In this document: one piece after another, positions 1-64,000 of the stretch | Numbering within the stretch: the stretch's first letter is position 1 | Layout: each line of letters begins with the position of its first letter | Source of the DNA: a virus | IMG/VR virus record: IMGVR_UViG_3300044700_000345 | Coordinates: 16,983-80,982 of that record | DNA length: 64,000 bases | Direction: 5' to 3' (one strand) | Translations under genes and position numbers: made by a program | The notes under the pieces: generated by a model | What the model was told of the DNA's origin: nothing | Databases searched by the model: none | Seen by the model: the letters and a program-made list of their open reading frames with translations, nothing else

Positions 1-694
1 GGAACATGCCAAGAAAATCGTCAGGTAAGTCTTGAGGCCGGGGAGCATCATGAGAATAAGACATTAACCCCTGGAGAAGAGGATCAATACCTTGTTGTTG
101 TTGTTGAGCCAAACGTGAGGCAATAACTTTCTTGATAATTAAATCTGCTAAGTTATTTCCCTTATCAATTTTTTCCGCAGTGGTTGTTTCAGTAGGTGCG
201 CCAGGGAGCTGCGGGGGTGGTGGAGTTGCCATGGAATCCAAGGGATCTCCAAGGACACGTTGAGCGTTTGCATATAAATCTCCACCAGGCTTGAATCGCT
301 TGGCGGCAGAGTTGACGGACGTACCAAATGAATCCTTGTCATTTAAAGATGCGTTTGGATTTCCACGAAGGACAGTTGCATATGCTCTTTCAATACCCAT
401 TCCAGGTTTAAAACCTCGGTCTTGAAAATATTGAAGAACTTTAGGTATTTGTCCGGTACGAGTTTGCGGCCCTTGGATACCGTACTTCTGTTGTTCGCTT
501 TGTCCAAATTGAATAAGGCCTTTGTGCCTACCGCCAGCGCCGCCAACCTTATTTGGATCCATGTTGAAGCCTGATTCCAAGGAAAGGAATCCGCCAAATT
601 GATAGGGATCAAGGCCTAAGTTTTTGGCTGCATCAAAAATTGCCTGACGATCAGTAGCAGGCAGGGTTCCAATACGAGCTTTGGGAGTAGCCAT
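1..694 (-). CDS. Lytic transglycosylase/lysozyme-like virion protein (3' end cut off)
   Basis: This reading frame is open from an ATG at 694-692 to the left edge, so the C-terminus lies outside the window (231 codons seen). Near residues 35-70 it has SLESGFN, then KVGGAGG, then GLIQFGQSE, followed further on by AYATVLRGNPNA. A catalytic Glu in an ES-F context followed by G-IQF is the pattern of SLT-type transglycosylases, which cleave peptidoglycan glycan strands. The rest is Gln/Pro-rich with a QQQQQ run. It is the last visible gene of the minus-strand virion module, so a particle-borne wall-degrading enzyme used at entry is likely. A lysozyme of another family with the same fold is possible. 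Confidence 0.75.
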   Translation of the reverse strand, partial: MATPKARIGTLPATDRQAIFDAAKNLGLDPYQFGGFLSLESGFNMDPNKVGGAGGRHKGLIQFGQSEQQKYGIQGPQTRTGQIPKVLQYFQDRGFKPGMGIERAYATVLRGNPNASLNDKDSFGTSVNSAAKRFKPGGDLYANAQRVLGDPLDSMATPPPPQLPGAPTETTTAEKIDKGNNLADLIIKKVIASRLAQQQQQGIDPLLQGLMSYSHDAPRPQDLPDDFLGMF

Positions 695-710
695 GATTGC
701 TTGTTTATTA

Positions 711-830
711 TTAACTTTCTCCTACCCAATTTGACGCTGCCTGGAGTGCCGGAGAGAATACGGCTTGTAGCGTTACGATAACGCTAAGTTTGGCAATAAG
801 GCGACGTACAAAGTTTGGGCAAAGAATCAT
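711..830 (-). CDS. Possible 39-residue hydrophobic protein
   Basis: A short frame (MILCPNF...WVGES) with a hydrophobic middle (LIAKLSVIVTLQAVFSPAL) sits between the 481-residue gene and the transglycosylase gene. Its ATG overlaps the stop (ATGA) of a short upstream frame that lacks a good start, and there is no clear Shine-Dalgarno. It could be a real membrane microprotein or chance; the gap otherwise holds nothing recognised. Confidence 0.3.
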   Translation of the reverse strand: MILCPNFVRRLIAKLSVIVTLQAVFSPALQAASNWVGES

Positions 831-923
831 GAGACTTTAGCGACAACATTGGCTTCCGTGCTCCAAGGAGCAATGCCAGTTGGAGCCCACAAGAACTGTA
901 GGCTGGCTTTAGTCTACCAAAGG

Positions 924-2369
924 TTATTTCTTGGGGTAGGCTTGCATGAATTTGGAGAACAACCCAATATCTACCTTGTCGGGATTAAATCCCGGATAGT
1001 TGGATAGCAGATCTGTTATAGGTGCACCAGGAACTTGGAAGCCTGATTGCAGTGCTTCTATTGGGAAAGGTGTTGGTGTAACTGAAGGAGGCGGCGTAAA
1101 CGATAGTTGGGTAGGCGGTTGAAAACCAATGTTTGCTACACTGCCTGCAAGGGTATTTTGAATTGCACCAAATCCTGATTGGCCTGGCCGAACTTTACTT
1201 GCAAGATCGTTCTTGCTACCAGGACCATACTTCTTGGCCCAAATAGCCATACCCATGTCCTGAGCAGTTTGTGCGGCACCAGGTAATGGTCCAGAAGCTG
1301 GATTGTAACCTTGTAAAGATTGACGAGCAAGCTCTGCTTGATCCGAGTAGCTAATTGGCAGACTAGGATTTTGTTTAGCTTGTTGAGCAGCGCTAGAGCG
1401 TTCAGCTTGGTAGGCACGTTCTGCTGCTGCGCCACCAGGAGGAGGGGGAAGTGTGGGAGCAGGCGGGGCTGTACGAGGCTGAGCTTGGTTTGAAATATTT
1501 GTTTGCGGAGGAGCTCCTGGAGTAGTGGGTAAATTAGCACCAAATAATTTATTAAAACTTTCAGGTGATTGAAACCCATAATCTTTGCCTGCCCATCTCA
1601 AGCTACCGTCTCTATTTTTAATGTTGGGATCTCCGGCTTGAGATTGACGCCAATATTCCGGCCTGCCCCTGTGAGTTACTATATTTCGAGCCTCTTGTGC
1701 ATCAGTAAGTCCAAGAGGGTTATACATATCATTTGCAGCAATGGCGGCTACAACTCCCAAAGGCGTGAGGCCTCCTAGGGTAAGGGCACTCTGTAGAGTC
1801 GCTTGATTTTTTGCGCCAATAGGCAATAAGTTTACCGCCGCTCCTGCTGCAGAATTTTTTAAATTAACAGGATTTAAAGGGTTGAATGCTTTACCAATTT
1901 TGCCAAGCGCAGTACCAGGTGTCCTGGTGGCAAAAGGATTTAATGCTGTAGGCAATGCACCTTCGAGTCTTTGGAGACCGCCTTGTACGCCTTGCTGAAT
2001 TGATCCAATTGAAGGACCTGCAGCTCGGCCCAGGATATTGGTTATACCACGTCCAGTATCTACTGCAGCGCCTAAGGCATTTCGTGCATTGGTTAGGCCT
2101 GTGCGGGTTGCATTGTAAATGCGCTCATCAATGAATGGCGCTTGAGGCGGATACGGAAGATTTGCTGCTGGATTAAAACGAACAGAGAGAGGTGATGGGG
2201 AAATAGCATTTGGCAGTTGCTGACCAATACGTGCTGCACCAGGGGGAAGTTGCCTGGTGGCACTGGGTACCGACCCGAAACCACGAGAAATTGCATTAGT
2301 AATTTGCTGGGCACTGCCAGGTAGCTGCCTCAGCAAGCTGTTGATACCACCAAAGTTAAAATCAGCCAT
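924..2369 (-). CDS. Pro/Gln-rich virion protein, 481 aa, unknown function
   Basis: The protein begins MADFNFGGINSLLRQLPG. It has a Pro/Gln/Ala-rich N-terminus, an Ala/Gly-rich hydrophobic stretch around residues 165-215, a Pro-rich linker (PAPTLPPPPGGAAAE) and a C-terminal region with DMGMAIWAKKYGPGS. The start overlaps the stop of the upstream gene as TAATG, which supports translational coupling and this start. Position in the late module and composition suggest a minor or internal virion protein. I do not recognise a family. Confidence 0.8.
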   Translation of the reverse strand: MADFNFGGINSLLRQLPGSAQQITNAISRGFGSVPSATRQLPPGAARIGQQLPNAISPSPLSVRFNPAANLPYPPQAPFIDERIYNATRTGLTNARNALGAAVDTGRGITNILGRAAGPSIGSIQQGVQGGLQRLEGALPTALNPFATRTPGTALGKIGKAFNPLNPVNLKNSAAGAAVNLLPIGAKNQATLQSALTLGGLTPLGVVAAIAANDMYNPLGLTDAQEARNIVTHRGRPEYWRQSQAGDPNIKNRDGSLRWAGKDYGFQSPESFNKLFGANLPTTPGAPPQTNISNQAQPRTAPPAPTLPPPPGGAAAERAYQAERSSAAQQAKQNPSLPISYSDQAELARQSLQGYNPASGPLPGAAQTAQDMGMAIWAKKYGPGSKNDLASKVRPGQSGFGAIQNTLAGSVANIGFQPPTQLSFTPPPSVTPTPFPIEALQSGFQVPGAPITDLLSNYPGFNPDKVDIGLFSKFMQAYPKK

Positions 2370-2830
2370 TACCTGTTAAATTGGCGAAGGAACATGCGGG
2401 TGCCAACACCTGCGTCGGCTGGGCCAGGGAGTGCCTGGATGAATTCTGCACCAGAACGCTCGTAACGATAACGTGCCTGATACGGATCTTTGTAGTTTGG
2501 GACGTAAAGAATGTTGGCTAGACGATTTGTCTCATAGAGATAAATCTCATCCCATACCTTAAGAGCTTCTTTTGCATTACTGGAACGAATCGTACGATCA
2601 ACGTCGCCAGCAATACTTTCAAGTCTTGTGGAAGGAGATGTTGCAACCTCAGTCTTTTTCTCTGCTGTATCACAGCGTCCAATTTGAATAATGATCTTGT
2701 CGTAAAAGTAAGAATCGGGAATTGTGTTTATGGATTCTTCTAAGCGGGCGTAGTCGCCTGCTGGGACGGATACTACAAAATACCCCAGGTGATACCTGAC
2801 TCTACTTTTGTCAAAATCGCTTAACTGCAC
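2369..2830 (-). CDS. Virion protein, 153 aa, possible connector/neck protein
   Basis: The protein starts at GTG (GTG CAG TTA AGC). It is a compact alpha/beta-looking sequence rich in Tyr and Arg (YHLGYFVVSVPAGDY near the start, PYQARYRYERSGAEF near the end). It follows the M23-motif peptidase gene after a 39-nt spacer holding a TATAAT-like hexamer on the minus strand (TTTTATAATAAAAG), so it may have its own late promoter. The connector suggestion rests only on size and position and is weak. Confidence 0.75.
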   Translation of the reverse strand: MQLSDFDKSRVRYHLGYFVVSVPAGDYARLEESINTIPDSYFYDKIIIQIGRCDTAEKKTEVATSPSTRLESIAGDVDRTIRSSNAKEALKVWDEIYLYETNRLANILYVPNYKDPYQARYRYERSGAEFIQALPGPADAGVGTRMFLRQFNR

Positions 2831-2839
2831 TTATGAGAT

Positions 2840-2868
2840 TCTTTGTTCTTTTATTATAAAAGACAACA
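2840..2868 (-). promoter_or_regulatory. Candidate minus-strand promoter -10 (TATAAT)
   Basis: Read on the minus strand, the spacer between the peptidase gene and the 153-residue gene has a consensus TATAAT inside CTTTTATAATAAAAG, about 20 nt before the GTG. No convincing -35 box is visible. A terminator lies upstream at 3612-3642, so a promoter somewhere in this stretch is needed for the four leftmost genes unless readthrough occurs. Confidence 0.3.
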
Positions 2869-2869
2869 A

Positions 2870-3583
2870 TCAACTTAAGGACAACATTGACGGATTCAAT
2901 ATCTTGTCTTCATATGGGTTAATACCAGAATTCATAAAGCTAGTTAAAAAGTCTTGAGGTTTTTTGGGCGTTAATTTCTGTTCAAGCATTGACCCAATAA
3001 GTTGCTCTGTTAGTGTTGGTTGCTTTTCTTGCTGACCAAAGATTGTAGCAAGAATTTTGTTAGCTGCGTTCTCAATAGCATTTTGATCAGAAGTTGAAGA
3101 AGTAGTTTGTGGTGGTGTTTTTCCAGGGAAATTTGCTTCTTTACCTAATGATTGCAAATGGGCTACCCCAATTTCGTATCGTTTATCAGGAGTAATAAAA
3201 ACCCCTTGATTACCAAAGCCAGCTTGATTTGCTCTTGGAATATATTGTCCTCCTTCCGATACAAATTTTACGGGCGTTCCACGGGGGCCAGCCACGTCCC
3301 AACCTTTATGGTCACTAGATGCGCCCCCAGTAGGTGCCGTCCTGGGGCCATAATCAGAAGTAAGGGATAGACCGGTTTCTGGATTAAACTCAAGGCTTCC
3401 TTTTTTACTTTTCCTAATTAATGGAATTTCATTTTGGCCTACGCGATAACCAGTGAGTAGATGCTTAAATAATGCCGGGTCTTTATATTCATTTGTTTGA
3501 AGATCCCTTACGGAAAAATGCCCATGAACACCGGTAGAAATGCCAGTGTCTCCCAGACCACCAATATAGTATTTTTGCGCCAT
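2870..3583 (-). CDS. Peptidase with M23 (LytM) motifs in circularly permuted order
   Basis: All M23 zinc-endopeptidase motifs are present but in a rotated order. Residues 11-23 read GDTGISTGVHGHF, which matches the normally C-terminal G-TG-STG-H-HF motif (His20, His22). The normally N-terminal motif comes later: SDYGPR at 76-81 and DHKGWDV at 91-97 (His92, Asp96), then GTPV, a GFG turn, and VAHLQS (His142). The enzyme would cut peptidoglycan cross-links. A Gln-rich C-terminal region (about residues 155-237) lacks known motifs and may anchor it in the particle. The gene follows a strong terminator and so needs its own promoter or readthrough. Confidence 0.8.
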   Translation of the reverse strand: MAQKYYIGGLGDTGISTGVHGHFSVRDLQTNEYKDPALFKHLLTGYRVGQNEIPLIRKSKKGSLEFNPETGLSLTSDYGPRTAPTGGASSDHKGWDVAGPRGTPVKFVSEGGQYIPRANQAGFGNQGVFITPDKRYEIGVAHLQSLGKEANFPGKTPPQTTSSTSDQNAIENAANKILATIFGQQEKQPTLTEQLIGSMLEQKLTPKKPQDFLTSFMNSGINPYEDKILNPSMLSLS

Positions 3584-3611
3584 TAGAAACCTGTATTGAT
3601 TTATTTTAAGA

Positions 3612-3642
3612 TGAAAAAACCCCGTCGAATTTGACGGGGTTA
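3612..3642 (-). terminator. Rho-independent terminator
   Basis: On the minus strand a perfect 9-bp stem (AACCCCGTC with GACGGGGTT, 6-nt loop) is followed by a T tract. It lies directly after the helix-hairpin-helix gene and divides the capsid block from the peptidase/transglycosylase block. Confidence 0.9.
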
Positions 3643-3650
3643 GAAGTTAT

Positions 3651-4061
3651 TTAAACTCGGATTAGGTCTGCCGCCAAAACTGAATCCCAGTCAATTCGCT
3701 TGATCTGTTTGAGCTGGTCAAGACTGTTGAATTTTTCCCCCGATAAGGACATCTGGAGATCTTTAATCTCTCTGGCAGTCTTGAGACCAATACCCTTGAT
3801 GTGATCAGCGATCATCTGGGCGGTTGCAGCATTGACGTTTAATCGTGTATCAGGAGGAAACTTACGAGGTTCTTCTTGAGAAGCTCGATCTTTTATCTGA
3901 AGAGTTTGCACCTTCTTGGTTGCAGTCTCATCAGGTGTAAGTTCCGTCTTGTAAGCAGTGTAAAGGCGACCGTCCTGATCTTCGACCATGAACCAATCGC
4001 CATTATCCCATTCGCTTACAATCTTGACACGAGCACCGGTTTTACGATGTTGGTAAAGCAT
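3651..4061 (-). CDS. Helix-hairpin-helix protein, 136 aa
   Basis: The C-terminal half resembles ComEA-type helix-hairpin-helix DNA-binding domains: LNVNAATAQMIADHIKGIG (residues 74-92), then KTAREIKDL, then FNSLDQLKQIKRIDWDSV. The N-terminal half (HRKTGARVKIVSEWDNGDW..) looks like a small beta-rich domain. It is encoded just downstream of the capsid genes and ends at a strong terminator. A DNA-contacting head-completion role is possible; only the HhH assignment is supported by the sequence. Confidence 0.75.
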   Translation of the reverse strand: MLYQHRKTGARVKIVSEWDNGDWFMVEDQDGRLYTAYKTELTPDETATKKVQTLQIKDRASQEEPRKFPPDTRLNVNAATAQMIADHIKGIGLKTAREIKDLQMSLSGEKFNSLDQLKQIKRIDWDSVLAADLIRV

Positions 4062-4102
4062 AGGAACCAGAAGTTTTGTTATCTGGTTCCAGTGTAACCT
4101 AA

Positions 4103-4939
4103 TCAGCTAACAGTGCGGTTGTTAAGGTAAGATTCGATATCTTCGTAACTGGGAGCGTCATCCGGACGAACGTAGCACACTTCAACAACCAGGTAACCAG
4201 TGCGTCCTGCAGCAACATCAGCATCAGAAATGTACACACCACCAGAAGTGGAAGTGTCATTAGGAGCGCCTTTAGCAAACACACCAAGAGTAGTGGAAGC
4301 AGTAACGGGATAACGAGAAATGGTACCAGAACCAACACCAGAGATAGCGGGAACGCCAGTACTGGTAATGAAAGGGTTAGTACCAAAACCTTGCGTACCG
4401 CCAGCAAAATAAATCTTGGCAGCAGCATCACCAGAGACCGTAGAGGTCATGTTGGCTTGAATCGAGCCTTCAGCAACACCGGAAAAAGCAACGCCAGTGG
4501 CGGCAGCAGTAGTACCGATGTTACGTCCAAACGAAATGATGTTACCGGTAGCAGCATACACACCGGAAGCGGTGCGGCCATCACCCCAGCCAGAAGCCAC
4601 GGAGATCGCAGTGCGATACACATAAGCAGGCTGTGTGGCGCTACCAGAAATCACCATGCCTGTGATGTCGGTACGGGTGTCGTCCTGCCGGTAAGGCGAA
4701 GGAACAATCACGCTCATAAAAGCGCCGCTAGAGGTAGCGTTACCTGAGGCCCAGGTTACGGGTACATAGCCACGTTGCTGAAAGTAACGGTAACCAGGAA
4801 CAGCCAACACGGAAGTGGGGCCACCTTTAGAAGAATCGTTGGTACCATCAGCGGGGTTAGCGTCAATGTTTTTGTACCAACCATTAAGAGCATTACTCCA
4901 GTTACCTGGATAGATCTTTTTAGCAGACAAGTAGGTCAT
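4103..4939 (-). CDS. Ser/Thr/Gly/Ala-rich virion protein, possible capsid decoration protein
   Basis: A 278-residue protein following the major capsid gene, with a good ribosome-binding site (AGGAGAAATAA before ATG). It is rich in short beta-prone Ser/Thr/Gly/Ala segments (SGSATQPAYVYRTAISVASGW, split over two strands) with few charges until an acidic C-terminus (YVRPDDAPSYEDIESYL). Position and composition fit an abundant outer-shell or decoration protein. The assignment is inferred from context. Confidence 0.75.
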   Translation of the reverse strand: MTYLSAKKIYPGNWSNALNGWYKNIDANPADGTNDSSKGGPTSVLAVPGYRYFQQRGYVPVTWASGNATSSGAFMSVIVPSPYRQDDTRTDITGMVISGSATQPAYVYRTAISVASGWGDGRTASGVYAATGNIISFGRNIGTTAAATGVAFSGVAEGSIQANMTSTVSGDAAAKIYFAGGTQGFGTNPFITSTGVPAISGVGSGTISRYPVTASTTLGVFAKGAPNDTSTSGGVYISDADVAAGRTGYLVVEVCYVRPDDAPSYEDIESYLNNRTVS

Positions 4940-4977
4940 TTATTTCTCCTATGAGATTTGAGGTTTAGGTATAATTA

Positions 4978-6141
4978 TCAGATGTTGCCGTCATCAGAGA
5001 CGTAGCTGAATGCAGTGGTAACAAAATCCTTGTTGAGGATTTCAAAACCAGCGTACAGTTGCCAGATCAAGATGATAAAGCGGCTGAAGTCATCGTTGTT
5101 ATTGATGAGCACCTGAGCGTTAGGACCGCCGATACCGACGCCAATAGCTTGAGGACCAAAGAAATAACCTTGAGCAACTTCTTGGCTGGTAAAAGTGGAA
5201 CCAGTGTCAAAAGATGTGCTGATATTCTTGGTCGGAAAGTTAGTCGACTCGAAGAACTTAACGCCTTCAAACTGCACACCAGTAGGCATGACAGGTTCAC
5301 CAGCAAGGAAGTAACCTTGGCCGGCTTGAGGACCCTGGAAGAAGCTGGCGTTGTTAGGCATCATGGGGTTACCCATGTACATGCCTTGACCAGGATTACC
5401 AGCGTAACGAGCGATCTCGCGGAAGTCAGTATCACGACGCAGGTGCATCATGAAGGTAGGATCGCAAATGCAACGATACAGACCATCGGAATAGGTCGGT
5501 ACGTTACGCTTACGCAGGTCCTTAACAATATTCAACAGGTCAGTACGCACCTGGAACTGTTGGACGTCAGCGGTGTACTCAGCAGTGGTATAAGAAACAG
5601 AGCCGTTAGAGGCTTTAGTCTTATTGCCAGGGAAGTAGTAACCACCTTGAGTGGTGTCAGCTTTACCGTTAGCTTCAGCTTTGGACAGCTCGTCAATAAA
5701 GACGCGGTCACGCCAACGACGATAGTCATCAAGCAGCGTCAAGCTACCGATTGACTGGTGGAACATATTGAGGTTACCTGAGTCCAGCAGCATGCGCTGG
5801 GCAGTGATCAGGGTCTCACGAGCAATCTTAAAGGTCGAAGGCTGGGTAGGATCGCCGGGGTCAGCAGGACCGGTGTATTCCTTAAGCACCACCAGGACTT
5901 TCTCCTTGGTGATGTTACGGCTATTGGCAGTACCAATAGTTTGGTCGGCAATACGCTCGCGGGCGTCCTTAGTACCAGGGGAACCCCAGAACTTGTAGCG
6001 GTCTAGCTGAACGGTTTGACCAGGTTGGCGAGTAAAGTCGTGGACGACCACGGGCTCTACAGCCATCTCAGCAATGTAGGCAGGGTGAGGACGGTAAAGT
6101 TCCGCACCAAGAATCTTCGGGAAATCGTTATCAAGAAACAC
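4978..6141 (-). CDS. Major capsid protein
   Basis: A 387-residue protein starting at GTG, with GGAGG ten bases upstream. It lies directly after the scaffold/portal block, the usual place of the major capsid gene. Features include an N-terminal arm (MFLDNDFPKILGAELYRPHP), VVHDFTRQPGQTVQLDRYKFWG, a helix-rich middle (LNIVKDLRKRNVPTY, then CDPTFMMHLRRDTDFREIARY) and a closing segment with FSRFIILIWQLYAGFEILN. The CDP-F--HLR-D--FREIARYAG run resembles major capsid proteins of other cyanophages from memory. It would form the HK97-fold shell. Family not verified by search. Confidence 0.85.
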   Translation of the reverse strand: MFLDNDFPKILGAELYRPHPAYIAEMAVEPVVVHDFTRQPGQTVQLDRYKFWGSPGTKDARERIADQTIGTANSRNITKEKVLVVLKEYTGPADPGDPTQPSTFKIARETLITAQRMLLDSGNLNMFHQSIGSLTLLDDYRRWRDRVFIDELSKAEANGKADTTQGGYYFPGNKTKASNGSVSYTTAEYTADVQQFQVRTDLLNIVKDLRKRNVPTYSDGLYRCICDPTFMMHLRRDTDFREIARYAGNPGQGMYMGNPMMPNNASFFQGPQAGQGYFLAGEPVMPTGVQFEGVKFFESTNFPTKNISTSFDTGSTFTSQEVAQGYFFGPQAIGVGIGGPNAQVLINNNDDFSRFIILIWQLYAGFEILNKDFVTTAFSYVSDDGNI

Positions 6142-6243
6142 TTTGCTCTATCCTCCAGGATCGCAGAAATTTATCGGGGGAAAGATTTAGACACTTACAT
6201 GTCTTATCTATCACACATTTTAGCAGTGGGTAATTTATTATGC
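6142..6243 (-). promoter_or_regulatory. Capsid gene leader; candidate late promoter region
   Basis: The 102-nt spacer before the capsid gene is AT-rich. On the minus strand it holds the octamer GTGATAGA, which also occurs in the 39-bp repeats before the two isolated minus-strand genes at 29.1-29.9 kb. It ends with the GGAGG ribosome-binding site. A late regulatory role of the shared octamer is inference. Confidence 0.3.
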
Positions 6244-6774
6244 TTAAACGTATTGCATAGTAGGCGTCTTATAACGAGCGCCTATTGAATTACTGGAGCC
6301 ATAAGACTCAGGATCCATAGGTGCCTGTTGTTGGAAACCAGGCATTCCCATGGCACCTGGAATAGCACCAAGGGCAACACCACCTAATCCGGCAAGCGCT
6401 GCAGACCCAGGAACTAGGCCTCCCGCCATTACCTTTCCAAGGTTACGTGGTGTAATACGATCAGCAACATTGCCTGCAGCACCAGAAAGGTCTAGCAAGG
6501 CCTCTGAAACTAGATCATTCTTTGCTCCATAACTAGAACGAGACAGACTATCTTCTGCCCGGCCAAGTAAGTTTTGAGTTTGTTGTGCAAGCTCTGGGCC
6601 ATACTTACCGGCCAAGGCAAATTTTCGAGCACCAAGTAAACCAGCGGCGCCGCCAAGGGTACCGCCAATTCCTGCAAGAGCAACAGAACCTGGATCTTCG
6701 CCTTGGGAAAGGGCGTACCCACCAGCCGCTAAACCAGCAATACCGGGCACACCAGTATTAAGACGTAAGCGCAT
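6244..6774 (-). CDS. Gly/Ala-rich hydrophobic internal virion protein, 176 aa
   Basis: The protein has two Gly/Ala-rich hydrophobic stretches able to cross or contact a membrane (GVPGIAGLAAGGYALSQG and VALAGIGGTLGGAAGLLG near the start; GGLVPGSAALAGLGGVALGA near residue 125). Between them lies a helical segment with FALAGKYGPELAQQ, whose LAGKY string recurs at the N-termini of small minus-strand island proteins. It is encoded between scaffold and capsid genes. Similar Gly/Ala-rich genes occur at 15.6-18.1 kb. A role in DNA ejection is plausible but not shown. Confidence 0.75.
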   Translation of the reverse strand: MRLRLNTGVPGIAGLAAGGYALSQGEDPGSVALAGIGGTLGGAAGLLGARKFALAGKYGPELAQQTQNLLGRAEDSLSRSSYGAKNDLVSEALLDLSGAAGNVADRITPRNLGKVMAGGLVPGSAALAGLGGVALGAIPGAMGMPGFQQQAPMDPESYGSSNSIGARYKTPTMQYV

Positions 6775-6777
6775 GAC

Positions 6778-7746
6778 TTACTCCATCACAAACAGTTTGC
6801 CGGCGACAACTTGGGGAGCAGCTTGATTCAGCATGCGCCAAGCATTCTGGGGATCACGTGCCATCGTCTCGTTGAAACCGCCCCAGAAATTCTCGGGCTG
6901 TTGCATACCAGCGGCAGCAGGAGGTGCAGGGAAATTGCCGTAAGCTGCTTGCACTTGTTGCGTGGGATAACCACGGGTCTCAAGTTGAGCTTCGTTTTCA
7001 TACACGGGATACGGACCTTCGGGACCGAAGAAACGCAGCGTGTAATCGCTGAGAACATCGGGGTTGGTCAGAATCTCGTTATATGCCAGGTTCTCCTGGT
7101 GCTCATTTACAGCGAAGTTGGCATAACCTTGGATGTTATTTGCGGCCCGGTTTCCCCACGCCACTGCGCTGTCCAGCATTGCCTCTAGTTGGAGGGCGTA
7201 CTGGTTTAGCACCGCTGGAGCTTCCACCCCGAACGCGTCCAGCACTTGGCGGCTGTCGTTGCTCAGTTGTAGGTAGTCCGCGATCGCCTCCAAGGAGGGA
7301 CCCGAGGAAGTTTGGGAATAATTGGGCGAGTAGTCCTGGCTGAGATACGAGGTCGGCGCTACCGATTGTTGCGTAGCTTGGTAGCTGCCCTGACCGTAGT
7401 TGGCCGGGGTATACGCTGTCGGTGTCGGCGCTGACTGTTGACCCTGGAACGGGGATTGGACTGGAGCGCTCAGTAGGTTCACTACTTTGTTGAACGCCGA
7501 CTCCCATGGATTCCCCGCTGTTTCCGCCTGTTGGTATTGGGGGGCGTACTGAGTAGGGGCTGATTGGTAGCTGGGGGCTGCCTGAGGTACCGCTTGGGGG
7601 TAGCTCATACCCACTTGATACCCCACTGGAGCCACCTGGTAGCTGGCCTGGGCCGCTTGCGGTGCTGCCACCACGTAGCTGCTCGGGGCGACGGCTGCTG
7701 GTGCTTGGCTCGTCTGTGGGATCGATTGGACGATAGCGTCCTGCAT
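6778..7746 (-). CDS. Scaffold protein candidate
   Basis: A 322-residue protein between portal and capsid genes. Residues 1-150 are Pro/Gln/Ala/Tyr-rich with repeated SYQ/AYQ-like units. Residues 150-322 are helical (SLEAIADYLQLSNDSRQVL, LNQYALQLEAMLDSAVAWG) and end FNETMARDPQNAWRMLNQ. Position and architecture fit a head-assembly scaffold. The ATG at 7746 is preceded by AAGGAG at seven-base spacing, inside the portal gene. Its first 204 codons lie in a second frame of the portal tail. In that overlap all six Asp codons are GAC, while the next two after it are GAT, and the DNA is visibly more GC-rich. Confidence 0.8.
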   Translation of the reverse strand: MQDAIVQSIPQTSQAPAAVAPSSYVVAAPQAAQASYQVAPVGYQVGMSYPQAVPQAAPSYQSAPTQYAPQYQQAETAGNPWESAFNKVVNLLSAPVQSPFQGQQSAPTPTAYTPANYGQGSYQATQQSVAPTSYLSQDYSPNYSQTSSGPSLEAIADYLQLSNDSRQVLDAFGVEAPAVLNQYALQLEAMLDSAVAWGNRAANNIQGYANFAVNEHQENLAYNEILTNPDVLSDYTLRFFGPEGPYPVYENEAQLETRGYPTQQVQAAYGNFPAPPAAAGMQQPENFWGGFNETMARDPQNAWRMLNQAAPQVVAGKLFVME

Positions 7747-9493
7747 AACTCATCTCCTTTTGTAGAGCTTCTAAAGTTCGATACAGATATGGAGTTAAAT
7801 CCAATCTCGGATCCGCAGCCATCGGTAAATCCGGTGATTGCGGGTGAGGGGTCTGCATCATGCCCCCCACTAGGCCAGCGAACGCTTTGTATGCACTCTG
7901 CAATTCTCCAACCATCCTGAACGGGAAACCCGAAAGCATCCCGGCCCTTTCTTCATCTGTTTTAGATGGGAAAAGATATTTCAGTGCTTCAATGCTATCA
8001 ACACCTAACTCCTGGAGGTTCCTAACCACAATAGAATTGTTAAGTGTATCCTGCGTGGAGTCTTCATACACAGGTCCCATCCAACGCCATAACATTGTTA
8101 CGTCGCCATCAGGAATCAGTCCAAGCACACCAGGTGGAATCTGTTGTGACTTGAGACATGCCATCATTAAACTTTTAACTTGCTCTTCAAATGCACTACG
8201 TGCATCTGCATACATCTTTGCTTCTTCAGGAGTAGCAGTCTCTGGTAGCTCCAGGGGTTTTTCAATTCCTGCAGTAGCAGCAAGCGTTTCACGGAACAGG
8301 CGTTCCTCTTGGTAAATAATTAATTCAAGACAACGACAAATACCGTACGTATAGATGGCAGTTGCTTTTTTCTTTGATGTTGCAGATACACGTCCAAACA
8401 ATGATTTGTATTCTGTTGCAGTTACGCCTGCGGAAATTGATAGCTCATCTACACCACCAAGAGCAGTTCTAATTTCTTCTCGATATTGACGAGAGAATGA
8501 ATTCTGGTCACCAGTGATGGCATCTGGAACAATATAGCCAACTCTATCGTTTGGCTCTAGGTTTGCAATAACGCGTGGCACACGAATTTGGCCATCAACA
8601 CCACGGCTAACTGGATCCGATTTAAATGTAGAACGGCTCAAACCATTGGGACTATTAAACCCAGAGTTTGCTGCAATAGATGGACGCTGTACAACGGAAT
8701 CACCACCGGATTCCATTAGGTCAGTTTTTGGCCTGGAGGAGAGAAGAGTTGGATTACCAAAGAATTGAATATTCTTACGCATGGTGCGAACCATTTCATC
8801 ATGCGTACAAATGTGATTAGCAAATGCCTCAAATTCCCCAACACCTTCGTTAGAAAATCCCTTGGGATTATTAAGGATTTCTACGCAAGGAATAAAACCA
8901 AGCGTATTTTTAAACGTTTTTGTTTTACCAGATACAGCGTAGTTAGGTTGTTCAAATGAAATCTCACCTTCTGAGTGAGTCTCTTCAATTGTCTTATGTT
9001 TGATTGAAAGTCTAATGTAACGTTTGGCACCTTGCCCCATGGTACCTTGACCAGTTAAACTGGCAGCCTGGATATCTTGATCAAAACCAAAACCACGACG
9101 CACCTTATAGCTATAGATGATTACAACTTCATCCAGTTCTCCGTCTACGTTGTAGTATGTGCGATACTCATGTTTACGAAAGAAGTACAGCCGATAGTTG
9201 GCCTCTGTTGGTCGGATATAAAAAAGACCCTGGCCATCAGCCAGGACGTAATCCCAGATTGAATCAAGGCGAGTATCAAGTTGATTGTATTTAACTACAC
9301 GATCAATAAAATCTTTGCGTTGGTTTCCAAAGTTATCTTGCCCTGGGAAAAATTCAACACCTTGGCGGATACCAAATAGCCGCATCTGTGCCAGGTGCGA
9401 TGCCACGATGCCAGTATCAATTGCAGACCCACCATCTTTTTCAAGATACGAGTCAATGATTTCCCTTAATCGTGTTTTAGCATCGACTGCCAT
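7136..9493 (-). CDS. Portal protein with 203-residue tail overlapping the scaffold gene
   Basis: The first 582 residues look like a podovirus-type portal: N-terminal ETHSEGEISFEQ-type beta region, TRLDSIWDYVLADGQGLFYIRP, a central DELSISAGVTATEYKSLFGR-like segment, and the C-terminal LYRTLEALQKEMSYAG helix. The frame stays open for 203 more codons across the scaffold gene. That tail is Pro/Ser/Gly-rich with repeated QLP, QLR and ELP strings. Because the same CAGCTACCA-type DNA units are read as SYQ in the scaffold frame and QLP here, both repeats are the same DNA. There is no stop at 7747, so the tail follows if the portal is read in frame. The portal forms the dodecameric DNA channel. Confidence 0.85.
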   Translation of the reverse strand: MAVDAKTRLREIIDSYLEKDGGSAIDTGIVASHLAQMRLFGIRQGVEFFPGQDNFGNQRKDFIDRVVKYNQLDTRLDSIWDYVLADGQGLFYIRPTEANYRLYFFRKHEYRTYYNVDGELDEVVIIYSYKVRRGFGFDQDIQAASLTGQGTMGQGAKRYIRLSIKHKTIEETHSEGEISFEQPNYAVSGKTKTFKNTLGFIPCVEILNNPKGFSNEGVGEFEAFANHICTHDEMVRTMRKNIQFFGNPTLLSSRPKTDLMESGGDSVVQRPSIAANSGFNSPNGLSRSTFKSDPVSRGVDGQIRVPRVIANLEPNDRVGYIVPDAITGDQNSFSRQYREEIRTALGGVDELSISAGVTATEYKSLFGRVSATSKKKATAIYTYGICRCLELIIYQEERLFRETLAATAGIEKPLELPETATPEEAKMYADARSAFEEQVKSLMMACLKSQQIPPGVLGLIPDGDVTMLWRWMGPVYEDSTQDTLNNSIVVRNLQELGVDSIEALKYLFPSKTDEERAGMLSGFPFRMVGELQSAYKAFAGLVGGMMQTPHPQSPDLPMAADPRLDLTPYLYRTLEALQKEMSYAGRYRPIDPTDEPSTSSRRPEQLRGGSTASGPGQLPGGSSGVSSGYELPPSGTSGSPQLPISPYSVRPPIPTGGNSGESMGVGVQQSSEPTERSSPIPVPGSTVSADTDSVYPGQLRSGQLPSYATIGSADLVSQPGLLAQLFPNFLGSLLGGDRGLPTTEQRQPPSAGRVRGGSSSGAKPVRPPTRGNAGQRSGVGKPGRK

Positions 9494-9540
9494 TAACTAT
9501 TGTCCCCTTTATCTTTATTGATCTTAGCAGTTTTTAATGA

Positions 9541-9762
9541 TCAAGAGATTGTTTTATTTTGGAAACCAGTAGGCATTTGTTGTTCGTATTGAGAAGCAGC
9601 AAAGAATCCAGCGTTACCCATGGGAACCATGCCGTTTGAAGAAGCCAGAGGTACCTGGATCTCGCTAGGATTTATATGTGGATGGCGTACCATCAGCGGA
9701 TTAGGATTGGCCTGTGCTTGATATCCGGTATTACCTGGGGCACCAGGGAAATTGTAATACAT
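9541..9762 (-). CDS. Small Pro/Gln/Asn-rich virion-module protein, 73 aa
   Basis: Begins MYYNFPGAPGNTGYQAQA and contains MVRHPHINPSEIQVPL. It lies between the AbrB-like gene and the portal gene in the same direction. Composition is like other small proteins of this module. I do not recognise a family. Confidence 0.7.
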   Translation of the reverse strand: MYYNFPGAPGNTGYQAQANPNPLMVRHPHINPSEIQVPLASSNGMVPMGNAGFFAASQYEQQMPTGFQNKTIS

Positions 9763-9787
9763 TTCAAATTTTGCTTGTTGTTTTATT

Positions 9788-9970
9788 TTACTCTTCTATA
9801 ACCTCGTACCCAGCGCTGTCGTTGATCTTGGTCAGAAGAACACCATTTCCTTTGAGCTTCCATTCCAGAACATCACCTTCTTGCCAAGCAAGGGTTTCTA
9901 TGATGTCATCCGGAAAAGTGATGAACGATTCCCCGTTTTCGTCTTCTTGTATTTCCAGGATGTAGCTCAT
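9788..9970 (-). CDS. AbrB/MazE-like small protein, 60 aa
   Basis: The whole protein reads like a SpoVT/AbrB swapped-hairpin domain: ITFPDDIIETLAWQEGDVLEWK followed by GNGVLLTKIND. Such domains bind DNA as dimers, often as antitoxins or regulators. No toxin gene is adjacent. The start overlaps the stop of the upstream coiled-coil gene (ATGA). A regulatory role in late expression or a host-directed role are both possible. Confidence 0.75.
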   Translation of the reverse strand: MSYILEIQEDENGESFITFPDDIIETLAWQEGDVLEWKLKGNGVLLTKINDSAGYEVIEE

Positions 9971-10260
9971 TTTGTCAAAAGCTTTTCCACAAGTTTATCA
10001 AGCTTCATGTTGATCTGTTTAAAATTGTCGTGCATTTCTGTAATTTCCCTTAAGAAGTCTACCTTCAAAACGTAGTCCAAGGGCATACGGTTCACCTTTT
10101 CTTCTAGCTTATCCAACTCTCTTTCTTGGTTTGCCAATGCGTTATCAATTTGCTTTGCTTGTACTGAAAAACGATTTAAAATTTTATTGGCGGTCCAACT
10201 CCCCCCGGAGACGCCTGATATAACCAACGTTACAAATAACGCTAAATATTCTGGACCCAT
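9967..10260 (-). CDS. Membrane-anchored coiled-coil protein, holin/spanin-like candidate
   Basis: Residues 3-20 (PEYLALFVTLVISGVSGG) form one likely membrane segment. Residues 30-97 are charged heptad-like helix (NQERELDKLEEKVNRM, then MHDNFKQINMKLDKLVEKL). One N-terminal membrane span plus a coiled coil occurs in some holins and inner-membrane spanins. It is coupled to the AbrB-like gene and adjoins the large terminase gene, a common place for lysis genes. Function is inferred. Confidence 0.65.
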   Translation of the reverse strand: MGPEYLALFVTLVISGVSGGSWTANKILNRFSVQAKQIDNALANQERELDKLEEKVNRMPLDYVLKVDFLREITEMHDNFKQINMKLDKLVEKLLTK

Positions 10261-10288
10261 GACTAAAACCTTTTCTCTATTCTAGACT

Positions 10289-11815
10289 TCAGTAATCGAG
10301 ATGGAGGTTTCCTTTTCTGGCCAATCCTGTTACCAACCATACCAAGGCGTCGACACAATCGTCATGGCTACTAACACCGAAATTAGTGAGTTCCTCGAAG
10401 AGATTACTGAAGTTCCTGAAACGGTTGAAGATAATCTTACGGTCTTCAAACATACCAATGATGCCACGGAATCGTGCAAGCTTATCTGCACGGAACCCTT
10501 TCACTGGGTGCCAAAGCAGATTGTAGAGTCCTTCATTATTCAGGCAAACACGTTTGAAGTCGGCCTCCAAGGAAGCCTGGTATTGTACGGCTTCTGACCA
10601 AATATCACACGTTGAGTATGTTGGGAAGTACGAACCGTTTTCATCACAACCAAGAATAGACCAATCGTTTAAAAGCTCCTTCATGGCATCTAGTTTTTCC
10701 AGGTTTCCCATGACTCTGATGCGTCGGTAATCAATGATGTGTATACGGTCTCCAATACGTCCTCCAAGGATCATTACGGTGTAATCGTTTTTCTCTTTGA
10801 TACCAGCGGAAAGATCAACACCAATACCAAGAGCGTCAAATTCTGTTGAGATTTCTGCCTTAACAATTAACTCTGGTGCCAAGGACAATTCATTTTGTCG
10901 TATAACTTGATTCATGTACTGGAAAGAAAATGCAATAGGTGCTTGCCTTTTCTTTTCCTTTAGGTATTCCAAGGGCCACATCTCCGGCCAGTATGACTTC
11001 TCTTCTCCTGTTTTAACATCATTTTGAATAGCAGATAAAACAATTTGCATCCAGTTGTTTTGTTCATTAAATGTTGTCGAGTGAATATCATCATGCCTAA
11101 ACCTGGTACCAAGGCAGATTGCCCTGGCACCTTCAAACATGGTTGGTGAAATCACTGCGTTCCAGTTATCCTGCATCATTTTTCTAATGTCAGGGTTTGA
11201 GATGTCTGCGGCTGACTTGATAGCGTCATCAATCATTACCAAGTGCGAACGCTTAGAGGTCACCGAACCTTTCAAGCCTGCAGCACAAAGAGTAAATTGT
11301 TCATCACCAATTACTTCAATACCAGCAAATTTATGGTCAATAGACCAGTATTCATTACTGGTTACGTTCTTCAGGAGACGTACCCTAGGGAAAACTTCTT
11401 GATACCTTTTGCTTTCAATGATGCGTTTAATAGTTGCAGACTTGGAACGAGCAATGTCTACCGTGTAAGACAAGTAAAGAATTTGGAGCGGAAGTTTGGC
11501 AGTAGTGTGAATTCCAATTGCCCAGGCGGTAAGCAAACCTAGAACTGTGCTCTTTGCTGAACCGCGAGGAGCAAGTAGGTCAATGTTTGGACCAGCAATT
11601 TTGATCAAACAAGAGCTATCTTGATTGGTTATAAATTGCTTATGCCATTCTTTATGGTGCTCTGCCGGTGGTTTATCTGCTACGTACTCACAAAAATAAC
11701 CAAAATCTTCCTTTGCAAGATCCAGTTTATCTTGGTTTTTGTTTTCTTTAAGTTTAAAGTTTTTTGTTGCAGCACGAGCATTACGACGATGTGCCAGGTA
11801 AGTATAAGCGGGCAC
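10289..11815 (-). CDS. terL: Terminase large subunit
   Basis: A 508-residue packaging motor. Walker A is LAPRGSAKST (residues 81-90), Walker B is HLVMIDD (191-197). The nuclease half has GVDLSAGIKEKNDYTVM (near 337) and the closing HDDCVDALVW near 490, giving the acidic metal-binding residues of the RNase H-like fold. The ATPase pumps DNA through the portal and the nuclease cuts it. It is encoded upstream of the portal gene as usual. The SAKS form of Walker A is typical of T7-like and cyanophage terminases. Confidence 0.93.
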   Translation of the reverse strand: MPAYTYLAHRRNARAATKNFKLKENKNQDKLDLAKEDFGYFCEYVADKPPAEHHKEWHKQFITNQDSSCLIKIAGPNIDLLAPRGSAKSTVLGLLTAWAIGIHTTAKLPLQILYLSYTVDIARSKSATIKRIIESKRYQEVFPRVRLLKNVTSNEYWSIDHKFAGIEVIGDEQFTLCAAGLKGSVTSKRSHLVMIDDAIKSAADISNPDIRKMMQDNWNAVISPTMFEGARAICLGTRFRHDDIHSTTFNEQNNWMQIVLSAIQNDVKTGEEKSYWPEMWPLEYLKEKKRQAPIAFSFQYMNQVIRQNELSLAPELIVKAEISTEFDALGIGVDLSAGIKEKNDYTVMILGGRIGDRIHIIDYRRIRVMGNLEKLDAMKELLNDWSILGCDENGSYFPTYSTCDIWSEAVQYQASLEADFKRVCLNNEGLYNLLWHPVKGFRADKLARFRGIIGMFEDRKIIFNRFRNFSNLFEELTNFGVSSHDDCVDALVWLVTGLARKGNLHLDY

Positions 11816-11847
11816 AGCAGGTAATCAAACTATGCTTAAATACTAGC

Positions 11848-12006
11848 TTATTTTTTAGCTTTACGTTTCTGCTCTTGATATTTCCTGGCTTTATCTAGAG
11901 CTGCCTTACGTTTTTCCTTATCGTTCATCTCCGTACCATCCTCCTTCTTAGCTTCCTTCTTCTTGAGGTACTCAAGAAACTGAGGAGGCATTTTACCCTT
12001 GGCCAT
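11848..12006 (-). CDS. Small Lys-rich protein, 52 aa
   Basis: A short frame MAKGKMPPQFLEYLKKKEAK... continuing to QEQKRKAKK, highly charged and helical, immediately before the large terminase gene. It is too short for many gene callers, but lack of stops, charge pattern and position support it. Function unknown; DNA or head-protein contact is possible. Confidence 0.65.
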   Translation of the reverse strand: MAKGKMPPQFLEYLKKKEAKKEDGTEMNDKEKRKAALDKARKYQEQKRKAKK

Positions 12007-12130
12007 GATTATTCCTCTGAGCGGAACCAGGTTGCCGCTTGGGCGTGTAGTAGGTACATCCTGTGGTCACTCTTCCTGTTTCCAGGTGAGAGGCCCCTTG
12101 GAGAGGCCCCTGGGCACTTGACACTAACAT
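11993..12130 (-). CDS. Possible 45-residue protein
   Basis: A frame beginning MLVSSAQGPLQGASHLETG and ending QRNNHGQG overlaps the start of the 52-residue Lys-rich gene by 14 bases. No Shine-Dalgarno is visible. The DNA contains a tandem GAGAGGCCCCT repeat (12090-12115) that may form a hairpin, so this stretch may be non-coding. Confidence 0.35.
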   Translation of the reverse strand: MLVSSAQGPLQGASHLETGRVTTGCTYYTPKRQPGSAQRNNHGQG

Positions 12131-12141
12131 GGTGATAGTTT

Positions 12142-12447
12142 CTAATTACGCTCTTGTGCAGCTTTATCGATCTCACGCATGTAAGCTTCTCGATAAGCAG
12201 GGCCTACCTCTTTAGCTCTACGTTGATCGTATACAGGATCCGGGCCGTTGTAAGCAAACTCTCTATTTTCTGGCATCTCTAAACGCCTCATAGGAGTATT
12301 TTGATTCTGTGTGTCTTGCATGGCTTGCCCTTGCTTAGCCTGCATGTTGCGATTGTATGAAGAGAAGCCTGCGCCACTATTTCTTTCTCGCGTTCTTGGC
12401 GCGGCAAATTTGTTGCCCGCCATAGGAATTGATTTACCTGCACCCAT
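12142..12447 (-). CDS. Small Gln/Asn/Arg-rich virion-module protein, 101 aa
   Basis: Begins MGAGKSIPMAGNKFAAP and ends REAYMREIDKAAQERN. N-terminal half is low-complexity and Gln/Asn-rich, C-terminal half is charged and helical. It lies in line with its neighbours, separated by two bases from the gene upstream. No family recognised. Confidence 0.7.
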   Translation of the reverse strand: MGAGKSIPMAGNKFAAPRTRERNSGAGFSSYNRNMQAKQGQAMQDTQNQNTPMRRLEMPENREFAYNGPDPVYDQRRAKEVGPAYREAYMREIDKAAQERN

Positions 12448-12449
12448 GA

Positions 12450-12623
12450 TTACTTCCTCTTGGTAGGGACAGGCTTACCTTTGCCTTTAGCGGGAGGCAC
12501 AGCTCCTTTCTTGGGAGGCACTGCTCCTTTTTTAGGAGGAACTGGTGCGCCCTTCTTACCCATTTCTTCCTTGCCCACTGGAACAAGGCCCTTGCCAGGA
12601 ACAAACTTTTTCTCTACGGCCAT
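12450..12623 (-). CDS. Basic Lys/Pro repeat protein, 57 aa
   Basis: A short frame MAVEKKFVPGKGLVPVG... whose second half is a tandem repeat of the hexamer-like unit PPKKGAV (APVPPKKGAVPPKKGAV, then PPAKGKGKPVP). It is strongly basic, with Ala/Pro/Lys spacing like histone H1 tails. A DNA-condensing role in the head is possible; only the repeat and charge are seen. Confidence 0.65.
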   Translation of the reverse strand: MAVEKKFVPGKGLVPVGKEEMGKKGAPVPPKKGAVPPKKGAVPPAKGKGKPVPTKRK

Positions 12624-12659
12624 AGTTAGAAGATAGCTCTTGTTTAAGTATACTGTTAT

Positions 12660-13292
12660 TTATTCTTCCAGTTGCATTCTGGCCCACACACTCATAATTG
12701 CTTCTTCCAGTGGGGTTTCAATTGGGTCATCTTTAAAGATAAACGCAACTTCGCGCATTGCTCGGTCGGCACCAGCCATCAATAGGCCCTTACGATCTTT
12801 GACCGAAGTAAACTCTTCTACTTGTGCAATGGTGCCACGTAGTTCACGTTGCATACCAGCAATTCGGGCAACACCGTGATCTCGTTTTACATTACCTTCT
12901 CCCGGCATCTCCATAGACTCCCGCAACTTGCGGATGTCTTCTTGCATCTCTTCAATTTCGTACAGAAGAGTCTTACGGTGATCCGGTTTTTTGTACTTAC
13001 TTTTAACCCAAGCTTCACACGCAACAATACTGCCGTTGTAACCAAGGAAACGGCTATAGAGAAAAACTTCAATTATGGAGTAGTTGTCGGAGGCAAAAGC
13101 AAGGAATGATTCCTGGACAGAACAATCTAAATTGTCTACCCAGTAATCAAATACCTCAATATCGATAAGCTCGCTGGGCCTGTCCGTAGTCACGTGACTC
13201 GTCGTCTTGCTTAAACCGCTGTCCTTGCTCCGCTGACGTACGCTGCTCTTGGGCGCCCTTGCCGATAGTTTCTCGTTCTTGGGATCCAACAT
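12660..13292 (-). CDS. Possible terminase small subunit, 210 aa
   Basis: A helical protein two small genes upstream of the large terminase. The first 48 residues are basic and Ser-rich and overlap the end of the preceding gene in another frame. The rest has VFDYWVDNLDCSVQESF, a helix-rich middle with KTLLYEIEEMQEDIRKLRES, and an acidic C-terminus. A possible alternative start is GTG at 13193. The small-terminase call rests on position and helix/coiled-coil content only. No initiation codon lies inside the non-overlapping part until residue 114, so some overlap appears unavoidable. Confidence 0.5.
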   Translation of the reverse strand: MLDPKNEKLSARAPKSSVRQRSKDSGLSKTTSHVTTDRPSELIDIEVFDYWVDNLDCSVQESFLAFASDNYSIIEVFLYSRFLGYNGSIVACEAWVKSKYKKPDHRKTLLYEIEEMQEDIRKLRESMEMPGEGNVKRDHGVARIAGMQRELRGTIAQVEEFTSVKDRKGLLMAGADRAMREVAFIFKDDPIETPLEEAIMSVWARMQLEE

Positions 13293-13404
13293 CTTCCGCC
13301 TTCTTCTTGGAGAATTCGTAGGCTACACCAGCAGCTTGCTTGTACTTGTCTAAATCAAACCAGTCATCAACATCTGTCTGGCCTGCGGGCACGCTACTGG
13401 TCAT
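13156..13404 (-). CDS. Small Gln/Glu/Arg-rich protein, 82 aa
   Basis: MTSSVPAGQTDVDDWFDLDKYKQAAG, then a charged Gln-rich C-terminus (EQRTSAEQGQRFKQDDE). The C-terminal 45 codons share DNA with the N-terminus of the next gene in a different frame. It lies in the virion module. No family recognised. Confidence 0.65.
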   Translation of the reverse strand: MTSSVPAGQTDVDDWFDLDKYKQAAGVAYEFSKKKAEDVGSQERETIGKGAQEQRTSAEQGQRFKQDDESRDYGQAQRAYRY

Positions 13405-13427
13405 GGTAATTAACTCTCAAGAAAAGA

Positions 13428-13619
13428 TTAGAAGTTACCCATCATGCTAGCAAGGCCCTGGGAGAAGATATCCCGACGGCCTTCAACAGACTTCTGACGT
13501 TGTTGACGACCCTTTGATGCTTCCAGGCGGGAAAGCAATTCTTCAAAACGGTTAATGTCAAAGTCCTTGGAGGTATCGGTACCGGTGTCGGTAAGTGCGT
13601 TGCCACCCGTGTAAGTCAT
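13428..13619 (-). CDS. Small virion-module protein, 63 aa
   Basis: Begins MTYTGGNALTDTGTDTSKDF and continues with a charged helix (INRFEELLSRLEASKGRQQR). It is collinear with neighbours. Function unknown. Confidence 0.65.
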   Translation of the reverse strand: MTYTGGNALTDTGTDTSKDFDINRFEELLSRLEASKGRQQRQKSVEGRRDIFSQGLASMMGNF

Positions 13620-13659
13620 TGATAGAAAATCTTACTTTACAAATTATAGCAAAGGTATA

Positions 13660-14547
13660 TTAGCTCCAGAAACCAGAGACCAGATTTGAGGCGACATTGC
13701 CAAATGATTGAATCTTTTGTTGTTCTTTCAAGCCTTCATTTTTAATCTTCTGAGTATTGGAATCAATCTCCCCTTGGAGGTTTGTCAAGCCAGCACTGTA
13801 CAGATACTGCCTGGTATCTTTAACATTCTGTTGTTGGTCTTCAATTTCTGCAGGGGTACCAGTAAAGCTACTACCAAAATCAGGTGTAGTGATTTTAGTT
13901 TTACTTGCCAAGTCTCCGCCATAGCTGGGGAGAAGGCTCTTATCAAAAGTGAATGCACGCTTTCCGGTCTTCTTCCCTGCTGCGTCGGTAGTCTGCTTAC
14001 CGAACATTGTGTCATAGTAGTTATCTAGGTAGCTACTATTAAACTTGTCTTGGTACTCAGAACCCTTGGTAAGTGAGTTAACAAGATCTTGGTTGGTAGT
14101 ATAGAACCCTTGGTTGAAACGTTCAGTTGCTTTACCTAGTTCCTCTTCTGTTGCTTGACGACCAAGTGTTTCTTCGTAGGCTGCTTTAATACCAGTCTTC
14201 CTGCGACCAGGGAGCAGCTCTTTGGTATAGACATCAGTTAGTGACGCAACATCCGTTTCCGGCGGTGTGAGGTCATATTTAGAGGCGTAGTCACGTAGCT
14301 GCTGAGTAGCTGATTCGTAGCCAAGGAGCCCCTGACGCATTTGTGATTCAACACCAGTTCTTAGGCCGGAGTAACCAGCGGCACCAGCAGCTTTACGTGC
14401 AGCAGCTTCTGCTTTGGTTTCTGCCCTTTCAGTTGCTGCACGCTCTTCTGCAAGGCCTTCTTTTCTCTGTTGATAAGCAAGATACTTTTCAAAGGTATCA
14501 TCCTTTTGAACAGCAGGAGCATTGTAAGTAGGACCGCCGCCACCCAT
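13660..14547 (-). CDS. Internal virion protein, 295 aa, with DUF4214-like segment
   Basis: I chose the ATG at 14547 (MGGGGPTYNAP) because AGGAG lies seven bases upstream; an upstream ATG lacks this. A long Ala/Glu-rich helical region (GLAEERAATERAETKAEAA) is followed by IKAAYEETLGRQATEEEL, which resembles the Y-x(4)-LGR-x(3)-EEL core of DUF4214-type repeats. The C-terminus is Gln/Asn-rich helix. Probably an internal or tail-associated structural protein; function not known. Confidence 0.75.
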   Translation of the reverse strand: MGGGGPTYNAPAVQKDDTFEKYLAYQQRKEGLAEERAATERAETKAEAAARKAAGAAGYSGLRTGVESQMRQGLLGYESATQQLRDYASKYDLTPPETDVASLTDVYTKELLPGRRKTGIKAAYEETLGRQATEEELGKATERFNQGFYTTNQDLVNSLTKGSEYQDKFNSSYLDNYYDTMFGKQTTDAAGKKTGKRAFTFDKSLLPSYGGDLASKTKITTPDFGSSFTGTPAEIEDQQQNVKDTRQYLYSAGLTNLQGEIDSNTQKIKNEGLKEQQKIQSFGNVASNLVSGFWS

Positions 14548-14557
14548 AATTTTTCTC

Positions 14558-15022
14558 CTATGCGTTTTTAGTGAATCGGCTGCTAAAACCGGTTGGACCA
14601 AACATTGCGTCTGTTGCTACTAGTTTATCAAACCCTGTTTTACGATTTTCATTTAATAATGCTTGAAAGCCTGCTTCTCTTGCGCTGGGATCCAGACTAG
14701 CACCAATTGACCAGCGAGCATTCTCTCTGTTCATTGCATTTTCTTTTGGTGCCAAGAAATCAAATTTTTGTTTTTGTGCTGTGAATTGCCGTGCTTGGTC
14801 TAGGTCTGGTCCAAGTACGTTAGAGAATAGATTATTACTTATGCCTTGCCCAAGAGAGGCATTTAGGCCCATCATATTGTTGGCAGCATTTTGCTGCGCA
14901 ACATAGTTTTGTAGTGCCCAGTCGCCTTCTATTTGTCTATTCTTAGAGCCTTGACCAAGCAAACCACCAGCTAAGCCGCCAAGAGTTTCTATAGCTGCAG
15001 ACGTTACGAGACCATATGCCAT
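14558..15022 (-). CDS. Internal virion protein, 154 aa
   Basis: Begins MAYGLVTSAAIETLGGLAGGLLGQGSK, a hydrophobic Gly/Ala-rich N-terminus able to interact with membrane, followed by an Asn/Gln-rich helical body. Layout is like other small proteins of this block. Possibly ejected with the DNA; inference only. Confidence 0.7.
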   Translation of the reverse strand: MAYGLVTSAAIETLGGLAGGLLGQGSKNRQIEGDWALQNYVAQQNAANNMMGLNASLGQGISNNLFSNVLGPDLDQARQFTAQKQKFDFLAPKENAMNRENARWSIGASLDPSAREAGFQALLNENRKTGFDKLVATDAMFGPTGFSSRFTKNA

Positions 15023-15062
15023 TGTTTTGTTACTTCTTTGTTGATTTCATTTTAAACCCTCT

Positions 15063-15602
15063 TTACGAATAATAAGGTCGAGATTGGAATTGTGCTATTG
15101 ACAAAGGTTGAATTGTTGAGGGATTGATGCTGTTAATGGCCGTAAGGCCACTTTGCCGATTCCTTTCAATTGTGTCCCAGGAGGGTCCCCCAAGTGCAGT
15201 GGATAAGGTTGAGCCAAGTTTTCCAATGGAGTTCATTAACAATGCCTGTCCAGAACTCTGCCTGCCTAATTCTTGACGATAGTCTGCTTGTCTTTTTTGC
15301 ATTGCTTCTACATCACCTAGCTGTTCTTTGAATCCGCCTTTATCCGCGTAGCCTGGTGTCTTTGGACCTTTAATTGCATTTACTAATGCAAAGTTGCTAA
15401 TAGCATTTGAATCAAGTTTGATTCCATGTTTTTTGGCAGTTTTAAAAAAATTGTCTAGACCATCAAAACTTTCATCTTGCTCTCCAAGAACAGAAGACAA
15501 GCTTTTACTTAAATCACCAGTATTTAAGTACTCACCAAAAGGAATGCTTTTAATTTTTTCAGCATTAGCCCAATCAACATTAGACCAGTCAACATTTGCC
15601 AT
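15063..15602 (-). CDS. Virion protein, 179 aa
   Basis: The likely start is the ATG at 15602 (MANVDWSNVDWANAEKIKSI), which sits just after the upstream stop. The N-terminus has a VDWSN/VDWAN repeat, the C-terminus is Ser/Gln-rich (LSIAQFQSRPYYS). It is coupled to the 314-residue gene. Function unknown. Confidence 0.7.
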   Translation of the reverse strand: MANVDWSNVDWANAEKIKSIPFGEYLNTGDLSKSLSSVLGEQDESFDGLDNFFKTAKKHGIKLDSNAISNFALVNAIKGPKTPGYADKGGFKEQLGDVEAMQKRQADYRQELGRQSSGQALLMNSIGKLGSTLSTALGGPSWDTIERNRQSGLTAINSINPSTIQPLSIAQFQSRPYYS

Positions 15603-15604
15603 GA

Positions 15605-16549
15605 TCAACCAAAACTAATGGAAGGGGCCGATAGAGTTGCACCCAGGTACGGGTTCTGTGAGATTGCTGTGCGAAGAGTAGCCCCAGTCTCAGTCCGATC
15701 GATTCCAGCAAGTTGGAATTGTCCAGCTTGGCGTCCCAAAGCTTGGTACACGGCGCCTTCGGAAGCAATCTTGGCTTGTGCATTAACCAAGTTTGAACGA
15801 CTAATTTGTTCCTGGATTGGTAACATTGCTTTCTCAAGTTGGATCTTCATTTCCAATTGATCTTGCATACCTTTACGAGTAAGTGCCCGTTCTTGTTCAC
15901 CTAGAGCTTTGTTTGACCTTAAAGTATAATCAAGGTCACGGTTGCGAATATTTTCATACGCAGCTCCTTTGGTAAGCGGAATATTTGTACCAGGGAAATA
16001 CATGGGCTCAGTAGTTTCTTTGGCTTTAGCGCCCAGGCCACCAGTAATTGCTTCTAACATATTGCCGCCCGCCATAGCTCCAATAATGGGAGCGCCAATC
16101 CTTGCTACCACCCCTAATGCACCTGGTAGTTTGATGCTGTTAACCAAGGCTGAAGCTGCTGCGCCGCCACCAAGGCCACCTAAGCCTTGTGAGAGTGCCC
16201 CCATAATATCCCCTTGCATTGCTTGACCGGTTGCCATTAGGCCTGCGGTACCAAGGGTTGACATGCGTCCCAGTGGCCTCTTCTCTAGTCCTGCAGACGC
16301 AGCCCTTGCTTTTGTTTTAAATTCCTCTCCCATTGGACCAAGTCCTTGCAACCGTGATTCTACTGAGGAACGCATGCGTTCAAGAACCCCAGGATTAACA
16401 CCAGTTGTGCCTGGTTTAATTGTTGTGGCCCCACGAGAACCTAAGGTTTCCGCAGGAATATTTCCTGCACGAGCCTGAGCGGCAAGATCAAAATCGGGGT
16501 AGTACGCTCTTGGGTCAACCCCTGCGCGTAGCATATCTTCTGGAGTCAT
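15605..16549 (-). CDS. Gly/Ala-rich internal virion protein, 314 aa
   Basis: Contains a long Gly/Ala-rich hydrophobic centre (GLGGLGGGAAASALVNSI, then IGAPIIGAMAGGNMLEAI) flanked by helical, charged ends (DQLEMKIQLEKAMLPIQEQI). This pattern occurs in ejection proteins that form channels across the cell envelope. It neighbours further genes of the same style. Confidence 0.7.
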   Translation of the reverse strand: MTPEDMLRAGVDPRAYYPDFDLAAQARAGNIPAETLGSRGATTIKPGTTGVNPGVLERMRSSVESRLQGLGPMGEEFKTKARAASAGLEKRPLGRMSTLGTAGLMATGQAMQGDIMGALSQGLGGLGGGAAASALVNSIKLPGALGVVARIGAPIIGAMAGGNMLEAITGGLGAKAKETTEPMYFPGTNIPLTKGAAYENIRNRDLDYTLRSNKALGEQERALTRKGMQDQLEMKIQLEKAMLPIQEQISRSNLVNAQAKIASEGAVYQALGRQAGQFQLAGIDRTETGATLRTAISQNPYLGATLSAPSISFG

Positions 16550-16599
16550 TATTAAACTGTACTTTTATTTCTGTAGTCTAATTCTACCAGTACCTTTAT

Positions 16600-17547
16600 T
16601 TAACTCATCGGTAATTGTGAGTCAAGTTGTTTTGCTGCAAGTGATTGGTTGATTAGATTACCTGCCATCACACCAAGTGCAGAACCTGCTAAGCCTCCTA
16701 CTGCACCACGTACTCCACGAGCATTAGGCTTGGATCCTGCGCTAGAAAGTGATGGATTTTCTCCAGGAAAAATGCTAGGTTGCACCACTACTTCTCTTGG
16801 TACACTACTAAGACCAAGCCTAGCGCCAGCAATACCACCTGCTAGACCAGTAGCAAATGGGATGTTTACGGGATAACCAAAGACACGCGCTTCTGGAACA
16901 CCTTGAAGGTTTTCAGGTGTCGCCTTAATGGCTCCAAGGAATGCAGGTTCGTTATACAAAAACTGCATGTAGTTTGCATAACGTTGATGAGTAAGTCCAG
17001 GGATCTCCTCTCTGGCAGTTTCTTCTTTTAGTGGCCGCCCCTGGCGACCTTGAAAAAAACGTTCAAATACTTCAGTTGCTGGGTCACGACTTTTTCTAAA
17101 ATCTTCAGGAGTTGGCTCATTTTGCTTGTATCCTTTAGGCCTGCCCAGCTCACCAATATTTGTTATATCATATGCGCCCATTGACGCAACTGCTGGCTGC
17201 AAAGCACCAGCAAGAATTAAAGAAGATGTGTAGCGAGGCAGAGTTCCTTTTGGATCAATTGCTGCGGAAGCAAGTTTATCTGCAATGGCTAGGGGATGGT
17301 TAATCCTCCACCACAAGCCACGAGTTTGTTCGTCTGCAATGTCGCCCAAAAGCCTGGCACTATAAGCTCCAAGGTATGCACCAGGGGATCCCTTTAGAGA
17401 TATGTCTGCATCTTTTAACCGACTTTGAAATTCTGGATCACGTAAAGAACTGTTTGGTTTTACGCCGCCGGCAGCGGCTTGTTTCATGGCGTTAATGCCA
17501 TACTTGAAACCTGCTACTGGGCCTCGTACCTCCAGGGGATTAGCCAT
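16600..17547 (-). CDS. Internal virion protein, 315 aa, Gly/Ala-rich C-terminus
   Basis: Begins MANPLEVRGPVAGFKYGIN. The middle has YTSSLILAGALQPAVASMG and ETAREEIPGLTHQRYANYM; the C-terminus has two Gly/Ala hydrophobic stretches (ATGLAGGIAGARLGLSS and GAVGGLAGSALGVMAGNLI). Its ATG overlaps the stop of the 184-residue gene. Likely an ejection or internal core protein. Confidence 0.7.
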   Translation of the reverse strand: MANPLEVRGPVAGFKYGINAMKQAAAGGVKPNSSLRDPEFQSRLKDADISLKGSPGAYLGAYSARLLGDIADEQTRGLWWRINHPLAIADKLASAAIDPKGTLPRYTSSLILAGALQPAVASMGAYDITNIGELGRPKGYKQNEPTPEDFRKSRDPATEVFERFFQGRQGRPLKEETAREEIPGLTHQRYANYMQFLYNEPAFLGAIKATPENLQGVPEARVFGYPVNIPFATGLAGGIAGARLGLSSVPREVVVQPSIFPGENPSLSSAGSKPNARGVRGAVGGLAGSALGVMAGNLINQSLAAKQLDSQLPMS

Positions 17548-18101
17548 CAGTACGCCTCGGCTAGTAGGCGTAAAGTTTCATCTGACAAGGTGATGCCCGG
17601 CACTGGAGACTGAAACCTAGGTAGTCCGACAGTTTGGTACATAGTACCAGGCGCAAGTTGTTGTGCTTGTTGCTGGCGGTTGATAGCTTGACGTTGTAGT
17701 AATTGTTGCTGCTCTTGTTCAAGTTGAGAAACTGCCTGTGGTTGAATTTGGGGGTACAAAGAACCTTGGGTTACGTAATCAACGAGAGGCATCGAGCCCA
17801 GTGAAGCGGCAAAGTTTACTCCCTTTTCCAGACCAGACGGAACAAATTCTTTGGTTATCACTCCCGTTGCTACATCTTTTATTTCTTTTTCTACAGCAGG
17901 AGATATTGTACGCGCTAGCGCAACCAAGGGATAGTTGAGAAGAAAATCTCCCCCTGCATAGGCTAGACCTGCTTTAGGTCCTGCGCCAAGCATTCCCATT
18001 GCCAAGTTCAAGCCGGCCCCTGGAAGCGCTTGTGCAGCTGCCTCACGAGACGTCTTGCTAGCAATAGCTGCGCCTAAATGTTTTAATGCGTTACCTAACA
18101 T
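17547..18101 (-). CDS. Internal virion protein, 184 aa
   Basis: An Ala-rich N-terminal half (ALKHLGAAIASKTSREAAA) and a Gln-rich centre (SQLEQEQQQLLQRQAINRQ) followed by VPGITLSDETLRLLAEAY. Overlaps the next gene by one base. Belongs to the same Gly/Ala/Gln-rich group as its neighbours. Confidence 0.7.
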   Translation of the reverse strand: MLGNALKHLGAAIASKTSREAAAQALPGAGLNLAMGMLGAGPKAGLAYAGGDFLLNYPLVALARTISPAVEKEIKDVATGVITKEFVPSGLEKGVNFAASLGSMPLVDYVTQGSLYPQIQPQAVSQLEQEQQQLLQRQAINRQQQAQQLAPGTMYQTVGLPRFQSPVPGITLSDETLRLLAEAY

Positions 18102-18111
18102 GAGCTACTTC

Positions 18112-18786
18112 CTATTCCTCTATTTTACTCTCAGGTGTTTTTAAAGTTTTACCAGGGGAGATATTTTCTTCTTCTTTTGAGATCTCTTCTCCTCCACGTG
18201 TTTCTTCTGCTTTGGCTTGTTCAGAACTAATAGTTGATTTGCGTTCCAGTAACTGAGCAACAGATGGAGTATTTTCCGTTTCGCTCTTGACTTCTCCTTC
18301 TGCCTTACGCATAAGAATACCGTTTGGATCTGGGTTCTTAAGGCGCGGCATTGGGTTTTTAGCAGCCTTCTCTGGCCTGAGCGTTGGACTTAAGTTGTAC
18401 GCCTCCATCCACTTGGGATCGTAATCTGGTTGATCTTGTGGGCGCTGCTTGGTACGTGGGCGGCCCTCATCAAAGTCATACGACACAGGTCGTTCAAAAC
18501 GCCCCAGGCCTTCAAACATTTCGTAACTTGGAGTTGTCTTTTCGTTGTCGTCAAAAAATGGTGAGTTAGAAACAAAGTTTAAGTCTGGGTTTAATGTCTC
18601 TTTCCGAGACATGAAACGATTAATTAAATCTTCTTCGTTAAATCTTGAGTTGTTCCAAGGGGCAGCACCTGTTTCAGGCTTGGCACGAAACAAATCGTTA
18701 AAATTTAACTTCCGAGGAATTTGGCCTTGGCGGTTAAAAGGATTTGTTATGTAACGACCTAAGTCAAGCCTTGCGTCTTGCGCCAT
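18112..18786 (-). CDS. Glu/Lys/Pro-rich protein, 224 aa
   Basis: Starts at the ATG overlapping the upstream stop as TGATG. N-terminus MAQDARLDLGRYITNPFNRQ; the C-terminal 60 residues are almost only charged and Ser/Thr (KAEETRGGEEISKEEENIS). Probably disordered. No family recognised. Confidence 0.7.
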   Translation of the reverse strand: MAQDARLDLGRYITNPFNRQGQIPRKLNFNDLFRAKPETGAAPWNNSRFNEEDLINRFMSRKETLNPDLNFVSNSPFFDDNEKTTPSYEMFEGLGRFERPVSYDFDEGRPRTKQRPQDQPDYDPKWMEAYNLSPTLRPEKAAKNPMPRLKNPDPNGILMRKAEGEVKSETENTPSVAQLLERKSTISSEQAKAEETRGGEEISKEEENISPGKTLKTPESKIEE

Positions 18787-19013
18787 CAATCCTCAGGTGT
18801 TTTTTGTTTTTTGCGTTGATGTAATCCTACCAAGGTCTTACGAAGGTTTGCTTGCTTAACGGTTGTGTCATTGTATTTGTCTGGATTAGACAAAACATTT
18901 TCCTGCAGTTGAGCAGTGGTAATACCTTTACGTTCTGCCTTGTTGGTGAAAGCGCCTTCCTTCATCTCGGCATCTTTAATCCACTTGGTAGGTTTTTTCT
19001 TTTTTTCAGCCAT
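18786..19013 (-). CDS. Small basic protein, 75 aa
   Basis: Start chosen at MAEKKKKPTKWIKDAEMKEG (ATG 19013) because the family-like part begins there. It has KAERKGITTAQLQENVLSN and KQANLRKTLVGLHQRKK, a pattern I recall from small conserved phage proteins of unknown function. Coupled to the next gene. Confidence 0.7.
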   Translation of the reverse strand: MAEKKKKPTKWIKDAEMKEGAFTNKAERKGITTAQLQENVLSNPDKYNDTTVKQANLRKTLVGLHQRKKQKTPED

Positions 19014-19045
19014 TGTTTTAAGGGGTTGTTTTAACTTTACCAAAA

Positions 19046-22000
19046 TTATCCTTTGTAAGTGCGGATTGGTCCACCGCGCCTGTATGCAGATCGCATAAGG
19101 TCATTTCTCCAATCTTCAGTACCGGGATCAATGCCATACGGTGGAATATTGGTAACTTTACTACCAAGGAAGCCTTCTGCTGTAACAGGTTTATCCATAC
19201 GTGGGTAAGCAATTCTTTGTCCTTGAGTAGTAGATTGAATAACCGGCATGGCACCTTGTGAACCAGCGCCCATTACTATTTGTTCTTGCCAACCACCAAT
19301 ACGAGATAAACCGGGCGATTGTGTCAACGGACCAATTGCTGCTGGCTCCAAGCCGGTCACAAACCTTTCTTGAGGAGCGTTACTGTAATAACGAGCTTTT
19401 TCACCACGACGAGTTAAATTCATGTTTTGGGAAGGGGTTCCAATGTCACGCCTAACATTAGGGTTAACACTTGTTGTTGGTTGAATAACCACGGTACCGC
19501 CGGTCATGGCACCAATAAACGGGCTTATAGGAGTTTGTCCACTACGCCCTGGTTGATATTGCGCATAAAGAGTACGTTTGCTAGGTTCTTGCCCAGGGAG
19601 GCCAAGCGTCGACTGAAGACTTAAAGGAGACATCCGTGATACTTGAGCTGATTCACCGGTATTAGATAAAAGTTCTAATTGATTTAATTGTGTTCTTCCT
19701 GGCGTTACAAACTTTTCTGGAGATGCAACGGCTTTTGTTGTGAGACCACCCGTCAAAGCATCTGCTAAGAAAGCCTGTGCGTTTGCTTCAACTTGAGCTG
19801 AGATTGCGCGGTTTGCTTTAGTGCCTGCAACATTGTAAACAGTACCTAAAACATCAGGATTGTTTTGGGTTGAATAACGACCTGTCGGCGTCTCAATAGA
19901 GCCAGTAATGCGCGGTTGGCGAAGGACGCTATTTGCTTTGCTTTTACCTGTAAAAATTACAGGTCCAGCAGCTTCGGCAGCGGCTCCTGTATAAACATCA
20001 GCGGCTCCCAGGATGGGGCCAAGGTCTTCGTCAGTGGCATACCCAGTTCTAAGTTGATTAACGCTTGGAAGAACTGGCTGCTGTTCGGAAGGATCAACAA
20101 TCATTCCGCGTCTTAACGTTTCCATTGAGCGAGCTACGTCTTGTGCAGGCCCAGGACGAACCGTTGGGCGTAGATTACGAGCCTGCTGTAACACATTCTC
20201 CGAAGCAGCAACAGAAACCCTGGCACGATCCAAAGCACCTAACTGTACAGGTGTAGGCGTTTCGCTTCTAGATGCCCTGGTACGCAAAACATCAGACGCC
20301 ATTCGAGCAAGGCGCTCATCAAATTCACTACCAAAAGTCTGTTCAAGATCAATAGATTGAATAGGTAAGTTTAATTGTTGCGTTGCGCCATATTTTGTAA
20401 ATTTAGACGTTACAAGATTTTTGAGATATTGATTCATCGGGGCTTGCTGACCCTTTAAAATTACTTCCGTTAAGTCTTCATCAGAAACTTTATTAAGCTC
20501 ATTTAAAAGACGTGCTTTTATTTCATACTCTGGACCTTGCTTTAACCTGGTTTTTAACCCTGTATCCGCAGAGACAAACTCACCGGCTGGATCTTGATAA
20601 ACAATATCGCCAGTAACATTAGGTTTGCCGCCGCGCAAGGCATTGCCTCGCATAGTGGTTTCAATTGGAGAAGCGCCACCTGTTAACAAAAATTCAATAT
20701 CTTCACCTAAGTTTGTAGCTTGTGCCCCACGTAATTCAGCGCGTTGACGAGCATTGTCAACAAGTTGTAATTGATCGTTTAATTCTTCTCTGTAGGTTTT
20801 GTTGAATTCTGCGGCAAATTGTTCGGGTGATAATTGTTTGCGCGGTGGTTGATTTTCATTTCTGATGTCAGCAAGAATTTGTTCGGATTGTGATTGAAGA
20901 CTTCTTGCCTTTTCTATGCGATCTCGAACCTGTGCCGCTTGAATTTTATTTTCTGCGGAGTAATCAAAATCCGTGTCAATTTCTTTTGCAAGCAAATATT
21001 GGCGTGCTTGCTGTACCAGAGGATCATTAGTTTGTTCTTGATTTAAAGCCCTAGGAGGACTACGAAAAGATTGTTTATTTTGAACATCAAGTGCCGTCAG
21101 TCCTTCTGCTTGATCAACTGGCAGTCCATCAGGAAGTTGTGATGCGGCTCGATTAATTGCATCGTCTTGTTCTAGGGTTACTGGTCTGCTTGTCTGCGCA
21201 ATATTCTCAAGGTTCTCAACCTGCCCTAGGTCTAAATCTTCGTTTCGTTGGAGCTGAGACTTGATGCGTCCTGTTTGCTGGTCTTCTCCAGACTCAACAG
21301 CGTTTGCGGCTTGACGACGAGCTTGGCTTAAAAGATTTTCTTGCAGATTAGTTAAGTCTGCAAAATTTCCAGGTTGTGAAACCGCTATTGCTTGTTGGAT
21401 TCGTTCTTGCCTACGACTAAGTGGCTGGTCTTGCTCCATACCCTGAAGCCGGCTATACTCAGCCATGTCATTAAGAACACTGGCTTCATCTGCGGCTTCT
21501 TGCCGTAACTCTAAAAGAACACGCTCACCTTTGCCTTGAATCTCCATGTCACGTTCACGAAGTCTAGCTTGGATGCGCTGATCAGCTCGCGTTTGATTTC
21601 TTGCAAGTTGTTCGTATTCTTGAATAAAACGATCGCCGGCATCTGGTTTAGCGGCAGGTAATAAAGACCCTTTGCTTTCCAGGAATGAACGAGGAAATCC
21701 TTGTGTAGGAACCGTTGGTTCCCAAAGTTCACCTAAGGGTTCCTGTGTCGCTACTTTAGATGGTGCAGGTGTTTGAACAGGTGCTTCAGATCGCACTGGA
21801 GCGGTGGTATAGCCTGCCGCACGACGCAAATCTTCAAGATTTTGGTACTTAATAACAGGATCGACTGCAGCTTCGGCTGTGCGGGCCGCAGCGGCCGCTT
21901 TCTTGGTAAGTGCACCACGTAAGCCATACGCTCCTAGCCCCAGGCCCAGGCCCGCAGCACCGATGCCTAGGGCGTTGGTCAGATTAAAGCCTTCATCTTT

Positions 22001-22141
22001 CTCCTTGGCAGGTGCACGGAGTTGATTACGTCGGAAATTAATTACGTCACCCGCCATCTGTGCCCTTTCTTCGTCACTATCCGGTACAGGCGTACCTGTT
22101 GCACGGCTGTAAGCGTAGAAATCAGCGGGGGAAATTGCCAC
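19046..22141 (-). CDS. Very large Gln/Arg/Ala-rich virion protein, 1031 aa
   Basis: First gene of the minus-strand module. Residues 50-75 form a Gly/Ala membrane-like segment (LTNALGIGAAGLGLGLGAYG). Residues 80-450 are Gln/Glu/Arg-rich helix. The second half has repeated Pro/Gln/Thr stretches and ends FLGSKVTNIPPYGIDPGTED. Size, a membrane-like segment and long helices fit an ejected inner-core protein or tail component. No enzyme motif was found. Confidence 0.8.
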   Translation of the reverse strand: MAISPADFYAYSRATGTPVPDSDEERAQMAGDVINFRRNQLRAPAKEKDEGFNLTNALGIGAAGLGLGLGAYGLRGALTKKAAAAARTAEAAVDPVIKYQNLEDLRRAAGYTTAPVRSEAPVQTPAPSKVATQEPLGELWEPTVPTQGFPRSFLESKGSLLPAAKPDAGDRFIQEYEQLARNQTRADQRIQARLRERDMEIQGKGERVLLELRQEAADEASVLNDMAEYSRLQGMEQDQPLSRRQERIQQAIAVSQPGNFADLTNLQENLLSQARRQAANAVESGEDQQTGRIKSQLQRNEDLDLGQVENLENIAQTSRPVTLEQDDAINRAASQLPDGLPVDQAEGLTALDVQNKQSFRSPPRALNQEQTNDPLVQQARQYLLAKEIDTDFDYSAENKIQAAQVRDRIEKARSLQSQSEQILADIRNENQPPRKQLSPEQFAAEFNKTYREELNDQLQLVDNARQRAELRGAQATNLGEDIEFLLTGGASPIETTMRGNALRGGKPNVTGDIVYQDPAGEFVSADTGLKTRLKQGPEYEIKARLLNELNKVSDEDLTEVILKGQQAPMNQYLKNLVTSKFTKYGATQQLNLPIQSIDLEQTFGSEFDERLARMASDVLRTRASRSETPTPVQLGALDRARVSVAASENVLQQARNLRPTVRPGPAQDVARSMETLRRGMIVDPSEQQPVLPSVNQLRTGYATDEDLGPILGAADVYTGAAAEAAGPVIFTGKSKANSVLRQPRITGSIETPTGRYSTQNNPDVLGTVYNVAGTKANRAISAQVEANAQAFLADALTGGLTTKAVASPEKFVTPGRTQLNQLELLSNTGESAQVSRMSPLSLQSTLGLPGQEPSKRTLYAQYQPGRSGQTPISPFIGAMTGGTVVIQPTTSVNPNVRRDIGTPSQNMNLTRRGEKARYYSNAPQERFVTGLEPAAIGPLTQSPGLSRIGGWQEQIVMGAGSQGAMPVIQSTTQGQRIAYPRMDKPVTAEGFLGSKVTNIPPYGIDPGTEDWRNDLMRSAYRRGGPIRTYKG

Positions 22142-22242
22142 GGTTAGGTATTGTAACTATTTTTGCCTTTTTGTATTCTATGATTTACAACTCTTGGACG
22201 CACAACAGTTATACTAAGTAAATAAGTGTATTTGTTCCAGGG
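22142..22242. promoter_or_regulatory. Divergent promoter region between late and early modules
   Basis: The 101-nt gap separates the minus-strand virion module from the first plus-strand gene. On the plus strand TATACT (near 22211) follows a TTTACA-like box at a long spacing. On the minus strand TAGAAT follows TTGTGC. None is a strong consensus match, but promoters in both directions are required here. Confidence 0.45.
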
Positions 22243-22455
22243 ATGGACGTTGGTGCTCGCCAAAAGAAGGTTGAAGGCCTAGAAGCCATCAAAGGTAAGG
22301 CCATGAGTATGGCAAAAGATGGCAAGGATTCACTAGAAGTGCGTGATTTTGTTACCAATGCCAAGAAAGAGTTGGCATATGAGCTTCCAGATGAGGAAGC
22401 ATTTCAAAAAGCAAAGGCTGCGACACTTGCATATAAGCGACGGTCAGGGAAATAG
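22243..22455 (+). CDS. Small charged protein, 70 aa
   Basis: First plus-strand gene: MDVGARQKKVEGLEAIKGKA, with an Ala/Lys-rich helical body. A strong terminator follows 25 bases after the stop, so it forms a single-gene unit just past the divergence point. Such genes are often the first expressed. Function unknown. Confidence 0.75.
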   Translation: MDVGARQKKVEGLEAIKGKAMSMAKDGKDSLEVRDFVTNAKKELAYELPDEEAFQKAKAATLAYKRRSGK

Positions 22456-22479
22456 AATTTTATTTACAATTTGTAATAC

Positions 22480-22506
22480 ACCGGGGCTAATCCCCCGGTT
22501 TTTTTG
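22480..22506 (+). terminator. Rho-independent terminator
   Basis: Stem ACCGGGG with CCCCGGT, short loop, then a run of Ts. It ends the first plus-strand unit. Confidence 0.9.
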
Positions 22507-22835
22507 TCTAAAAACTTGGGCAAAGTGGGCTATACCATGACAAAAACAGGATTTTACTTATTTTTTTAGAAACAAAATCTACATAAAGTCGAATAGGAAA
22601 ACAATTTTACAAGTGCTCCTGAATATACCCGTCCGAAGTGGAATGTGGGAAGAAAAAAAGAAAGAGTGGTGTGCATGTAAAAGTTCCCCGGCTGCGCCGG
22701 TGTGAAGTTGACTCCGTTGCGAGAACGCGTCTGACTACGTTGTGAAGCAAAGTAAGAAGAAGGGAAGAGTGAGTGTAACGGGGGCTGCGCATCCGAAGAA
22801 CGCAGGTTACCACAGATTCCAACGAGGACAGATTA
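22507..22835 (+). other. 329-nt gene-free spacer with one GC hairpin
   Basis: No convincing gene. The first half is AT-rich and may hold a promoter for the 59-residue gene (TTTACA and TATACC boxes near 22610 are poorly spaced). A hairpin CCGGC-TGC-GCCGG lies near 22687. A 20-codon frame (MWEEKKKEWCACKSS..) at about 22640 is open but unsupported. Confidence 0.4.
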
Positions 22836-23015
22836 ATGGATGTGTTTTTTGTTTACGCAACAAGGGAAGCTACCTACCATTTTGTGGTTAACAAGGAGGT
22901 TGGCTTAGCGCGGATCACGAAGTTAATAAGGAAAGGACAGAAGGGTTACGACTGTTCTACCAGTATGAGTGTGGACCGCGCACGTAAGTTTGTTAGGCAG
23001 CTGCAGGTTGCCTGA
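22836..23015 (+). CDS. Small basic protein, 59 aa
   Basis: MDVFFVYATREATYHFVVNK... to VDRARKFVRQLQVA. A GAGG ribosome-binding site lies eight bases upstream of the ATG. Starting with a beta strand pair and ending in a basic helix, it looks like a folded small early protein. Function unknown. Confidence 0.65.
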   Translation: MDVFFVYATREATYHFVVNKEVGLARITKLIRKGQKGYDCSTSMSVDRARKFVRQLQVA

Positions 23016-23310
23016 CTACGGTGAAGGATTGGCTGTGTCCCCGCGAGAGCGGGGGCATGTAGCCCTTACACACATTATTAATACGATTGATACGAATTCG
23101 TATCGCTCGGTGGGGTAATACGTTATCGTATAGCCCCTAAATTAGGGGATTTTCCACGCATCAGTATTCTCCACAAGCAACTGTGGTCCACAGGATACAC
23201 GTCAAGCTGGACGTTAAACGTAGCAGACATAGGCTGATGGTCAGCCATGGATAACCTGCTTGGCAGCTGCAATTCAGCAGCGTAAGCCCAAGTGTTCCGA
23301 GGTAACTTCC
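23016..23310 (+). promoter_or_regulatory. Palindrome-rich control region or origin candidate
   Basis: This 295-nt gap holds a series of inverted repeats: CCCCGC-GAGA-GCGGGG (23039-23054), the perfect 16-bp palindrome GATACGAATTCGTATC (23089-23104) flanked by further ATACGA/TCGTAT words (23081-23086, 23125-23131), CCCCTAAATTAGGGG (23134-23148), CTGTGG-T-CCACAG (23181-23193) competing with CCACA at 23171, a CGTC..GACG-TT element (23200-23219), and GGCTGA-TGG-TCAGCC (23232-23246). They could be operators, RNA hairpins of a long leader, or part of an origin. Confidence 0.6.
23200..23220 (+). repeat. Hairpin-TTAAAC element, copy 1 (divergent)
   Basis: CGTC, six-base loop, GACG, then TTAAAC followed by G instead of TG. 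It lies 90 bases before the next start codon, further than the other nine copies, and has a shorter loop, so it is the least certain member. Confidence 0.5.
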
Positions 23311-23475
23311 ATGGCTAAGATCATCTACCCCGCCGCTTACTACGTCATCAAAGTTGATGGTGTAATCGTAAAGGTAACTGAGGATGACTCAGTTGCACTT
23401 GATTACATCGTTGACTATCCAGGGCGTGTAACGGTGGATCCCGTAGAACAAGGTAAGTTCTACGGGGAAAGCTGA
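23311..23475 (+). CDS. Small protein, 54 aa
   Basis: MAKIIYPAAYYVIKVDGVIV... with GAGGTAA eight bases before the ATG. A longer frame upstream needs a TTG and lacks a ribosome-binding site, so I chose this start. Beta-rich and slightly acidic. Function unknown. Confidence 0.7.
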   Translation: MAKIIYPAAYYVIKVDGVIVKVTEDDSVALDYIVDYPGRVTVDPVEQGKFYGES

Positions 23476-23516
23476 TCCGTTAAAGCGGGTTGGGAGGTGC
23501 AAACCCTCCCACAGCT
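23470..23516 (+). ncRNA. Compact three-way-junction RNA element, tRNA-like
   Basis: Starting at the stop codon of the 54-residue gene, the sequence folds with no unpaired bases at the junction: outer stem AGCTG/CAGCT (23470-23474 with 23512-23516), hairpin ATCCG-TTAAAG-CGGGT (23475-23490, one G-U), and hairpin TGGGAGG-TGCAAAC-CCTCCCA (23491-23511). The second hairpin has a 7-nt loop and abuts the outer stem, giving 12 stacked base pairs like the acceptor/T-arm stack of tRNA. The heptamer TATTGCC follows, as it does after the second element at 23764. Confidence 0.5.
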
Positions 23517-23561
23517 ATTGCCTTCCAGGGAGATAGGCACCCTACACACAGGAGTAATCCC

Positions 23562-23771
23562 GTGATCATGTCATCAAAGCAAGTTGGATATTTAGCTGTT
23601 GCTATCTATGTAACTGCAGTGACGGGAACTACAGCAGGGATCATGACGTTCGGTGTTGCAAAGTTAGATCAAGCAACGGCACTTCAGTGTCGTACGCATG
23701 ACTGGCCTGTTAACGCACATATGGTTCATATGGACTGGTGTAAGGCCAATAATTACACCACCACCAAGTAA
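23562..23771 (+). CDS. Small single-span membrane protein, 69 aa
   Basis: GTG start chosen because GGAG lies seven bases upstream (CAGGAGTAATCCC before GTG). A membrane segment spans about residues 9-33 (YLAVAIYVTAVTGTTAGIMT). The C-terminal part has two Cys and several His (LQCRTHDWPVNAHMVHMDWC). Function unknown; early membrane proteins of phages often act on the host envelope. Confidence 0.65.
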   Translation: MIMSSKQVGYLAVAIYVTAVTGTTAGIMTFGVAKLDQATALQCRTHDWPVNAHMVHMDWCKANNYTTTK

Positions 23772-23808
23772 CAAGCGTGATGCCGGGGGATCAAATCCCC
23801 CTACTTGG
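23764..23808 (+). ncRNA. tRNA acceptor/T-arm-like RNA element
   Basis: A perfect 7-bp stem CCAAGTA/TACTTGG (23764-23770 with 23802-23808) encloses 14 nt and then a hairpin GGGGG-ATCAAAT-CCCCC (23785-23801) whose 3' strand abuts the outer stem. The 7-nt loop is close to a tRNA T-loop (T-C-A-A-A-T core). It overlaps the stop codon of the upstream gene and is followed by TATTGCC, like the element at 23470. No D-arm or anticodon arm is present. Confidence 0.5.
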
Positions 23809-23841
23809 TATTGCCACACACTGAGTGTGGCTAACAGAACA

Positions 23842-23994
23842 ATGCTACGCAAAGCACTTGCTGCTGCACTGATCGCTACTGCAACTGCAGTAACTAAAGA
23901 TCAGACTAAAGAACGCATTAGTGAAGTTGTTAAAGATGGCAGGCGTAAGCTTGCTATCTGGATACAGCCTAAGGACACACGTCCTATTGTCTAA
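23842..23994 (+). CDS. Small protein with hydrophobic N-terminus, 50 aa
   Basis: MLRKALAAALIATATAVTKD..., an N-terminal signal-like or membrane segment followed by a charged helix. Between it and the previous gene is a second hairpin GCCACAC-ACTGA-GTGTGGC (23813-23831). Function unknown. Confidence 0.6.
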   Translation: MLRKALAAALIATATAVTKDQTKERISEVVKDGRRKLAIWIQPKDTRPIV

Positions 23995-24049
23995 TGTTCC
24001 AGAGGGATGCGTCTCTGTGATAACGCATACATCCCATTGTATTCAACTC

Positions 24050-24250
24050 ATGTCAGCCATCAAGAACGCCTACGTTTGTGTTGTTAACGGTGAGCCAGAG
24101 CTATTTGAGACGCAGCAACAAGCAGAGGATTGTGCCATGGAGCTTAGCTTTGCATGGTACGATGCAAACCTTGATGTACCTGCTCCAAGGCTGGCAGTTA
24201 TGTCAGTGACTAATTGGTTGCAACTGCAATCACGATTAGCGCTTGTCTGA
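24050..24250 (+). CDS. Small protein, 66 aa
   Basis: MSAIKNAYVCVVNGEPELFE..., start chosen at the internal ATG after an untranslated hairpin (GGGATG..CATCCC with ACGC/GCGT, 24010-24040). No clear Shine-Dalgarno. Function unknown. Confidence 0.6.
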   Translation: MSAIKNAYVCVVNGEPELFETQQQAEDCAMELSFAWYDANLDVPAPRLAVMSVTNWLQLQSRLALV

Positions 24251-24339
24251 TGTTTGCACTGAGGGCTTCGGCCCTCTCTGCAGACTTCATTGTCTGCCGT
24301 GGTACATATGTACTACCTACCAACTCTATTCAAATCAAC
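24251..24339 (+). other. Spacer with three consecutive hairpins
   Basis: GAGGGC-TTCG-GCCCTC (24261-24276, a stable UUCG tetraloop), GCAGAC-TTCATT-GTCTGC (24280-24297), and the palindrome GTACATATGTAC (24302-24313) follow one another. No T tract, so these are not simple terminators. RNA processing or mRNA stabilisation sites are likely explanations. Confidence 0.55.
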
Positions 24340-24597
24340 ATGGAAATCTCCTACGTTGAAGAGCTACTTACTCAGCGTGCTAGGCTGCTAGCTCGTCGAG
24401 ACTCTACCAGTGCACACCCGTGCATTGACAGGGAGATCGAAGAGCTTAGGCAACAAGCACTAGAGCTATTCTTTAGGTTCCAGGATGGCATGGCTCAGTT
24501 CTCTGATCTAATGCCCATCTGTATGGTACTAGAGAAACGAGTTAATACCAATCGCGCTTTCCTTAAATGGGAACGTGACTTTGGTATACAGGAATAA
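24340..24597 (+). CDS. Small helical protein, 85 aa
   Basis: MEISYVEELLTQRARLLARR... DREIEELRQQALELFFRFQD. Mostly charged helix with coiled-coil character. The start after the hairpin array was preferred over an upstream GTG. Function unknown. Confidence 0.65.
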   Translation: MEISYVEELLTQRARLLARRDSTSAHPCIDREIEELRQQALELFFRFQDGMAQFSDLMPICMVLEKRVNTNRAFLKWERDFGIQE

Positions 24598-24600
24598 GTA

Positions 24601-24744
24601 ATGGAACACACATTATGGCGCGTGTGGTACCAAGATTCTGTCATAGAGCTTTATGCTTTTACAAAGACAGAAGCTTTGGTTAGAGGCGGAGAGCTACTCA
24701 ATAGATTACCTGTTGAGTTAAGCGTAATACGCATCTACGACTAA
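24601..24744 (+). CDS. Small protein, 47 aa
   Basis: MEHTLWRVWYQDSVIELYAF... VELSVIRIYD, three bases after the previous stop. Predicted alternation of strands and one helix suggests a small folded domain. Function unknown. Confidence 0.55.
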   Translation: MEHTLWRVWYQDSVIELYAFTKTEALVRGGELLNRLPVELSVIRIYD

Positions 24745-24822
24745 TAGAAGTCTGCGCTGGGCCAGCGATGGCCCTCCGCAGAACTCACAAGGTTCTGCGC
24801 ACACCCTACCAATGGAGGTTCA
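24745..24822 (+). other. Spacer with two strong hairpins
   Basis: GGGCC-AGCGAT-GGCCC (about 24760-24775) and CGCAGAAC-TCACAAG-GTTCTGCG (8-bp stem, 7-nt loop, about 24778-24800). TGCGC before and GCGCA after can form an alternative outer stem, giving a three-way junction like the one at 23470. A GGAGG site follows for the next gene. Confidence 0.5.
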
Positions 24823-25128
24823 ATGCTTACCAAGGTTGTTTACAATACTTGTTATGGAGGATTCAGTATTTCACCTGAAGCCTTGACAAGGATGAAAGAG
24901 TTGGGATACACAGGTGACGCTAGTATCTACAACAGATATGCATACTTATATGAGTGTGTTCGTCACAATCCAATCTTAGTGCAAGTTGTAGAAGAACTTG
25001 GCAAGAGGGCAAATAGCCCAGGTTCTGACCTATGTATTGCACAAGTGTTTGGTCCCTATTGTATTGAAGAATACGATGGGTCAGAAACAGTTATGGAACC
25101 AGATGATTACACTTGGATCACACCATGA
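24823..25128 (+). CDS. Early protein, 101 aa
   Basis: MLTKVVYNTCYGGFSISPEA, with GGAGG six bases before the ATG. The pattern CYGGFSISPEALTRMKELG followed by RHNPILVQVVEELG, then a closing CIEEYDGSETVMEPDD, resembles a small conserved family I recall from phages and bacteria without known function. Good ribosome-binding site and clear domain composition make this a firm gene. Confidence 0.8.
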   Translation: MLTKVVYNTCYGGFSISPEALTRMKELGYTGDASIYNRYAYLYECVRHNPILVQVVEELGKRANSPGSDLCIAQVFGPYCIEEYDGSETVMEPDDYTWITP

Positions 25129-25283
25129 AAATTCAAATGCATCCCATGGATTCATTCAAGTACTACAGCAGTAGAGTCTTGGCCTATGCCATTTTAGTTG
25201 GCATTGTAACTACGGCTTTTGCTACATTGTACAAATCAGATTCTTCTGCAATGTACAAATCAACTACCCACAAAGGTCACTAA
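25125..25283 (+). CDS. Small membrane protein, 52 aa
   Basis: MKIQMHPMDSFKYYSSRVLA with a membrane segment at residues 19-36 (LAYAILVGIVTTAFATL). Start overlaps the previous stop (ATGA) and its stop overlaps the next ATG (TAATG), so it is part of a tightly coupled string. A short repeat LYKSDSSAMYKS follows the membrane segment. Confidence 0.65.
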   Translation: MKIQMHPMDSFKYYSSRVLAYAILVGIVTTAFATLYKSDSSAMYKSTTHKGH

Positions 25284-25519
25284 TGCAAAGTTATGTTGCA
25301 CTTGTTGCCGATATGACAGGGCGTTATGCCCATGTCTACGGCACTGCTATAGACTGGCCTAGCTTCGCTGAACAACTCGAAGAGGTGGGATGTGAAGTAA
25401 TTGAAAACCAGACAGAAGACTATGAGCCTCTCGACGAGCTAACACTTGACGAGTTGCACGAGTACGATGTTGTTACCGTACAAGAACTGATTACTCACAC
25501 TGACGCAGTACTAGCATGA
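25283..25519 (+). CDS. Acidic early protein, 78 aa
   Basis: MQSYVALVADMTGRYAHVYG..., C-terminal half strongly acidic (LDELTLDELHEYDVV). Coupled to genes on both sides. Function unknown; small acidic early proteins often inhibit host enzymes, but nothing specific is seen. Confidence 0.7.
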   Translation: MQSYVALVADMTGRYAHVYGTAIDWPSFAEQLEEVGCEVIENQTEDYEPLDELTLDELHEYDVVTVQELITHTDAVLA

Positions 25520-25893
25520 CCACTCAATCCAACATTGATCTCAACACCTGTGTACGAGGGCAGAAGGTTAAGCTTCGTGATGGAAAAATTGTTACATACG
25601 AAGGAGTCATAGATGAAAACGAAATATACACACACGCAGTAAATGGCTACAGCTATACAAGGCGCGGTACTTTTTGGATGGAAGATGATCGTATTAGTCC
25701 CAAGGATGTTGTAGAAATTCTTCCAATGGAAGAAGAACCTGCTAAGCCAACACCAGAGCTAACACATTCAATCACTGATCAGATTGATGTGGTAAACCCA
25801 GATCATGTATCGATCATTCCTCATGAGCATGGGGTAACCATATGTATTAAGAAGGGACTGACAACTATTAGCTGGAGGCATTACAACCATTAA
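25516..25893 (+). CDS. Early protein, 125 aa, paralog of the 28430 gene
   Basis: The N-terminal domain DLNTCVRGQKVKLRDGKIVT...PKDVVEILPME matches DLSTCVPGQKMYLRNGDIAT...PFDVVEILPLE of the gene at 28430, so the two are paralogs sharing a roughly 60-residue beta-rich domain. The C-terminus differs and ends HVSIIPHEHGVTICIKK. Starts at ATGA over the previous stop. Role unknown. Confidence 0.75.
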   Translation: MTTQSNIDLNTCVRGQKVKLRDGKIVTYEGVIDENEIYTHAVNGYSYTRRGTFWMEDDRISPKDVVEILPMEEEPAKPTPELTHSITDQIDVVNPDHVSIIPHEHGVTICIKKGLTTISWRHYNH

Positions 25894-25960
25894 GTATTGG
25901 TTAGCTTACTGATCTAGCCAATACCTGCCATGTATTGGATGATATGCCAATACATGGCAA
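25894..25960. terminator. Two large, mutually exclusive hairpins at convergent gene ends
   Basis: Hairpin 1 pairs GTATTGGTTAG (25894-25904) with CTAGCCAATAC (25914-25924), 11 bp with one G-U. Hairpin 2 pairs TGCCATGTATTGG (25926-25938) with CCAATACATGGCA (25947-25959), 13 perfect bp. Both contain GTATTGG/CCAATAC, so strands can swap partners. They sit between a plus-strand and a minus-strand gene end. No long T run, so either a bidirectional stop or a switch-like structure. A further hairpin CAGCC..GGCTG lies at 25981-26005. Confidence 0.6.
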
Positions 25961-26006
25961 CCCCCCATGCCCCCATTGTTACAGCCACTACCAAGGTGGA
26001 AGGCTG

Positions 26007-26279
26007 TTATGTAGTCATTGCATCCATACGTGCGTTGTCTAGTTGAATCATTTGCATTGCATGTTCCAAGGGTTTGGGTTGTAGTGATCGTATGTCTTGT
26101 ACAGCACTAGCCCAAAACAATCCAAAGCCTGGTCCACCATCAACCAAATGATCTCCCATTTGATATTTATTGATAACCTTTTTGTCTAATATGTTTTCAC
26201 CATGGGGATGACCTTCGCTTGGATATGCAATCATTCGTTCATTGTTTAACTTTGTAAAATACTTGCCCGCTAAATCCAT
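26007..26279 (-). CDS. Minus-strand island protein, 90 aa
   Basis: MDLAGKYFTKLNNERMIAYP... The N-terminal LAGKY string is shared with other minus-strand island genes (29632, 55235) and with an internal segment of the late 176-residue protein. AAGGA precedes the ATG. Orientation and motif suggest late expression and a virion-linked role, unlike the surrounding early genes. Confidence 0.65.
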   Translation of the reverse strand: MDLAGKYFTKLNNERMIAYPSEGHPHGENILDKKVINKYQMGDHLVDGGPGFGLFWASAVQDIRSLQPKPLEHAMQMIQLDNARMDAMTT

Positions 26280-26333
26280 TGTTAATTCCTTGTGTAACTC
26301 TATGTTATTACAAGTTATTAACTGAGTGAAGCC

Positions 26334-26358
26334 CGTCCAGAACCATGACGTTAAACTG
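26334..26358 (+). repeat. Hairpin-TTAAACTG element, copy 2
   Basis: CGTC (26334-26337), 9-base loop, GACG (26347-26350), TTAAACTG. Lies 27 bases before the ATG of the 298-residue gene. Identical over about 29 bases to copy 3. Confidence 0.75.
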
Positions 26359-26385
26359 GATCATTCCACTTATTCATTCAATCAA

Positions 26386-27282
26386 ATGAACTCAAAACAA
26401 CTTAGAAAAATTGAAGAAACGTTGCCGTATAACTGCAATACTCCAAAGAACTATGTTAAATGGGCAGTGCTTGTGACACGTATTAAGAAAGGCATTAAAT
26501 ATGGTTCAATAATATTAGACCGAATTAGAAGGAACATAATAAAGCGAAAAGATGTAGACAAGTTTACTGACAAAGAGTATAGCGCAATTGCTGTAGCCCT
26601 ACCTATTCTTTTTAAAGTGCCTCCTATTTGTGTACACGAAAACATATTGGATTCATTGTTGCAAACAGCAGTAAAGGAAATGGATATACCAAAACGTTCA
26701 CTGCCTGGATACATTTTTCTTTTGCCGTTAAATGCAAATAAGTTTTTTGAAAATTTCAAATTTAAAAATAACATCCAACTAAATATTAATTCAATTTTTG
26801 TAGATGTTTCAAACACTAAAAATTGCGATTGGTTTCATGTTACACTTTTAACTAAAGATAAAGTTCATTATCGTTATTATTTATGGAGCAAAGCTGGTGA
26901 TTACAGTCACTTTTTAAATCCCTGCATTGAAACTGAAGTATTACTTGAACGTTTGATTAAGAATTTAATTCTTATTTATACGTATGAAACCAAGCAGATA
27001 ACAGAAGAACAAGTTAAGGTGACAACACCAGGCAAAGGATTTACCAAGGACAAAGAAGGTGTTAATAAAGATATGGCATCACCTATTCGTTGGTTAGGCA
27101 AAACGTTTGTCCGCCAACAAACCAAATACTTGTACGCTGCAAACAAATCCAAAGACAATAGTAGAACTGTTGCTTCTCATTGGAGACGCGGACATTGGCA
27201 TACAGTATGTTGTGGTCCCAAACGCAAACAACGTAAACAACAATGGTTTAAACCTGTATTAATTAATACCAATACAAATTAA
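26386..27282 (+). CDS. AT-rich early protein, 298 aa, unknown
   Basis: The ATG at 26386 (MNSKQLRKIEETLPYNCNTP) was chosen because the upstream ATG lies in front of the leader element. The body is Lys/Asn/Ile-rich and clearly more AT-rich than neighbours. The C-terminus SHWRRGHWHTVCCGPKRKQR followed by QQWFKPVLI has the HWRRGHWH...W--P signature that I recall from C-termini of uncharacterised phage and plasmid proteins. No enzyme motif recognised. Base composition suggests recent acquisition. Confidence 0.7.
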   Translation: MNSKQLRKIEETLPYNCNTPKNYVKWAVLVTRIKKGIKYGSIILDRIRRNIIKRKDVDKFTDKEYSAIAVALPILFKVPPICVHENILDSLLQTAVKEMDIPKRSLPGYIFLLPLNANKFFENFKFKNNIQLNINSIFVDVSNTKNCDWFHVTLLTKDKVHYRYYLWSKAGDYSHFLNPCIETEVLLERLIKNLILIYTYETKQITEEQVKVTTPGKGFTKDKEGVNKDMASPIRWLGKTFVRQQTKYLYAANKSKDNSRTVASHWRRGHWHTVCCGPKRKQRKQQWFKPVLINTNTN

Positions 27283-27287
27283 CTACA

Positions 27288-27312
27288 CGTCCAGAACCAT
27301 GACGTTAAACTG
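27288..27312 (+). repeat. Hairpin-TTAAACTG element, copy 3
   Basis: CGTC (27288-27291), 9-base loop, GACG (27301-27304), TTAAACTG, 31 bases before the GTG start of the next gene. Confidence 0.75.
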
Positions 27313-27343
27313 GATCAACCCATCCACACTCGGAGGTAACTCA

Positions 27344-27535
27344 GTGCAACAACCAGTGTCAACATTTGATCAACCACATGCTGATCATTGGGAAGAACTA
27401 GCCGACATGGCGTACTACCAACGTATGGCCATGCAAGAAGAACTAGATGAAGATGACATTCCACTTGGCTGGCTGACAACCAAGCCATCAGGATGTCAGC
27501 AAACCAACACATCATTACAGGAGGATTGCACTTGA
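27344..27535 (+). CDS. Small acidic protein, 63 aa
   Basis: GTG start chosen because GGAGG lies seven bases upstream; the ATG further up is inside the hairpin element. Sequence VQQPVSTFDQPHADHWEELA then MAMQEELDEDDIPLGWL. Its TGA overlaps the TTG start of the next gene. Function unknown. Confidence 0.6.
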   Translation: MQQPVSTFDQPHADHWEELADMAYYQRMAMQEELDEDDIPLGWLTTKPSGCQQTNTSLQEDCT

Positions 27536-27981
27536 CCACCAAGGTCCGATCATCTGAGGCACCCGACACTCTTATTGTGTGTATCGGTGTCATCTATTGC
27601 CTCAGCATTCTATTCATCCAACTCATTACGGAGATCGCATCATGGCTCTTACAACGGAACAGCAACTCATTGGCCAAGCCCTTGGCTACGAACCACTCAC
27701 CGAAGAAGAAGCAACCGGACAATACCCTGCCGATGCCGACTTCCAAGACGCGCCGAAGGGCAGCATCCCCAGCACAGGTAACGTCTATCGTACCAAGCGA
27801 GGAGTCCTGCGTTGTTTCTGGATACCAACAGGACGTAACTACACCACTGTCGAGTCCGAAGAACTCACCGGATGGTACGATGTCCCAGACCTTGAAGACA
27901 TCGAAGAGTGGACCTTCGACTCGTGCTGCCCGACCCCGGCGGGTGACGAAGTCGAACATGACCACCCCGATAGCTGGCTGA
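27532..27981 (+). CDS. Membrane protein with basic Pro/Ser tail, 149 aa, out-of-frame overlap
   Basis: TTG start overlapping the previous stop, with GGAGG seven bases upstream. Residues 13-37 form a strong membrane segment (TLIVCIGVIYCLSILFIQLI). From residue 38 the frame runs 340 bases inside the next gene in another frame; this tail is rich in Lys, Arg, Ser, Thr and Pro. If the membrane gene is real, the overlap follows because no stop occurs before 27979. Other frames here are also open owing to GC-rich DNA, so the tail is less certain. Confidence 0.5.
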   Translation: MTTKVRSSEAPDTLIVCIGVIYCLSILFIQLITEIASWLLQRNSNSLAKPLATNHSPKKKQPDNTLPMPTSKTRRRAASPAQVTSIVPSEESCVVSGYQQDVTTPLSSPKNSPDGTMSQTLKTSKSGPSTRAARPRRVTKSNMTTPIAG

Positions 27982-28001
27982 GAATCCTCAGCTTAGTTTG
28001 A
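27642..28001 (+). CDS. Acidic early protein, 119 aa
   Basis: ATG with GGAG eight bases upstream. MALTTEQQLIGQALGYEPLT, then GNVYRTKRGVLRCFWIPTG, TGWYDVPDLEDIEEWTFD. Codon use is GC-rich (frequent GCC, GAC, ACC) compared with its AT-rich neighbours, indicating different origin or two-frame constraint. Function unknown. Confidence 0.7.
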   Translation: MALTTEQQLIGQALGYEPLTEEEATGQYPADADFQDAPKGSIPSTGNVYRTKRGVLRCFWIPTGRNYTTVESEELTGWYDVPDLEDIEEWTFDSCCPTPAGDEVEHDHPDSWLRILSLV

Positions 28002-28019
28002 TTAACAAACCATTTACCT

Positions 28020-28048
28020 TTGAAATTTTAATACCAATATGGTATGCT
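28020..28048 (+). promoter_or_regulatory. Sigma-70-like promoter
   Basis: TTGAAA (28020-28025), 17-bp spacer, TATGCT (28043-28048). It lies about 80 bases before the next gene; a small AAGAAC-CAC-GTTCTT hairpin follows in the leader. The best-spaced promoter match seen in this early block. Confidence 0.5.
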
Positions 28049-28129
28049 TTCTAGCGTGCTTCCGAAAAGAACCACGTTCTTCTCTCTGGTCAATTCTGAA
28101 ATCCATCCTGTCCCATCGCATTTGACATC

Positions 28130-28390
28130 ATGAGCAACGCACTGTCTGATTTAAGTCCCGCCCAGAAAAAAGTTTTTGATGAATGGTCAGATGCTCACAA
28201 AGCTCATATTGAAACTTATTGTTTATGGTTTGAACTAGGGCAAGCTCTTGTTGTAGCAAATAAAACTCTTGGCATAGCTCGTTTGCATTGTGAGGAGAAG
28301 AATATTCCCGATGAATGCTATGTGGCTGTACATCAAATGGCAGTTGACATCCTGTCTGATTTAACTCCTGCCCAGCAAGAAGAATCCTGA
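28130..28390 (+). CDS. Helical early protein, 86 aa
   Basis: MSNALSDLSPAQKKVFDEWS... with a closing repeat of the same phrase (SDLTPAQQEES). Mostly helical. No family recognised; preceded by the promoter at 28020. Confidence 0.65.
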   Translation: MSNALSDLSPAQKKVFDEWSDAHKAHIETYCLWFELGQALVVANKTLGIARLHCEEKNIPDECYVAVHQMAVDILSDLTPAQQEES

Positions 28391-28429
28391 TCCTCGTTTT
28401 AATTATTATTCACCACCGCATTAACAATC

Positions 28430-28933
28430 ATGACTGTTGACTTGAGCACTTGTGTACCAGGGCAAAAGATGTATCTTCGCAATGGAGATATTGCTACATA
28501 TATTGGAACAGCGCCATACTCATGTCAAATTGATGATCGTACTTACACGGTAAAAGGAGAATATTGTTTATCTGGACAAGGGCCATTTGATGTTGTAGAA
28601 ATTCTCCCGCTAGAAACAATTGAACCAACTACATCTGACAAACATCCAAGCGTTGCATGGTGGGAGTCATGCCCATGGATTACAGACAGGAAACCCACTC
28701 CTTTGGATGGCGATGTGTATGGAAGAGTATACATAAAATCTAGCAAAAACAAAGTGCTTACATCTAATTGGAGTGAGGTTGGCGCTCATGAGAATTGGAT
28801 TCATCTTTGCGGTTGGCAACCTCCTGTACTTACTGACAAAGAGAAAGCATTGGAATTGTTAAACAAACATGAAGGTGTTTGGACACCCACACTACGTGAA
28901 TGGAATGTTATCCGTAAAGGATTAACAGAGTAA
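28430..28933 (+). CDS. Early protein, 167 aa, paralog of the 25516 gene
   Basis: N-terminal domain DLSTCVPGQKMYLRNGDIAT...PFDVVEILPLE is homologous to the gene at 25516. The added C-terminal part has SVAWWESCPWITDRKPT, GDVYGRVYI and NWIHLCGWQPP, a Trp-rich segment. Function unknown; duplication with new C-terminus suggests modular use of the N-terminal domain. Confidence 0.7.
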   Translation: MTVDLSTCVPGQKMYLRNGDIATYIGTAPYSCQIDDRTYTVKGEYCLSGQGPFDVVEILPLETIEPTTSDKHPSVAWWESCPWITDRKPTPLDGDVYGRVYIKSSKNKVLTSNWSEVGAHENWIHLCGWQPPVLTDKEKALELLNKHEGVWTPTLREWNVIRKGLTE

Positions 28934-28937
28934 CTAA

Positions 28938-29117
28938 ATGATTAACTTCATGTGTGCAAGCATTGCTTGCTTAAGTCAATACCTTGGGACTGGTTTAATT
29001 ATGTACCAAGGGCAGAATCAAATTTTGTATCAACGTGCACACCAATTGTACTATTGTGAACGGCAAGATTATGTTTATCGTTGCGACACTGATGCTGCCA
29101 AAATACGTTACCAATAA
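28938..29117 (+). CDS. Small Tyr/Gln/Cys-rich protein, 59 aa
   Basis: MINFMCASIACLSQYLGTGL then YQGQNQILYQRAHQLYYCER. It ends ten bases inside the convergent minus-strand gene. Too short for many gene callers. Function unknown. Confidence 0.55.
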   Translation: MINFMCASIACLSQYLGTGLIMYQGQNQILYQRAHQLYYCERQDYVYRCDTDAAKIRYQ

Positions 29118-29572
29118 CGAGCCTGTGGTAAACGCATAGCATTGATCTCAGCTTGTGCAGCAGCATCACGAGGGTCAACCATTTGAGGTTGGCTTAAAAA
29201 CTGTTGCATGTTTACTGGCTGAATAGACTGTGGACTGTTAAGTTTTGTATCAAACTTTAGGTTGACTTGTGGTTCAGTACTCCCACCAGGAGTAGTGTAG
29301 ATACCGCCTGACAAATCAAACATGCCTTTACCTATAGATGCATTTTGATTTGCAGCATCAATGCCAAATCTAAATCCATTGTTAGCATTGCCAACAATGG
29401 AACCACGAGGATCTATTGTTACAGTCCCAGTGGGATCTTCAAAATTAAATGGTTGACTAACTGCCATGTTAACTAAAGGATTGTTGATTCGTTTATTAAA
29501 TTCAGTAGATGCAACACCAATTCCTTGGTTGACACTATTAAGTAAATTTTGAAATGCTTCTGGACCTGGCAT
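29108..29572 (-). CDS. Minus-strand island protein, 154 aa, virion-like
   Basis: MPGPEAFQNLLNSVNQGIGV, then a beta-rich centre (GTVTIDPRGSIVGNANNGF) and a Gln/Pro-rich C-terminus ending AAAQAEINAMRLPQARYW. Composition is like the late structural proteins although it sits in the early region. A 39-bp element shared with the next minus-strand gene lies just upstream of its start, suggesting common late control. Confidence 0.65.
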   Translation of the reverse strand: MPGPEAFQNLLNSVNQGIGVASTEFNKRINNPLVNMAVSQPFNFEDPTGTVTIDPRGSIVGNANNGFRFGIDAANQNASIGKGMFDLSGGIYTTPGGSTEPQVNLKFDTKLNSPQSIQPVNMQQFLSQPQMVDPRDAAAQAEINAMRLPQARYW

Positions 29573-29590
29573 ACATCTAATGTTTTAAGT

Positions 29591-29629
29591 AGTCTATCAC
29601 CGGGTTTTGTCAGATAACTACTGACCAAC
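29591..29629 (-). promoter_or_regulatory. 39-bp repeated upstream element, copy A
   Basis: Lies 19 bases upstream of the minus-strand gene 29108-29572. It differs at one base from the copy at 29949-29987. It contains the dyad GTCAG-ATAACTA-CTGAC and, on the minus strand, GTGATAGA, which also occurs upstream of the capsid gene. Probable late promoter or operator. Confidence 0.6.
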
Positions 29630-29631
29630 TC

Positions 29632-29925
29632 TTACCAATCTGTATTGTTTATTGGCGGCAAACGATTTAATACTTCAGCTGGAAGAGATGGAATTGGTCT
29701 TGCTGACGGATAATGTTGAGAATTAAACAAGTTTAATTTATTAATTGTGTCTTGATCGTACGCAAGATCAATCATTGCTTGGTTTTGTTGTGCTTCAGTA
29801 GATCTTGGATTGCTTAAAATCTTTAATGATTGATCTATTCCTTCTTGCATTGTTAATACAGGAATGCTTGGTGATTGATTTAGTCCTTCTTGTATTTTAC
29901 GATTGTATTTGCCGGCCAGTTCCAT
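29632..29925 (-). CDS. Minus-strand island protein, 97 aa
   Basis: MELAGKYNRKIQEGLNQSPS..., with the LAGKY N-terminus shared with 26007 and 55235 genes, and a helical Gln-rich body (STEAQQNQAMIDLAYDQD). The same 39-bp element precedes it. Likely late and virion-associated; inference. Confidence 0.65.
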   Translation of the reverse strand: MELAGKYNRKIQEGLNQSPSIPVLTMQEGIDQSLKILSNPRSTEAQQNQAMIDLAYDQDTINKLNLFNSQHYPSARPIPSLPAEVLNRLPPINNTDW

Positions 29926-29948
29926 GCTAAAGTCTTAAGGCTTTAATC

Positions 29949-29987
29949 AGTCTATCACCGGGTTCTGTCAGATAACTACTGACCAAC
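29949..29987 (-). promoter_or_regulatory. 39-bp repeated upstream element, copy B
   Basis: Second copy, 24 bases upstream of the gene 29632-29925, one mismatch to copy A. Both keep the GTCAG/CTGAC dyad. The same orientation and distance to the start argue for promoter or operator function. Confidence 0.6.
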
Positions 29988-30058
29988 CCCCCACACCCCC
30001 GTAAAGATCTACCAGGGAAACCTTTAATCTTTATAGGACTATCCCATTGAATTGACAC

Positions 30059-30385
30059 ATGATTACTTCAAGACTATTCCTTCTCACACTAACTGTTCTA
30101 AGCTGTGTACCAGCACAAGCAAGACCAGTGGTTGCTACTGTTTATCACCAATATTATGACGGTAGACCAGCATATTGCGGTGGAATTTACAGTGATAACA
30201 AGGTGAGTGCTGCACATCCTTGGTTGCCATGCGGCACACGAGTTACTGTGCAACACAAAGGTAGGTCATTGGTTGTTCCAATCACAGATCGATGTGAGTG
30301 TGACAGCATTGACCTAAGCTATCGAGCTGCCAAGATACTGGGTGTTCCAGTGGATGGCATTGCTCGTGTACACATTCATTACTAA
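30059..30385 (+). CDS. Exported RlpA-like double-psi beta-barrel protein
   Basis: 108 residues. An N-terminal signal peptide (MITSRLFLLTLTVLSCVPAQA) is followed by a RlpA/expansin-type DPBB domain: VATVYHQYYDG, WLPCGTRVTVQHKG, VPITDRCECDSIDLSYRAAKILG. The Asp of the TDR motif and the DLS motif are conserved; three Cys could form disulfides. RlpA-type proteins bind or cleave denuded glycan strands of peptidoglycan. Sec export from an early-region gene suggests action on the host wall from the periplasm. Confidence 0.8.
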   Translation: MITSRLFLLTLTVLSCVPAQARPVVATVYHQYYDGRPAYCGGIYSDNKVSAAHPWLPCGTRVTVQHKGRSLVVPITDRCECDSIDLSYRAAKILGVPVDGIARVHIHY

Positions 30386-30392
30386 ACACATC

Positions 30393-30686
30393 ATGCATCA
30401 ACTCTATTTTGTTCCACGTGTACTCATCAATCGTGATGGTACCAAGCGAGTGATCCAAGCTGACACCGAGGTTAAGCTTCAGTTGATAACAAATACTCTA
30501 AAGGATATGTTCCTAGAACCTGGTTTAAATGTTGTACAGCGAGATTATTTAGATGCCGCAATAGAAGCGTTAGATGTTGCATTATCATGCTTTGGTGATC
30601 CAGGTGATAGCTTTGGCGAACCACCTGTCACCTTAGATGAGATGCATACTGCTGCATGGCAGCAACATCAGGAGATGCACAGCTAG
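30393..30686 (+). CDS. Early protein, 97 aa
   Basis: MHQLYFVPRVLINRDGTKRV, then a helical VVQRDYLDAAIEALDVALSC. Start chosen just after the RlpA-like stop rather than the upstream overlapping ATG. Function unknown. Confidence 0.65.
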   Translation: MHQLYFVPRVLINRDGTKRVIQADTEVKLQLITNTLKDMFLEPGLNVVQRDYLDAAIEALDVALSCFGDPGDSFGEPPVTLDEMHTAAWQQHQEMHS

Positions 30687-30866
30687 TATATGCACGGAGC
30701 GAAGAACAACTTCGATAGCTCCATACTTCAGGGCACTGTAGTTTTTGAAGTTTCCTACAGTGGGTAACAGATCAGCCCTGCCGGTCGCTCCGGTGGGGCT
30801 GCTCCCTGCTGCTGTGCTACCATTGACAGTGTCGATAGCTTCAACACACACATTACAATTCAACAC
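30687..30866 (+). other. 180-nt spacer with three long hairpins
   Basis: GGAGC-GAAG-AACAA-CTTC-GCTCC with a 4-nt bulge (30696-30722), CACTGTAG/CTACAGTG with a 13-nt loop (30734-30762), and CAGCCC/GGGCTG enclosing CCGG-TCGCT-CCGG with symmetric TG/TG (30773-30801). The leader before the next ATG is C/A-rich and unstructured. No gene seen. Confidence 0.55.
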
Positions 30867-31076
30867 ATGACCAGTCCACAGCTACCAAAGATTCCTGATT
30901 CAGTTGATCAACAACTACTTGAAGCAATGCACTACATTGCCAAGTTAAAAGAGTCAGCTGATAAGTTTGGTATTGGATTCATTGGGGGCTTTATTGCCCC
31001 CAATGGAGAGAAGTTTGTAATGACAAACATGGATGAAGATGACCAAGAACTACTCATGCCTGAGCATCTGAAATGA
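30867..31076 (+). CDS. Early protein, 69 aa
   Basis: MTSPQLPKIPDSVDQQLLEA, then GIGFIGGFIAPNGEKFVMTN and an acidic end. Overlaps the next start (ATGA). Function unknown. Confidence 0.65.
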   Translation: MTSPQLPKIPDSVDQQLLEAMHYIAKLKESADKFGIGFIGGFIAPNGEKFVMTNMDEDDQELLMPEHLK

Positions 31077-31426
31077 CTGACCAACAACACCCGATCACCC
31101 CACCGCCTGAATTGGTGGAGAAGTGGGTGGAAAATTGGCACTCCACCCCAGGACTTCCTGACTGCCGCTATGAGTACATCGCCACCCGCGCCGCCCAATG
31201 GGGTGCCGACCAGGAGCTGGAGGCGTGTATCGAGTGGTTTGACAATCAGTCTCTGGTCTATCACCGTGACCTTGAAGAAGAACTCCGCGCCGCCCGCCGC
31301 CCCAAGCCAGCAACGCTGAACAGTATTGCCTTGCAAATGCTGGGCACTATTGAGCGCGACGCTCACTACCTGCCCGAGATTACTGACACTATCCGCCGTG
31401 CCCTGGAGGCCCTGCCCAATGACTGA
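31073..31426 (+). CDS. Cyanophage-type HPITPPPE protein, 117 aa
   Basis: MTDQQHPITPPPELVEKWVE, AAQWGADQELEACIEWF, LRAARRPKP and a closing DTIRRALEALPND. This family recurs in cyanophage and cyanobacterial genomes in many copies (from memory), without known function. A paralog with an in-frame stop is at 38467. GC-rich codon use sets it apart from neighbours. Confidence 0.75.
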   Translation: MTDQQHPITPPPELVEKWVENWHSTPGLPDCRYEYIATRAAQWGADQELEACIEWFDNQSLVYHRDLEEELRAARRPKPATLNSIALQMLGTIERDAHYLPEITDTIRRALEALPND

Positions 31427-31616
31427 CAAATCACCAATCAACTTTGACAAGACTGTCGCTGGGTTTAACATAACCGAGCGAGGTGTTAGATCATTTACCA
31501 AGTCAATTCAACTTGGTCCATTCCAGATAACACTCAATGCCCGCGACTCAGGAGTCCGGGCATCTGTATCCTTGCCGGGTACAGGACTATCAAAACGTAA
31601 CATCAAATTGTTTTAA
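31419..31616 (+). CDS. DUF4236-like protein, 65 aa
   Basis: MTDKSPINFDKTVAGFNITE, QLGPFQITLNARDSGVRAS, VSLPGTGLSKR. The closing SLPGTGLS motif and Gly-rich strands match the DUF4236 type of small beta-sheet proteins. Start overlaps the previous stop (ATGACTGA). Role unknown. Confidence 0.7.
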   Translation: MTDKSPINFDKTVAGFNITERGVRSFTKSIQLGPFQITLNARDSGVRASVSLPGTGLSKRNIKLF

Positions 31617-31621
31617 GTATT

Positions 31622-31699
31622 ATGATTGCAACTTTCCTTATTGGTTATCTAGTTGGTTACCTAATTAGGTATCTAACTAAAATTGATCACAAAAAATAA
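31622..31699 (+). CDS. Membrane microprotein, 25 aa
   Basis: MIATFLIGYLVGYLIRYLTK followed by IDHKK: one membrane segment with a basic tail and a GYLVGYL repeat. Directly follows the DUF4236-like gene. Very short, so moderate confidence. Confidence 0.4.
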   Translation: MIATFLIGYLVGYLIRYLTKIDHKK

Positions 31700-31710
31700 A
31701 AATAACTATA

Positions 31711-31734
31711 CGTCCCAAGCATGACGTTAAACTG
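31711..31734 (+). repeat. Hairpin-TTAAACTG element, copy 4
   Basis: CGTC-8-GACG-TTAAACTG, 21 bases before the ATG at 31756. Confidence 0.75.
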
Positions 31735-31755
31735 CCGTCCACCTACTCAACTCAC

Positions 31756-31977
31756 ATGCAAACTATTCACACCGGAACACTAATGGTTGCCTGGACTGCT
31801 AGCTCCAAGATTCAGGATGAGTACATGCGCCTTTGGCAGGATGAACTACAAACTTGGATCAAGTTGTATGACATGCACCCTGCTATTGCTAAGTGTGCAT
31901 ATGACCGGGCAATGAATGCCAAGGGCGGATACGAAGGTACACGCAAAGTTACCAACATACTGTGGGGTATTCACTGA
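31756..31977 (+). CDS. Early protein, 73 aa
   Basis: MQTIHTGTLMVAWTASSKIQ, LWQDELQTWIKLYDMHPA. Helical. No Shine-Dalgarno; the leader is C/A-rich after the hairpin element. Its TGA overlaps the next ATG. Function unknown. Confidence 0.65.
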   Translation: MQTIHTGTLMVAWTASSKIQDEYMRLWQDELQTWIKLYDMHPAIAKCAYDRAMNAKGGYEGTRKVTNILWGIH

Positions 31978-32213
31978 TGGATGTTCTTGAGATTATCAAA
32001 ACACAACTTGATTCAAATGGATACACAATCTTTGCAATGGTTGATGACATGCAGTTGCTTTATCAACAGACTATGTACGAACCTGCTGAGTATTGTCCTG
32101 CAATATGCAAGGCTTATCTACTTGCAGATGACGAAGCTGATCTCCCTACTGGAGACAATGAGTTGCTTGCGTACATTAATGATTGCAATCTGAGCTGGAC
32201 TCAGGTAAGCTGA
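31977..32213 (+). CDS. Early protein, 78 aa
   Basis: MDVLEIIKTQLDSNGYTIFA, start overlapping the previous stop (TGATG). Acidic and helical. Function unknown. Confidence 0.65.
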   Translation: MDVLEIIKTQLDSNGYTIFAMVDDMQLLYQQTMYEPAEYCPAICKAYLLADDEADLPTGDNELLAYINDCNLSWTQVS

Positions 32214-32218
32214 TCATT

Positions 32219-32242
32219 CGTCCTGGTCATGACGTTAAACTG
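32219..32242 (+). repeat. Hairpin-TTAAACTG element, copy 5
   Basis: CGTC (32219-32222), 8-base loop, GACG (32231-32234), TTAAACTG; 36 bases before the ATG at 32279. Confidence 0.75.
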
Positions 32243-32278
32243 ACCTATCAACACACACATCACCCAAGGTTTATTTCA

Positions 32279-32683
32279 ATGTCTTTTCCCACTAACGAAG
32301 TTATCAACTCCTGGTTCCAAGATGCACATACCGCTGCTGTTGCAGCAGGCGGTAGTGTATATGTCATGGAGAAACGCGCAGAGCAAGAGGTAGTTAAAGA
32401 TGTTCTTCGCTGGGCTTATCTAACTATGTTAGATGAACTAGAAGATCTCAACTATCCAACCAGCTCACGTGTTCGCATTCGTGTATATGAAATACTTAAC
32501 AAACTTTACATCACGGATGGTGTTGATGACACTGAAAATGATGAACTAGTAGATGATTACAATGATGAGGCTAGTTTGTTACCAGATGAGGATGAAGATG
32601 AGGAGCCTTCAACAGAAGTAGAACCTACACTAGCTCTTGAAATTATCAATGCTTTAATCAAAGCACTGATCGATAAGAAGTAA
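32279..32683 (+). CDS. Early protein, 134 aa, acidic C-terminus
   Basis: Start chosen after the hairpin element (MSFPTNEVINSWFQDAHTAA). Residues 30-75 are a helical domain (EQEVVKDVLRWAYLTMLDEL); residues 90-115 are almost entirely Asp/Glu. Function unknown. Confidence 0.65.
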   Translation: MSFPTNEVINSWFQDAHTAAVAAGGSVYVMEKRAEQEVVKDVLRWAYLTMLDELEDLNYPTSSRVRIRVYEILNKLYITDGVDDTENDELVDDYNDEASLLPDEDEDEEPSTEVEPTLALEIINALIKALIDKK

Positions 32684-32692
32684 ATGCTTGAC

Positions 32693-32717
32693 TGTCCTGA
32701 GCTAAGACATTAAACTG
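32693..32717 (+). repeat. Hairpin-TTAAACTG element, copy 6 (compensatory pair)
   Basis: TGTC (32693-32696), 9-base loop, GACA (32706-32709), TTAAACTG. The first C-G pair of the stem is replaced by T-A: both sides changed together. This supports pairing in RNA or a symmetric protein site. 32 bases before the ATG at 32750. Confidence 0.75.
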
Positions 32718-32749
32718 GCTTAACCCACACAATCACATCACACTCAACC

Positions 32750-34510
32750 ATGGAATTTAGACTCCCAGAAAATCTGCACCACCAACTGCTGGCCTATGAT
32801 CCAGCATTGAAAGCATTGGCCAAGGAAAAGAAAGCTGCCGAGAAACCAGGGGGAGCACGTAAGAAAACCAAGTATCCAATTGGAAACATTAATGATTTGA
32901 TCCCAGCTAATATTGTTGATCCTGCTGTTATGCAGAGAGTAATTGATCAACTTAATTTAAGTGTTGCACCTGAAAAACATCATGTATTTTATACTCATTC
33001 TATCGGTTACGCCGCCGCCTCCAGTTACGCCAACACCTTTCCCAATGAAAGCACTGCAATCAGGCTTCCAATAGCTTCTGTTACAGATAGAAAAGTAAAA
33101 GCTATTCTCTATTACTGGGAATCAGTATGGGTAGCAGCATGGTTTCCTAATGCAGATGAAGATTATCTATATGGGTTTAGCTATGCAATATCAACTACCA
33201 AGGCAGAAAAGAAACGGTGTACGCGAATTTGTTTCAATAGAGCAAGTATGAATTTAGTATTGGCTGATATGGAAACAAGGAAGTATGGACGAGTTGATTA
33301 TCATGTGCACACAGCAACAGTTACTTTAGATACAGTATGTAGCTCAGTTAGTTATCATTGGGATCCATTTAACGTGAACGAATGGTCTGATAAAGGTAAA
33401 CGTGTGAAACGAAATTGTATTAAATTGTTTACAGAAGAAATGAGAACACGCATTCCAGTATGGAAAGATGAATGTGTATTTTCTCGTGTTGATAAGAAAA
33501 TAAATAACTTGGATTATTTGTTTGGTCAAGGCCTGAATATGTTCAGTCATAAAACACCTGAAGAAGCAGATCTTAATTGGGTGCCGACTGCTGCAAATAT
33601 AGGTAACAAAATATGTAAGTACTTAGATATCCCTGTTGTTATCTTTGCAAAACCATTTGTACAAAAGGAATTGCAACTTGCATGCGATGCAGCTATTGAT
33701 ATGTTTAATGATCCTACTGCTACTAATAGTCGCAGTGCACTAAAGCCTATCAAAAGATTCATTGAATACATGGAAGGTATCAGATGGATCCATAGTATTT
33801 GGCCAGATGCGCCTATTGATTACTATCAAACATATAAAGAAGCATTAAGCAGCGTTGACTTTAATAGTTGGGGAATGTCTCATCTTATTAATCATTATAC
33901 AAAAGCTAAGCAATGGGTACAAGACCATATGCCTATTACTTCTATGTTTTTAATTCTTGATAAAACAGTTAGAGAAGAAAGGCTTAAGTTCCATGATATA
34001 GTTACTGGATTAACAATGTATGCTTTACGTGATACATTCACAATGATCAATACTGTATTAGATGCAGGCCAACCACTTGAACCACCTGCACGTTGGCGTC
34101 TCACTGAGTTCCATGATCATGTGCAATCAGAAGCATGGAAGATCAAGAATATAAAACAAGATTTGCCCCAAGATTTATTCCCTAATCCAATTAAGATTAC
34201 TCATCAAGAACACACGTGGACATTCTTACAACCAATGGATACACACCAGCTATCTCAATGGGGACAAGCAGTACGTAACTGTATAGGTACCGGTGGGTAT
34301 GCAGAGGATGTTAAGAAACGTTTACAGTTTATTGTGCTTTGTATGGTAGATGGTAAGCCTAAGTTTACTATTCAGTTGAAACTTAATCATGGCTTGATGT
34401 CTGTACAACAAATTGCTGGTATTGGCAATGCTCGTCTTAATGATGATGAGAAGGCTTTATATACTGACACATTCAGGCAGGCACTGGCTGTCCGCAGTGC
34501 AGTAGAGTAA
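32750..34510 (+). CDS. PcfJ-like protein, 586 aa
   Basis: The C-terminal 110 residues have HTWTFLQPMDTHQLSQWG, AVRNCIGTGGYAEDV, then KPKFTIQLKLNHGLMSVQQI and GIGNARLNDDE, the pattern of PcfJ-type domains (HCVG-like turn followed by T-E/Q-L and Q-x-G-x-N). The N-terminal 450 residues are mostly helical and lack motifs I know. PcfJ-like proteins occur on plasmids and phages; their biochemical role is unsettled. Preceded by a hairpin element and a C/A-rich leader. Confidence 0.7.
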   Translation: MEFRLPENLHHQLLAYDPALKALAKEKKAAEKPGGARKKTKYPIGNINDLIPANIVDPAVMQRVIDQLNLSVAPEKHHVFYTHSIGYAAASSYANTFPNESTAIRLPIASVTDRKVKAILYYWESVWVAAWFPNADEDYLYGFSYAISTTKAEKKRCTRICFNRASMNLVLADMETRKYGRVDYHVHTATVTLDTVCSSVSYHWDPFNVNEWSDKGKRVKRNCIKLFTEEMRTRIPVWKDECVFSRVDKKINNLDYLFGQGLNMFSHKTPEEADLNWVPTAANIGNKICKYLDIPVVIFAKPFVQKELQLACDAAIDMFNDPTATNSRSALKPIKRFIEYMEGIRWIHSIWPDAPIDYYQTYKEALSSVDFNSWGMSHLINHYTKAKQWVQDHMPITSMFLILDKTVREERLKFHDIVTGLTMYALRDTFTMINTVLDAGQPLEPPARWRLTEFHDHVQSEAWKIKNIKQDLPQDLFPNPIKITHQEHTWTFLQPMDTHQLSQWGQAVRNCIGTGGYAEDVKKRLQFIVLCMVDGKPKFTIQLKLNHGLMSVQQIAGIGNARLNDDEKALYTDTFRQALAVRSAVE

Positions 34511-34569
34511 GCTCGGCCCTCACAGCCGCTGGCAGTCAGGCTTCCCCTACGTAAGTCCAGCCCTCTACT

Positions 34570-34800
34570 ATGACTGAACATCGTGACATAACACCAGAAG
34601 AAGAAGCATTGCTACAACAAGCATTGCAAAATCTTGGTGCCTACATTACAGAGCAAGGTCAACCCCAGTACATATTGTTTGAGGACAATGATCCTCGCAA
34701 TGAAGATGATTTTGATACATGGGATTATGGTACTGAGCCATTACCTCATGACCACACTTGGCGTTCAACATCAATTGAAATCAAATTCACTGAAGTATAA
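34570..34800 (+). CDS. Acidic protein, 76 aa
   Basis: MTEHRDITPEEEALLQQALQ, FEDNDPRNEDDFDTWDYGTE. Strongly acidic, possibly a nucleic-acid mimic, but no direct sign. Coupled to the next gene (TAATG). Confidence 0.65.
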   Translation: MTEHRDITPEEEALLQQALQNLGAYITEQGQPQYILFEDNDPRNEDDFDTWDYGTEPLPHDHTWRSTSIEIKFTEV

Positions 34801-34973
34801 TGACAAAAGAACTGCTTGATCAAGCTTATCGGTTTTGCAAAAATCTTGAGAAGCTGTGTTGGCAAATGGCAATGGATCAAAACGAACCATTGTACAACAG
34901 ATACAAACAACTAGAGTATAAATCTTGGGCTCGTTATGAACGGCGTTTTAAAAAGTATCGGTCAAATAATTAA
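34800..34973 (+). CDS. Small basic/aromatic protein, 57 aa
   Basis: MTKELLDQAYRFCKNLEKLC ... YKSWARYERRFKKYRSNN. Helical with many Tyr, Lys and Arg. Start overlaps the preceding stop, end overlaps the following gene by 38 bases. Function unknown. Confidence 0.55.
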   Translation: MTKELLDQAYRFCKNLEKLCWQMAMDQNEPLYNRYKQLEYKSWARYERRFKKYRSNN

Positions 34974-35910
34974 CCCTGTTCGCTCTTCTATTACAAAAGA
35001 AGAGTTGTTTAATCAATTGTTTTCTCAAACAAAACAAAAGTTTGCAATTGAACCTGGGCCTATTGTTACAAAACAAAACAACGGTGATTTAACACAAGCC
35101 TTGCAGAAGTCTCAGCAATTTGCTCAACGCACATTGCAGCAACATGTTGATACAGGAGCCTTGGAACTTGATCGTGTTCTTGGATCTATTGGAATTTCTT
35201 CTAACTTATCTGAGACATTAAAGTATCCTACAACTCATTATGTACTTGAGCCAGGTGTTTATTATAAACGCCAACATAAACTTCCAGTAAATCAATCAAG
35301 AGCTACAATGCAATCTCCGGGTGTTATTCAAGAGTTCATTGGATTTAAAGACACACCAATGATGGATTGGGATGTGGCTGGTCCTTACCATGCAGAACGC
35401 AATGCAACTATCAGACATCTTGGGGATGTAGAAGATCGCATTCAAAACTATCTCCAACAAAACCCACAAGCAACCATTAAACTTTACCAATCACCAGGGG
35501 GTTATCGTGCTTTTGATTTAACTACAAGACAATCTCCTATTCAATATAATTCTTCATTTGATTTATTGGATGTTGATCCGGATTATCGTATGATTTCACA
35601 ACAAAAACCAGATGCACTTAAGTATGAAGGAACAATTCCTGTAAATGATACAGAACGATTCAACTCAAGGATTAATCCAAAACTTGGACGGGTTGACTGG
35701 GTTGCTCAACCTATTGCAGAAATTGCTGGAACACAAGCTGTTGTTGATCCAGAAAGCATGCGCCGTGTACGTATGTATCATGATGAACCTATTGAGAGAA
35801 ACTTTTTAAAAGGGCAAGCTCAAGCAGCTGGCCTTGAAAAAGTAACAGAAAATTTACCTACTGCTTCACAATTCTTACAAAAACAAATTCGTTCTTACCT
35901 TGGGTTGTAG
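34936..35910 (+). CDS. Protein of 324 aa, possibly primase-polymerase (AEP)-like
   Basis: Middle and C-terminal parts have MMDWDVAG (DxD), IKLYQSPGGYRAFDLT and SRINPKLGRVDWVA in order. This recalls the DxD, sGG-h/y and later Asp motifs of archaeo-eukaryotic primase-like domains, but spacing and residues are not exact and a His is absent. The N-terminus is a Gln-rich helix (ALQKSQQFAQRTLQQHVD). Tentative; a different fold is possible. Confidence 0.45.
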   Translation: MNGVLKSIGQIINPVRSSITKEELFNQLFSQTKQKFAIEPGPIVTKQNNGDLTQALQKSQQFAQRTLQQHVDTGALELDRVLGSIGISSNLSETLKYPTTHYVLEPGVYYKRQHKLPVNQSRATMQSPGVIQEFIGFKDTPMMDWDVAGPYHAERNATIRHLGDVEDRIQNYLQQNPQATIKLYQSPGGYRAFDLTTRQSPIQYNSSFDLLDVDPDYRMISQQKPDALKYEGTIPVNDTERFNSRINPKLGRVDWVAQPIAEIAGTQAVVDPESMRRVRMYHDEPIERNFLKGQAQAAGLEKVTENLPTASQFLQKQIRSYLGL

Positions 35911-35932
35911 GTTAAACTGTGTGTTTGGTAAT

Positions 35933-36019
35933 GGGGATGTGGTGGAATCGGTAGACACAACAGACTTAAAATCTGTCGGCCGTTAGGCCATGCGAGTTCA
36001 AGTCTCGCCATCCCTACCA
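35933..36019 (+). tRNA. tRNA-Leu (UAA)
   Basis: Acceptor GGGGATG/CATCCCT (35933-35939 with 36009-36015), discriminator A, encoded CCA (36017-36019). Anticodon stem ACAGA/TCTGT with loop CTTAAAA gives TAA. A long variable arm (TCGGCCGTTAGGCCATG region) and a canonical T-arm (GTTCAAGTC) fit class II tRNA-Leu. It would support TTA codons, which are frequent in the AT-rich early genes. Confidence 0.95.
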
Positions 36020-36035
36020 AACCTACATTCAACTC

Positions 36036-36398
36036 ATGAACATCTTTGCTTGCTTCCAACATCTCATCCCTGAAGTCCATGCATTCAGTGATGAAGACCA
36101 ACGCTACAACTTTGGTGCTACCTGGACAGCAGGTGATGGTCTCAAAGATTATCACAACCTTGAGCTAAGGTATGTACACAATTCAGAACGGCTTGCCCTC
36201 CAAGGGGAACCACAGCCTGACGGAAGCTGGGTCTACAAAGAACCAAGCGGTACCCTCCATCGCATCAGTGCAGAACGTGCAGCTCACTTCATGGAGCAGA
36301 CGCATCAGCATGCAACGGTCATGTGCCAAATGTTAGATAAACTTACAAAAGCTGGGGTCGCTGCTCCAATAGTTGACACGGAAGCTCAGCCTGCGTAA
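36036..36398 (+). CDS. Protein of 120 aa, unknown
   Basis: MNIFACFQHLIPEVHAFSDE, YNFGATWTAGDG, ERLALQGEPQPDGSWVYKE and a helical C-terminus. Directly follows tRNA-Leu. A small beta-rich domain plus helix. No family recognised. Confidence 0.65.
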   Translation: MNIFACFQHLIPEVHAFSDEDQRYNFGATWTAGDGLKDYHNLELRYVHNSERLALQGEPQPDGSWVYKEPSGTLHRISAERAAHFMEQTHQHATVMCQMLDKLTKAGVAAPIVDTEAQPA

Positions 36399-36434
36399 GC
36401 TGGCTACAGAATGGTCGTCTGCGTATGAAGCCCC

Positions 36435-36505
36435 GCAGAAGCCTTTGGTTTTCCAAGGGCTTTTGTGCTATATTGATTCAATCACCTAGGCCTCTGCTCT
36501 CGTCA
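36435..36505 (+). repeat. 71-bp direct repeat, copy 1 (terminator hairpin plus promoter)
   Basis: Identical but for one base to 36569-36639. It contains AAGCCTTTGG-TTTT-CCAAGGGCTT followed by TTTTG (terminator-like hairpin) and, overlapping it, TTGGTT (36445) - 18 bp - TATATT (36469) preceded by TGC, an extended -10. The ends GCAGA..GCCT and AGGC..TCTGC can also pair. Confidence 0.7.
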
Positions 36506-36526
36506 AGTCACGCTTAGGATTTAAGT

Positions 36527-36540
36527 CCCGCTGCAGCGGG
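36527..36540. repeat. 14-bp perfect palindrome
   Basis: CCCGCTGCAGCGGG between the two 71-bp repeats; an operator or hairpin candidate. Confidence 0.6.
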
Positions 36541-36568
36541 CCGGGAAATTGACCACTCCTGTCAAAGA

Positions 36569-36639
36569 GCAGAAGCCTTTGGTTTTCCAAGGGCTTTTGT
36601 GCTATATTGATTCAGTCACCTAGGCCTCTGCTCTCGTCA
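36569..36639 (+). repeat. 71-bp direct repeat, copy 2 (terminator hairpin plus promoter)
   Basis: Second copy, period 134 bp. Promoter-like boxes at 36579 (TTGGTT) and 36603 (TATATT). Followed nine bases later by a strong terminator. Confidence 0.7.
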
Positions 36640-36648
36640 TAGGGTTTG

Positions 36649-36672
36649 CCCCCTGCGCAAGCGGGGGTTTTT
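36649..36672 (+). terminator. Rho-independent terminator
   Basis: CCCCC-T-GC-GCAA-GC-GGGGG then TTTTT. Sits just after the second 71-bp repeat and 15 bases before the next ATG, which suggests conditional readthrough (attenuation) into the ThyX block. Confidence 0.85.
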
Positions 36673-36687
36673 CTTACTTACACAACC

Positions 36688-37005
36688 ATGCCTGAACTCA
36701 CTTCAGTTGATCGTGACTTAGCCAATCAAGTTGTTGCAGTAATTGCAGACGATGATTGGCCTAAGGTACGTGAACATTTCATTGACAAAATCCTTGATGC
36801 AATGCCTACTACAATCATGCAAAGGTTGACTGGTACCAGGGATGACTTTGATCAGGCAGAAAAGTTTCTGTTTGAGTACTACGAACCAACTGAACGCAAC
36901 AAGACTTTAATCTTGGATGCATTTCAAATCCTTGGTACAACACAAACATGTTACATGTTGGATTTAATTCTGCCAAAGGGAAAGGATGAACTGCCGAGCA
37001 TGTAA
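36688..37005 (+). CDS. Helical protein, 105 aa
   Basis: MPELTSVDRDLANQVVAVIA; the longer frame would start inside the terminator, so this ATG is chosen. Mostly helix (REHFIDKILDAMPTTIMQRL). No family recognised. Confidence 0.65.
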   Translation: MPELTSVDRDLANQVVAVIADDDWPKVREHFIDKILDAMPTTIMQRLTGTRDDFDQAEKFLFEYYEPTERNKTLILDAFQILGTTQTCYMLDLILPKGKDELPSM

Positions 37006-37318
37006 CAGTACCAACACCCGCGTTACATGCACTGAACAAGCAGGCGATGTTACTAATCGGTGGTGTCGTTGTCTTGATTGCAAATCAAAGTTCAAAACTA
37101 TTGAGCGCTATGCAGTTGCTAAACCAATCCCACTTGACCCACATGTATTGCGTGGAGATAAAAATCCAAACGCAAAACTAAATGCAATTCAAGTACAAAC
37201 AGTTAGGCATCTGCATCAGCAAGGATATAGCAATGGACAGATTGCATTAAGACTTAAGATGCACCGCAGTACTATCTGCAAAATTGTCAACTACAAAACC
37301 TACAAGAACATTAAATGA
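36986..37318 (+). CDS. Zinc ribbon plus helix-turn-helix regulator-like protein, 110 aa
   Basis: N-terminus MNCRACNSTNTRVTCTEQAG ... RWCRCLDCKSKFKTIERY is an NrdR-like zinc ribbon (C-x2-C ... C-x2-C then tIERY). C-terminus GDKNPNAKLNAIQVQTVRHL ... QIALRLKMHRSTICKIVN is a helix-turn-helix, in the form often found at the end of homing endonucleases. A transcription regulator or a nuclease remnant without its catalytic domain are both possible. Confidence 0.75.
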   Translation: MNCRACNSTNTRVTCTEQAGDVTNRWCRCLDCKSKFKTIERYAVAKPIPLDPHVLRGDKNPNAKLNAIQVQTVRHLHQQGYSNGQIALRLKMHRSTICKIVNYKTYKNIK

Positions 37319-37623
37319 CTCGAAACAAAACAGTGTTTCAAGTTGGTGACCGTGTCGCTGAGCGCCCTAAGAACATGATCTTTTCTGGTCTTAGTACCAA
37401 GGCAAGGCAGACGGCAGCAGCCAACAACCAACAGCGTTATGGTATAGTGACTGGGCTTACCACCAAGGTAAGTACCAGTAAGCAAGTAACAAAGTATGTA
37501 CTTGTGAAGTGGGATCACCTGCAATCAGCAAGTGAGCACAGCCAGTCACGCATCTGTCACATAGCAGATGTGCATTCAATCGTTGCAAACTACCGCACTT
37601 CCCTTGGAGAAATCAACCCATGA
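37315..37623 (+). CDS. Protein of 102 aa, SH3-like
   Basis: MTRNKTVFQVGDRVAERPKN ... YGIVTGLTT ... YVLVKWDHL: a GDRV--x--GIV--x--VKWD pattern typical of small SH3/KOW-like barrels that bind nucleic acid or protein. Coupled to genes on both sides. Confidence 0.65.
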   Translation: MTRNKTVFQVGDRVAERPKNMIFSGLSTKARQTAAANNQQRYGIVTGLTTKVSTSKQVTKYVLVKWDHLQSASEHSQSRICHIADVHSIVANYRTSLGEINP

Positions 37624-37850
37624 CTAATTTATTTGATCTTACAAGTAAAGAATTGTTTAGCTATTCCAAGCCTACGCCTGTGGAATCTACTAAAGAAAAA
37701 CGTACTTATCACATTGAAGTTGATGACAATACTCATTGGGCACTAGTAAGTATTGCTGCTAAACAAAAATTACATCAAGAAGATTTTGTTGAGAATTTAC
37801 TTGTTGGGTTTGTTGAAGAGTGGCGTGCTGTTCATGGGGCAACATCATGA
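37620..37850 (+). CDS. Protein of 76 aa, possible ribbon-helix-helix-like
   Basis: MTNLFDLTSKELFSYSKPTP then TYHIEVDDNTHWALVSIAAK and HQEDFVENLLVGFVEEW. A strand followed by two helices resembles small ribbon-helix-helix proteins but is not certain. Its stop overlaps the thyX start. Confidence 0.6.
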   Translation: MTNLFDLTSKELFSYSKPTPVESTKEKRTYHIEVDDNTHWALVSIAAKQKLHQEDFVENLLVGFVEEWRAVHGATS

Positions 37851-38470
37851 ACGTTACCTTTGTTCACTGCTCACCAGATGCTGAGAATCTTGTTGTCAGA
37901 ATGGCGCGGGTATCTAACCCAGCCAATGAAGACAACATGGCAACAGCACCAAAACTTTTGCGGTATCTAATTGATCACCAACATTGGAGCCCGTTTGAAA
38001 TGTGTAGCCTTTGTGTAAAGATTGACACTGAACGTGACATCTCTGCACAGATATTACGCCATCGTTCATTTAGTTTTCAAGAGTTTAGTACTAGGTATGC
38101 CCAGGTACAGGAACTTACTATTCCAAAATTGCGTAAACAGGATTTAAAGAATAGACAAAATAGTACAAATGATCTTGATTTAGGTACAGTGAATGTTTTA
38201 ACCGAAGAAATTATGACGTTATACATGCAAGCTAGCGAACTTTATCAAGACATGCTTGACAATGGTGTAGCAAAAGAATGTGCACGTCGCATTCTTCCAC
38301 TCAGTACACAAACTACTTTATATATGCACGGCACTTTGCGGTCGTGGATTCATTATGTAACTGTCCGTGCATCAAAAGAAACACAGCTAGAGCATCGGTT
38401 AATTGCAGAAGGCTGCAAGCAAATCTTCATTGAACAATTCCCTACTATTGGAGAGGCTGCTTTCAAATGA
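37847..38470 (+). CDS. thyX: Flavin-dependent thymidylate synthase
   Basis: 207 residues. The ThyX signature RHR-x7-S is present at residues 71-81 (RHRSFSFQEFS), followed by TRYAQ. C-terminal ARRILPLSTQTTLYMHGTLR and LRSWIHYVTVRASKETQLEH are also typical. ThyX makes dTMP from dUMP with FAD, NADPH and methylene-tetrahydrofolate. Start overlaps the preceding stop (ATGA). It supplies thymidine for phage DNA. Confidence 0.95.
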   Translation: MNVTFVHCSPDAENLVVRMARVSNPANEDNMATAPKLLRYLIDHQHWSPFEMCSLCVKIDTERDISAQILRHRSFSFQEFSTRYAQVQELTIPKLRKQDLKNRQNSTNDLDLGTVNVLTEEIMTLYMQASELYQDMLDNGVAKECARRILPLSTQTTLYMHGTLRSWIHYVTVRASKETQLEHRLIAEGCKQIFIEQFPTIGEAAFK

Positions 38471-38826
38471 CTAATCAAAAACACCCGATCACACCACCAC
38501 TTGAGATGGTGGAGCAGTGGGCAGACATGTTAAGCTCACGTTCAAATTATGCTGTATTCAGTCTTGCTGCTCAATAGGGTGCCGACCAGCAGCTGGAGGC
38601 GTGTCGTGAGTGGGTATCCAAGTATCTTCCATACCTTGGAGACTTCCCCATGCCTGAAGACAAACTCCGCATCGCCTGCCGCCCCAAACCGCCGAGCTTG
38701 AAGGAGCAGGCTATCGCTGAACTTGAGAAGGTGGACATGCTCTGGGATACAACAGAGTTCAGCCAAGACACCCTTGACTCTCTAGACACCATCCGCCGCG
38801 CACTTGAGGCCCTGCCCAATGACTGA
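38467..38826 (+). pseudogene. HPITPP-family paralog with in-frame TAG
   Basis: Paralog of the gene at 31073. It reads MTNQKHPITPPLEMVEQWAD ... FSLAAQ, then TAG at 38575-38577, then GADQQLEACREWV... to DTIRRALEALPND. The intact paralog has AAQWGADQELEA, so the Trp codon TGG has become TAG and the rest of the frame is intact (119 codons in total). Either a recent nonsense mutation or stop readthrough. Overlaps the thyX stop and the next start as in the intact copy. Confidence 0.8.
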
Positions 38827-39127
38827 CCCCACCCCGAACGCACCAATGACTAAACTCTCACCCGTTGCTCAAAAAGCACTAGATGCCGCCTACGTTGCAG
38901 ACAGTCATGTGCATCACGAGCGCGTTTCGCATGTGATTGCCGTCGATGTTATTCGTGCGGTTACGGATCTACCCAACGAGCTTGAGATCCCATTCAACGT
39001 GATTACAGATTGGGAAACCATCCCTGGCACCTGCGCCAGTTTCTATGCCGCTGCTGAGTGGGGTTACAACCAGGCCTTAGCAGCGCAACGCGACATCGCC
39101 ACCGAACTGGAGGGCCATAGTCAATGA
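38819..39127 (+). CDS. Protein of 102 aa, cyanophage accessory family
   Basis: MTDPTPNAPMTKLSPVAQKA, then VDVIRAVTDLPNELEIPF and YAAAEWGYNQALAAQRD. GC-rich codon use like the HPITPP genes. Start overlaps the preceding frame as ATGACTGA. Function unknown. Confidence 0.7.
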   Translation: MTDPTPNAPMTKLSPVAQKALDAAYVADSHVHHERVSHVIAVDVIRAVTDLPNELEIPFNVITDWETIPGTCASFYAAAEWGYNQALAAQRDIATELEGHSQ

Positions 39128-39315
39128 AAGTATCAGAGGTAAAAAAATTGATCGGGCAGAAAGTGTCTATTCGAAAATGCTATTCTGGCATTACTGACCA
39201 CGTAATCATCTTAAGTGTTAAGGGTCGAAATGTTGAAGTTGATTTTTACGGTATGACAGATTGGCTTTGGCTTCCTGATTACATTATCAAACCACTCCCC
39301 GAGGTGACACCATGA
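39124..39315 (+). CDS. Small beta-rich protein, 63 aa
   Basis: MKVSEVKKLIGQKVSIRKCY, ITDHVIILSVKGRNVEVDFY. Probably a small barrel. Overlaps both neighbours by four bases. Function unknown. Confidence 0.65.
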   Translation: MKVSEVKKLIGQKVSIRKCYSGITDHVIILSVKGRNVEVDFYGMTDWLWLPDYIIKPLPEVTP

Positions 39316-39608
39316 CCACCCCAGCCCCTGACTTCCGCGAATTGTGCGCTGAGCTGCTTGACGAACTGCAATATCAAACTTCCTATGAGACTAATGCTGA
39401 ATTACAAGACCGTGCCCGCGCCGCCTTAGCCACCCCAACGCCGGAGCCGCCGACGGATGAGGAGATACTAAAACTTACAGAAAATATCTCACCCGTACAT
39501 TTGTATAAACATAAAAGCTTGCCTAGTGATTGGGATTTTGGCAATTACGCTTGTAGTCCTAAGGGATTAATTGACATTGCCCGCGCCGTCCTTGATAAGT
39601 GGGGTTAA
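39312..39608 (+). CDS. Cyanophage-type FRELCAELLDEL protein, 98 aa
   Basis: MTTPAPDFRELCAELLDELQ ... ELQDRARAALATPTPEPPTD ... DIARAVLDKWG. This N-terminal phrase recurs in cyanophage proteins (memory) with no assigned function. GC-rich segments alternate with an AT-rich middle. Confidence 0.7.
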   Translation: MTTPAPDFRELCAELLDELQYQTSYETNAELQDRARAALATPTPEPPTDEEILKLTENISPVHLYKHKSLPSDWDFGNYACSPKGLIDIARAVLDKWG

Positions 39609-39627
39609 GTCGCCACAATAGTCAACA

Positions 39628-39651
39628 CGTCCCAAGCATGACGTTAAACTG
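39628..39651 (+). repeat. Hairpin-TTAAACTG element, copy 7
   Basis: CGTC (39628-39631), 8-base loop, GACG (39640-39643), TTAAACTG; 38 bases before the ATG at 39690. Loop identical to copy 4. Confidence 0.75.
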
Positions 39652-39689
39652 CTTATTAGTTTTGCTTATCATTCACTTCATTCAACACC

Positions 39690-40499
39690 ATGCAACTTCT
39701 TAAATTCTCCACAGGTAATGCCAAGCTTGGTAAGCGTTTAATCTTTAGCTTGCCAGCAGGATACTCTTGCCCTAACGCAGGAGTATGTAAGACAATGGCT
39801 GATCGCACCACAGGTAAGATCATGGATCTACCGCAGCAACCTATTGATCCAACTACGGACTATAGGTGCTTTGCTGCCATGGCGGAGGCTATGTATCCAA
39901 ACGTACGTGATGCACGTTGGCACAACTGGGATCTGTTACGTGAGACAATGTATGGCGGTGACTATGGTAGCTACAGAGAATTACAAGGCAAGAGTTATGA
40001 ACAACAGGTTGAGTTGATTGCAGGTCTTATTGAGTTGTCACTACTGGTACAACCAGCGCTTGAAATGTGTCGTGTGCATGAGAGTGGTGACTTCTGGGCA
40101 CGTGCTTACATGGAAGCATGGGCACGTGTTGCTACCAGGTATCCAACTATAAAGTTCTATGCATATACCAAGATGCTTAATGATTGGCTGGCTATACACG
40201 AGAAGATGCCAGCAAACTTTATGTTGACCGCATCGATCGGTGGTATGCTTGACCGTATGATTCCACGCAATCCCGATGTGTTTAAGCGTGTTGCTTATGT
40301 TGTGTACACAGAAGAGGAAGCAGCAGAACTAGGGCTTGAGATTGATCATGACGACAGTCATTGCTTTGGTGACAAGCCATTTGCATTACTGGTCCATAGT
40401 CCACAACGTGCTGGTTCAGAAGCACAGGCTGCTCTTAATGCTCGGCGTAAGCAGGGTAAGTTTACTGGTTACAACAAGAACAAGAAAGTTCGTACGTAA
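39690..40499 (+). CDS. Gp88-like phage protein, 269 aa
   Basis: MQLLKFSTGNAKLGKRLIFS, LPAGYSCPNAGVCKTMADRT, MCRVHESGDFWARAYMEAW, FYAYTKMLNDW, then NFMLTASIGGMLD. The order GNAKL, CP-A--C, R-H-SGDF, FYAYTK is that of the Gp88 family of phage proteins. Biochemical function is not known to me; the Cys and His could bind metal. Follows a hairpin element and C/A-rich leader. Confidence 0.8.
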   Translation: MQLLKFSTGNAKLGKRLIFSLPAGYSCPNAGVCKTMADRTTGKIMDLPQQPIDPTTDYRCFAAMAEAMYPNVRDARWHNWDLLRETMYGGDYGSYRELQGKSYEQQVELIAGLIELSLLVQPALEMCRVHESGDFWARAYMEAWARVATRYPTIKFYAYTKMLNDWLAIHEKMPANFMLTASIGGMLDRMIPRNPDVFKRVAYVVYTEEEAAELGLEIDHDDSHCFGDKPFALLVHSPQRAGSEAQAALNARRKQGKFTGYNKNKKVRT

Positions 40500-40505
40500 A
40501 ATTGT

Positions 40506-40564
40506 GGCTATGTTAACACTGTCCTAATTTTCTTACACAACTTCTAGATGTGTTAACATTAGCC
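40506..40564. promoter_or_regulatory. Inverted repeat GGCTA-TGTTAACA, operator candidate
   Basis: GGCTATGTTAACA (40506-40518) and TGTTAACATTAGCC (40551-40564) are inverted copies separated by 32 bases, each with the palindrome TGTTAACA. They lie in the spacer before the 77-residue gene and the DNA polymerase, so a dimeric repressor or activator site, or a long-stem RNA, is likely. Confidence 0.55.
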
Positions 40565-40581
40565 AGACTTCTTTTACATCC

Positions 40582-40815
40582 ATGAGCTACATCATTGTTA
40601 CACAGGAGACAGACATGCCCTACGCAGTTAGGGCTTGTTCTGACAGTAACAGTTTTAAGTTGATTCCACTAGACTCTGATGTAGCAATAAACAAGATTTA
40701 TTCGCATCCGCATCGAGCGGGAGCACAACAAATCTTAACTTGGATTAATAAGAATGACCCAGCTCTCACCAGTCAAAACCTCTCAATTCAAGATGAAGCC
40801 CGATTCAGAAAATGA
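40582..40815 (+). CDS. Small protein, 77 aa
   Basis: MSYIIVTQETDMPYAVRACS then FKLIPLDSDVAINKIYSHPH. Overlaps the polymerase start. Function unknown. Confidence 0.65.
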   Translation: MSYIIVTQETDMPYAVRACSDSNSFKLIPLDSDVAINKIYSHPHRAGAQQILTWINKNDPALTSQNLSIQDEARFRK

Positions 40816-42619
40816 ATCTTGGCTGGTATTTGATTTGGAATCAGATGGATTGTATGACGATGTAACGGTCATCCATTGCATTGTCATACATGACATACAA
40901 ACAAACCAAACACACAAGTATGGACCCACTAACATCGCTGCTGCTCTTAAGCATCTTGCTACCGCAGATGTTTTAATAGGGCAGAATATTCTGTTCTATG
41001 ACATTCCAGTAATTCAAAAACTTTTCCCTGATACTGCAAAGTTTCAGGGAAGAATTATTGACACACTCATTTGTACACAACTCATTTGGCCCAAGGAGGT
41101 TCTCTATGATCTCGACACAGAACAATATCCGGAGGTACCAAAGGGCCTCAAGGGTAGAGCCGGCCTTAAAGCGTGGGGTTACCGCCTCTCCAATTACAAG
41201 ATTGAGTTCAAAGATTTTAGTGAGTACTCCGAAGAGATGCTTTTATACTGTGAGCAGGACGTTAGGGTCACTCTTCAACTTTTTCAACTCATCCAGAAAC
41301 AAAACTATGCGGAGTCGGCGCTTAAGTTGGAACATGACTTTGCTCTTGCAATTAATAAGCAAGTGCGAGCAGGTTTTCCTTTTGATGTGGATGCATGTCT
41401 TGATCTGGTGGATGATCTCAGAAGAAAGAAAGATGAACTCCATGTCAAGGTGATGGAAGTATTCCCACCTATCAAACAAGAGTCAGTGTTTGTACCAAAG
41501 GTAAACAATAAAGCACGCGGGTATATTAAAGGTGAGCCATTTACCAAAGTAAGATATCAAGAATTTAATCCTGGTTCTCGCCCTCAAATTGTTAGTAGGC
41601 TCAAGGGTAAGTATGGGTGGGTACCAGAGGAGCTAACTGATAAAGGTAATCCAATTCTTGATGACGAAGTATTGAGTGCATTAGATTATCCAGAGGCTAA
41701 AGTGTTGGGTGAATATTTGACTATCAGTAAACGACTAGGACAGATTGCTGATGGTCAAAAAGCTTGGCTTAAATATGTAAACAATCAAGACTCATGTATG
41801 CATGGTGAGGTTGTAACTAATGGTTGTATTACTGGACGTTGCGCACACCGTAATCCAAACATGGGTCAGGTACCAGCATCCTATAGCCCGTATGGTAAAG
41901 AATGCAGGAGTTTGTTTCATGCACCAGATGGCTGGGACTTATTAGGTGTAGATGCCAAGGCATTGGAGTTACGTTGTCTTGGTGGATATCTCGCCCTATG
42001 GGATGACGGTGAATATGGCAACCTTGTGACAGATGAATCAGTTGACATTCATGTATACAACCAAGAAAAGTTTGGTGTGCCTACCAGGGATATTGCCAAG
42101 CGTTTGATTTATGCAATGCTCTACGGGTGTGGTAATGAGAAAGCTGGTGGCATTGTAGATGCTGAAGAGAAAGATCCTATGCGTCTAAAAGAATTGGGAC
42201 GTAATGCAATCAATGGTTTTGTAAATGGTGTGCCAGCGCTTAAACAATTGAAGAACAAGTTGGCAAGTGCTATACAAGAACGTGGATACCTGCGTGGATT
42301 AGATGGGCGTGCATTGTTTTGTAGGTCAGACTTTAGTGCATTAAATGTATTGCTCCAGGGATCAGGTGCTGCCCTCATGAAACAAGTGGTGATTAATATT
42401 CACAATAACCTTGAGGGCAAAGGGTTAGTGCATGGTCGTGACTGGATCCAGCACGCCATGATTCATGATGAGATTCAACTGTCTTGTCCCAAGAATTACA
42501 CAGCCTTGGTCAAGGAGCAGGCGTTGTTAGCCTTCCCGCAAGCGCAACAATTCTTTGCATTCCAATGTGAAATAGAAGGCGATGCTAAGGTAGGCTGGTC
42601 TTGGGATCAGACTCACTAA
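40793..42619 (+). CDS. DNA polymerase, family A, with 3'-5' exonuclease
   Basis: 608 residues from the ATG at 40793 (an earlier ATG at 40754 would add 13 residues and increase overlap). Exonuclease motif I is VFDLESDGL at residues 10-18. Polymerase motif A is GVDAKALELR (about 384), motif B RDIAKRLIYAMLYG (about 431), motif C MIHDEIQLS (about 556). No 5'-3' exonuclease domain. The motif B aromatic is Tyr, the position equal to Phe762 of E. coli Pol I. It is the replicative enzyme. Confidence 0.95.
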   Translation: MKPDSENESWLVFDLESDGLYDDVTVIHCIVIHDIQTNQTHKYGPTNIAAALKHLATADVLIGQNILFYDIPVIQKLFPDTAKFQGRIIDTLICTQLIWPKEVLYDLDTEQYPEVPKGLKGRAGLKAWGYRLSNYKIEFKDFSEYSEEMLLYCEQDVRVTLQLFQLIQKQNYAESALKLEHDFALAINKQVRAGFPFDVDACLDLVDDLRRKKDELHVKVMEVFPPIKQESVFVPKVNNKARGYIKGEPFTKVRYQEFNPGSRPQIVSRLKGKYGWVPEELTDKGNPILDDEVLSALDYPEAKVLGEYLTISKRLGQIADGQKAWLKYVNNQDSCMHGEVVTNGCITGRCAHRNPNMGQVPASYSPYGKECRSLFHAPDGWDLLGVDAKALELRCLGGYLALWDDGEYGNLVTDESVDIHVYNQEKFGVPTRDIAKRLIYAMLYGCGNEKAGGIVDAEEKDPMRLKELGRNAINGFVNGVPALKQLKNKLASAIQERGYLRGLDGRALFCRSDFSALNVLLQGSGAALMKQVVINIHNNLEGKGLVHGRDWIQHAMIHDEIQLSCPKNYTALVKEQALLAFPQAQQFFAFQCEIEGDAKVGWSWDQTH

Positions 42620-42621
42620 CC

Positions 42622-42903
42622 ATGGCCGACTCAATTTCACTTGAACCAGAAGAACTTCGTGACATTATTAAAGGAAACATTCCTGTCCGCAAGTGTCCTG
42701 ATTGCTTAGGTGAAGGAGAAAGTTGGACACTTCACTATGTTCTTGCTAATGATCCTGATGAAGACAATGAACAGTTTAAAGATGTAAGTTCACAATTTGC
42801 TGCTGATTTTAATGAAGATGATTTACCGCCAGAGTATTCTGACGGCGCATGTCTTTCGTATGATTGTGAAACTTGTTCCACAGTTGGTTATGTATGGAAT
42901 TAA
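42622..42903 (+). CDS. Zinc-binding small protein, 93 aa
   Basis: MADSISLEPEELRDIIKGNI, then CPDCLGEGESW and near the end CETCSTVGYVW. The two CxxC pairs with a GEG turn recall the zinc-ribbon arms of DnaJ-like cysteine-rich domains. Start just after the polymerase stop. Confidence 0.7.
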   Translation: MADSISLEPEELRDIIKGNIPVRKCPDCLGEGESWTLHYVLANDPDEDNEQFKDVSSQFAADFNEDDLPPEYSDGACLSYDCETCSTVGYVWN

Positions 42904-42933
42904 TAGTCTATATCCTTTAACTAATTAAATATT

Positions 42934-42957
42934 CGTCCCAAGTAAGACGTTAAACTG
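42934..42957 (+). repeat. Hairpin-TTAAACTG element, copy 8
   Basis: CGTC (42934-42937), 8-base loop, GACG (42946-42949), TTAAACTG; 23 bases before the SSB start. Confidence 0.75.
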
Positions 42958-42980
42958 CTCTCAACCACACTCTCGATCTC

Positions 42981-43790
42981 ATGAATTTTGTTACACTCTG
43001 CGCTCAAACTGCTGAAGCGCCACGCGAAGTTTACATCAGTGCTACCTCCACAGCAACTCGTTGCTTAGTGTTGTTGCCACCTGTTAGTAACAAAGCACCT
43101 ACTGCAATTGAACTTAATGTCTACGGCAAGAATGCTGAACGCTTTTCTCGTGTTACTAAAGGATCTCAGATCTACATCCATGGTGCAAAACTGCGGTTCG
43201 ATCTGGAGACTAAAACTTACTCTCTCCATGGAGGAATCATTGCTCAAGTTAATGATCAGTTCCCTATCCTCAACACGGTAATCCTTAGTGGACGCTGTGT
43301 TAAAGACATTGATCAGCAAGATGCACGTGCCTTCAAGACAACTACTGATGGTACTATGATTTGCAACCAGACATTAGCTGTTAACACTGGACGTAATCAG
43401 TCTGACCTGTTTAACTTCTATGCAATTAACAGTGCAGAAGACAAGGTTAAACAAGCGGAACTTCTTGTTAACTTCACACGTAAAGGTGTTGGCCTTACTA
43501 TTCAAGGCCGTATTGTTACTGACGCTTGGGTAGATAAAGATACAAAAGAACGGCGTAGTATTACCAAAATTCAATTGGCTTCTATGACGTTGGCACCTAA
43601 GGCACAGGCCGGTGCACAGGAAATTAAACCACAAACAACGGTAGCTGCATCGGATAATGTGGCTCCATTGTGGGGTGGACGCACAGCCGATGAAGGAAGT
43701 GACCCTTGGAATGTGACATCTGGTGGTGGTCTGCCAGAATTACCTGGTCAATACGGCACTGCACCGGAGCTAAGCAATGAACCCTTCTGA
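42981..43790 (+). CDS. ssb: Single-stranded DNA-binding protein (two OB folds)
   Basis: 269 residues. Two OB-like halves: residues 1-95 (MNFVTLCAQTAEAPREVYIS ... FSRVTKGSQIYIHGAKL) and 98-205 (LNTVILSGRCVKDIDQ ... NQTLAVNTGRNQSDLFNFYA ... LLVNFTRKGVGLTIQGRIV). The second matches bacterial SSB closely (GR, AVN, KG, V-G-). The C-terminus is low-complexity and ends NEPF, with less acid than the usual SSB tip. It coats single strands during replication. Confidence 0.88.
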   Translation: MNFVTLCAQTAEAPREVYISATSTATRCLVLLPPVSNKAPTAIELNVYGKNAERFSRVTKGSQIYIHGAKLRFDLETKTYSLHGGIIAQVNDQFPILNTVILSGRCVKDIDQQDARAFKTTTDGTMICNQTLAVNTGRNQSDLFNFYAINSAEDKVKQAELLVNFTRKGVGLTIQGRIVTDAWVDKDTKERRSITKIQLASMTLAPKAQAGAQEIKPQTTVAASDNVAPLWGGRTADEGSDPWNVTSGGGLPELPGQYGTAPELSNEPF

Positions 43791-44055
43791 AGAAGTTACA
43801 GAATTGATGCAAATGACTATTCCTCTTGAGAATTATTGCTTTGGCTATGCAGATGAAAACAATACGGTTCAGGTTGCTACCAGGAATACTGAGCCGATTG
43901 ATTTAGTTGGTGCTTTTGTTTCTTATATGAAAGCAGTAGGCTTTAGCGTTGAAGATATTGAAATTGCCTTAGCTAACCAAGCAGATCTAATGAGATCTTT
44001 TAGGTTGCCATTTCGTTGCAAAACAGAAATCAATGCTTTAGATCCTAAAGATTAA
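43777..44055 (+). CDS. Protein of 92 aa, unknown
   Basis: MNPSEEVTELMQMTIPLENY, then IDLVGAFVSYMKAVGFSVED. Its start overlaps the end of the SSB gene by 14 bases. Helical. Possibly an accessory of replication by position only. Confidence 0.65.
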   Translation: MNPSEEVTELMQMTIPLENYCFGYADENNTVQVATRNTEPIDLVGAFVSYMKAVGFSVEDIEIALANQADLMRSFRLPFRCKTEINALDPKD

Positions 44056-44061
44056 GTTGAT

Positions 44062-44085
44062 CGTCCTGAGTATGACGTAAAACTG
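44062..44085 (+). repeat. Hairpin-TTAAACTG element, copy 9
   Basis: CGTC (44062-44065), 8-base loop, GACG (44074-44077), then TAAAACTG (one change). 28 bases before the DUF5895-like start. Confidence 0.7.
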
Positions 44086-44113
44086 CTCACCAACAAACCT
44101 AATCGACCTTGAC

Positions 44114-45136
44114 ATGACTACGAAGACTACTGCACTTGCAACACGTGGAATCAAATCATTTCAGCTTTTTCAATCTAAAGAATTTGTTTCGGGGTACCAA
44201 AACCTCGTCACCATCCAGCCCCTCAACAAGTCTAAGACAAGAGGTTGGTTCGTGCGGAAGTCAGACTTAGATACTTGCGGATGGAGCGCAACTGAAGATC
44301 AATTTGATAAAGGTTCAGTTATCTGGAACTACAAGCAGACTTTTGGTATGGCTCCCAACACTTCAATTGAAGAAGGACTCAATTTCACTGAGCCTAGAAT
44401 TCAAGTGCTTCTACGTTCTCCCCTCATGGTTGAGGAAACAACTGGGATGCGTATGACCATTGGTACGTTTGACAATCCCGATGTCAAAGATCTATGGGAT
44501 GCTGACAAGGCTGCCGCTGATCTTTCCAACAGCAAAGGTGAGATGTACAAACGTAAGTTCAGTGTGCGTACCAAGTATCTTGTGTATGTCCTTAACAAGG
44601 ATAATGTACGTGCCCATAAGATTCCTATGGTGCTAACACTGAAGGGATTGAATGGTACTGATGCAGCTGAAAAGATCAAGCTGTATGAAAAAGAAATGTC
44701 CAAGTGTCTTAGCAAAGCACTATCAGTTGAAGTCCCACTTTCATTCAATGAAAAGTTCTATGCAACTACCGTATTTACTCCGCTACTTGTCAACGACATG
44801 CGCGGCGCCAACAACGTTGAGATCTGTGCAATTGAATCTTTTAATATACCTGATTACAGCACAGAAGAAGCCGCCATCGAATCATTGAATCGCATGTCGA
44901 TTCCTGATGAAGATCGTGAATCAACTTGGAAATTCCAAGAGTTGTTTGCTGATTACATCAATCAACATTCCAAGCAGGATGCTGACAAGCTAGGTGGTGC
45001 CTATGGAATTAAAACAGGTGTAGAAATACTTCCTGTTGCCAGGGGAACTGACCGTGCAATGTTGCAACCAGCAAGTGATGTAGAGGATGGGATGATTTCC
45101 TATGCTTCTATCACTGGAGAAGACAGCTCACTTTGA
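44114..45136 (+). CDS. DUF5895-like protein, 340 aa
   Basis: TRGWFVRKSDLDTCGW, GLNFTEPRIQVLLRSPLMVE, TKYLVYVLNKDNVRAHKIP and MVLTLKGLNGTDA follow the order of DUF5895, a family I know from cyanobacteria and their phages (GYFVR--L---GW, PRM-V---SPL, Y---FLD--N---H--PF-LTLKG). Molecular role unknown; position near SSB and polymerase suggests DNA metabolism. Confidence 0.75.
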   Translation: MTTKTTALATRGIKSFQLFQSKEFVSGYQNLVTIQPLNKSKTRGWFVRKSDLDTCGWSATEDQFDKGSVIWNYKQTFGMAPNTSIEEGLNFTEPRIQVLLRSPLMVEETTGMRMTIGTFDNPDVKDLWDADKAAADLSNSKGEMYKRKFSVRTKYLVYVLNKDNVRAHKIPMVLTLKGLNGTDAAEKIKLYEKEMSKCLSKALSVEVPLSFNEKFYATTVFTPLLVNDMRGANNVEICAIESFNIPDYSTEEAAIESLNRMSIPDEDRESTWKFQELFADYINQHSKQDADKLGGAYGIKTGVEILPVARGTDRAMLQPASDVEDGMISYASITGEDSSL

Positions 45137-45397
45137 TGTAACCTCTGGGTTGGTAATAGTTGTATCATCTATAACAACATTGTTAAAGATGTGTATATCT
45201 TTTACCAGCCCTCTGATTACGCCCTGTCTTGTGGTTGCAATGGTTACCAAGAGTGTTGCAATCTCACGTAGTTCTTTGACTGATGTGGATTCTTGAATCA
45301 ATCTTTTGATTTTTTCTTCCCAGAACTTATCAGTAAGAGTGGGCTCTATGTCAAACTTACTGAGGGGGACATAGGTACCAGATTCAAGCTCTTCCAT
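45128..45397 (-). CDS. Minus-strand island protein, 89 aa
   Basis: MEELESGTYVPLSKFDIEPT, then VKELREIATLLVTIATTRQG. Well-formed helical protein encoded opposite to its neighbours, ending convergently with a 9-base overlap. Function unknown; may be late. Confidence 0.6.
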   Translation of the reverse strand: MEELESGTYVPLSKFDIEPTLTDKFWEEKIKRLIQESTSVKELREIATLLVTIATTRQGVIRGLVKDIHIFNNVVIDDTTITNPEVTSK

Positions 45398-45462
45398 GTC
45401 AGTCAGGGTTTTGTTTAGTCTACAGCCTACTCCATTTCAACTCAACCACTTAATCTGTATCA

Positions 45463-46410
45463 ATGACTACACTTTTAAATGAAACGCTCAACACTGCTCA
45501 GTCTTCAATTTATTCTCGTACTAACATATCTCGTGCTTTCCCTGGTGTTGATGACACAGGGATTAGCGACATCTCTTTACTTGACACTAATGTTGTTGTG
45601 CGTCGGGATGATAATACTACTCAGTGTTATGATCGCGCACTAATCAAGCAAGCTTACCTTGACTACACATTCAGACTCAAAGATTTCTTTTCCTATCTCG
45701 GAGCAAACTACCGTGGCCCATCCATTTGGCACAGGAACGCCTATGTCATTTTTAAGGGGTGGAATTATGTCCATAGCTTGGGATATCTCACTGCTTCCGC
45801 TAAGCTTCAGACGACGTGGGCTGACAAATTTATTCACATCAAAGACAAGACACGCTTGGAGACGTTACTTCAATCTGACCAGACTGATCTGGGTCATCTT
45901 ATTGCTCCGGACGGCTGGCGAGCTGAGTCACTACCTATTGATATGGAGTCTGAGTTTGGAGAGGAAACTAATGGCAGTGGAGTACAAACACTGGCGCCGT
46001 ATTGCTCGTGTGGATCGTTTACCAGGCAGTTAAATACCTTGGCTGATTTCCAGGCTGAGATAGAGGGATACAAGCCGTGGTGCATTCACCTTACTTGGTT
46101 TAACAAGTATCGTGAGCTGCTTGCCAAGCGCACAGACGTACGTAATAGCGCACGTGGTGGAGTTAGTGAGAAATGTGTAGCGTGGTGGTACGCTCCTCCA
46201 AGTGACAGCACTAGTGATGGACGGTTTGTATTGCTGCACACTCAGTCAGGATCCATGGCGCCGCTGACGCATTGGCGGTCGTACAAGCCACGTACTGTAT
46301 TTACACAACACGATGCCTGGACTTTGTTTGACAGTATGATGGATGCGGGTTACGTCCCGTTTCCAGGTACGGCCCTTCCTCAACTAGCCTCTGCTATTAA
46401 AAAGAAATGA
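45463..46410 (+). CDS. SWIM zinc-finger protein, 315 aa
   Basis: Near residues 178-208 the sequence APYCSCGSF ... KPWCIHLTWF gives CxC-xn-CxH, the SWIM zinc-finger signature, found in proteins acting on DNA or protein. The rest (FSYLGANYRGPSIWHRNAY, KCVAWWYAPPSDS) is not recognised. Early region. Confidence 0.6.
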   Translation: MTTLLNETLNTAQSSIYSRTNISRAFPGVDDTGISDISLLDTNVVVRRDDNTTQCYDRALIKQAYLDYTFRLKDFFSYLGANYRGPSIWHRNAYVIFKGWNYVHSLGYLTASAKLQTTWADKFIHIKDKTRLETLLQSDQTDLGHLIAPDGWRAESLPIDMESEFGEETNGSGVQTLAPYCSCGSFTRQLNTLADFQAEIEGYKPWCIHLTWFNKYRELLAKRTDVRNSARGGVSEKCVAWWYAPPSDSTSDGRFVLLHTQSGSMAPLTHWRSYKPRTVFTQHDAWTLFDSMMDAGYVPFPGTALPQLASAIKKK

Positions 46411-46628
46411 AATTCAACACTGGCGAATGGATTTTTCCTGTCTGGTTTGCAATGGTCTTTGCCGTTATTACGATTGGGCCAACCACTTTTATTATAAAAA
46501 CAACTACCACTCAACAAGCACTTAATCAAGAGTGCAAAACTAACTACAGCTTTCTTCAAGTTGCTGTAGCAGGAGACAACCTGTCTCGCCTTTGCCAAAT
46601 TAAACAACAAACCATCACAATCAAATGA
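46407..46628 (+). CDS. Small membrane protein, 73 aa
   Basis: MKFNTGEWIFPVWFAMVFAV with a membrane segment at about residues 9-30, then a Cys-containing periplasmic-type domain (LNQECKTNYSFLQVAVAGDN). Starts at ATGA over the previous stop. Confidence 0.65.
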   Translation: MKFNTGEWIFPVWFAMVFAVITIGPTTFIIKTTTTQQALNQECKTNYSFLQVAVAGDNLSRLCQIKQQTITIK

Positions 46629-46735
46629 CTGACTTTCTAAACTTTAAAGATTCTCAAAAACAAATTATCTGTCCTAAACACGGTACCCACAAGCACTACA
46701 TCAGCAGCAGCATTAAATATTATGAAGGTAACTAG
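46625..46735 (+). CDS. Microprotein, 36 aa
   Basis: MTDFLNFKDSQKQIICPKHG THKHYISS... with CPKHGTHKH, a possible metal-binding Cys/His cluster. Coupled to the membrane protein gene by ATGA. Short, so moderate confidence. A 20-codon frame follows at 46739. Confidence 0.45.
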   Translation: MTDFLNFKDSQKQIICPKHGTHKHYISSSIKYYEGN

Positions 46736-46793
46736 TGCATGTTGTGCTGGCTAAAAAGTCTTGGCCCCTCTCTTCCAACTATTGAGCAATCAG

Positions 46794-46949
46794 ATGACTG
46801 ACACACAATTTGACCATCTCTGGGATCTGATTGATTCGCTAAGCGATCGTATTGGAGACCTTGAGACGGAAGTGCGAGGACTAAACTGCCGAGCCGATAA
46901 GGTTGAACACGAAATCAACAGATTGGATTGGTGGATTAGCCATGACTAA
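46794..46949 (+). CDS. Coiled-coil microprotein, 51 aa
   Basis: MTDTQFDHLWDLIDSLSDRI then LETEVRGLNCRADKVEHEIN. Continuous heptad pattern, likely a dimeric coiled coil. Function unknown. Confidence 0.55.
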   Translation: MTDTQFDHLWDLIDSLSDRIGDLETEVRGLNCRADKVEHEINRLDWWISHD

Positions 46950-46976
46950 TCAACACTTTAACAAAAAGTAAACCTA

Positions 46977-47000
46977 CGTCCTAAGCATGACGGTAAACTG
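46977..47000 (+). repeat. Hairpin-TTAAACTG element, copy 10
   Basis: CGTC (46977-46980), 8-base loop, GACG (46989-46992), GTAAACTG (one change). 31 bases before the ATG at 47032. Confidence 0.7.
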
Positions 47001-47031
47001 CTTAACACAACCACACACTTGGTATCAACTC

Positions 47032-47157
47032 ATGTTTGAATTCTTTGCTGTTTCAGTTCTTCCAACGCTAACCAGTGTTCTTTACAACCTTTTGACTGCA
47101 GCGGCAGGGGCGCTTATTGCCTGGGCTATTGGTAGGCTGCGTACCAGCTTTGCCTAA
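47032..47157 (+). CDS. Membrane microprotein, 41 aa
   Basis: MFEFFAVSVLPTLTSVLYNL then LTAAAGALIAWAIGRLRTS: one or two membrane segments with a basic end. It follows the last hairpin element, which supports it as a true gene. Confidence 0.55.
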   Translation: MFEFFAVSVLPTLTSVLYNLLTAAAGALIAWAIGRLRTSFA

Positions 47158-47205
47158 TCGCTTCATTCACCTTGGCTAATCGCTTTATCCCTACGCAACT
47201 CAACA

Positions 47206-47919
47206 ATGACTCAACTAACTCACGCCAACTTGCCTAAGTTAAATGTATTAAAACTTTACGAACATTATGCTGCCCTGGAACGTAGTCTTCCTTTGCTTGA
47301 TCCTGCATCCGAGGAGTTGGCAAAAGCAGAGCTTGAAGCTTGTGCCAACCTACGCTCAGAAAAGATTGATCGTATCTATTACGCAATCTCTTCCCATGAG
47401 GATGCCTTGGAGCGTGTCAAGAAAGAAGGTGAGCTACTCACGGAAGCCAAGCGCCATCACGACTCCCAACTGCGAAGCCTCAAGGGGTTGCTAGGTTGGT
47501 TGCGTCGGTCCCTGCCAGTAGATCACAACAAGATTACAGGGCGCAACTATCAGTTCACCCTGGTACCAAAGAAGAATCTGACAGTGGAGGTAACGTCAGA
47601 CATCAATGCCTGGGATCCTGAAGAGCAACAAAAGTTTGGTATGATTCAAGAAGTTACCACAACAACACAAACTGTGGTACGTTCTATAGATGGGACAATC
47701 CTTGAAGAAAAGGTTGTTCCTAAAACCAAAACTGAACTGTTACCTAACCTTGACAACATCATCAACGCCTACCAAGCAAATGAACAACTACCAAGCGGAA
47801 TCAAAATCAGTCAAGAATATGCGGTCCGTTCCAAGCGAATCCTCACTGAACGCAAAATGGAACTGGACTCATCCGAATATTTCGGAGACGTTCTACCTGA
47901 AGCTGGAGCCACCGATTAA
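47206..47919 (+). CDS. Siphovirus Gp157-like protein, 237 aa
   Basis: N-terminal 110 residues are a helical region of the Gp157 type: LKLYEHYAALERSLPLLD, NLRSEKIDRIYYAISSHED, LLTEAKRHHDSQLRSLKGLL. Then ITGRNYQFTLVPKKNLTVEV and an Asp/Glu-containing C-terminus. Gp157 proteins are common early phage proteins; suggested roles include resistance of host to other phages or replication, none proven here. Confidence 0.7.
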   Translation: MTQLTHANLPKLNVLKLYEHYAALERSLPLLDPASEELAKAELEACANLRSEKIDRIYYAISSHEDALERVKKEGELLTEAKRHHDSQLRSLKGLLGWLRRSLPVDHNKITGRNYQFTLVPKKNLTVEVTSDINAWDPEEQQKFGMIQEVTTTTQTVVRSIDGTILEEKVVPKTKTELLPNLDNIINAYQANEQLPSGIKISQEYAVRSKRILTERKMELDSSEYFGDVLPEAGATD

Positions 47920-48160
47920 TCTTGATGATGCACATGTGCGAATGGTATGTCATCAACATTCGGTTGATGACTTTCAATTGCAAATTGATATGTGTTCATT
48001 AGAGCTGTCCATGTTGTGTGGTGATGATGAGGTAGCGCCTTATCAGGTCAAACAGATGGATGACCTTGAGGGTAAAAAGCTCAAGCTAATGGCAGGCAAA
48101 CGCTTCCATACAAATGCCAAGAATGCCTATTGGTATTATGGTATTAAAGCTGATAAGTAA
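47819..48160 (+). CDS. Protein of about 113 aa, start uncertain
   Basis: Reads MRSVPSESSLNAKWNWTHPN ... FYLKLEPPINLDDAHVRMVC ... YQVKQMDDLEGKKLKLMAGK. The first ATG giving a modest overlap with the Gp157-like gene is 47819; ATG 47780 and GTG/ATG near 47935 are alternatives. Function unknown. Confidence 0.55.
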   Translation: MRSVPSESSLNAKWNWTHPNISETFYLKLEPPINLDDAHVRMVCHQHSVDDFQLQIDMCSLELSMLCGDDEVAPYQVKQMDDLEGKKLKLMAGKRFHTNAKNAYWYYGIKADK

Positions 48161-48194
48161 CTCAGTTTATACTGAATAAAAGACAAGGGGTACC

Positions 48195-48458
48195 ATGGCA
48201 GTAGAAGATCGCTTGACTCAAATGATGGCGAACTTTACAGCGGAAGGTACCCCTCTTTCTGCCATAATAGGTAACCGTTTGGAATGGCAGGCTACTATCC
48301 TTACGGCAGGTATGTTATCTAATAGTAATTTAGCAGCTAGCATGGATGCAGAAGAGATGGTAGATGCAGCAATTAGTTACGCAACAATCATTCAAAAACG
48401 TTTAGGCCATTACCAAAGCAATCAAGTGCATTCATTAGAAAGATTAATGGAAAGTTAA
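48195..48458 (+). CDS. Helical protein, 87 aa
   Basis: MAVEDRLTQMMANFTAEGTP, then EWQATILTAGMLSNSNLAA. AAGGGG lies nine bases before the ATG, and a TATACT box lies upstream at about 48168. Function unknown. Confidence 0.65.
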   Translation: MAVEDRLTQMMANFTAEGTPLSAIIGNRLEWQATILTAGMLSNSNLAASMDAEEMVDAAISYATIIQKRLGHYQSNQVHSLERLMES

Positions 48459-48532
48459 GTATCTACTCATAAAAAGGGTAGTGCAACCCACAGTTGAAGT
48501 AGTGTAGAATTTGCACAGCTTCATTAAACATC

Positions 48533-48751
48533 ATGGCAAACGTTCAAGAAAAGACGGCTTCTCTTTTTAGTGAGCTTGAGGCTGCTGTTGAGAAGTATAA
48601 TCAAGCACTTGGTATTGTAAATAGTACCAAGGAGCAAATCATTTCTCTTCAAGGAGCGCTTACTGCATTGCGTGAGCTAGCCGAAGAGGACAACATCGAA
48701 GCTGCTAATGCAATTGTTGATGCTTCTTGCTCGGTAAAAAGCAACCTATAA
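48533..48751 (+). CDS. Coiled-coil protein, 72 aa
   Basis: MANVQEKTASLFSELEAAVE then KEQIISLQGALTALRELAEE: almost entirely heptad helix. Followed by a terminator. Confidence 0.65.
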   Translation: MANVQEKTASLFSELEAAVEKYNQALGIVNSTKEQIISLQGALTALRELAEEDNIEAANAIVDASCSVKSNL

Positions 48752-48782
48752 CTCTCCTTTTTAGAAACGTAACACAACTTAT

Positions 48783-48840
48783 AACTCCCTCTGGACTGGC
48801 AGATCAAAAACCTGCTAGTCTAAGGGGGTCTTTCTTTTGT
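48783..48840 (+). terminator. Terminator with extended stem
   Basis: Inner stem GACTGGCAG/CTGCTAGTC (one G-T), outer stem CTCCCT/AGGGGG, then TCTTTCTTTTG. Ends the transcript of the coiled-coil gene. Confidence 0.75.
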
Positions 48841-48843
48841 GTA

Positions 48844-49047
48844 ATGGATCCCGTTCCCGTTCCAGTCGTCAGGGTTTCTTTTGCTGTTGATATTGAGATT
48901 CAATACGACCCATTCAAGGGGCGTACACCAGAAGAAACTGCCGGATTATTAGAAGAATCCGTAAATGACATTTTGTTTGAAGCACATCCCCATGTGCTAT
49001 CAACTTCTGCTCAAGTCACCAACATTGAGGTACTAGGTAATGCCTGA
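48844..49047 (+). CDS. Small protein, 67 aa
   Basis: MDPVPVPVVRVSFAVDIEIQ, GRTPEETAGLLEESVNDILF. Beta-alpha pattern. It starts just after the terminator. Coupled to the next gene. Function unknown. Confidence 0.6.
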   Translation: MDPVPVPVVRVSFAVDIEIQYDPFKGRTPEETAGLLEESVNDILFEAHPHVLSTSAQVTNIEVLGNA

Positions 49048-49279
49048 GATTAATTTTAGTTACGAAACAATTCTTCACAATTGGGACGCTAAAAAAGAAC
49101 AACAGAAGGCCGACTTTATTGAGCATGTCTACCAGTGCTACCAACCAGGTAACCATTGTTATACAGGATTGTGGGAACGTTTTTGTAGGGAGGAAGCTGG
49201 TCCTTACTGCAGAGATATTCACTTTGAACGGAAGGAAGCTCTTGAACAATTCCTGAAGGAAACGGAAAATGCCCACTGA
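49040..49279 (+). CDS. Cys/His-containing small protein, 79 aa
   Basis: MPEINFSYETILHNWDAKKE, then VYQCYQPGNHCYTGLWERFC and GPYCRDIHF. Four Cys suggest zinc or disulfides. Function unknown. Confidence 0.6.
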   Translation: MPEINFSYETILHNWDAKKEQQKADFIEHVYQCYQPGNHCYTGLWERFCREEAGPYCRDIHFERKEALEQFLKETENAH

Positions 49280-49520
49280 TTTACTTTACTATCACACCCT
49301 TTCTAAAACAAATCCTAACCTTGTGACTGATCTTTCTCCCAAAGAAAAAGCTACTAACTATTTTGCAGATATTATTTGTGAATTCAGTGAGCAGTTAACA
49401 CCTTGTGAGGTGTGTAAATGTTTAAATGATGCAATAGAAAAACATTGCCAATACACTAAAAAAGAATATGATTCGGCTTTTGAGCTGCGTAGATTGTTTA
49501 CAGGTCTTAAAAATGGCTAA
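49269..49520 (+). CDS. Small protein, 83 aa
   Basis: MPTDLLYYHTLSKTNPNLVT, then FSEQLTPCEVCKCLNDAIE. Helical with a CEVCKC cluster. Overlaps both neighbours. Confidence 0.6.
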   Translation: MPTDLLYYHTLSKTNPNLVTDLSPKEKATNYFADIICEFSEQLTPCEVCKCLNDAIEKHCQYTKKEYDSAFELRRLFTGLKNG

Positions 49521-49731
49521 GCCCTACCCTGCATGGATATGTAATGACTGTGGCCCCAGGCTAGGCAAGTGGTTTGCTACAAGTGCATACACTGGCCCCA
49601 AGGGGCATTGCGCTACTATGCATTACGATACCTGTGATGTATGCGGTAAACATGATGTCCCGTGCACTGAGCCACGGGACTATGGTCATCTTGTAGATGA
49701 TTGGGATTTAATTGCCAGGGGTAATCCCTAG
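49513..49731 (+). CDS. Zinc-ribbon protein, 72 aa
   Basis: MAKPYPAWICNDCGPRLGKW then HYDTCDVCGKHDVPCTEPRD. C-x2-C ... C-x2-C plus an additional Cys/His pair. Ends four bases into the convergent fibre-module gene. Widespread small phage family as I recall; function unknown. Confidence 0.7.
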   Translation: MAKPYPAWICNDCGPRLGKWFATSAYTGPKGHCATMHYDTCDVCGKHDVPCTEPRDYGHLVDDWDLIARGNP

Positions 49732-50009
49732 GCAAACACCCGACACGGCTGCTTTGGTGCCACCACAAACTCCTCCCATTTGGACGGCAGGTCCCCGCTA
49801 TAGTTGACGTGGAACCCCGCCAGTACCGTGGGCGCAACGATCACATCGCTGGTCTCGGGGTCGTACTCACCGCCACGGGTGATGGTGCCAACCACGTCGA
49901 TCGCACGGTCATGCGTGTAGGCAACGAGGGTGTCGTCGGCCATGAACCCAGCCTCAGACGCAGCAGCGGTCCAGGTGTCAGCGTCGGGGAATCGTAGGAA
50001 CTGCGTCAT
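49728..50009 (-). CDS. Fibre-module accessory protein, 93 aa
   Basis: MTQFLRFPDADTWTAAASEA, VAYTHDRAIDVVGTITRGGE, FHVNYSGDLPSKWEEFVV. GC-rich codon use unlike the early genes around it. I recall related proteins encoded beside phage fibre genes in cyanobacterial prophages; it may be a chaperone or small particle protein. It ends the minus-strand fibre island. Confidence 0.65.
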   Translation of the reverse strand: MTQFLRFPDADTWTAAASEAGFMADDTLVAYTHDRAIDVVGTITRGGEYDPETSDVIVAPTVLAGFHVNYSGDLPSKWEEFVVAPKQPCRVFA

Positions 50010-51310
50010 GGCTGCGTGATGGAAACTAGAGTGGGGTTTGGCAATCTGACGGGCCAGTAGGTTAGGCGCTTGATGGTGCCCGTTAAGGCTGTGCCAATAG
50101 TTACTTGCGAAACAGGGGGAACAGTTACTGATGTATCAGTTCCTAGAATAGTCGCTCCGTAAACGGCAGATGTGTTGTTTTCTGCGACGCCAAAGGCTGC
50201 TTTGATGGGAACGTTGAGTGTTGGCGCACCACCATAAATCTGCACTTGCGATACTGAGCCGGTGGTTACCTCAAAAGTGCTGCTGTTACTTGCGGCGTCC
50301 CAATAAGAGAACCAGCGGTTAGCGGTAGTGTTATCGCTAAACCTAAATCTGTCAGGAAAACTTGTAGTTGTTGCCCTACTACCTTCCCAATAAACAGTCC
50401 CCTCCGTCTGGTTGTAGAACGAGCTAAACGCAGTCCCGGTAATGCTCGCCAGATCAGCAGCGCGGGTGGCGGTTGCGGTTGTGGTGGGGATGTAGGAGGT
50501 GGGGAAAGATCCGGCTTCTAGTTGGGCGCCCCAGATGAACAGTCCTTTAGTAACATCACCAGCGTAAGATCTGGCAAAACTACTATCAATAATAAAATTG
50601 CTCATTCGTGACGAAGAACCCGACGCACATGTGTTAGTCGCCGAACACTTATACCAATCATTTCCATAGGCTTGGATGCTAGCGGTTACGCCAGCATCAG
50701 AACCTTGAACCGAACCGCTGCCAGAAAGGTTAAAGCGGGCAAATCTGTCTGTAAAAATACCAGTGGGGTAACCAATCTCAAAATTTCTACCACCAATGCT
50801 TTTGACAAAAACGGAGTATGTATAGACTGTGCTCGTAACGAAAGTGAAGGGGGGACTATCTTGAACGTGCAAGCCAGTTACTGCCGTTTCTAAATATTGA
50901 TCAGCCGTTAAAGCGCCATTCGGTGCAGTCGTTTGGTTTTGCGACAGGGTGACGTTTGTCGGTGTCAACCATTGGCTAGTGTCCTCCGAATAAATCAAGC
51001 CATTTGTCCTAGCCTCCTCCACCAACAACCCAAGGCTTTCACCCGTGGTCGGGTTGTGGTCGAAGCGTGCCTCGTTGGTGGTGGCCGTCTTCAACAACCC
51101 ATCACTGCCGACGAACGTGCCGGTGCTGGCGCGGGTGAAGGTGACAAGACTGGCGCCAGTTTTGGCATCAGTCAATGATTTATTCTCAGCAAAACGTAAG
51201 TCCAAACTCGGAACAGCACGTGCATTTTTCCACAACGAATTGGCTACCCATGGACCTGCAAGGGCACCACCGGGTACAATACTTGTGCGAAATGCTCCAG
51301 TGCCGCGCAT
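50006..51310 (-). CDS. Tail/head fibre with adhesin (carbohydrate-binding-like) domains
   Basis: 434 residues. LDLRFAENKSLTDAKTG, TFTRASTGTFVGSDGLLKTA, EARFDHNPTTGESLGLLVEE and later TKGLFIWGAQLEAGSFPTSY are phrases typical of phage fibre proteins with jelly-roll domains. The C-terminus is a LamG-like beta sandwich. It would recognise the host surface. Start and stop overlap neighbours by four and one bases, so the island is a tight operon. Fibre genes are often exchanged, which fits its distinct codon use. Confidence 0.82.
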   Translation of the reverse strand: MRGTGAFRTSIVPGGALAGPWVANSLWKNARAVPSLDLRFAENKSLTDAKTGASLVTFTRASTGTFVGSDGLLKTATTNEARFDHNPTTGESLGLLVEEARTNGLIYSEDTSQWLTPTNVTLSQNQTTAPNGALTADQYLETAVTGLHVQDSPPFTFVTSTVYTYSVFVKSIGGRNFEIGYPTGIFTDRFARFNLSGSGSVQGSDAGVTASIQAYGNDWYKCSATNTCASGSSSRMSNFIIDSSFARSYAGDVTKGLFIWGAQLEAGSFPTSYIPTTTATATRAADLASITGTAFSSFYNQTEGTVYWEGSRATTTSFPDRFRFSDNTTANRWFSYWDAASNSSTFEVTTGSVSQVQIYGGAPTLNVPIKAAFGVAENNTSAVYGATILGTDTSVTVPPVSQVTIGTALTGTIKRLTYWPVRLPNPTLVSITQP

Positions 51311-51930
51311 CAGAGTCCTGCCTCTAAAGTTAATATTGCTAAATCAAATGTAATAGCAGATGCAGGAGTAAAAGCTCCCTTAGTTTCAATTTCAATAAAT
51401 AAACTTGTACTACTTGCTGCTAATTTTACTAACCTGCCGGGATAATCAGTTTGCGTGTAAATTGAACTGCCAAAATCTTGTGGTGCAGGCAGATCAACAT
51501 AACCTAAATACTTGCCATGGTCAGCAGTTAGAAGATCAAATGCTGCGTTATCGGCAATAGCAGTGGGGCTTGCGTTGTAAAAATGTATTCTGAATGAAGC
51601 CATTCCTGATGGCACCGAAGTATCATGCGTTACCATTGCAATTGATTGTATTAAAACATAGCCTCCGCTAGGTCCTGCTGTAGTCAATGTATGTATTGCT
51701 GATCCACCAGTTGCGCCAACTACATCGCCTGCGGTATAAGCAGTAGTATTGCTAGGACGGTTAAAAGCAACGGTGCTTCGATAGGCTTTACCATCAACTG
51801 TTAAACTACTTGTATTGTCATTGACAGAAAGAGAAGTACCACTAATAGTGGAAACTGCAATAGGAACTCCACTAACGGTACCAACTTTAATTACTTCATA
51901 TAACTGAGAATTTTCTTTGACTAACGGCAT
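51310..51930 (-). CDS. Fibre/baseplate-associated structural protein, 206 aa
   Basis: MPLVKENSQLYEVIKVGTVS, then beta-rich repeats and GYVLIQSIAMVTHDTSVPSG, LGYVDLPAPQDFGSSIYTQ. All-beta composition and coupling to the adhesin gene suggest a fibre or attachment protein. It is the first gene of the island. Confidence 0.7.
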   Translation of the reverse strand: MPLVKENSQLYEVIKVGTVSGVPIAVSTISGTSLSVNDNTSSLTVDGKAYRSTVAFNRPSNTTAYTAGDVVGATGGSAIHTLTTAGPSGGYVLIQSIAMVTHDTSVPSGMASFRIHFYNASPTAIADNAAFDLLTADHGKYLGYVDLPAPQDFGSSIYTQTDYPGRLVKLAASSTSLFIEIETKGAFTPASAITFDLAILTLEAGL

Positions 51931-52052
51931 GATACTTGACTCTTTTTTTAATTCTAACAGAAGTTGATCAGAATTAAAAACTTGTTGCTTTGACCTTCTG
52001 CATAGAATTATTGCTGCATTTCACCTTATAATAGAAGTACAGCAAGAAAATT
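51931..52052. promoter_or_regulatory. Divergent promoter region; TATAAT before the Dps-like gene
   Basis: Between the fibre island and the Dps-like gene. On the plus strand a consensus TATAAT lies at 52027-52032, about 20 bases before the ATG, without a strong -35. A second -10-like TAGAAT lies at about 52004. On the minus strand AT-rich DNA precedes the fibre operon. Confidence 0.45.
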
Positions 52053-52610
52053 ATGCAAAGCACTGGTTACCAACAGATGCCTTCAGTTCCTGTGATGCAA
52101 GTAGAGCAGCTGTTGCCGCAAGCACAGGATAAACCTAAGGCTCCCGCTAAGTCAAAAGCTGGTGGTGATGTTGGTGCATTTATTCAGCAATTGATTGGGC
52201 TGTCTGCTTACGTTAAAGAACTTGAAACTCAATCTCATTTGATCCATTTAAACATAGAGTGTGCAAACTTCCTCAGTATCCATGCATTTTTAAAAGATCA
52301 ATACGAAGCACACCTAGAACAATTTGATACCATCGGTGAGTTTGTTAGGTCAATGGATTATCTTATGCCACTTTGTGGTTGCAAGTTAAAAGATATGGCG
52401 CCTCCCATGCAAGAAGTTACTTCTTACGAATGGAAAGGAATGCTTGGAGTGTACTATAAAAACCTAGAAGATCTTGGCATGCAAGCCAAAAAGTTAGAAG
52501 GCATGGCCCAAAAAGTACATGCTATTGACATCCAAAACTACATGGCTGATCTTGTGGGTCAAGCATTTAAATCCGCTTGGTTTGTTAAATCAATTTTGCG
52601 GCATCCTTAA
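52053..52610 (+). CDS. Dps-like ferritin-fold protein with basic N-terminal tail
   Basis: 185 residues. Residues 1-40 form a Gln/Pro/Lys-rich tail (QAQDKPKAPAKSKAGGD). Residues 40-185 follow Dps: LSAYVKELETQSHLIHLNIE, CANFLSIHAFLKDQYEAHLE, QFDTIGEFVRSM, and the closing DLVGQAFKSAWFVKSIL. His at SIH and Asp/Glu in FDTIGE match the inter-subunit ferroxidase positions of Dps; the usual HWN is HLN. Dps cages bind DNA and oxidise iron, protecting DNA. It has its own promoter and overlaps the endonuclease gene convergently. Confidence 0.72.
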   Translation: MQSTGYQQMPSVPVMQVEQLLPQAQDKPKAPAKSKAGGDVGAFIQQLIGLSAYVKELETQSHLIHLNIECANFLSIHAFLKDQYEAHLEQFDTIGEFVRSMDYLMPLCGCKLKDMAPPMQEVTSYEWKGMLGVYYKNLEDLGMQAKKLEGMAQKVHAIDIQNYMADLVGQAFKSAWFVKSILRHP

Positions 52611-53046
52611 GATAAGTAATTGCAGATTCAAAAAACTTAATATTATCGTTAAGCATTCCTAGCGCAGTGTTGCATTTTTTGCATAACAATCCCCGAACTG
52701 CATTTGTTTTGTGACAATGATCAACAGATAAACTTTGCCCGGATACACATTTTTTTTCACAAATTTTGCACGTTCTATTTTGTTGGTTAAACATATCTAG
52801 ATACATTTCAGGAGTCACCCCATATCTTTTAATCCACCTGGCGTGTTTTTTCTTGTCATCCAATTTGTTCCAGTGTTTTAAACTAGCTTTTCTGTAAATT
52901 TCAGGATTTTTTTTGCGATACTCTGCAGTAATTTGACCAACGCATGTTTTGCATTTAGCTTGCTTGCCATCCTTAACTCTTGATTCAGCGTAAAATTCTG
53001 AAAGATTTTTAAGTTGTTTGCATACAGTGCAGGTTTTCGAAATCAT
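52585..53046 (-). CDS. Endonuclease VII-type HNH (homing) nuclease 1
   Basis: 153 residues. N-terminal zinc pairs (CTVCKQLKN, CKTCVGQ), then YGVTPEMYLDMFNQQNRTC, KICEKK, LSVDHCHKTNAVRGLLCKKC and NTALGMLNDN. This is the recombination endonuclease VII/HNH pattern with conserved DH-H and the N-A-G-L motif. Such free-standing nucleases behave as homing endonucleases in phages. The C-terminus overlaps the Dps-like gene by 26 bases. Confidence 0.88.
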   Translation of the reverse strand: MISKTCTVCKQLKNLSEFYAESRVKDGKQAKCKTCVGQITAEYRKKNPEIYRKASLKHWNKLDDKKKHARWIKRYGVTPEMYLDMFNQQNRTCKICEKKCVSGQSLSVDHCHKTNAVRGLLCKKCNTALGMLNDNIKFFESAITYLKDAAKLI

Positions 53047-53200
53047 TGTTTTATTTTAATTACGAATAAATACTAGCACATGGTTAAGTGAACGGGGCTG
53101 GTTTTACCTAAAAACAAATCAACTCCTAAGTTACTTCAAATTAGGAGCAAATTAGAAGTTGGTGAGGGGCAGGGCCTAGTTTATGGGCGACCCTTGTCGT
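53047..53200 (-). other. 154-nt spacer
   Basis: Gene-free. Holds an inverted repeat CTCCTAA/TTAGGAG with an 11-base loop (about 53128-53152) that may end transcription of the 244-residue gene or act in a leader. Nothing else recognised. Confidence 0.4.
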
Positions 53201-53935
53201 TTAAGATTCGAGGCCTGCGAGATCCCCCTCGTTACCAATTTTCATTTTTGTGTGTTTTTGCGATTCACTGAAAAAACGTTGCCACGCCTCTGATGGTGGT
53301 TTAAGTGAAGAGATAAGAGTTGTTTCGTACAAGAAGTGATTGGACGTTTCAATCATACGTGAATTTTCAACACTGTACTCAGTCAGGTCAATCTCGTAAC
53401 CGGGATTTTTTTCAATCCTGTTCTTAAGCCAGGCATCATCGTACCAAATGATTCGGTTGTTGGGGTAGGCGTAGAAATTGCCATCATCCATTCGGAAAAA
53501 GTGCGCACATTTGTGCTCAGGTGTCTCACTGAAATTGGTATTAAGAATTGACTTGGATTCCCAGGACCAATCCATTGTGAACATATAGATGCCACCATTC
53601 TTTTCACCTTTGAAATTGATTAATTGTGCACGTAAATTTGAAAGGCGTGCCCTGACTTGTACATCAATATACGGAGAGAAACAATCCCACCACATACAAT
53701 CATTTAGTTCTGGCTTAGGTGCATCTGGTTTCCAGCAAAGAGCATGGATGGGACGCCTTGTCCAGTTGACACCATTCTCCAGGAACACTTCAAACAGTGG
53801 TACGTGTTTCTCTAGGGATGCAACAGAATGTACGTCACATAACGTTACATCACCGTGCCCTTGCTTGTGGTTGTATAGGAATTCGTTTCGGATGTAGCAA
53901 GTAAATGTAGGTAGGTTGTGATTTAAATAGCTCAT
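53201..53935 (-). CDS. Conserved-looking phage protein, 244 aa
   Basis: MSYLNHNLPTFTCYIRNEFL, CMWWDCFSPYIDVQVRARL, IYMFTMDWSWES, CAHFFRMDDGNFYAYPNNRI. A mixed alpha/beta protein with conserved-type Trp and Cys. I recall similar proteins in cyanophages but no function. Confidence 0.7.
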   Translation of the reverse strand: MSYLNHNLPTFTCYIRNEFLYNHKQGHGDVTLCDVHSVASLEKHVPLFEVFLENGVNWTRRPIHALCWKPDAPKPELNDCMWWDCFSPYIDVQVRARLSNLRAQLINFKGEKNGGIYMFTMDWSWESKSILNTNFSETPEHKCAHFFRMDDGNFYAYPNNRIIWYDDAWLKNRIEKNPGYEIDLTEYSVENSRMIETSNHFLYETTLISSLKPPSEAWQRFFSESQKHTKMKIGNEGDLAGLES

Positions 53936-53993
53936 TTGATTTGCTGGTGTCTGCTCACTATAAAGTATCTAGCAGGCTACAGGGATATAAGAG

Positions 53994-54203
53994 CTACTTA
54001 TCTTTGTGCCGCTTAGCTGCACGGGCTGCCTTGCCTGCTTTCTTTGCTGTCTCTGTGTTAGGTACAAATTGTTTTCCTTGTTTGCTGCCAGTGCGTTTCT
54101 TTTGGTCGGTCTCTTCTCTTTCCTCTTTGGATAGAGAAGCCCACGCTTTTTCGGGCAGGTAACGTTTTGTGTATCCGTCTTGGATTGCTTTATCACTTGC
54201 CAT
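53994..54203 (-). CDS. DUF5872-like C-terminal part, 69 aa
   Basis: YTKRYLPEKAWASLSKEERE, ETDQKKRTGSKQGKQFVPNT. The order RYLP-KA---L---E, T--KK-G-K-GKQFVP is the second half of DUF5872, known from giant viruses and phages as one protein. Here it is a separate frame whose ATG overlaps the end of the upstream frame by 11 bases. Confidence 0.75.
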   Translation of the reverse strand: MASDKAIQDGYTKRYLPEKAWASLSKEEREETDQKKRTGSKQGKQFVPNTETAKKAGKAARAAKRHKDK

Positions 54204-54405
54204 CTTGATATCTCTTGGCTGCTGATTTAGCTTTAGAACGTTTTTCGTATTCGTCTTTGGTTTGCCACTTTTCTTTGTCCCATTTTTCTAGTGATTTTTG
54301 CCCCTCACCTTTGCCACCTTTATATCCTCCACCGGCTTCTTTGTATTCTTGTGCTACGAGTTGAGCCTTGCGGGCCGAATTAGTTAGCCTCCCGGCTACG
54401 ACCAT
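54193..54405 (-). CDS. DUF5872-like central part, 70 aa
   Basis: From residue 10: SARKAQLVAQEYKEAGGGYK, then GQKSLEKWDKEKWQTKDE. This is the core of DUF5872 (WSARKAQL---YK-AGG-YKG, SL--W--E-W-T). Its own ATG (54405) would add MVVAGRLTN in front, which is not family-like. The expected preceding residues GGKPGEWS are in the frame upstream, 20 nt away; see the element at 54376-54401. Translation may be by bypass, by stop-restart at this ATG, or the gene may be broken. Confidence 0.7.
   Translation of the reverse strand: MVVAGRLTNSARKAQLVAQEYKEAGGGYKGGKGEGQKSLEKWDKEKWQTKDEYEKRSKAKSAAKRYQDGK
54376..54401 (-). promoter_or_regulatory. Translational bypass-like element (candidate)
   Basis: On the minus strand: codon TCG (54401-54399), stop TAG (54398-54396), hairpin TAGCC-GGGA-GGCTA, spacer, then TCG (54378-54376) continuing GCC CGC AAG. 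Skipping 20 nt from TCG to TCG restores the family sequence KPGEWS-ARKAQL. A stop next to the take-off codon, a hairpin, a Shine-Dalgarno-like GGGAGG before the landing codon and matching codons are the features of the T4 gene 60 bypass. Confidence 0.45.
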
Positions 54406-54500
54406 TCTCCTGGTTTACCACCACGGCTTTCACGCATTACACGATTTTTAATGCGTTCCCGCAATTCAGGTTTTGTGTACTTGGTTTTATCTTCAGCCAT
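54396..54500 (-). CDS. DUF5872-like N-terminal part, 34 aa
   Basis: MAEDKTKYTKPELRERIKNR, then SRGGKPGEWS and TAG. This is the N-terminus of the DUF5872 family; it stops in the middle of the conserved string. The ATG overlaps the end of endonuclease VII gene 2 by eight bases. Confidence 0.65.
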   Translation of the reverse strand: MAEDKTKYTKPELRERIKNRVMRESRGGKPGEWS

Positions 54501-55101
54501 AGCTTCCTCGTTGTTTAAGGTAAAGAACTGCACTTGTCAGTACTTCTATATTATCACCGAACAAGCCCAAGGCCCTGTTGCATTCTTTGCAAAGCAAGCC
54601 ACGGAACTCGTTTGTTGCGTGATTGTGGTCCATTGCTAGATCGTGGGTGTCTTTAGGCGGGCTTTTGCAAATAGCGCATTTACCTTCTTGCACTTTAAAC
54701 ACCTGTTCATATTGTTCTTTTGTAATTCCTCTGCGTTCATATTTTTTACAAGAATGGTGCAACTTGTTTTGACCTTGTTTCTTAACCGCAAGGTAATGTT
54801 CTTTATTGTTTTCTACCCATTTGTCCCATTTGATTTTGTTACATGATTTACATGAAGAATGTAAATATAAGTTGCCATCCTGTTTTCTTCTTCTAAAGCA
54901 ATCCCAATTCAAATAGTGAGCACATTTAGAACATTGTTTTTGACCCTCGGCTCCATATAAAAGTTTGAAGCGGCAATTTACCAAGGACCTGCAATCTTTG
55001 CAAACACTGTCTCTTTTTGTATTGCCAGCTGAAGTGTGCCCTTTGTTGTGAAAATTTTCATGTAGTTTTCTGATTCCGCACTCACGGCAGAGTTTTTGCA
55101 T
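54493..55101 (-). CDS. Endonuclease VII-type HNH (homing) nuclease 2
   Basis: 202 residues. Two N-terminal zinc modules (CRECGIRKL, CKDCRSL; CSKCAHYL, CKSCNKI), then RRGITKEQYEQVFKVQEGKC, LAMDHNHATNEFRGLLCKEC and NRALGLFGDN. Same family as 52585. It lies between a truncated and a fuller DUF5872-like frame, with its end overlapping the start of the latter; this is typical for a free-standing homing nuclease placed in or next to its target. Confidence 0.88.
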   Translation of the reverse strand: MQKLCRECGIRKLHENFHNKGHTSAGNTKRDSVCKDCRSLVNCRFKLLYGAEGQKQCSKCAHYLNWDCFRRRKQDGNLYLHSSCKSCNKIKWDKWVENNKEHYLAVKKQGQNKLHHSCKKYERRGITKEQYEQVFKVQEGKCAICKSPPKDTHDLAMDHNHATNEFRGLLCKECNRALGLFGDNIEVLTSAVLYLKQRGSYG

Positions 55102-55136
55102 TGGGTTGTCTGTGCTTTTCTTACAATAGCACAGAA

Positions 55137-55235
55137 TTATTGACCCGGCTTACCCACCTTAGATCCTGCCATCACGCGATCTTTAATGTTCTCGCGTACT
55201 TCAGGCTTAGTGTATTTAGTCTTTTCCTCTGACAT
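55137..55235 (-). pseudogene. Truncated DUF5872-like N-terminus, 32 aa
   Basis: MSEEKTKYTKPEVRENIKDR, then GSKVGKPGQ and TAA. It is a diverged copy of the 34-residue frame at 54500. In the same frame after the stop comes RKAQ (from AGAAAAGCACAG), the next conserved residues of the family, and 9 bases later the nuclease gene begins. A CTGTGC/GCACAG hairpin follows the stop. Start overlaps the upstream stop (TAATG). Confidence 0.7.
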
Positions 55236-55489
55236 TATTTATACAACCCCATTCGACGAGCTTCGTCAAGTGTTCCCGGAGCAGTTGCTCCTGCATTTAT
55301 TGTTGTAAGACCAACAGCAGGTAAAGATAAATAAGGTGTTCCAAATAAATACCCGGCAACTTGATTTACTGGGTCTTGGGTTGAAGATGCAAAACCATGC
55401 CCTAAACCAATTTTAGCTGCTTCATTTAGTCCCCCTGGGATAGGTCCAGGTTGACGCATAAATTTGCCGGCTAATTGAAATAGATTCAT
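55235..55489 (-). CDS. Minus-strand protein with LAGKF motif, 84 aa
   Basis: MNLFQLAGKFMRQPGPIPGG, then HGFASSTQDPVNQVAGYLFG and LPAVGLTTINAGATAPGTLD. Shares the LAGK[YF] N-terminal string with the islands at 26007 and 29632 and late-style composition. Possibly virion-associated. Confidence 0.65.
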   Translation of the reverse strand: MNLFQLAGKFMRQPGPIPGGLNEAAKIGLGHGFASSTQDPVNQVAGYLFGTPYLSLPAVGLTTINAGATAPGTLDEARRMGLYK

Positions 55490-55539
55490 TTTGAAATTAT
55501 TTCTTTCTTTTATTTTACTTGGTATTGTCGTTACATAAT

Positions 55540-55610
55540 CAACGCTCCTGGAATCGAACCAGGTAATGTAAACCCTTGTCGGGTTGCCTTATCCTTTCGG
55601 CCTAGCGCTG
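55540..55610 (-). tRNA. tRNA-like gene with collapsed anticodon loop and G3-U70
   Basis: Acceptor CAGCGCT/AGCGTTG (seven pairs including G3-T70), D-arm GCC-GAAAGGATAA-GGC with A14, GG and A21 in place, T-arm CCTGG-TTCGATT-CCAGG, discriminator A, no encoded CCA. The anticodon arm pairs perfectly as AACCC/GGGTT but leaves a 5-nt loop GACAA. No 7-nt register gives U33. G3-U70 with A73 is the alanine identity set. A decayed or non-decoding tRNA-like RNA. Confidence 0.6.
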
Positions 55611-55883
55611 AGGTGTGGGTCCCATCCCCACTGGATCCATCAATGAGGCTAATGGATGCAACCCCTCCGTATCAGCCGGATGGCACGCCGGATAGATGAC
55701 TTCCAGTTCAGGATGAATCGGGTGTGTCGCCTTTTAAACTATGTGTCTAACGCGCACAGGGACCCGATCTCTATCAATCAGAATTCTAACAAAAAATCTC
55801 CGGGTGTCAAGCCGGAGAATAATAGATTTACTTACCGCTTCCATTCGGTTGTTACAGAGAAGTTGACTACTTCCGGTAGAAGT
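55611..55883. other. Structured gene-free region upstream of the tRNA-like element
   Basis: No gene recognised. Contains several pairs: ATCGGGT/ACCCGAT (minus strand, 55725-55780), ATCCAT/ATGGAT (about 55636-55660), CCGG-ATGGCACG-CCGG (about 55676-55693) and GTGGG/CCCAC. May be a non-coding RNA or decayed tRNAs. Confidence 0.4.
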
Positions 55884-56087
55884 CTACAGCCCAGTTCGCT
55901 CTGTCACGGGTCCATTGAATTTACTCATGAGTTCATCCATGTGCTCCAGGGATTCGATGCGCATGAGGATGTCGGTCAATGTGTGAATGGTGATTGGCTT
56001 TTCGGTTCTTGCAGCAAATGCAAGAGCTTCCCGTAGATTGAGTGTGGCTGCATCTACGGAGTCTTTGACGGGTGTCGTTAGGGCCAT
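55884..56087 (-). CDS. Small helical protein, 67 aa
   Basis: Start at ATG 56087 (MALTTPVKDSVDAATLNLRE); the longer frame overlaps the upstream gene. Helical, with TLTDILMRIESLEHMDELM. Function unknown. Confidence 0.65.
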   Translation of the reverse strand: MALTTPVKDSVDAATLNLREALAFAARTEKPITIHTLTDILMRIESLEHMDELMSKFNGPVTERTGL

Positions 56088-56127
56088 GGTTGGGGTAATA
56101 ATTTTTATTTTACAGTAGCAAGGGACT

Positions 56128-56769
56128 TTATTCTTCCCAAATCCAGCCAACCTGGTAGTCATCAAAGTACGGTTCACCGCCAAGGGCTTCGATGAGTTCG
56201 TAGACTAGGCGACCTTTACCTAGGCGTTTGCCTTCGGGAGTCACAATATTGTCATCAATTACAACAAGGGTTCCGGGTTTTAGGCAGTGACGTGCAGCAA
56301 ACAACTCTTTGAGATGATGAGCTGCCGGTTCGCAGTCACGGTTCCAGTCAGTAATGTTATATGAATCCATGTAGAGAAGGTCAATTTTACCCTCCAGGGA
56401 TGCAAGGAATTCTACTGAGTCTTGGCATACAACAATAGCGTGATCAGTTTCGGAGAATGCTAGGTCACAAGCTTTTTGTTCATTGTCTACTGACCAGAGA
56501 ATCCCGCCATGAGCAGCCACATACTGATCAAACAAAAGGGTTGAGCAGCCGTCGCCTTCGTAATTGTTTTCCTCACGGTATGTGCCAGTTTCAACAATGA
56601 CTGGCTCTCTAATGCCCCCCAGGTAGTCAAAGATTTGTTCAAAGGTGTTGGCGCGTTTGCCAAGGCGTGGTTTGATTTGATCCCAGTAGATATCCCAGCA
56701 TGTTAATTCGCTAGTTGTCGATTCGGATGTAGTCAATTTTTTGGTCTTTGAGGAGGATTTCGTGGGCAT
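56128..56769 (-). CDS. SAM-dependent methyltransferase-like protein, 213 aa
   Basis: VIVETGTYREENNYEGDGCS (Rossmann motif I region), GGILWSVDNEQKACDLAF (motif II acidic loop), DLLYMDSYN and HCLKPGTLVVIDDNI. The order fits class I methyltransferases of the Methyltransf_24 type. Substrate unknown; phage enzymes of this type modify sugars, DNA or small molecules. The N-terminus overlaps the upstream 50-residue gene by 59 bases. Confidence 0.72.
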   Translation of the reverse strand: MPTKSSSKTKKLTTSESTTSELTCWDIYWDQIKPRLGKRANTFEQIFDYLGGIREPVIVETGTYREENNYEGDGCSTLLFDQYVAAHGGILWSVDNEQKACDLAFSETDHAIVVCQDSVEFLASLEGKIDLLYMDSYNITDWNRDCEPAAHHLKELFAARHCLKPGTLVVIDDNIVTPEGKRLGKGRLVYELIEALGGEPYFDDYQVGWIWEE

Positions 56770-56863
56770 CTGCTTCGTCTAGAGCATAGTCATCAAATGC
56801 TAGCTTACGGAAGGTCTCTCCGTCTTCTTCGCCATAATAGAAACGGACGGTGTTGCTAACCAT
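56711..56863 (-). CDS. Acidic small protein, 50 aa
   Basis: MVSNTVRFYYGEEDGETFRK, then YALDEADAHEILLKDQKIDY. It overlaps the methyltransferase start in another frame. Codon periodicity and composition look protein-coding. Function unknown. Confidence 0.55.
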   Translation of the reverse strand: MVSNTVRFYYGEEDGETFRKLAFDDYALDEADAHEILLKDQKIDYIRIDN

Positions 56864-56902
56864 GATTTGTTGTTAGAATAAAACCAATATACAAGATTAT
56901 GC

Positions 56903-57736
56903 GTGGGTACCTCCAAGAATTCCAGCCTTAAGGTATGGGAACCCACGCTTCAGGTTCTGAATAAGAACCCTGTACGCATTACGTTGAATGGGAAAAGGCA
57001 CTATACTACACCGCTGAAGCAAGGTGCCGCGCCATCGGTTACCACAATTCTTTCGCAGACTGCATCAGAAGCAAACAAGCAAAAGCTTGAGATGTGGTCT
57101 AAGAATAATCCAGGTGTGAAGGAGGCTGCTGCCGAGAGGGGCACAGCTATACACTATGGTATGGAGTGCTACTTAAAAAAAATTGAACACGAAGTTCCAG
57201 CGGAGTATGCAGAGTTTTGGACGGGGATGCCAGGGATACTGGATCAGTTTGAAGAAATTATTTGGGCGGAATCCCCGCTACTGGAAGCACATCAATTCAC
57301 TGTGGGTGGCGATAATGTGGCTCGTGTTTGGGGTTGTGATGATCAAGGTCGCGCTTGGGCTGGCGCTCCTGATATTATTGGCGTGGTCGGTGGTAAGTTG
57401 ACGCTGGCCGACTTGAAGACTTCGGTTAAACCATATAGCAGAAGGTGGCCAAAAGATTTGGAGAAGGGGTCTCCAGAGTGGAGAGACCTGCTCGGTGGTC
57501 ACATGAAATTCAAAAAGACATGTAAACAATTAGCGGCTTACGATTTAAGCATTGAACAGACGTTGGGGATGAAGGTACAACAGGCAGCCATATTGGTATC
57601 AACTCCTGTGCGTACCCAGGTCTTTAAGATTTCACGGCGCTTCCTGGATATGTTGAGGACTGACTGGCTGGCAATTGTTAAGGAATACTACGCTCAGGTG
57701 AATGAATACGGGATGCAAGACCGAGATTTAATTTAA
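56903..57736 (+). CDS. PD-(D/E)XK exonuclease, RecB/Cas4-like
   Basis: 277 residues, GTG start. ERGTAIHYGMECYL (helix with His), GAPDIIGVVGGKLTLADLKT (G-D-x13-D-K catalytic motif) and CKQLAAYDLSIEQ (Q--AY motif) are the RecB-family nuclease signature. It probably degrades or processes DNA during replication and recombination, like the exonucleases beside polymerase and helicase genes in T7-like phages. Confidence 0.85.
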   Translation: MGTSKNSSLKVWEPTLQVLNKNPVRITLNGKRHYTTPLKQGAAPSVTTILSQTASEANKQKLEMWSKNNPGVKEAAAERGTAIHYGMECYLKKIEHEVPAEYAEFWTGMPGILDQFEEIIWAESPLLEAHQFTVGGDNVARVWGCDDQGRAWAGAPDIIGVVGGKLTLADLKTSVKPYSRRWPKDLEKGSPEWRDLLGGHMKFKKTCKQLAAYDLSIEQTLGMKVQQAAILVSTPVRTQVFKISRRFLDMLRTDWLAIVKEYYAQVNEYGMQDRDLI

Positions 57737-57791
57737 CATTTGCCTTTGGCTAGGGAGCTGTAGGATAAAAAGAACGACCGCCCCCAACCCC

Positions 57792-57977
57792 GTGGAGATC
57801 CGACTTTCAGTTGGTGAGTGGATGAATGCGCTCCAACGTCACATGGAAAATGCGACGGATGGAGATTGCTTTTTTCTTCCAACCGACATACATCTTCATG
57901 CTTATTGGCTAGTGAAAGAGGCCTCGTTCCCCCAACGGCAGTTTAAAGTAAAAAGAGTGGACCCCATCAACGCATGA
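57792..57977 (+). CDS. Small protein, 61 aa
   Basis: GTG start; EIRLSVGEWMNALQRHMENA, then FFLPTDIHLHAYWLVKEAS. Coupled to the primase-helicase gene by ATGA. May be an accessory of replication by position. Confidence 0.6.
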   Translation: MEIRLSVGEWMNALQRHMENATDGDCFFLPTDIHLHAYWLVKEASFPQRQFKVKRVDPINA

Positions 57978-60631
57978 GCAGCGAAATTGTACAGGCCCTT
58001 CGGCCAGGCGAAATTAATCTTGGTTACATTCCTTTAGACTGGCCACTTACCCCACTGGGCGGCAACAAGAATCCTTATGTTGATGGTTGGCAAAATAAAC
58101 CTTTTAGTCTTCGGGAAATTGAAGAAGAGATTGCTGGTGGTCAATGCAAAGCCATTGGACTCATTGGTGGTCCTGTCTTCAACTTGCCTTATGGTTTGGT
58201 GTGGGTGGATGTGGATGGCTCAAGTGTATACCCCCTCATCGAAAAAATTACAAACAAAAGTTTTGCAGATGCCCTGCCAAGGACGCTAACTATTTGTAGC
58301 GGTAAGACTGGCAGGGAACGGCGCCTGTATAAGATTGCACGCGATAAGCAGTTGCACTTTGTTCGTAACAAATATACATGGACTGCTGAGGTAAAGGGCG
58401 AGAAGCTAGAGATCCTTTGGTCAAAGCACCAGGGTGTATTGATGGGTTTGCATCCGGAAACGGATGGATACTTTACGCCAGATGGGTTGGGTTATGAGTG
58501 GGCAATGAACCTTCCGGAATTTCCGGAGTGTTTGTTGAATGAGATTATTACCAAGAATGTAAAGCAAGGTGTACCTGCCAAAGAGGTGACCCGAATGGTT
58601 GGTCCGGGGTTTGTGGTGCAGGCTGAAATCTCCTTGGAGAGAGACATGCAGCTTGCCGTTGAAGCAATGCAAGCCCTGCCCGCAGAGGCAGCAGATGACT
58701 ATGACATCTGGCTCACCATTGGTCAATCATTACATTCACTAGATGAATCATTGCTTGAAGAGTGGGATGAATGGTCTAAGCAAAGTGATAAACACAAAGA
58801 AGGTGAATGCCACAAGCGTTGGCTTTCTTTTAGTAAAGGTGGTGGACGTGGCATTGGTTCATTGTTTTACATCGCCAAGGAAAATGGTTGGTCTCCCCCT
58901 GAAGATCACAAGGTAAAAAGCGTTGATGATGAGATGCTTGAACAATTGGCAAAACTTCCTACAGACACGGACACACAAGAGATGGACACAATTTTAGCTG
59001 TGCAAGCAGTCAAAGCAACAGAAGCAAAGCAAGCAGAACCTAAGGCAAAGCGCGGGCCAGGTAGGCCGCCACTACCTAAGACGGAAACAGTAAAGAAAGA
59101 AAGTAGGCGCAACGCTTCGGCTGATGTTGTTGCAGATGTAGTGCTGCAAATGTATGAAGACAATTTAGTGTTTAGCTTGAAGCATAATCAATTTTTTATG
59201 TATGAGCGAGAGGGACAAGGGCTTTGGTCTCCCATGAGTAAGGTTGAAGTGGCTGGAGATATCCGTAGCAAACTGCTACAAGTACGAAATAAGGGCGGAA
59301 TTATTGAGGGATTTAATACCAAGTTGATCAATGATGTGAACGATCAACTTCAATCGGCACTGTACTTTAAGGAGTGGTATGAAGGTAGTCGTTACCTTTT
59401 GTTTACCAATGGGGTACTAGATATTGAGACTAGGGAACTGCTTCCTTTTAATAGGGAACTGTACCTGACGCAACAACAACCATACGCATATGATTTGGCT
59501 GCCACTTGTGAAGAAATTGTTAAGTGGTTGAAGCATGTGCAACGTGATAGTTGGAATCGCACCCAAGTGTTAAGGGCCTGGCTGCGTGCAACACTGCTTG
59601 GTCGCTACGAAATGCAGAAGTTTGTTGAGATTGTTGGACCAGGAAAGTCTGGGAAATCAACCTACGCAAATTTAGCTGTAGCACTGGTGGGTAGGAAAAA
59701 TGTATATTCAACTGACTTTGAGAATCTAGAGAAGAACCGATTTGAGGCAGCCGGTTACATGGGTAAAAAACTCTTGCTGTTCCAGGATGCTGATAGATGG
59801 GGTGGGTCGGTCTCAAGGTTGAAAGCGATTACAGGTAGTGACTGGATTCGGTCGGAACGTAAGTATCAGAATGAGAATCAAGAGCCTTTCCAATTTAAAG
59901 GTGTCGTAATTATTACGGCAAACGAAGCTATTCAATCGACAGACTATACGTCAGGCTTGGCACGTCGTCGTCTTACTATTCCATTTGACCGACCGTTCAC
60001 GGGCGGGCCTAATGAACAAAGAGAATTGATTAAGTTCAACCAGAAGGGTGAACCGGAGGGAGATTTTGCTCCGTTGCTGCCAGGGTTGGTGAACTGGTTA
60101 TTGGATATGACGGAGGAAGAGATGCGGAGTTACCTGATGGAAACCTCCAAGCGGGTGGAGTTCTTTAAGAAGTATGAGAAGATGCAGAACCTGCGGTCCA
60201 ATCCGCTGCTTGATTGGCTGGAGCATAAGGTAATTTATGATCCGGGTGTTGCCAGTGCAATTGGTTTTACAAAGAATGCACCGATGGGTTCATCCAATAT
60301 TTATGCCAACCAAGACAAGTGGTTGTACGCAAGCTATGCAGAGTTTAGTAGGCAGTGCAATACGGGGGTCATGTCTCGTAGTCGTTTTGAAGTTTTGTTG
60401 ATGGATATCTTGACCCATCAGTTGGACTTGAAGGTGTTCAGTAAGCGCACTACTAGGGGAGTACGTATTATTAATGTGTCGGTACGGGAGTCTAGCCCTA
60501 AGTATGAGGGGTGGCCAAGCGTAGTAGAGATTTCGTCAGACCGACTGAAATACAAAGAATTTTATGGTATTGACTACAGTGCAGAATCTGATGTCAGAAT
60601 GGAAGATGATTTAGAAATCAGCGATGAGTGA
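57974..60631 (+). CDS. Primase-polymerase / SF3 helicase (D5-like)
   Basis: 885 residues. N-terminal prim-pol domain: YIPLDWPLTPLGGNKNPYVD, LVWVDVDGS (DxD, about residue 76), CSGKTGRERRLYKI. A PriCT-type region follows (DYDIWLTIGQSLHSLDESLL ... KRWLSFSKGGGRGIGSLFYI). After a Lys/Pro linker comes the SF3 helicase: GPGKSGKST Walker A (about 555-563), LLLFQDADRW Walker B (about 600), VVIITANEAI motif C and a DNA-binding C-terminus. It primes and unwinds DNA for the family A polymerase. Confidence 0.92.
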   Translation: MSSEIVQALRPGEINLGYIPLDWPLTPLGGNKNPYVDGWQNKPFSLREIEEEIAGGQCKAIGLIGGPVFNLPYGLVWVDVDGSSVYPLIEKITNKSFADALPRTLTICSGKTGRERRLYKIARDKQLHFVRNKYTWTAEVKGEKLEILWSKHQGVLMGLHPETDGYFTPDGLGYEWAMNLPEFPECLLNEIITKNVKQGVPAKEVTRMVGPGFVVQAEISLERDMQLAVEAMQALPAEAADDYDIWLTIGQSLHSLDESLLEEWDEWSKQSDKHKEGECHKRWLSFSKGGGRGIGSLFYIAKENGWSPPEDHKVKSVDDEMLEQLAKLPTDTDTQEMDTILAVQAVKATEAKQAEPKAKRGPGRPPLPKTETVKKESRRNASADVVADVVLQMYEDNLVFSLKHNQFFMYEREGQGLWSPMSKVEVAGDIRSKLLQVRNKGGIIEGFNTKLINDVNDQLQSALYFKEWYEGSRYLLFTNGVLDIETRELLPFNRELYLTQQQPYAYDLAATCEEIVKWLKHVQRDSWNRTQVLRAWLRATLLGRYEMQKFVEIVGPGKSGKSTYANLAVALVGRKNVYSTDFENLEKNRFEAAGYMGKKLLLFQDADRWGGSVSRLKAITGSDWIRSERKYQNENQEPFQFKGVVIITANEAIQSTDYTSGLARRRLTIPFDRPFTGGPNEQRELIKFNQKGEPEGDFAPLLPGLVNWLLDMTEEEMRSYLMETSKRVEFFKKYEKMQNLRSNPLLDWLEHKVIYDPGVASAIGFTKNAPMGSSNIYANQDKWLYASYAEFSRQCNTGVMSRSRFEVLLMDILTHQLDLKVFSKRTTRGVRIINVSVRESSPKYEGWPSVVEISSDRLKYKEFYGIDYSAESDVRMEDDLEISDE

Positions 60632-60986
60632 TGGACGGCACTTAATTCTGGACCTGTACGGATGCAGTCCAGAAATCTTGGATGACTATGGCGAGCTTCA
60701 ACGTTTCTTGGAGATTGCGTTGGTGCTTGCCAAGGCAAACATCTTGAGGATTATCGGTGAGAAGTTCGAGCCTCAGGGGGTTACGCTGCTAGCACTGCTA
60801 TCAGAATCCCATGCCAGTATCCATACCTGGCCTGAGTTGGGTTATGCAGCAATTGATTTGTATACCTGTGGCGATACTACACTTACGCATAAGGCTGCTG
60901 AATTTTTAAAAGTAAAACTTAAAGCAACAACTGCGGACGAAAGAGAGTTACGTAGGTCCACAACATTGCCCAGTAATCTGCAGTAA
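60624..60986 (+). CDS. speD: S-adenosylmethionine decarboxylase
   Basis: 120 residues. LLSESHASIHTWPELGYAAI and DLYTCGD match the class 1B AdoMetDC of bacteria: self-cleavage between Glu61 and Ser62 creates the pyruvoyl group, and His67 and Cys82 are in place. The product supplies aminopropyl groups for spermidine. As in other cyanophages carrying speD, polyamine supply during infection is a likely role. Overlaps the helicase gene by eight bases. Confidence 0.94.
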   Translation: MSDGRHLILDLYGCSPEILDDYGELQRFLEIALVLAKANILRIIGEKFEPQGVTLLALLSESHASIHTWPELGYAAIDLYTCGDTTLTHKAAEFLKVKLKATTADERELRRSTTLPSNLQ

Positions 60987-61024
60987 ATCGGAAATTATCC
61001 GATCTTCCTTGGATTTGTTATAAT
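60987..61024 (+). promoter_or_regulatory. Hairpin and TATAAT before the HNH gene
   Basis: ATCGGA-AATTA-TCCGAT (60987-61003) lies just after speD and may be a weak terminator. TATAAT at 61019-61024 is preceded by TTATCC at 18-bp spacing, a possible promoter for the HNH gene. Confidence 0.45.
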
Positions 61025-61080
61025 TGTGAGGTAGCGAAGCGCTAACTTCCTACCTCTTGGCAACCACTACTACTGGTCAC

Positions 61081-61686
61081 ATGACTATCTTATCAGAATG
61101 CCCTGGAGAGGGCTACAAGCTGTGCAGAAAAAAACTGCACTGGTATCAAGGCAAAACATGTAAAGCCTGTCGCAATATCAAAGCTAATATTGATTATCAT
61201 GAAAAAGCTGCAAAAGGAATTGCATGGCATCAACAAAATAAAGAAGCGCATAACGCGGCGGGAAAAAAACAATATTGGCAAAACCGTGAACAAAGAAAAA
61301 ATAAATGGAAGGAGTGGCGCACAAATAATTTAGAACACGACTTGAAACGCAACCAAAACTACGCACAAAAAAATAAAGACGTAGTAAAACGCAAGGCGGC
61401 ACGTCGTAGGGCAAATAAAAAAACACAGACACCAGAATGGGCAAATCTTGAAAAGATTAGTTATGTGTATCGGAACTGCCCCGATGGTCACCATGTAGAT
61501 CACATCTATCCTTTAAAAAGCAATTATATGTGTGGTCTTCATATTGAAACTAACTTACAAATTCTTTTGAGTACTGAAAACATGTCCAAAGGCAATAGAA
61601 CTTGGCCCGGTCAGCTCGACTGTCAAAAGCTGCCAATATCGGTTATATTTTCTAAAGAGTTAACAAACTTATTAAATGACAACTAA
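61081..61686 (+). CDS. HNH endonuclease (homing-type)
   Basis: 201 residues from ATG 61081. Zinc pair LCRKKLHWYQGKTCKACRN, long Lys/Arg/Asn/Gln helix (WQNREQRKNKWKEWRTNN), then HHVDHIYPLKSNYMCGLHIE, TNLQILLSTENMSKGNR: the HNH pattern DH-x-PL and N-L-L---N. AT-rich and strongly basic, as expected for a mobile free-standing nuclease between two host-acting genes. Confidence 0.85.
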   Translation: MTILSECPGEGYKLCRKKLHWYQGKTCKACRNIKANIDYHEKAAKGIAWHQQNKEAHNAAGKKQYWQNREQRKNKWKEWRTNNLEHDLKRNQNYAQKNKDVVKRKAARRRANKKTQTPEWANLEKISYVYRNCPDGHHVDHIYPLKSNYMCGLHIETNLQILLSTENMSKGNRTWPGQLDCQKLPISVIFSKELTNLLNDN

Positions 61687-62944
61687 AAAACCTAAGCTGC
61701 TTTGGGTTGGAGACATCGTGGCAATGACAGGATTTGCTCGTGTCACGGAAAATGTTTTAGAGCGTATTCGTAATCAATACGAAATCATTGTTCTAGGAAA
61801 CAATTTTTGGGGCGACCCGACACCGTTTCAGAGCAAGTACAAGATGTATCCGTCATCTAATCGTTTCCAGACGGCGCCCTTTGGTGAGGATCGCATCAGG
61901 GAAGTAGTAGAGAAAGAGAAGCCGGACATTGTGTTTACTATCAATGATATGTGGCTTATTAATGAGCAGTACAAGCGCATTAAAGATTTGCACGACCAGA
62001 AGCTATTTAAGTTTGTGGGGTATGCCCCCATGGATTCATATGGGTGGACTGGGTGCCTTGATGAGACCGCCAACAATTGGGATGGTGTTGTTTCGTATAC
62101 GGAATTTGGTGCGCACGAATTTATTCAAGGAGGAATCAAGAAGCCTATTACGATTATTCCACACGGTATTACGTCAAATCAGTTTTATCCAATTGATAAA
62201 TCAGAGGCGCGTAAGCGGCTTGGATTAAAGGACGATAGTTTCATTGTGTTTAATGGGAACAGGAATCAGTTCCGCAAACGTATAGATATTACGGTTGAGG
62301 GATTTGCAAAATTTGCAAAAGACAAACCGAACACGCAACTATATCTCCACATGGGACTAAAGGATCAAGGTTGGGATCTTATGCCTTTGTTTGCCAGGGC
62401 AATGCGTAGGGAAGGGCTTGATCCTAATGGTCGCATCATCCTTACAGCACAGACTCAGGGTCCTCCAAACGTGGAGGTTGACTTTCTTAATGCCATCTAC
62501 AACGCTGTTGATATTGGTGTCAATACCTGTAAAGGAGAGGGCTGGGGGCTGGTCTCCCATGAGCATGCAGCCTGTCGGGTAGCGCAGGTGGTACCAAACC
62601 ATACGTCATGCAAGGAGATCTTTGAGGGCTACGGACGCCTCATCCGTTGCGATCACGTCGATGTGGACACCAACTACGCAAGGGAGATGCCCTGCCCCTC
62701 CAGTGACCACCTAGCAGCCATCCTGACCGATCTGTACGAGGACCGGGAGAAGTTGGCGGCTACCGCTGAGCTGTGTTACCTGCGGGCCACGGAGGAGCGC
62801 TTCAACTGGGATACGATCGCACACCAGTTTGGCGAGGTGTTCCAGGAGGTGTTGAATCCTGTGAGCGAGACTCCTGAGACGCAACCTAAGAAGAAGAAGA
62901 AGGGTAAGCCGGTTAAGCGATCGGTTTACTCGGAAAGGCAATAA
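61676..62944 (+). CDS. Glycosyltransferase, GT-B fold (GT4-like)
   Basis: 422 residues. N-terminal LLWVGDIVAMTGFARVTENV; C-terminal half TIIPHGITSNQFYPIDKSEA, FNGNRNQFRKRIDITVEGFA, LHMGLKDQGWD, then the nucleotide-sugar site GVNTCKGEGWGLVSHEHAAC with the EG-G--E motif. A basic Lys tail (PKKKKKGKPVKRS) ends it. It could glycosylate phage DNA, virion proteins or host surface; substrate unknown. Confidence 0.85.
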   Translation: MTTKKPKLLWVGDIVAMTGFARVTENVLERIRNQYEIIVLGNNFWGDPTPFQSKYKMYPSSNRFQTAPFGEDRIREVVEKEKPDIVFTINDMWLINEQYKRIKDLHDQKLFKFVGYAPMDSYGWTGCLDETANNWDGVVSYTEFGAHEFIQGGIKKPITIIPHGITSNQFYPIDKSEARKRLGLKDDSFIVFNGNRNQFRKRIDITVEGFAKFAKDKPNTQLYLHMGLKDQGWDLMPLFARAMRREGLDPNGRIILTAQTQGPPNVEVDFLNAIYNAVDIGVNTCKGEGWGLVSHEHAACRVAQVVPNHTSCKEIFEGYGRLIRCDHVDVDTNYAREMPCPSSDHLAAILTDLYEDREKLAATAELCYLRATEERFNWDTIAHQFGEVFQEVLNPVSETPETQPKKKKKGKPVKRSVYSERQ

Positions 62945-62970
62945 CGGCCATTTATTAAGGAAACAAGTAG

Positions 62971-62996
62971 GCCTCCACATGAGTGGGGGCTTTTTT
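62971..62996 (+). terminator. Rho-independent terminator
   Basis: GCCTCCAC-ATGA-GTGGGGGC followed by six Ts; one G-U pair. Ends the replication/glycosyltransferase transcript. Confidence 0.9.
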
Positions 62997-63012
62997 GCGC
63001 CAGGAATTGACC

Positions 63013-63061
63013 GACTTTACGGACTTTAGGTAGGGACTCTTGGGACTTTGCGGACTTTAGG
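63013..63061 (+). repeat. Direct repeats of an 18-bp iteron
   Basis: GACTTTACGGACTTTAGG (63013-63030) and GACTTTGCGGACTTTAGG (63044-63061), each made of two GGACTTT half units, with further GGACT words between. Inverted copies occur at 63218-63231 and about 63260-63268. Confidence 0.75.
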
Positions 63062-63080
63062 GGTCGTCCTGAAAACTCTG

Positions 63081-63201
63081 CCTAAGGAAATTACAAGAAA
63101 ATTCAAAGTTGTAATGGTTGTGGTGTTTTGTAACGAGCATGAGAGGGTTAACACTTTGTAACAATAATGACAACTTGGAATTTTCTTGTAATTTCCTTAG
63201 G
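63081..63201. repeat. 24-bp perfect inverted repeat, origin candidate
   Basis: 63081-63104 and 63178-63201 are perfect inverted copies (CCTAAGGAAATTAC start); with one mismatch the arms extend to 31 bp (63111 and 63171). Outside them CGGACTTTAGGGGTC (63051-63065) and GACCCTAAAGTCCG (63218-63231) extend the symmetry. The 60-bp centre has TTTGTAAC twice. No gene; together with the iterons this resembles a replication origin or packaging site. Confidence 0.7.
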
Positions 63202-63304
63202 GAAAGTTTTTAGAAGAGACCCTAAAGTCCGACAAACACCCTCAAACTCTGCACATAACCCCTAAAGTCTGGTGCTAGAGTCCAATGACACCACTCAGTT
63301 CGCC

Positions 63305-63628
63305 ATGCCAGCTCCAGTAAAAACTCTTCCACCCCTGGAGGACCTACGGAAAATTGTTCGGTTGTCGGATTCCTACCCTTCGGGCCTGGAGTGGGCCGTC
63401 AGTGATCGTTGGCGGGAGGAAGGGAGGCAGGCCGGCGTACTCTCCACACCTAACCCCTACTACGTCGTCAGGCTCCTGGGAGGCAAGTATGTGGCCCATC
63501 GAATCGTGTACTACATGCGGACAGGCCGAGACACACGCAAGGAGATCCTGCACTTGTCGAGCAACCTTGACCGGGACAACCGCAAAGAGCTGGTTGAAAA
63601 CACCCGTGGTTCCAGGAAAGTAGGCTAG
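63305..63628 (+). CDS. HNH-fold-like small protein, 107 aa
   Basis: Start at ATG 63305 (MPAPVKTLPPLEDLRKIVRL). NPYYVVRLLGGKYVAHRIVY, YMRTGRDTRKEILHLSSNLD and RDNRKELVENTRGSRKV follow the layout of small HNH proteins (Y-V-R--G--Y-AHR-VY---TG, H, D--N-R--L), but the expected HxD is HLS. Possibly a degenerate or altered nuclease, or a homing protein. Confidence 0.65.
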   Translation: MPAPVKTLPPLEDLRKIVRLSDSYPSGLEWAVSDRWREEGRQAGVLSTPNPYYVVRLLGGKYVAHRIVYYMRTGRDTRKEILHLSSNLDRDNRKELVENTRGSRKVG

Positions 63629-63633
63629 TTGTC

Positions 63634-64000
63634 ATGGCAAACCTGTACCAACCATTTCAACCACAGCTTTTTCGTTTCGTTAGTCTTATTGACAACCTCA
63701 ATGAGACTCAACTTGAGAATGAGGGCTACTATCGTGGCTACCCATGCCCCCATGGGCACATCATTAGGGACATTGAACAACATTGGTGTTACCATTGCGC
63801 CAGAAAAATTGCTTCCAATGTTTGTGGTTTTGACGTAAACTATCTTCACAAAGCATACAAAGTAAGATACGCTACGCTTTGGCACCAAATTGATATCGGC
63901 CTGTCCCAGGACTGCTGGGAAATTCAAGGCGCTACTGAACGTACACCCAAGAGAATCTGTATTCCATCCTATAGATCTGATTACAGCAAACAAAAATCTG
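63634..64000 (+). CDS. Cyanophage protein with zinc module (3' end cut off)
   Basis: Open from ATG 63634 to the right edge (122 codons). MANLYQPFQPQLFRFVSLID, RGYPCPHGHIIRDIEQHWCY, HCARKIASNVCGFDVNYL, PKRICIPSYRSDY. The CPHGH ... WCYHC zinc module followed by SNVCGFDVNYL resembles a protein conserved in cyanophages, probably an HNH-type nuclease whose catalytic part would lie beyond the window. Confidence 0.75.
   Translation, partial: MANLYQPFQPQLFRFVSLIDNLNETQLENEGYYRGYPCPHGHIIRDIEQHWCYHCARKIASNVCGFDVNYLHKAYKVRYATLWHQIDIGLSQDCWEIQGATERTPKRICIPSYRSDYSKQKS

Follow-up and report, generated by a model that had tools for sequence, protein, structure and literature searches.

A mobile homing-nuclease cassette and an inferred programmed ribosome bypass in a DUF5872-like phage gene

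How is a protein made from a gene whose reading frame is closed by a stop codon and continues, in another frame, exactly 20 nt further on? This question is raised by a DUF5872-like gene in an IMG/VR virus record of 80,982 nt, a part of which, 64,000 nt long, was analysed here (the window). An earlier note on this DNA had described a frame ending in GGKPGEWS-TAG and a continuation in a different frame 20 nt on, a TCG codon before the stop and another at the resumption, a TAGCC-GGGA-GGCTA hairpin between them, and an endonuclease VII-type gene lying over the DUF5872 start; from these it had put forward a possible translational bypass beside the nuclease, with stop-restart or a broken gene as alternatives. 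All of these elements are present, on the minus strand, and the features of the locus are as follows.

54399–54500, minus strand: cassette-borne first part of the DUF5872-like gene (MAEDKTKYTKPELRERIKNRVMRESRGGKPGEWS), 34 codons, ending in GGKPGEWS
54401–54399, minus strand: take-off codon TCG, the last codon of the cassette-borne first part
54398–54396, minus strand: TAG stop, directly 3' of the take-off TCG
54407–54411, minus strand: AGGAG, Shine-Dalgarno-like, 5 nt ahead of the take-off codon; its role is inferred
54385–54398, minus strand: take-off hairpin UAGCC-GGGA-GGCUA, the 5' arm of which is opened by the UAG stop
54379–54384, minus strand: variable spacer ACTAAT from the hairpin to the landing codon, 6–16 nt in relatives
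54376–54378, minus strand: landing codon TCG; TCG or TCT in gap-bearing relatives
54193–54375, minus strand: resident second part of the DUF5872-like gene (ARKAQLVAQEYK...), 60 codons and a stop, in a frame differing from that of the first part
54403–54405, minus strand: ATG in the landing frame, an alternative restart codon; GTG in L043
54493–55101, minus strand: intact gene of an HNH/endonuclease VII-type homing nuclease of 202 aa with a DHNH motif and paired Cys
55110–55134, minus strand: cassette leader with the inverted repeat CTGTGCT-N11-AGCACAG, just before the nuclease ATG
55140–55235, minus strand: what remains of the resident DUF5872 first part (MSEEKTKYTKPEVRENIKDRVMAGSKVGKPGQ), 32 codons long and closed by a TAA (55139–55137) at the cassette start

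The second part of the protein starts with ARKAQLVAQEYKEAGGGYK... at 54375 (coding 54375..54196). When searched against Pfam, the joined, read-through protein matched PF19197 (DUF5872) with E = 6.8e-6 and 27.1 bits. Because this score lies below the Pfam cut-off of 27.5 bits, the gene is DUF5872-like and not a scored member of PF19197. The nuclease gene (55101..54493) ends in a TGA stop codon, and its end overlaps the DUF5872 ATG by 8 nt. Its product matched PF02945 (E = 3e-21), and in an alignment of 11 members the DHNH motif and the Cys pairs were invariant. A leader similar to the one preceding the nuclease was found in the other cassettes examined (L089, L087, L011 and L043), and its inverted repeat may serve in the control of nuclease expression. 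Upstream of the nuclease, the DUF5872 first part occurs a second time in truncated form (55235..55137), a feature that the earlier note does not mention.

Other features surround the gene. A second EndoVII-type HNH gene is found about 1.4 kb downstream (52585–53046, minus strand; PF02945, E = 3.7e-24). A small lysine-rich ORF (MASDKAIQDGYTKRYLPEKAW..., 53994–54203, minus strand), which was without a match in a Pfam search, overlaps the end of the DUF5872-like gene, and such an ORF also lies 3' of the gene in several relatives (L011, L043 and L009). A stretch of about 1.2 kb of the record is 74% identical, at the DNA level, to the DNA polymerase gene of Synechococcus phage S-EIV1, which makes a cyanophage-like host plausible for the virus without showing it.

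Relatives were collected from IMG/VR by scans with the joined protein and with the EndoVII/HNH protein and by a DNA pattern scan, and the results were pooled and made distinct, which gave 42 gap-bearing genes and 65 gap-free homologs. The joined-protein scan returned many gap-free homologs (GGKPGQWSARKAQL) together with several genes that carry an insertion at the identical codon. The nuclease-protein scan, which did not select for the gap, nevertheless had a gap downstream in 37/37 close nuclease loci. All 42 insertions are found at one and the same codon of the DUF5872-like gene, and the order TGG-TCG-TAG is kept in every one of them. The take-off codon is TCG in 42/42 gap-bearing genes, as against 9/65 of the gap-free ones, and UAG directly follows the take-off UCG in all 42. 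A hairpin of the form UAGCC-GNRA-GGCUA, opened by this UAG, is present in 41 of the 42 genes, with the loops GUAA, GUGA, GGGA, GCAA and GAAA, all of the GNRA type. The exception (L009/L098) has a differing sequence, UAGCUAUAAUAUUA, also given as TAGCTATAATATTA, and its second part is still intact; in its minimum-energy fold (around 3105 in L009), UAGCU pairs with GGCUA at the landing site. The landing codon, which is followed by ARKAQ, is UCG in 40/42 genes and UCU, also a serine codon, in the other two. With 42 distinct related genes, a chance arrangement of these elements is ruled out.

The length of the bypassed segment, landing codon included, is 23, 24, 27, 28, 29 or 33 nt, so that all three frames are used; the 23-nt class consists of the window and L043. 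The earlier note had proposed that random gap lengths and unmatched codons among homologs would count against a bypass. The lengths do indeed vary, but the take-off codon and the stop are kept throughout, as is the hairpin in all genes but one, and the landing codons match apart from the two UCU cases. The dinucleotide TC is absent from each of the 18 distinct spacers (18/18; shuffle P = 5e-5, with the spacers treated as independent although they are related). Thus, the landing codon is in every case the nearest UCN beyond the hairpin.

The Gly codon three before take-off is GGA or GGG in 42/42 gap-bearing genes compared with 9/65 gap-free genes, and this choice produces an AGGAG- or GGGAG-like motif 5 nt before take-off. 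Other Gly codons a few positions away vary freely, and synonymous differences between first parts average about 0.55. Most members, however, descend from one mobile cassette; the counts among gap-bearing genes are therefore not independent, and shared descent inflates both the TCG and the GGA/GGG contrasts with the gap-free genes. The hairpin stem is nearly invariant among the gap-bearing genes, and base-pair covariation gives no support either way. Upstream of take-off, where T4 gene 60 has a 5' stem-loop, RNAalifold found only a 3-pair helix adjoining the take-off site, with changes on one side only. The nascent-peptide signal of T4 is KKYK, some 30 residues ahead of the P site; in the window a K-x-K-Y-x-K motif lies 24–29 residues before Ser34, but its K-Y-x-K part is common to gap-free homologs. 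A Shine-Dalgarno-like GAG about 6 nt before the landing codon, as in T4, is lacking: it is absent from the spacer, and the hairpin arm lies at a varying distance. The GGGAGG that had been taken for a Shine-Dalgarno motif for landing is in fact the GNRA loop and the start of the 3' hairpin arm, and its distance to the landing codon likewise varies in relatives.

Pairs of empty and occupied sites (L018/L089, which are 97% identical downstream, L010/L087 and L006/L011) define the edges of the cassette. At occupied sites, the resident sequence runs to the Q codon of GGKPGQ. Next come the leader, which contains an inverted repeat, then the nuclease, a further first part of 34 codons, newly brought in, and finally the gap. 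As judged from the empty sites, the resident sequence then picks up again at the landing codon or just after it. The window has the same layout, the resident relic being at 55235–55140. The cassette measures about 765 nt; besides the EndoVII-type HNH gene, which is intact, it carries the gap and a copy of its own of codons 1–34. Between the window and L043, the first part has 3 synonymous and 0 nonsynonymous changes, whereas the corresponding figures for the second part are 25.7 and 17.3; L085 and L087 likewise have near-identical cassettes and divergent C-parts. That the first parts of the window and L043 are nearly identical while their second parts diverge indicates that the cassette moves separately from the second part.

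A nuclease was found within 1.5 kb upstream in 84/91 gap-bearing records and in 0/72 gap-free records. Among the seven gap-bearing records without one in this interval, L179 lies at a contig end, and the upstream sequence of L130 and of L152/L167/L187, read by eye, resembles only the tail of the nuclease. No trace of a nuclease was detected upstream of the gap in L143 and L166. The gap can therefore exist without an intact nuclease, most simply after nuclease loss. The architecture of the element, its conservation and mobility, and selection on the second part are established as far as DNA comparisons can establish them.

Downstream of the gap the second part is intact despite the use of all three frames, with an intact ORF in 37/37 of the loci selected by their nuclease. 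Purifying selection acts on it in every length class, from the first codon: in the 28/29/33-nt class, second-part codons 1–6 had a pS of 0.465 and a pN of 0.000, and in the 24/27-nt class pN/pS was 0.065. On the evidence of these sequences, the second part is selected as coding sequence. The earlier note had left room for a broken gene. On such a reading, the insertion would disrupt the reading frame, the second part would be a decaying remnant, and the hairpin would be a scar or a DNA-level mark of nuclease resistance. That the first part ends in a stop, that the joined protein falls just short of the Pfam cut-off and that the gap plausibly blocks self-cleavage are all in keeping with such a disruption. 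A pseudogene is nonetheless disfavoured by the purifying selection, on which grounds we reject it, and neither the intact downstream ORFs, nor the finding of gap and gene without an intact nuclease, nor the restriction of the loops to GNRA is what a decaying remnant would leave; we consider a broken gene very unlikely. Removal of the segment from the mRNA by a tiny, intron-like excision of 23–33 nt would tolerate any length and restore the frame, and the matched TCG codons could be its splice borders. Yet an Rfam search of the element gave no match, and the UAG placed in the stem directly after take-off, together with the resemblance to T4, suits translation instead. No system that would splice introns this short is known to us from bacteria or phages, and excision at the RNA level seems to us scarcely credible.

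It is also conceivable that the first part is released at the UAG as a 34-aa peptide and that this ribosome then starts anew in the landing frame, the gene working as two chains. A restart codon upstream of the stop is indeed available in the landing frame of the 23-nt class (ATG at 54405 in the window, GTG in L043); most members of the 24- and 27-nt classes have an ATT or ATA in this frame, 1–3 codons before ARKAQ; and AGG or GAGG occurs within the hairpin arms. Moreover, in L073, L074 and L075 (near 3140) the DUF5872 gene is split at a different place, after GGGYK, and the second ORF has its own ATG; this is another natural break of the gene, with an ordinary restart. However, outside the 23-nt class no ATG, GTG or TTG was found in the landing frame before ARKAQ among the 42 distinct gap-bearing genes, and ordinary restart therefore fails as a general mechanism. 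The 28-, 29- and 33-nt classes have no usual start codon between the last in-frame stop and ARKAQ, and a TGA stands directly before the landing TCG throughout the 28-nt class and in part of the 29-nt class. Nor would it be sufficient to initiate further in, at the internal ATG of codon 6, because the ARKAQ codons of these classes are themselves constrained (pN 0). Restart also leaves the invariance of the take-off TCG, the landing at TCG or TCT and the TC-free spacers unexplained. Restart at ATG 54405, which the earlier note had put forward as an alternative, thus survives for the 23-nt class only; it is not excluded for the window taken alone, nor is restart at ATT or ATA for the 24- and 27-nt classes taken alone. 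As an account of the whole set of genes, restart is improbable.

The best explanation, and one we hold to be highly probable, is that a mobile homing cassette has brought a programmed ribosome bypass into the DUF5872-like gene. The link between bypass and nuclease suggested earlier is in this sense the best supported reading, but the bypass itself is inferred: there is no protein or RNA evidence for it, be it a peptide, ribosome profiling or a reporter, and the fused protein is unproven. The cassette inserts at the conserved GGKPG-(Q/E)WS-ARKAQ site of the gene. The nuclease is inferred to cut empty alleles near GKPG-QWS-ARK, and repair would then copy the cassette in. The target's own first part is left as a truncated relic, with the cassette copy taking its place and abutting the resident second part via the gap, so that the gene is rebuilt. 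The gap would hide the cut site and presumably spares its own locus from the nuclease, although this role in resistance is likewise an inference. During translation, the ribosome would reach Ser34 (UCG); its A site would then hold the UAG, and the UAGCC-GNRA-GGCUA hairpin would lie immediately in front of it. The peptidyl-tRNA-Ser would leave the UCG, the mRNA would slide by 23–33 nt, and the tRNA would re-pair at the first UCN past the hairpin, whereupon decoding would continue at ARKAQ to yield one protein. What the hairpin and the AGGAG-like motif contribute to these steps is inferred.

We further think it likely that the genes form a large, still-moving family of short bypass elements in freshwater phages. 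Such elements would spread as a cassette of nuclease, rebuilt first part and bypass, function with any gap length and in all three frames, land on the nearest UCN beyond a GNRA-capped hairpin, make use of a Shine-Dalgarno-like motif before take-off, and stay on as a fixed component of the gene once the nuclease has been lost. An AlphaFold model of a gap-free homolog does not discriminate, because its confidence is low (pLDDT 66) and the junction falls between a loop and a helix.

We also looked for comparable elements elsewhere. Among 139 examined occurrences of the same hairpin in other genes, there was no convincing case of a known gene continuing at a matched codon. An unrelated context, TCG-TAGCC-G(T/C)AA-GGCTAAGGGGAGACGGTTAC, recurs in L123, L146, L155 and L186, where the same hairpin ends another reading frame; there, too, a convincing continuation at a matched codon was lacking. 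A pattern scan of bacterial genomes gave two matches, both unrelated. A less biased scan, in which stop, hairpin and landing were left free and only GGAGAATGGTC was fixed, detected no new gap type, the sole non-standard case being the L009 contig already known. Downstream of more distant EndoVII genes, no comparable gap was seen by eye. In L223 (2501–2980 and downstream), a DUF5872-type second part with its own ATG lies 3' of a distant EndoVII gene (41% identity), which suggests a separate nuclease invasion of a DUF5872 gene at another site.

In the sources cited here, T4 gene 60 is the established case of bypass in a phage. In 2010 the process was stated to appear unique to that gene (PMC3014915), while counterparts, perhaps over shorter distances, have long been presumed (PMC5009743). 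Our literature search found no report of a DUF5872-like bypass family; subscription papers and preprints were mostly not covered, so this absence is no proof. If the proposed bypass is real, this would be, to our knowledge, the first broad bypass family in phages, and bypass elements would be recurrent companions of homing nucleases instead of a one-off. Its dozens of natural variants, which differ in gap length, loop, spacer and landing codon, would serve as a mutational series supplied by nature. The locus is also a warning that gene finders split such genes in two.

Several known cases share part of this organization. The Byp elements of Magnusiomyces capitatus mitochondria (PMC5009743) are likewise short inserts that would inactivate genes if they were not bypassed. 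They are, however, mitochondrial, with relaxed decoding and often imperfectly matched codons, whereas here a single phage gene is concerned and the codons are matched almost strictly. Another reported phage bypass candidate has a much shorter gap than T4, and a Shine-Dalgarno motif has been proposed just as here on the 5' side of the gap, but it involves a UUA codon, no homing nuclease is mentioned, and it is a candidate only. In mycobacteriophage Corndog, the tape-measure gene follows an HNH gene, and its unexplained expression has bypass as one option (PMC4351075). This is similarly an HNH insertion at a coding gene, but no family with hairpin and matched codons has been shown, and an ACG start is given as an alternative.

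The closest parallel is T4 gene 60, in which a stem-loop in the A site, a UAG, matched codons and an adjoining homing nuclease are combined (PMC5009743, PMC3014915, PMC11194080). Its gap, taken from AF158101, reads GGA-UAGCC-UUCG-GGCUA...GGA and spans 50 nt, compared with 23–33 nt in the phage family described here. The matched codons are Gly GGA in T4 and Ser UCG in the family, and the loop is UUCG in the former and GNRA in the latter. T4 has a GAG motif before landing; the family has none, but carries an AGGAG-like motif before take-off. Because the effect of the T4 landing GAG has been termed modest (PMC5009743), this motif is accessory to T4-type bypass and not defining. In T4, mobA is annotated as a pseudogene (AF158101), whereas the EndoVII-type nuclease of the family is intact. 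T4 presents one gene, a split topoisomerase gene, whereas the family extends over many phages and all three frames, and its gene is restored by the copy of the first part that the cassette brings. The UAGCC/GGCUA stem, opened by the UAG stop, is nevertheless identical in the two, which raises the question of common ancestry or convergence. Common ancestry is only a possibility, because, once a hairpin starting with UAG is required, two further identical base pairs could have arisen by convergence.
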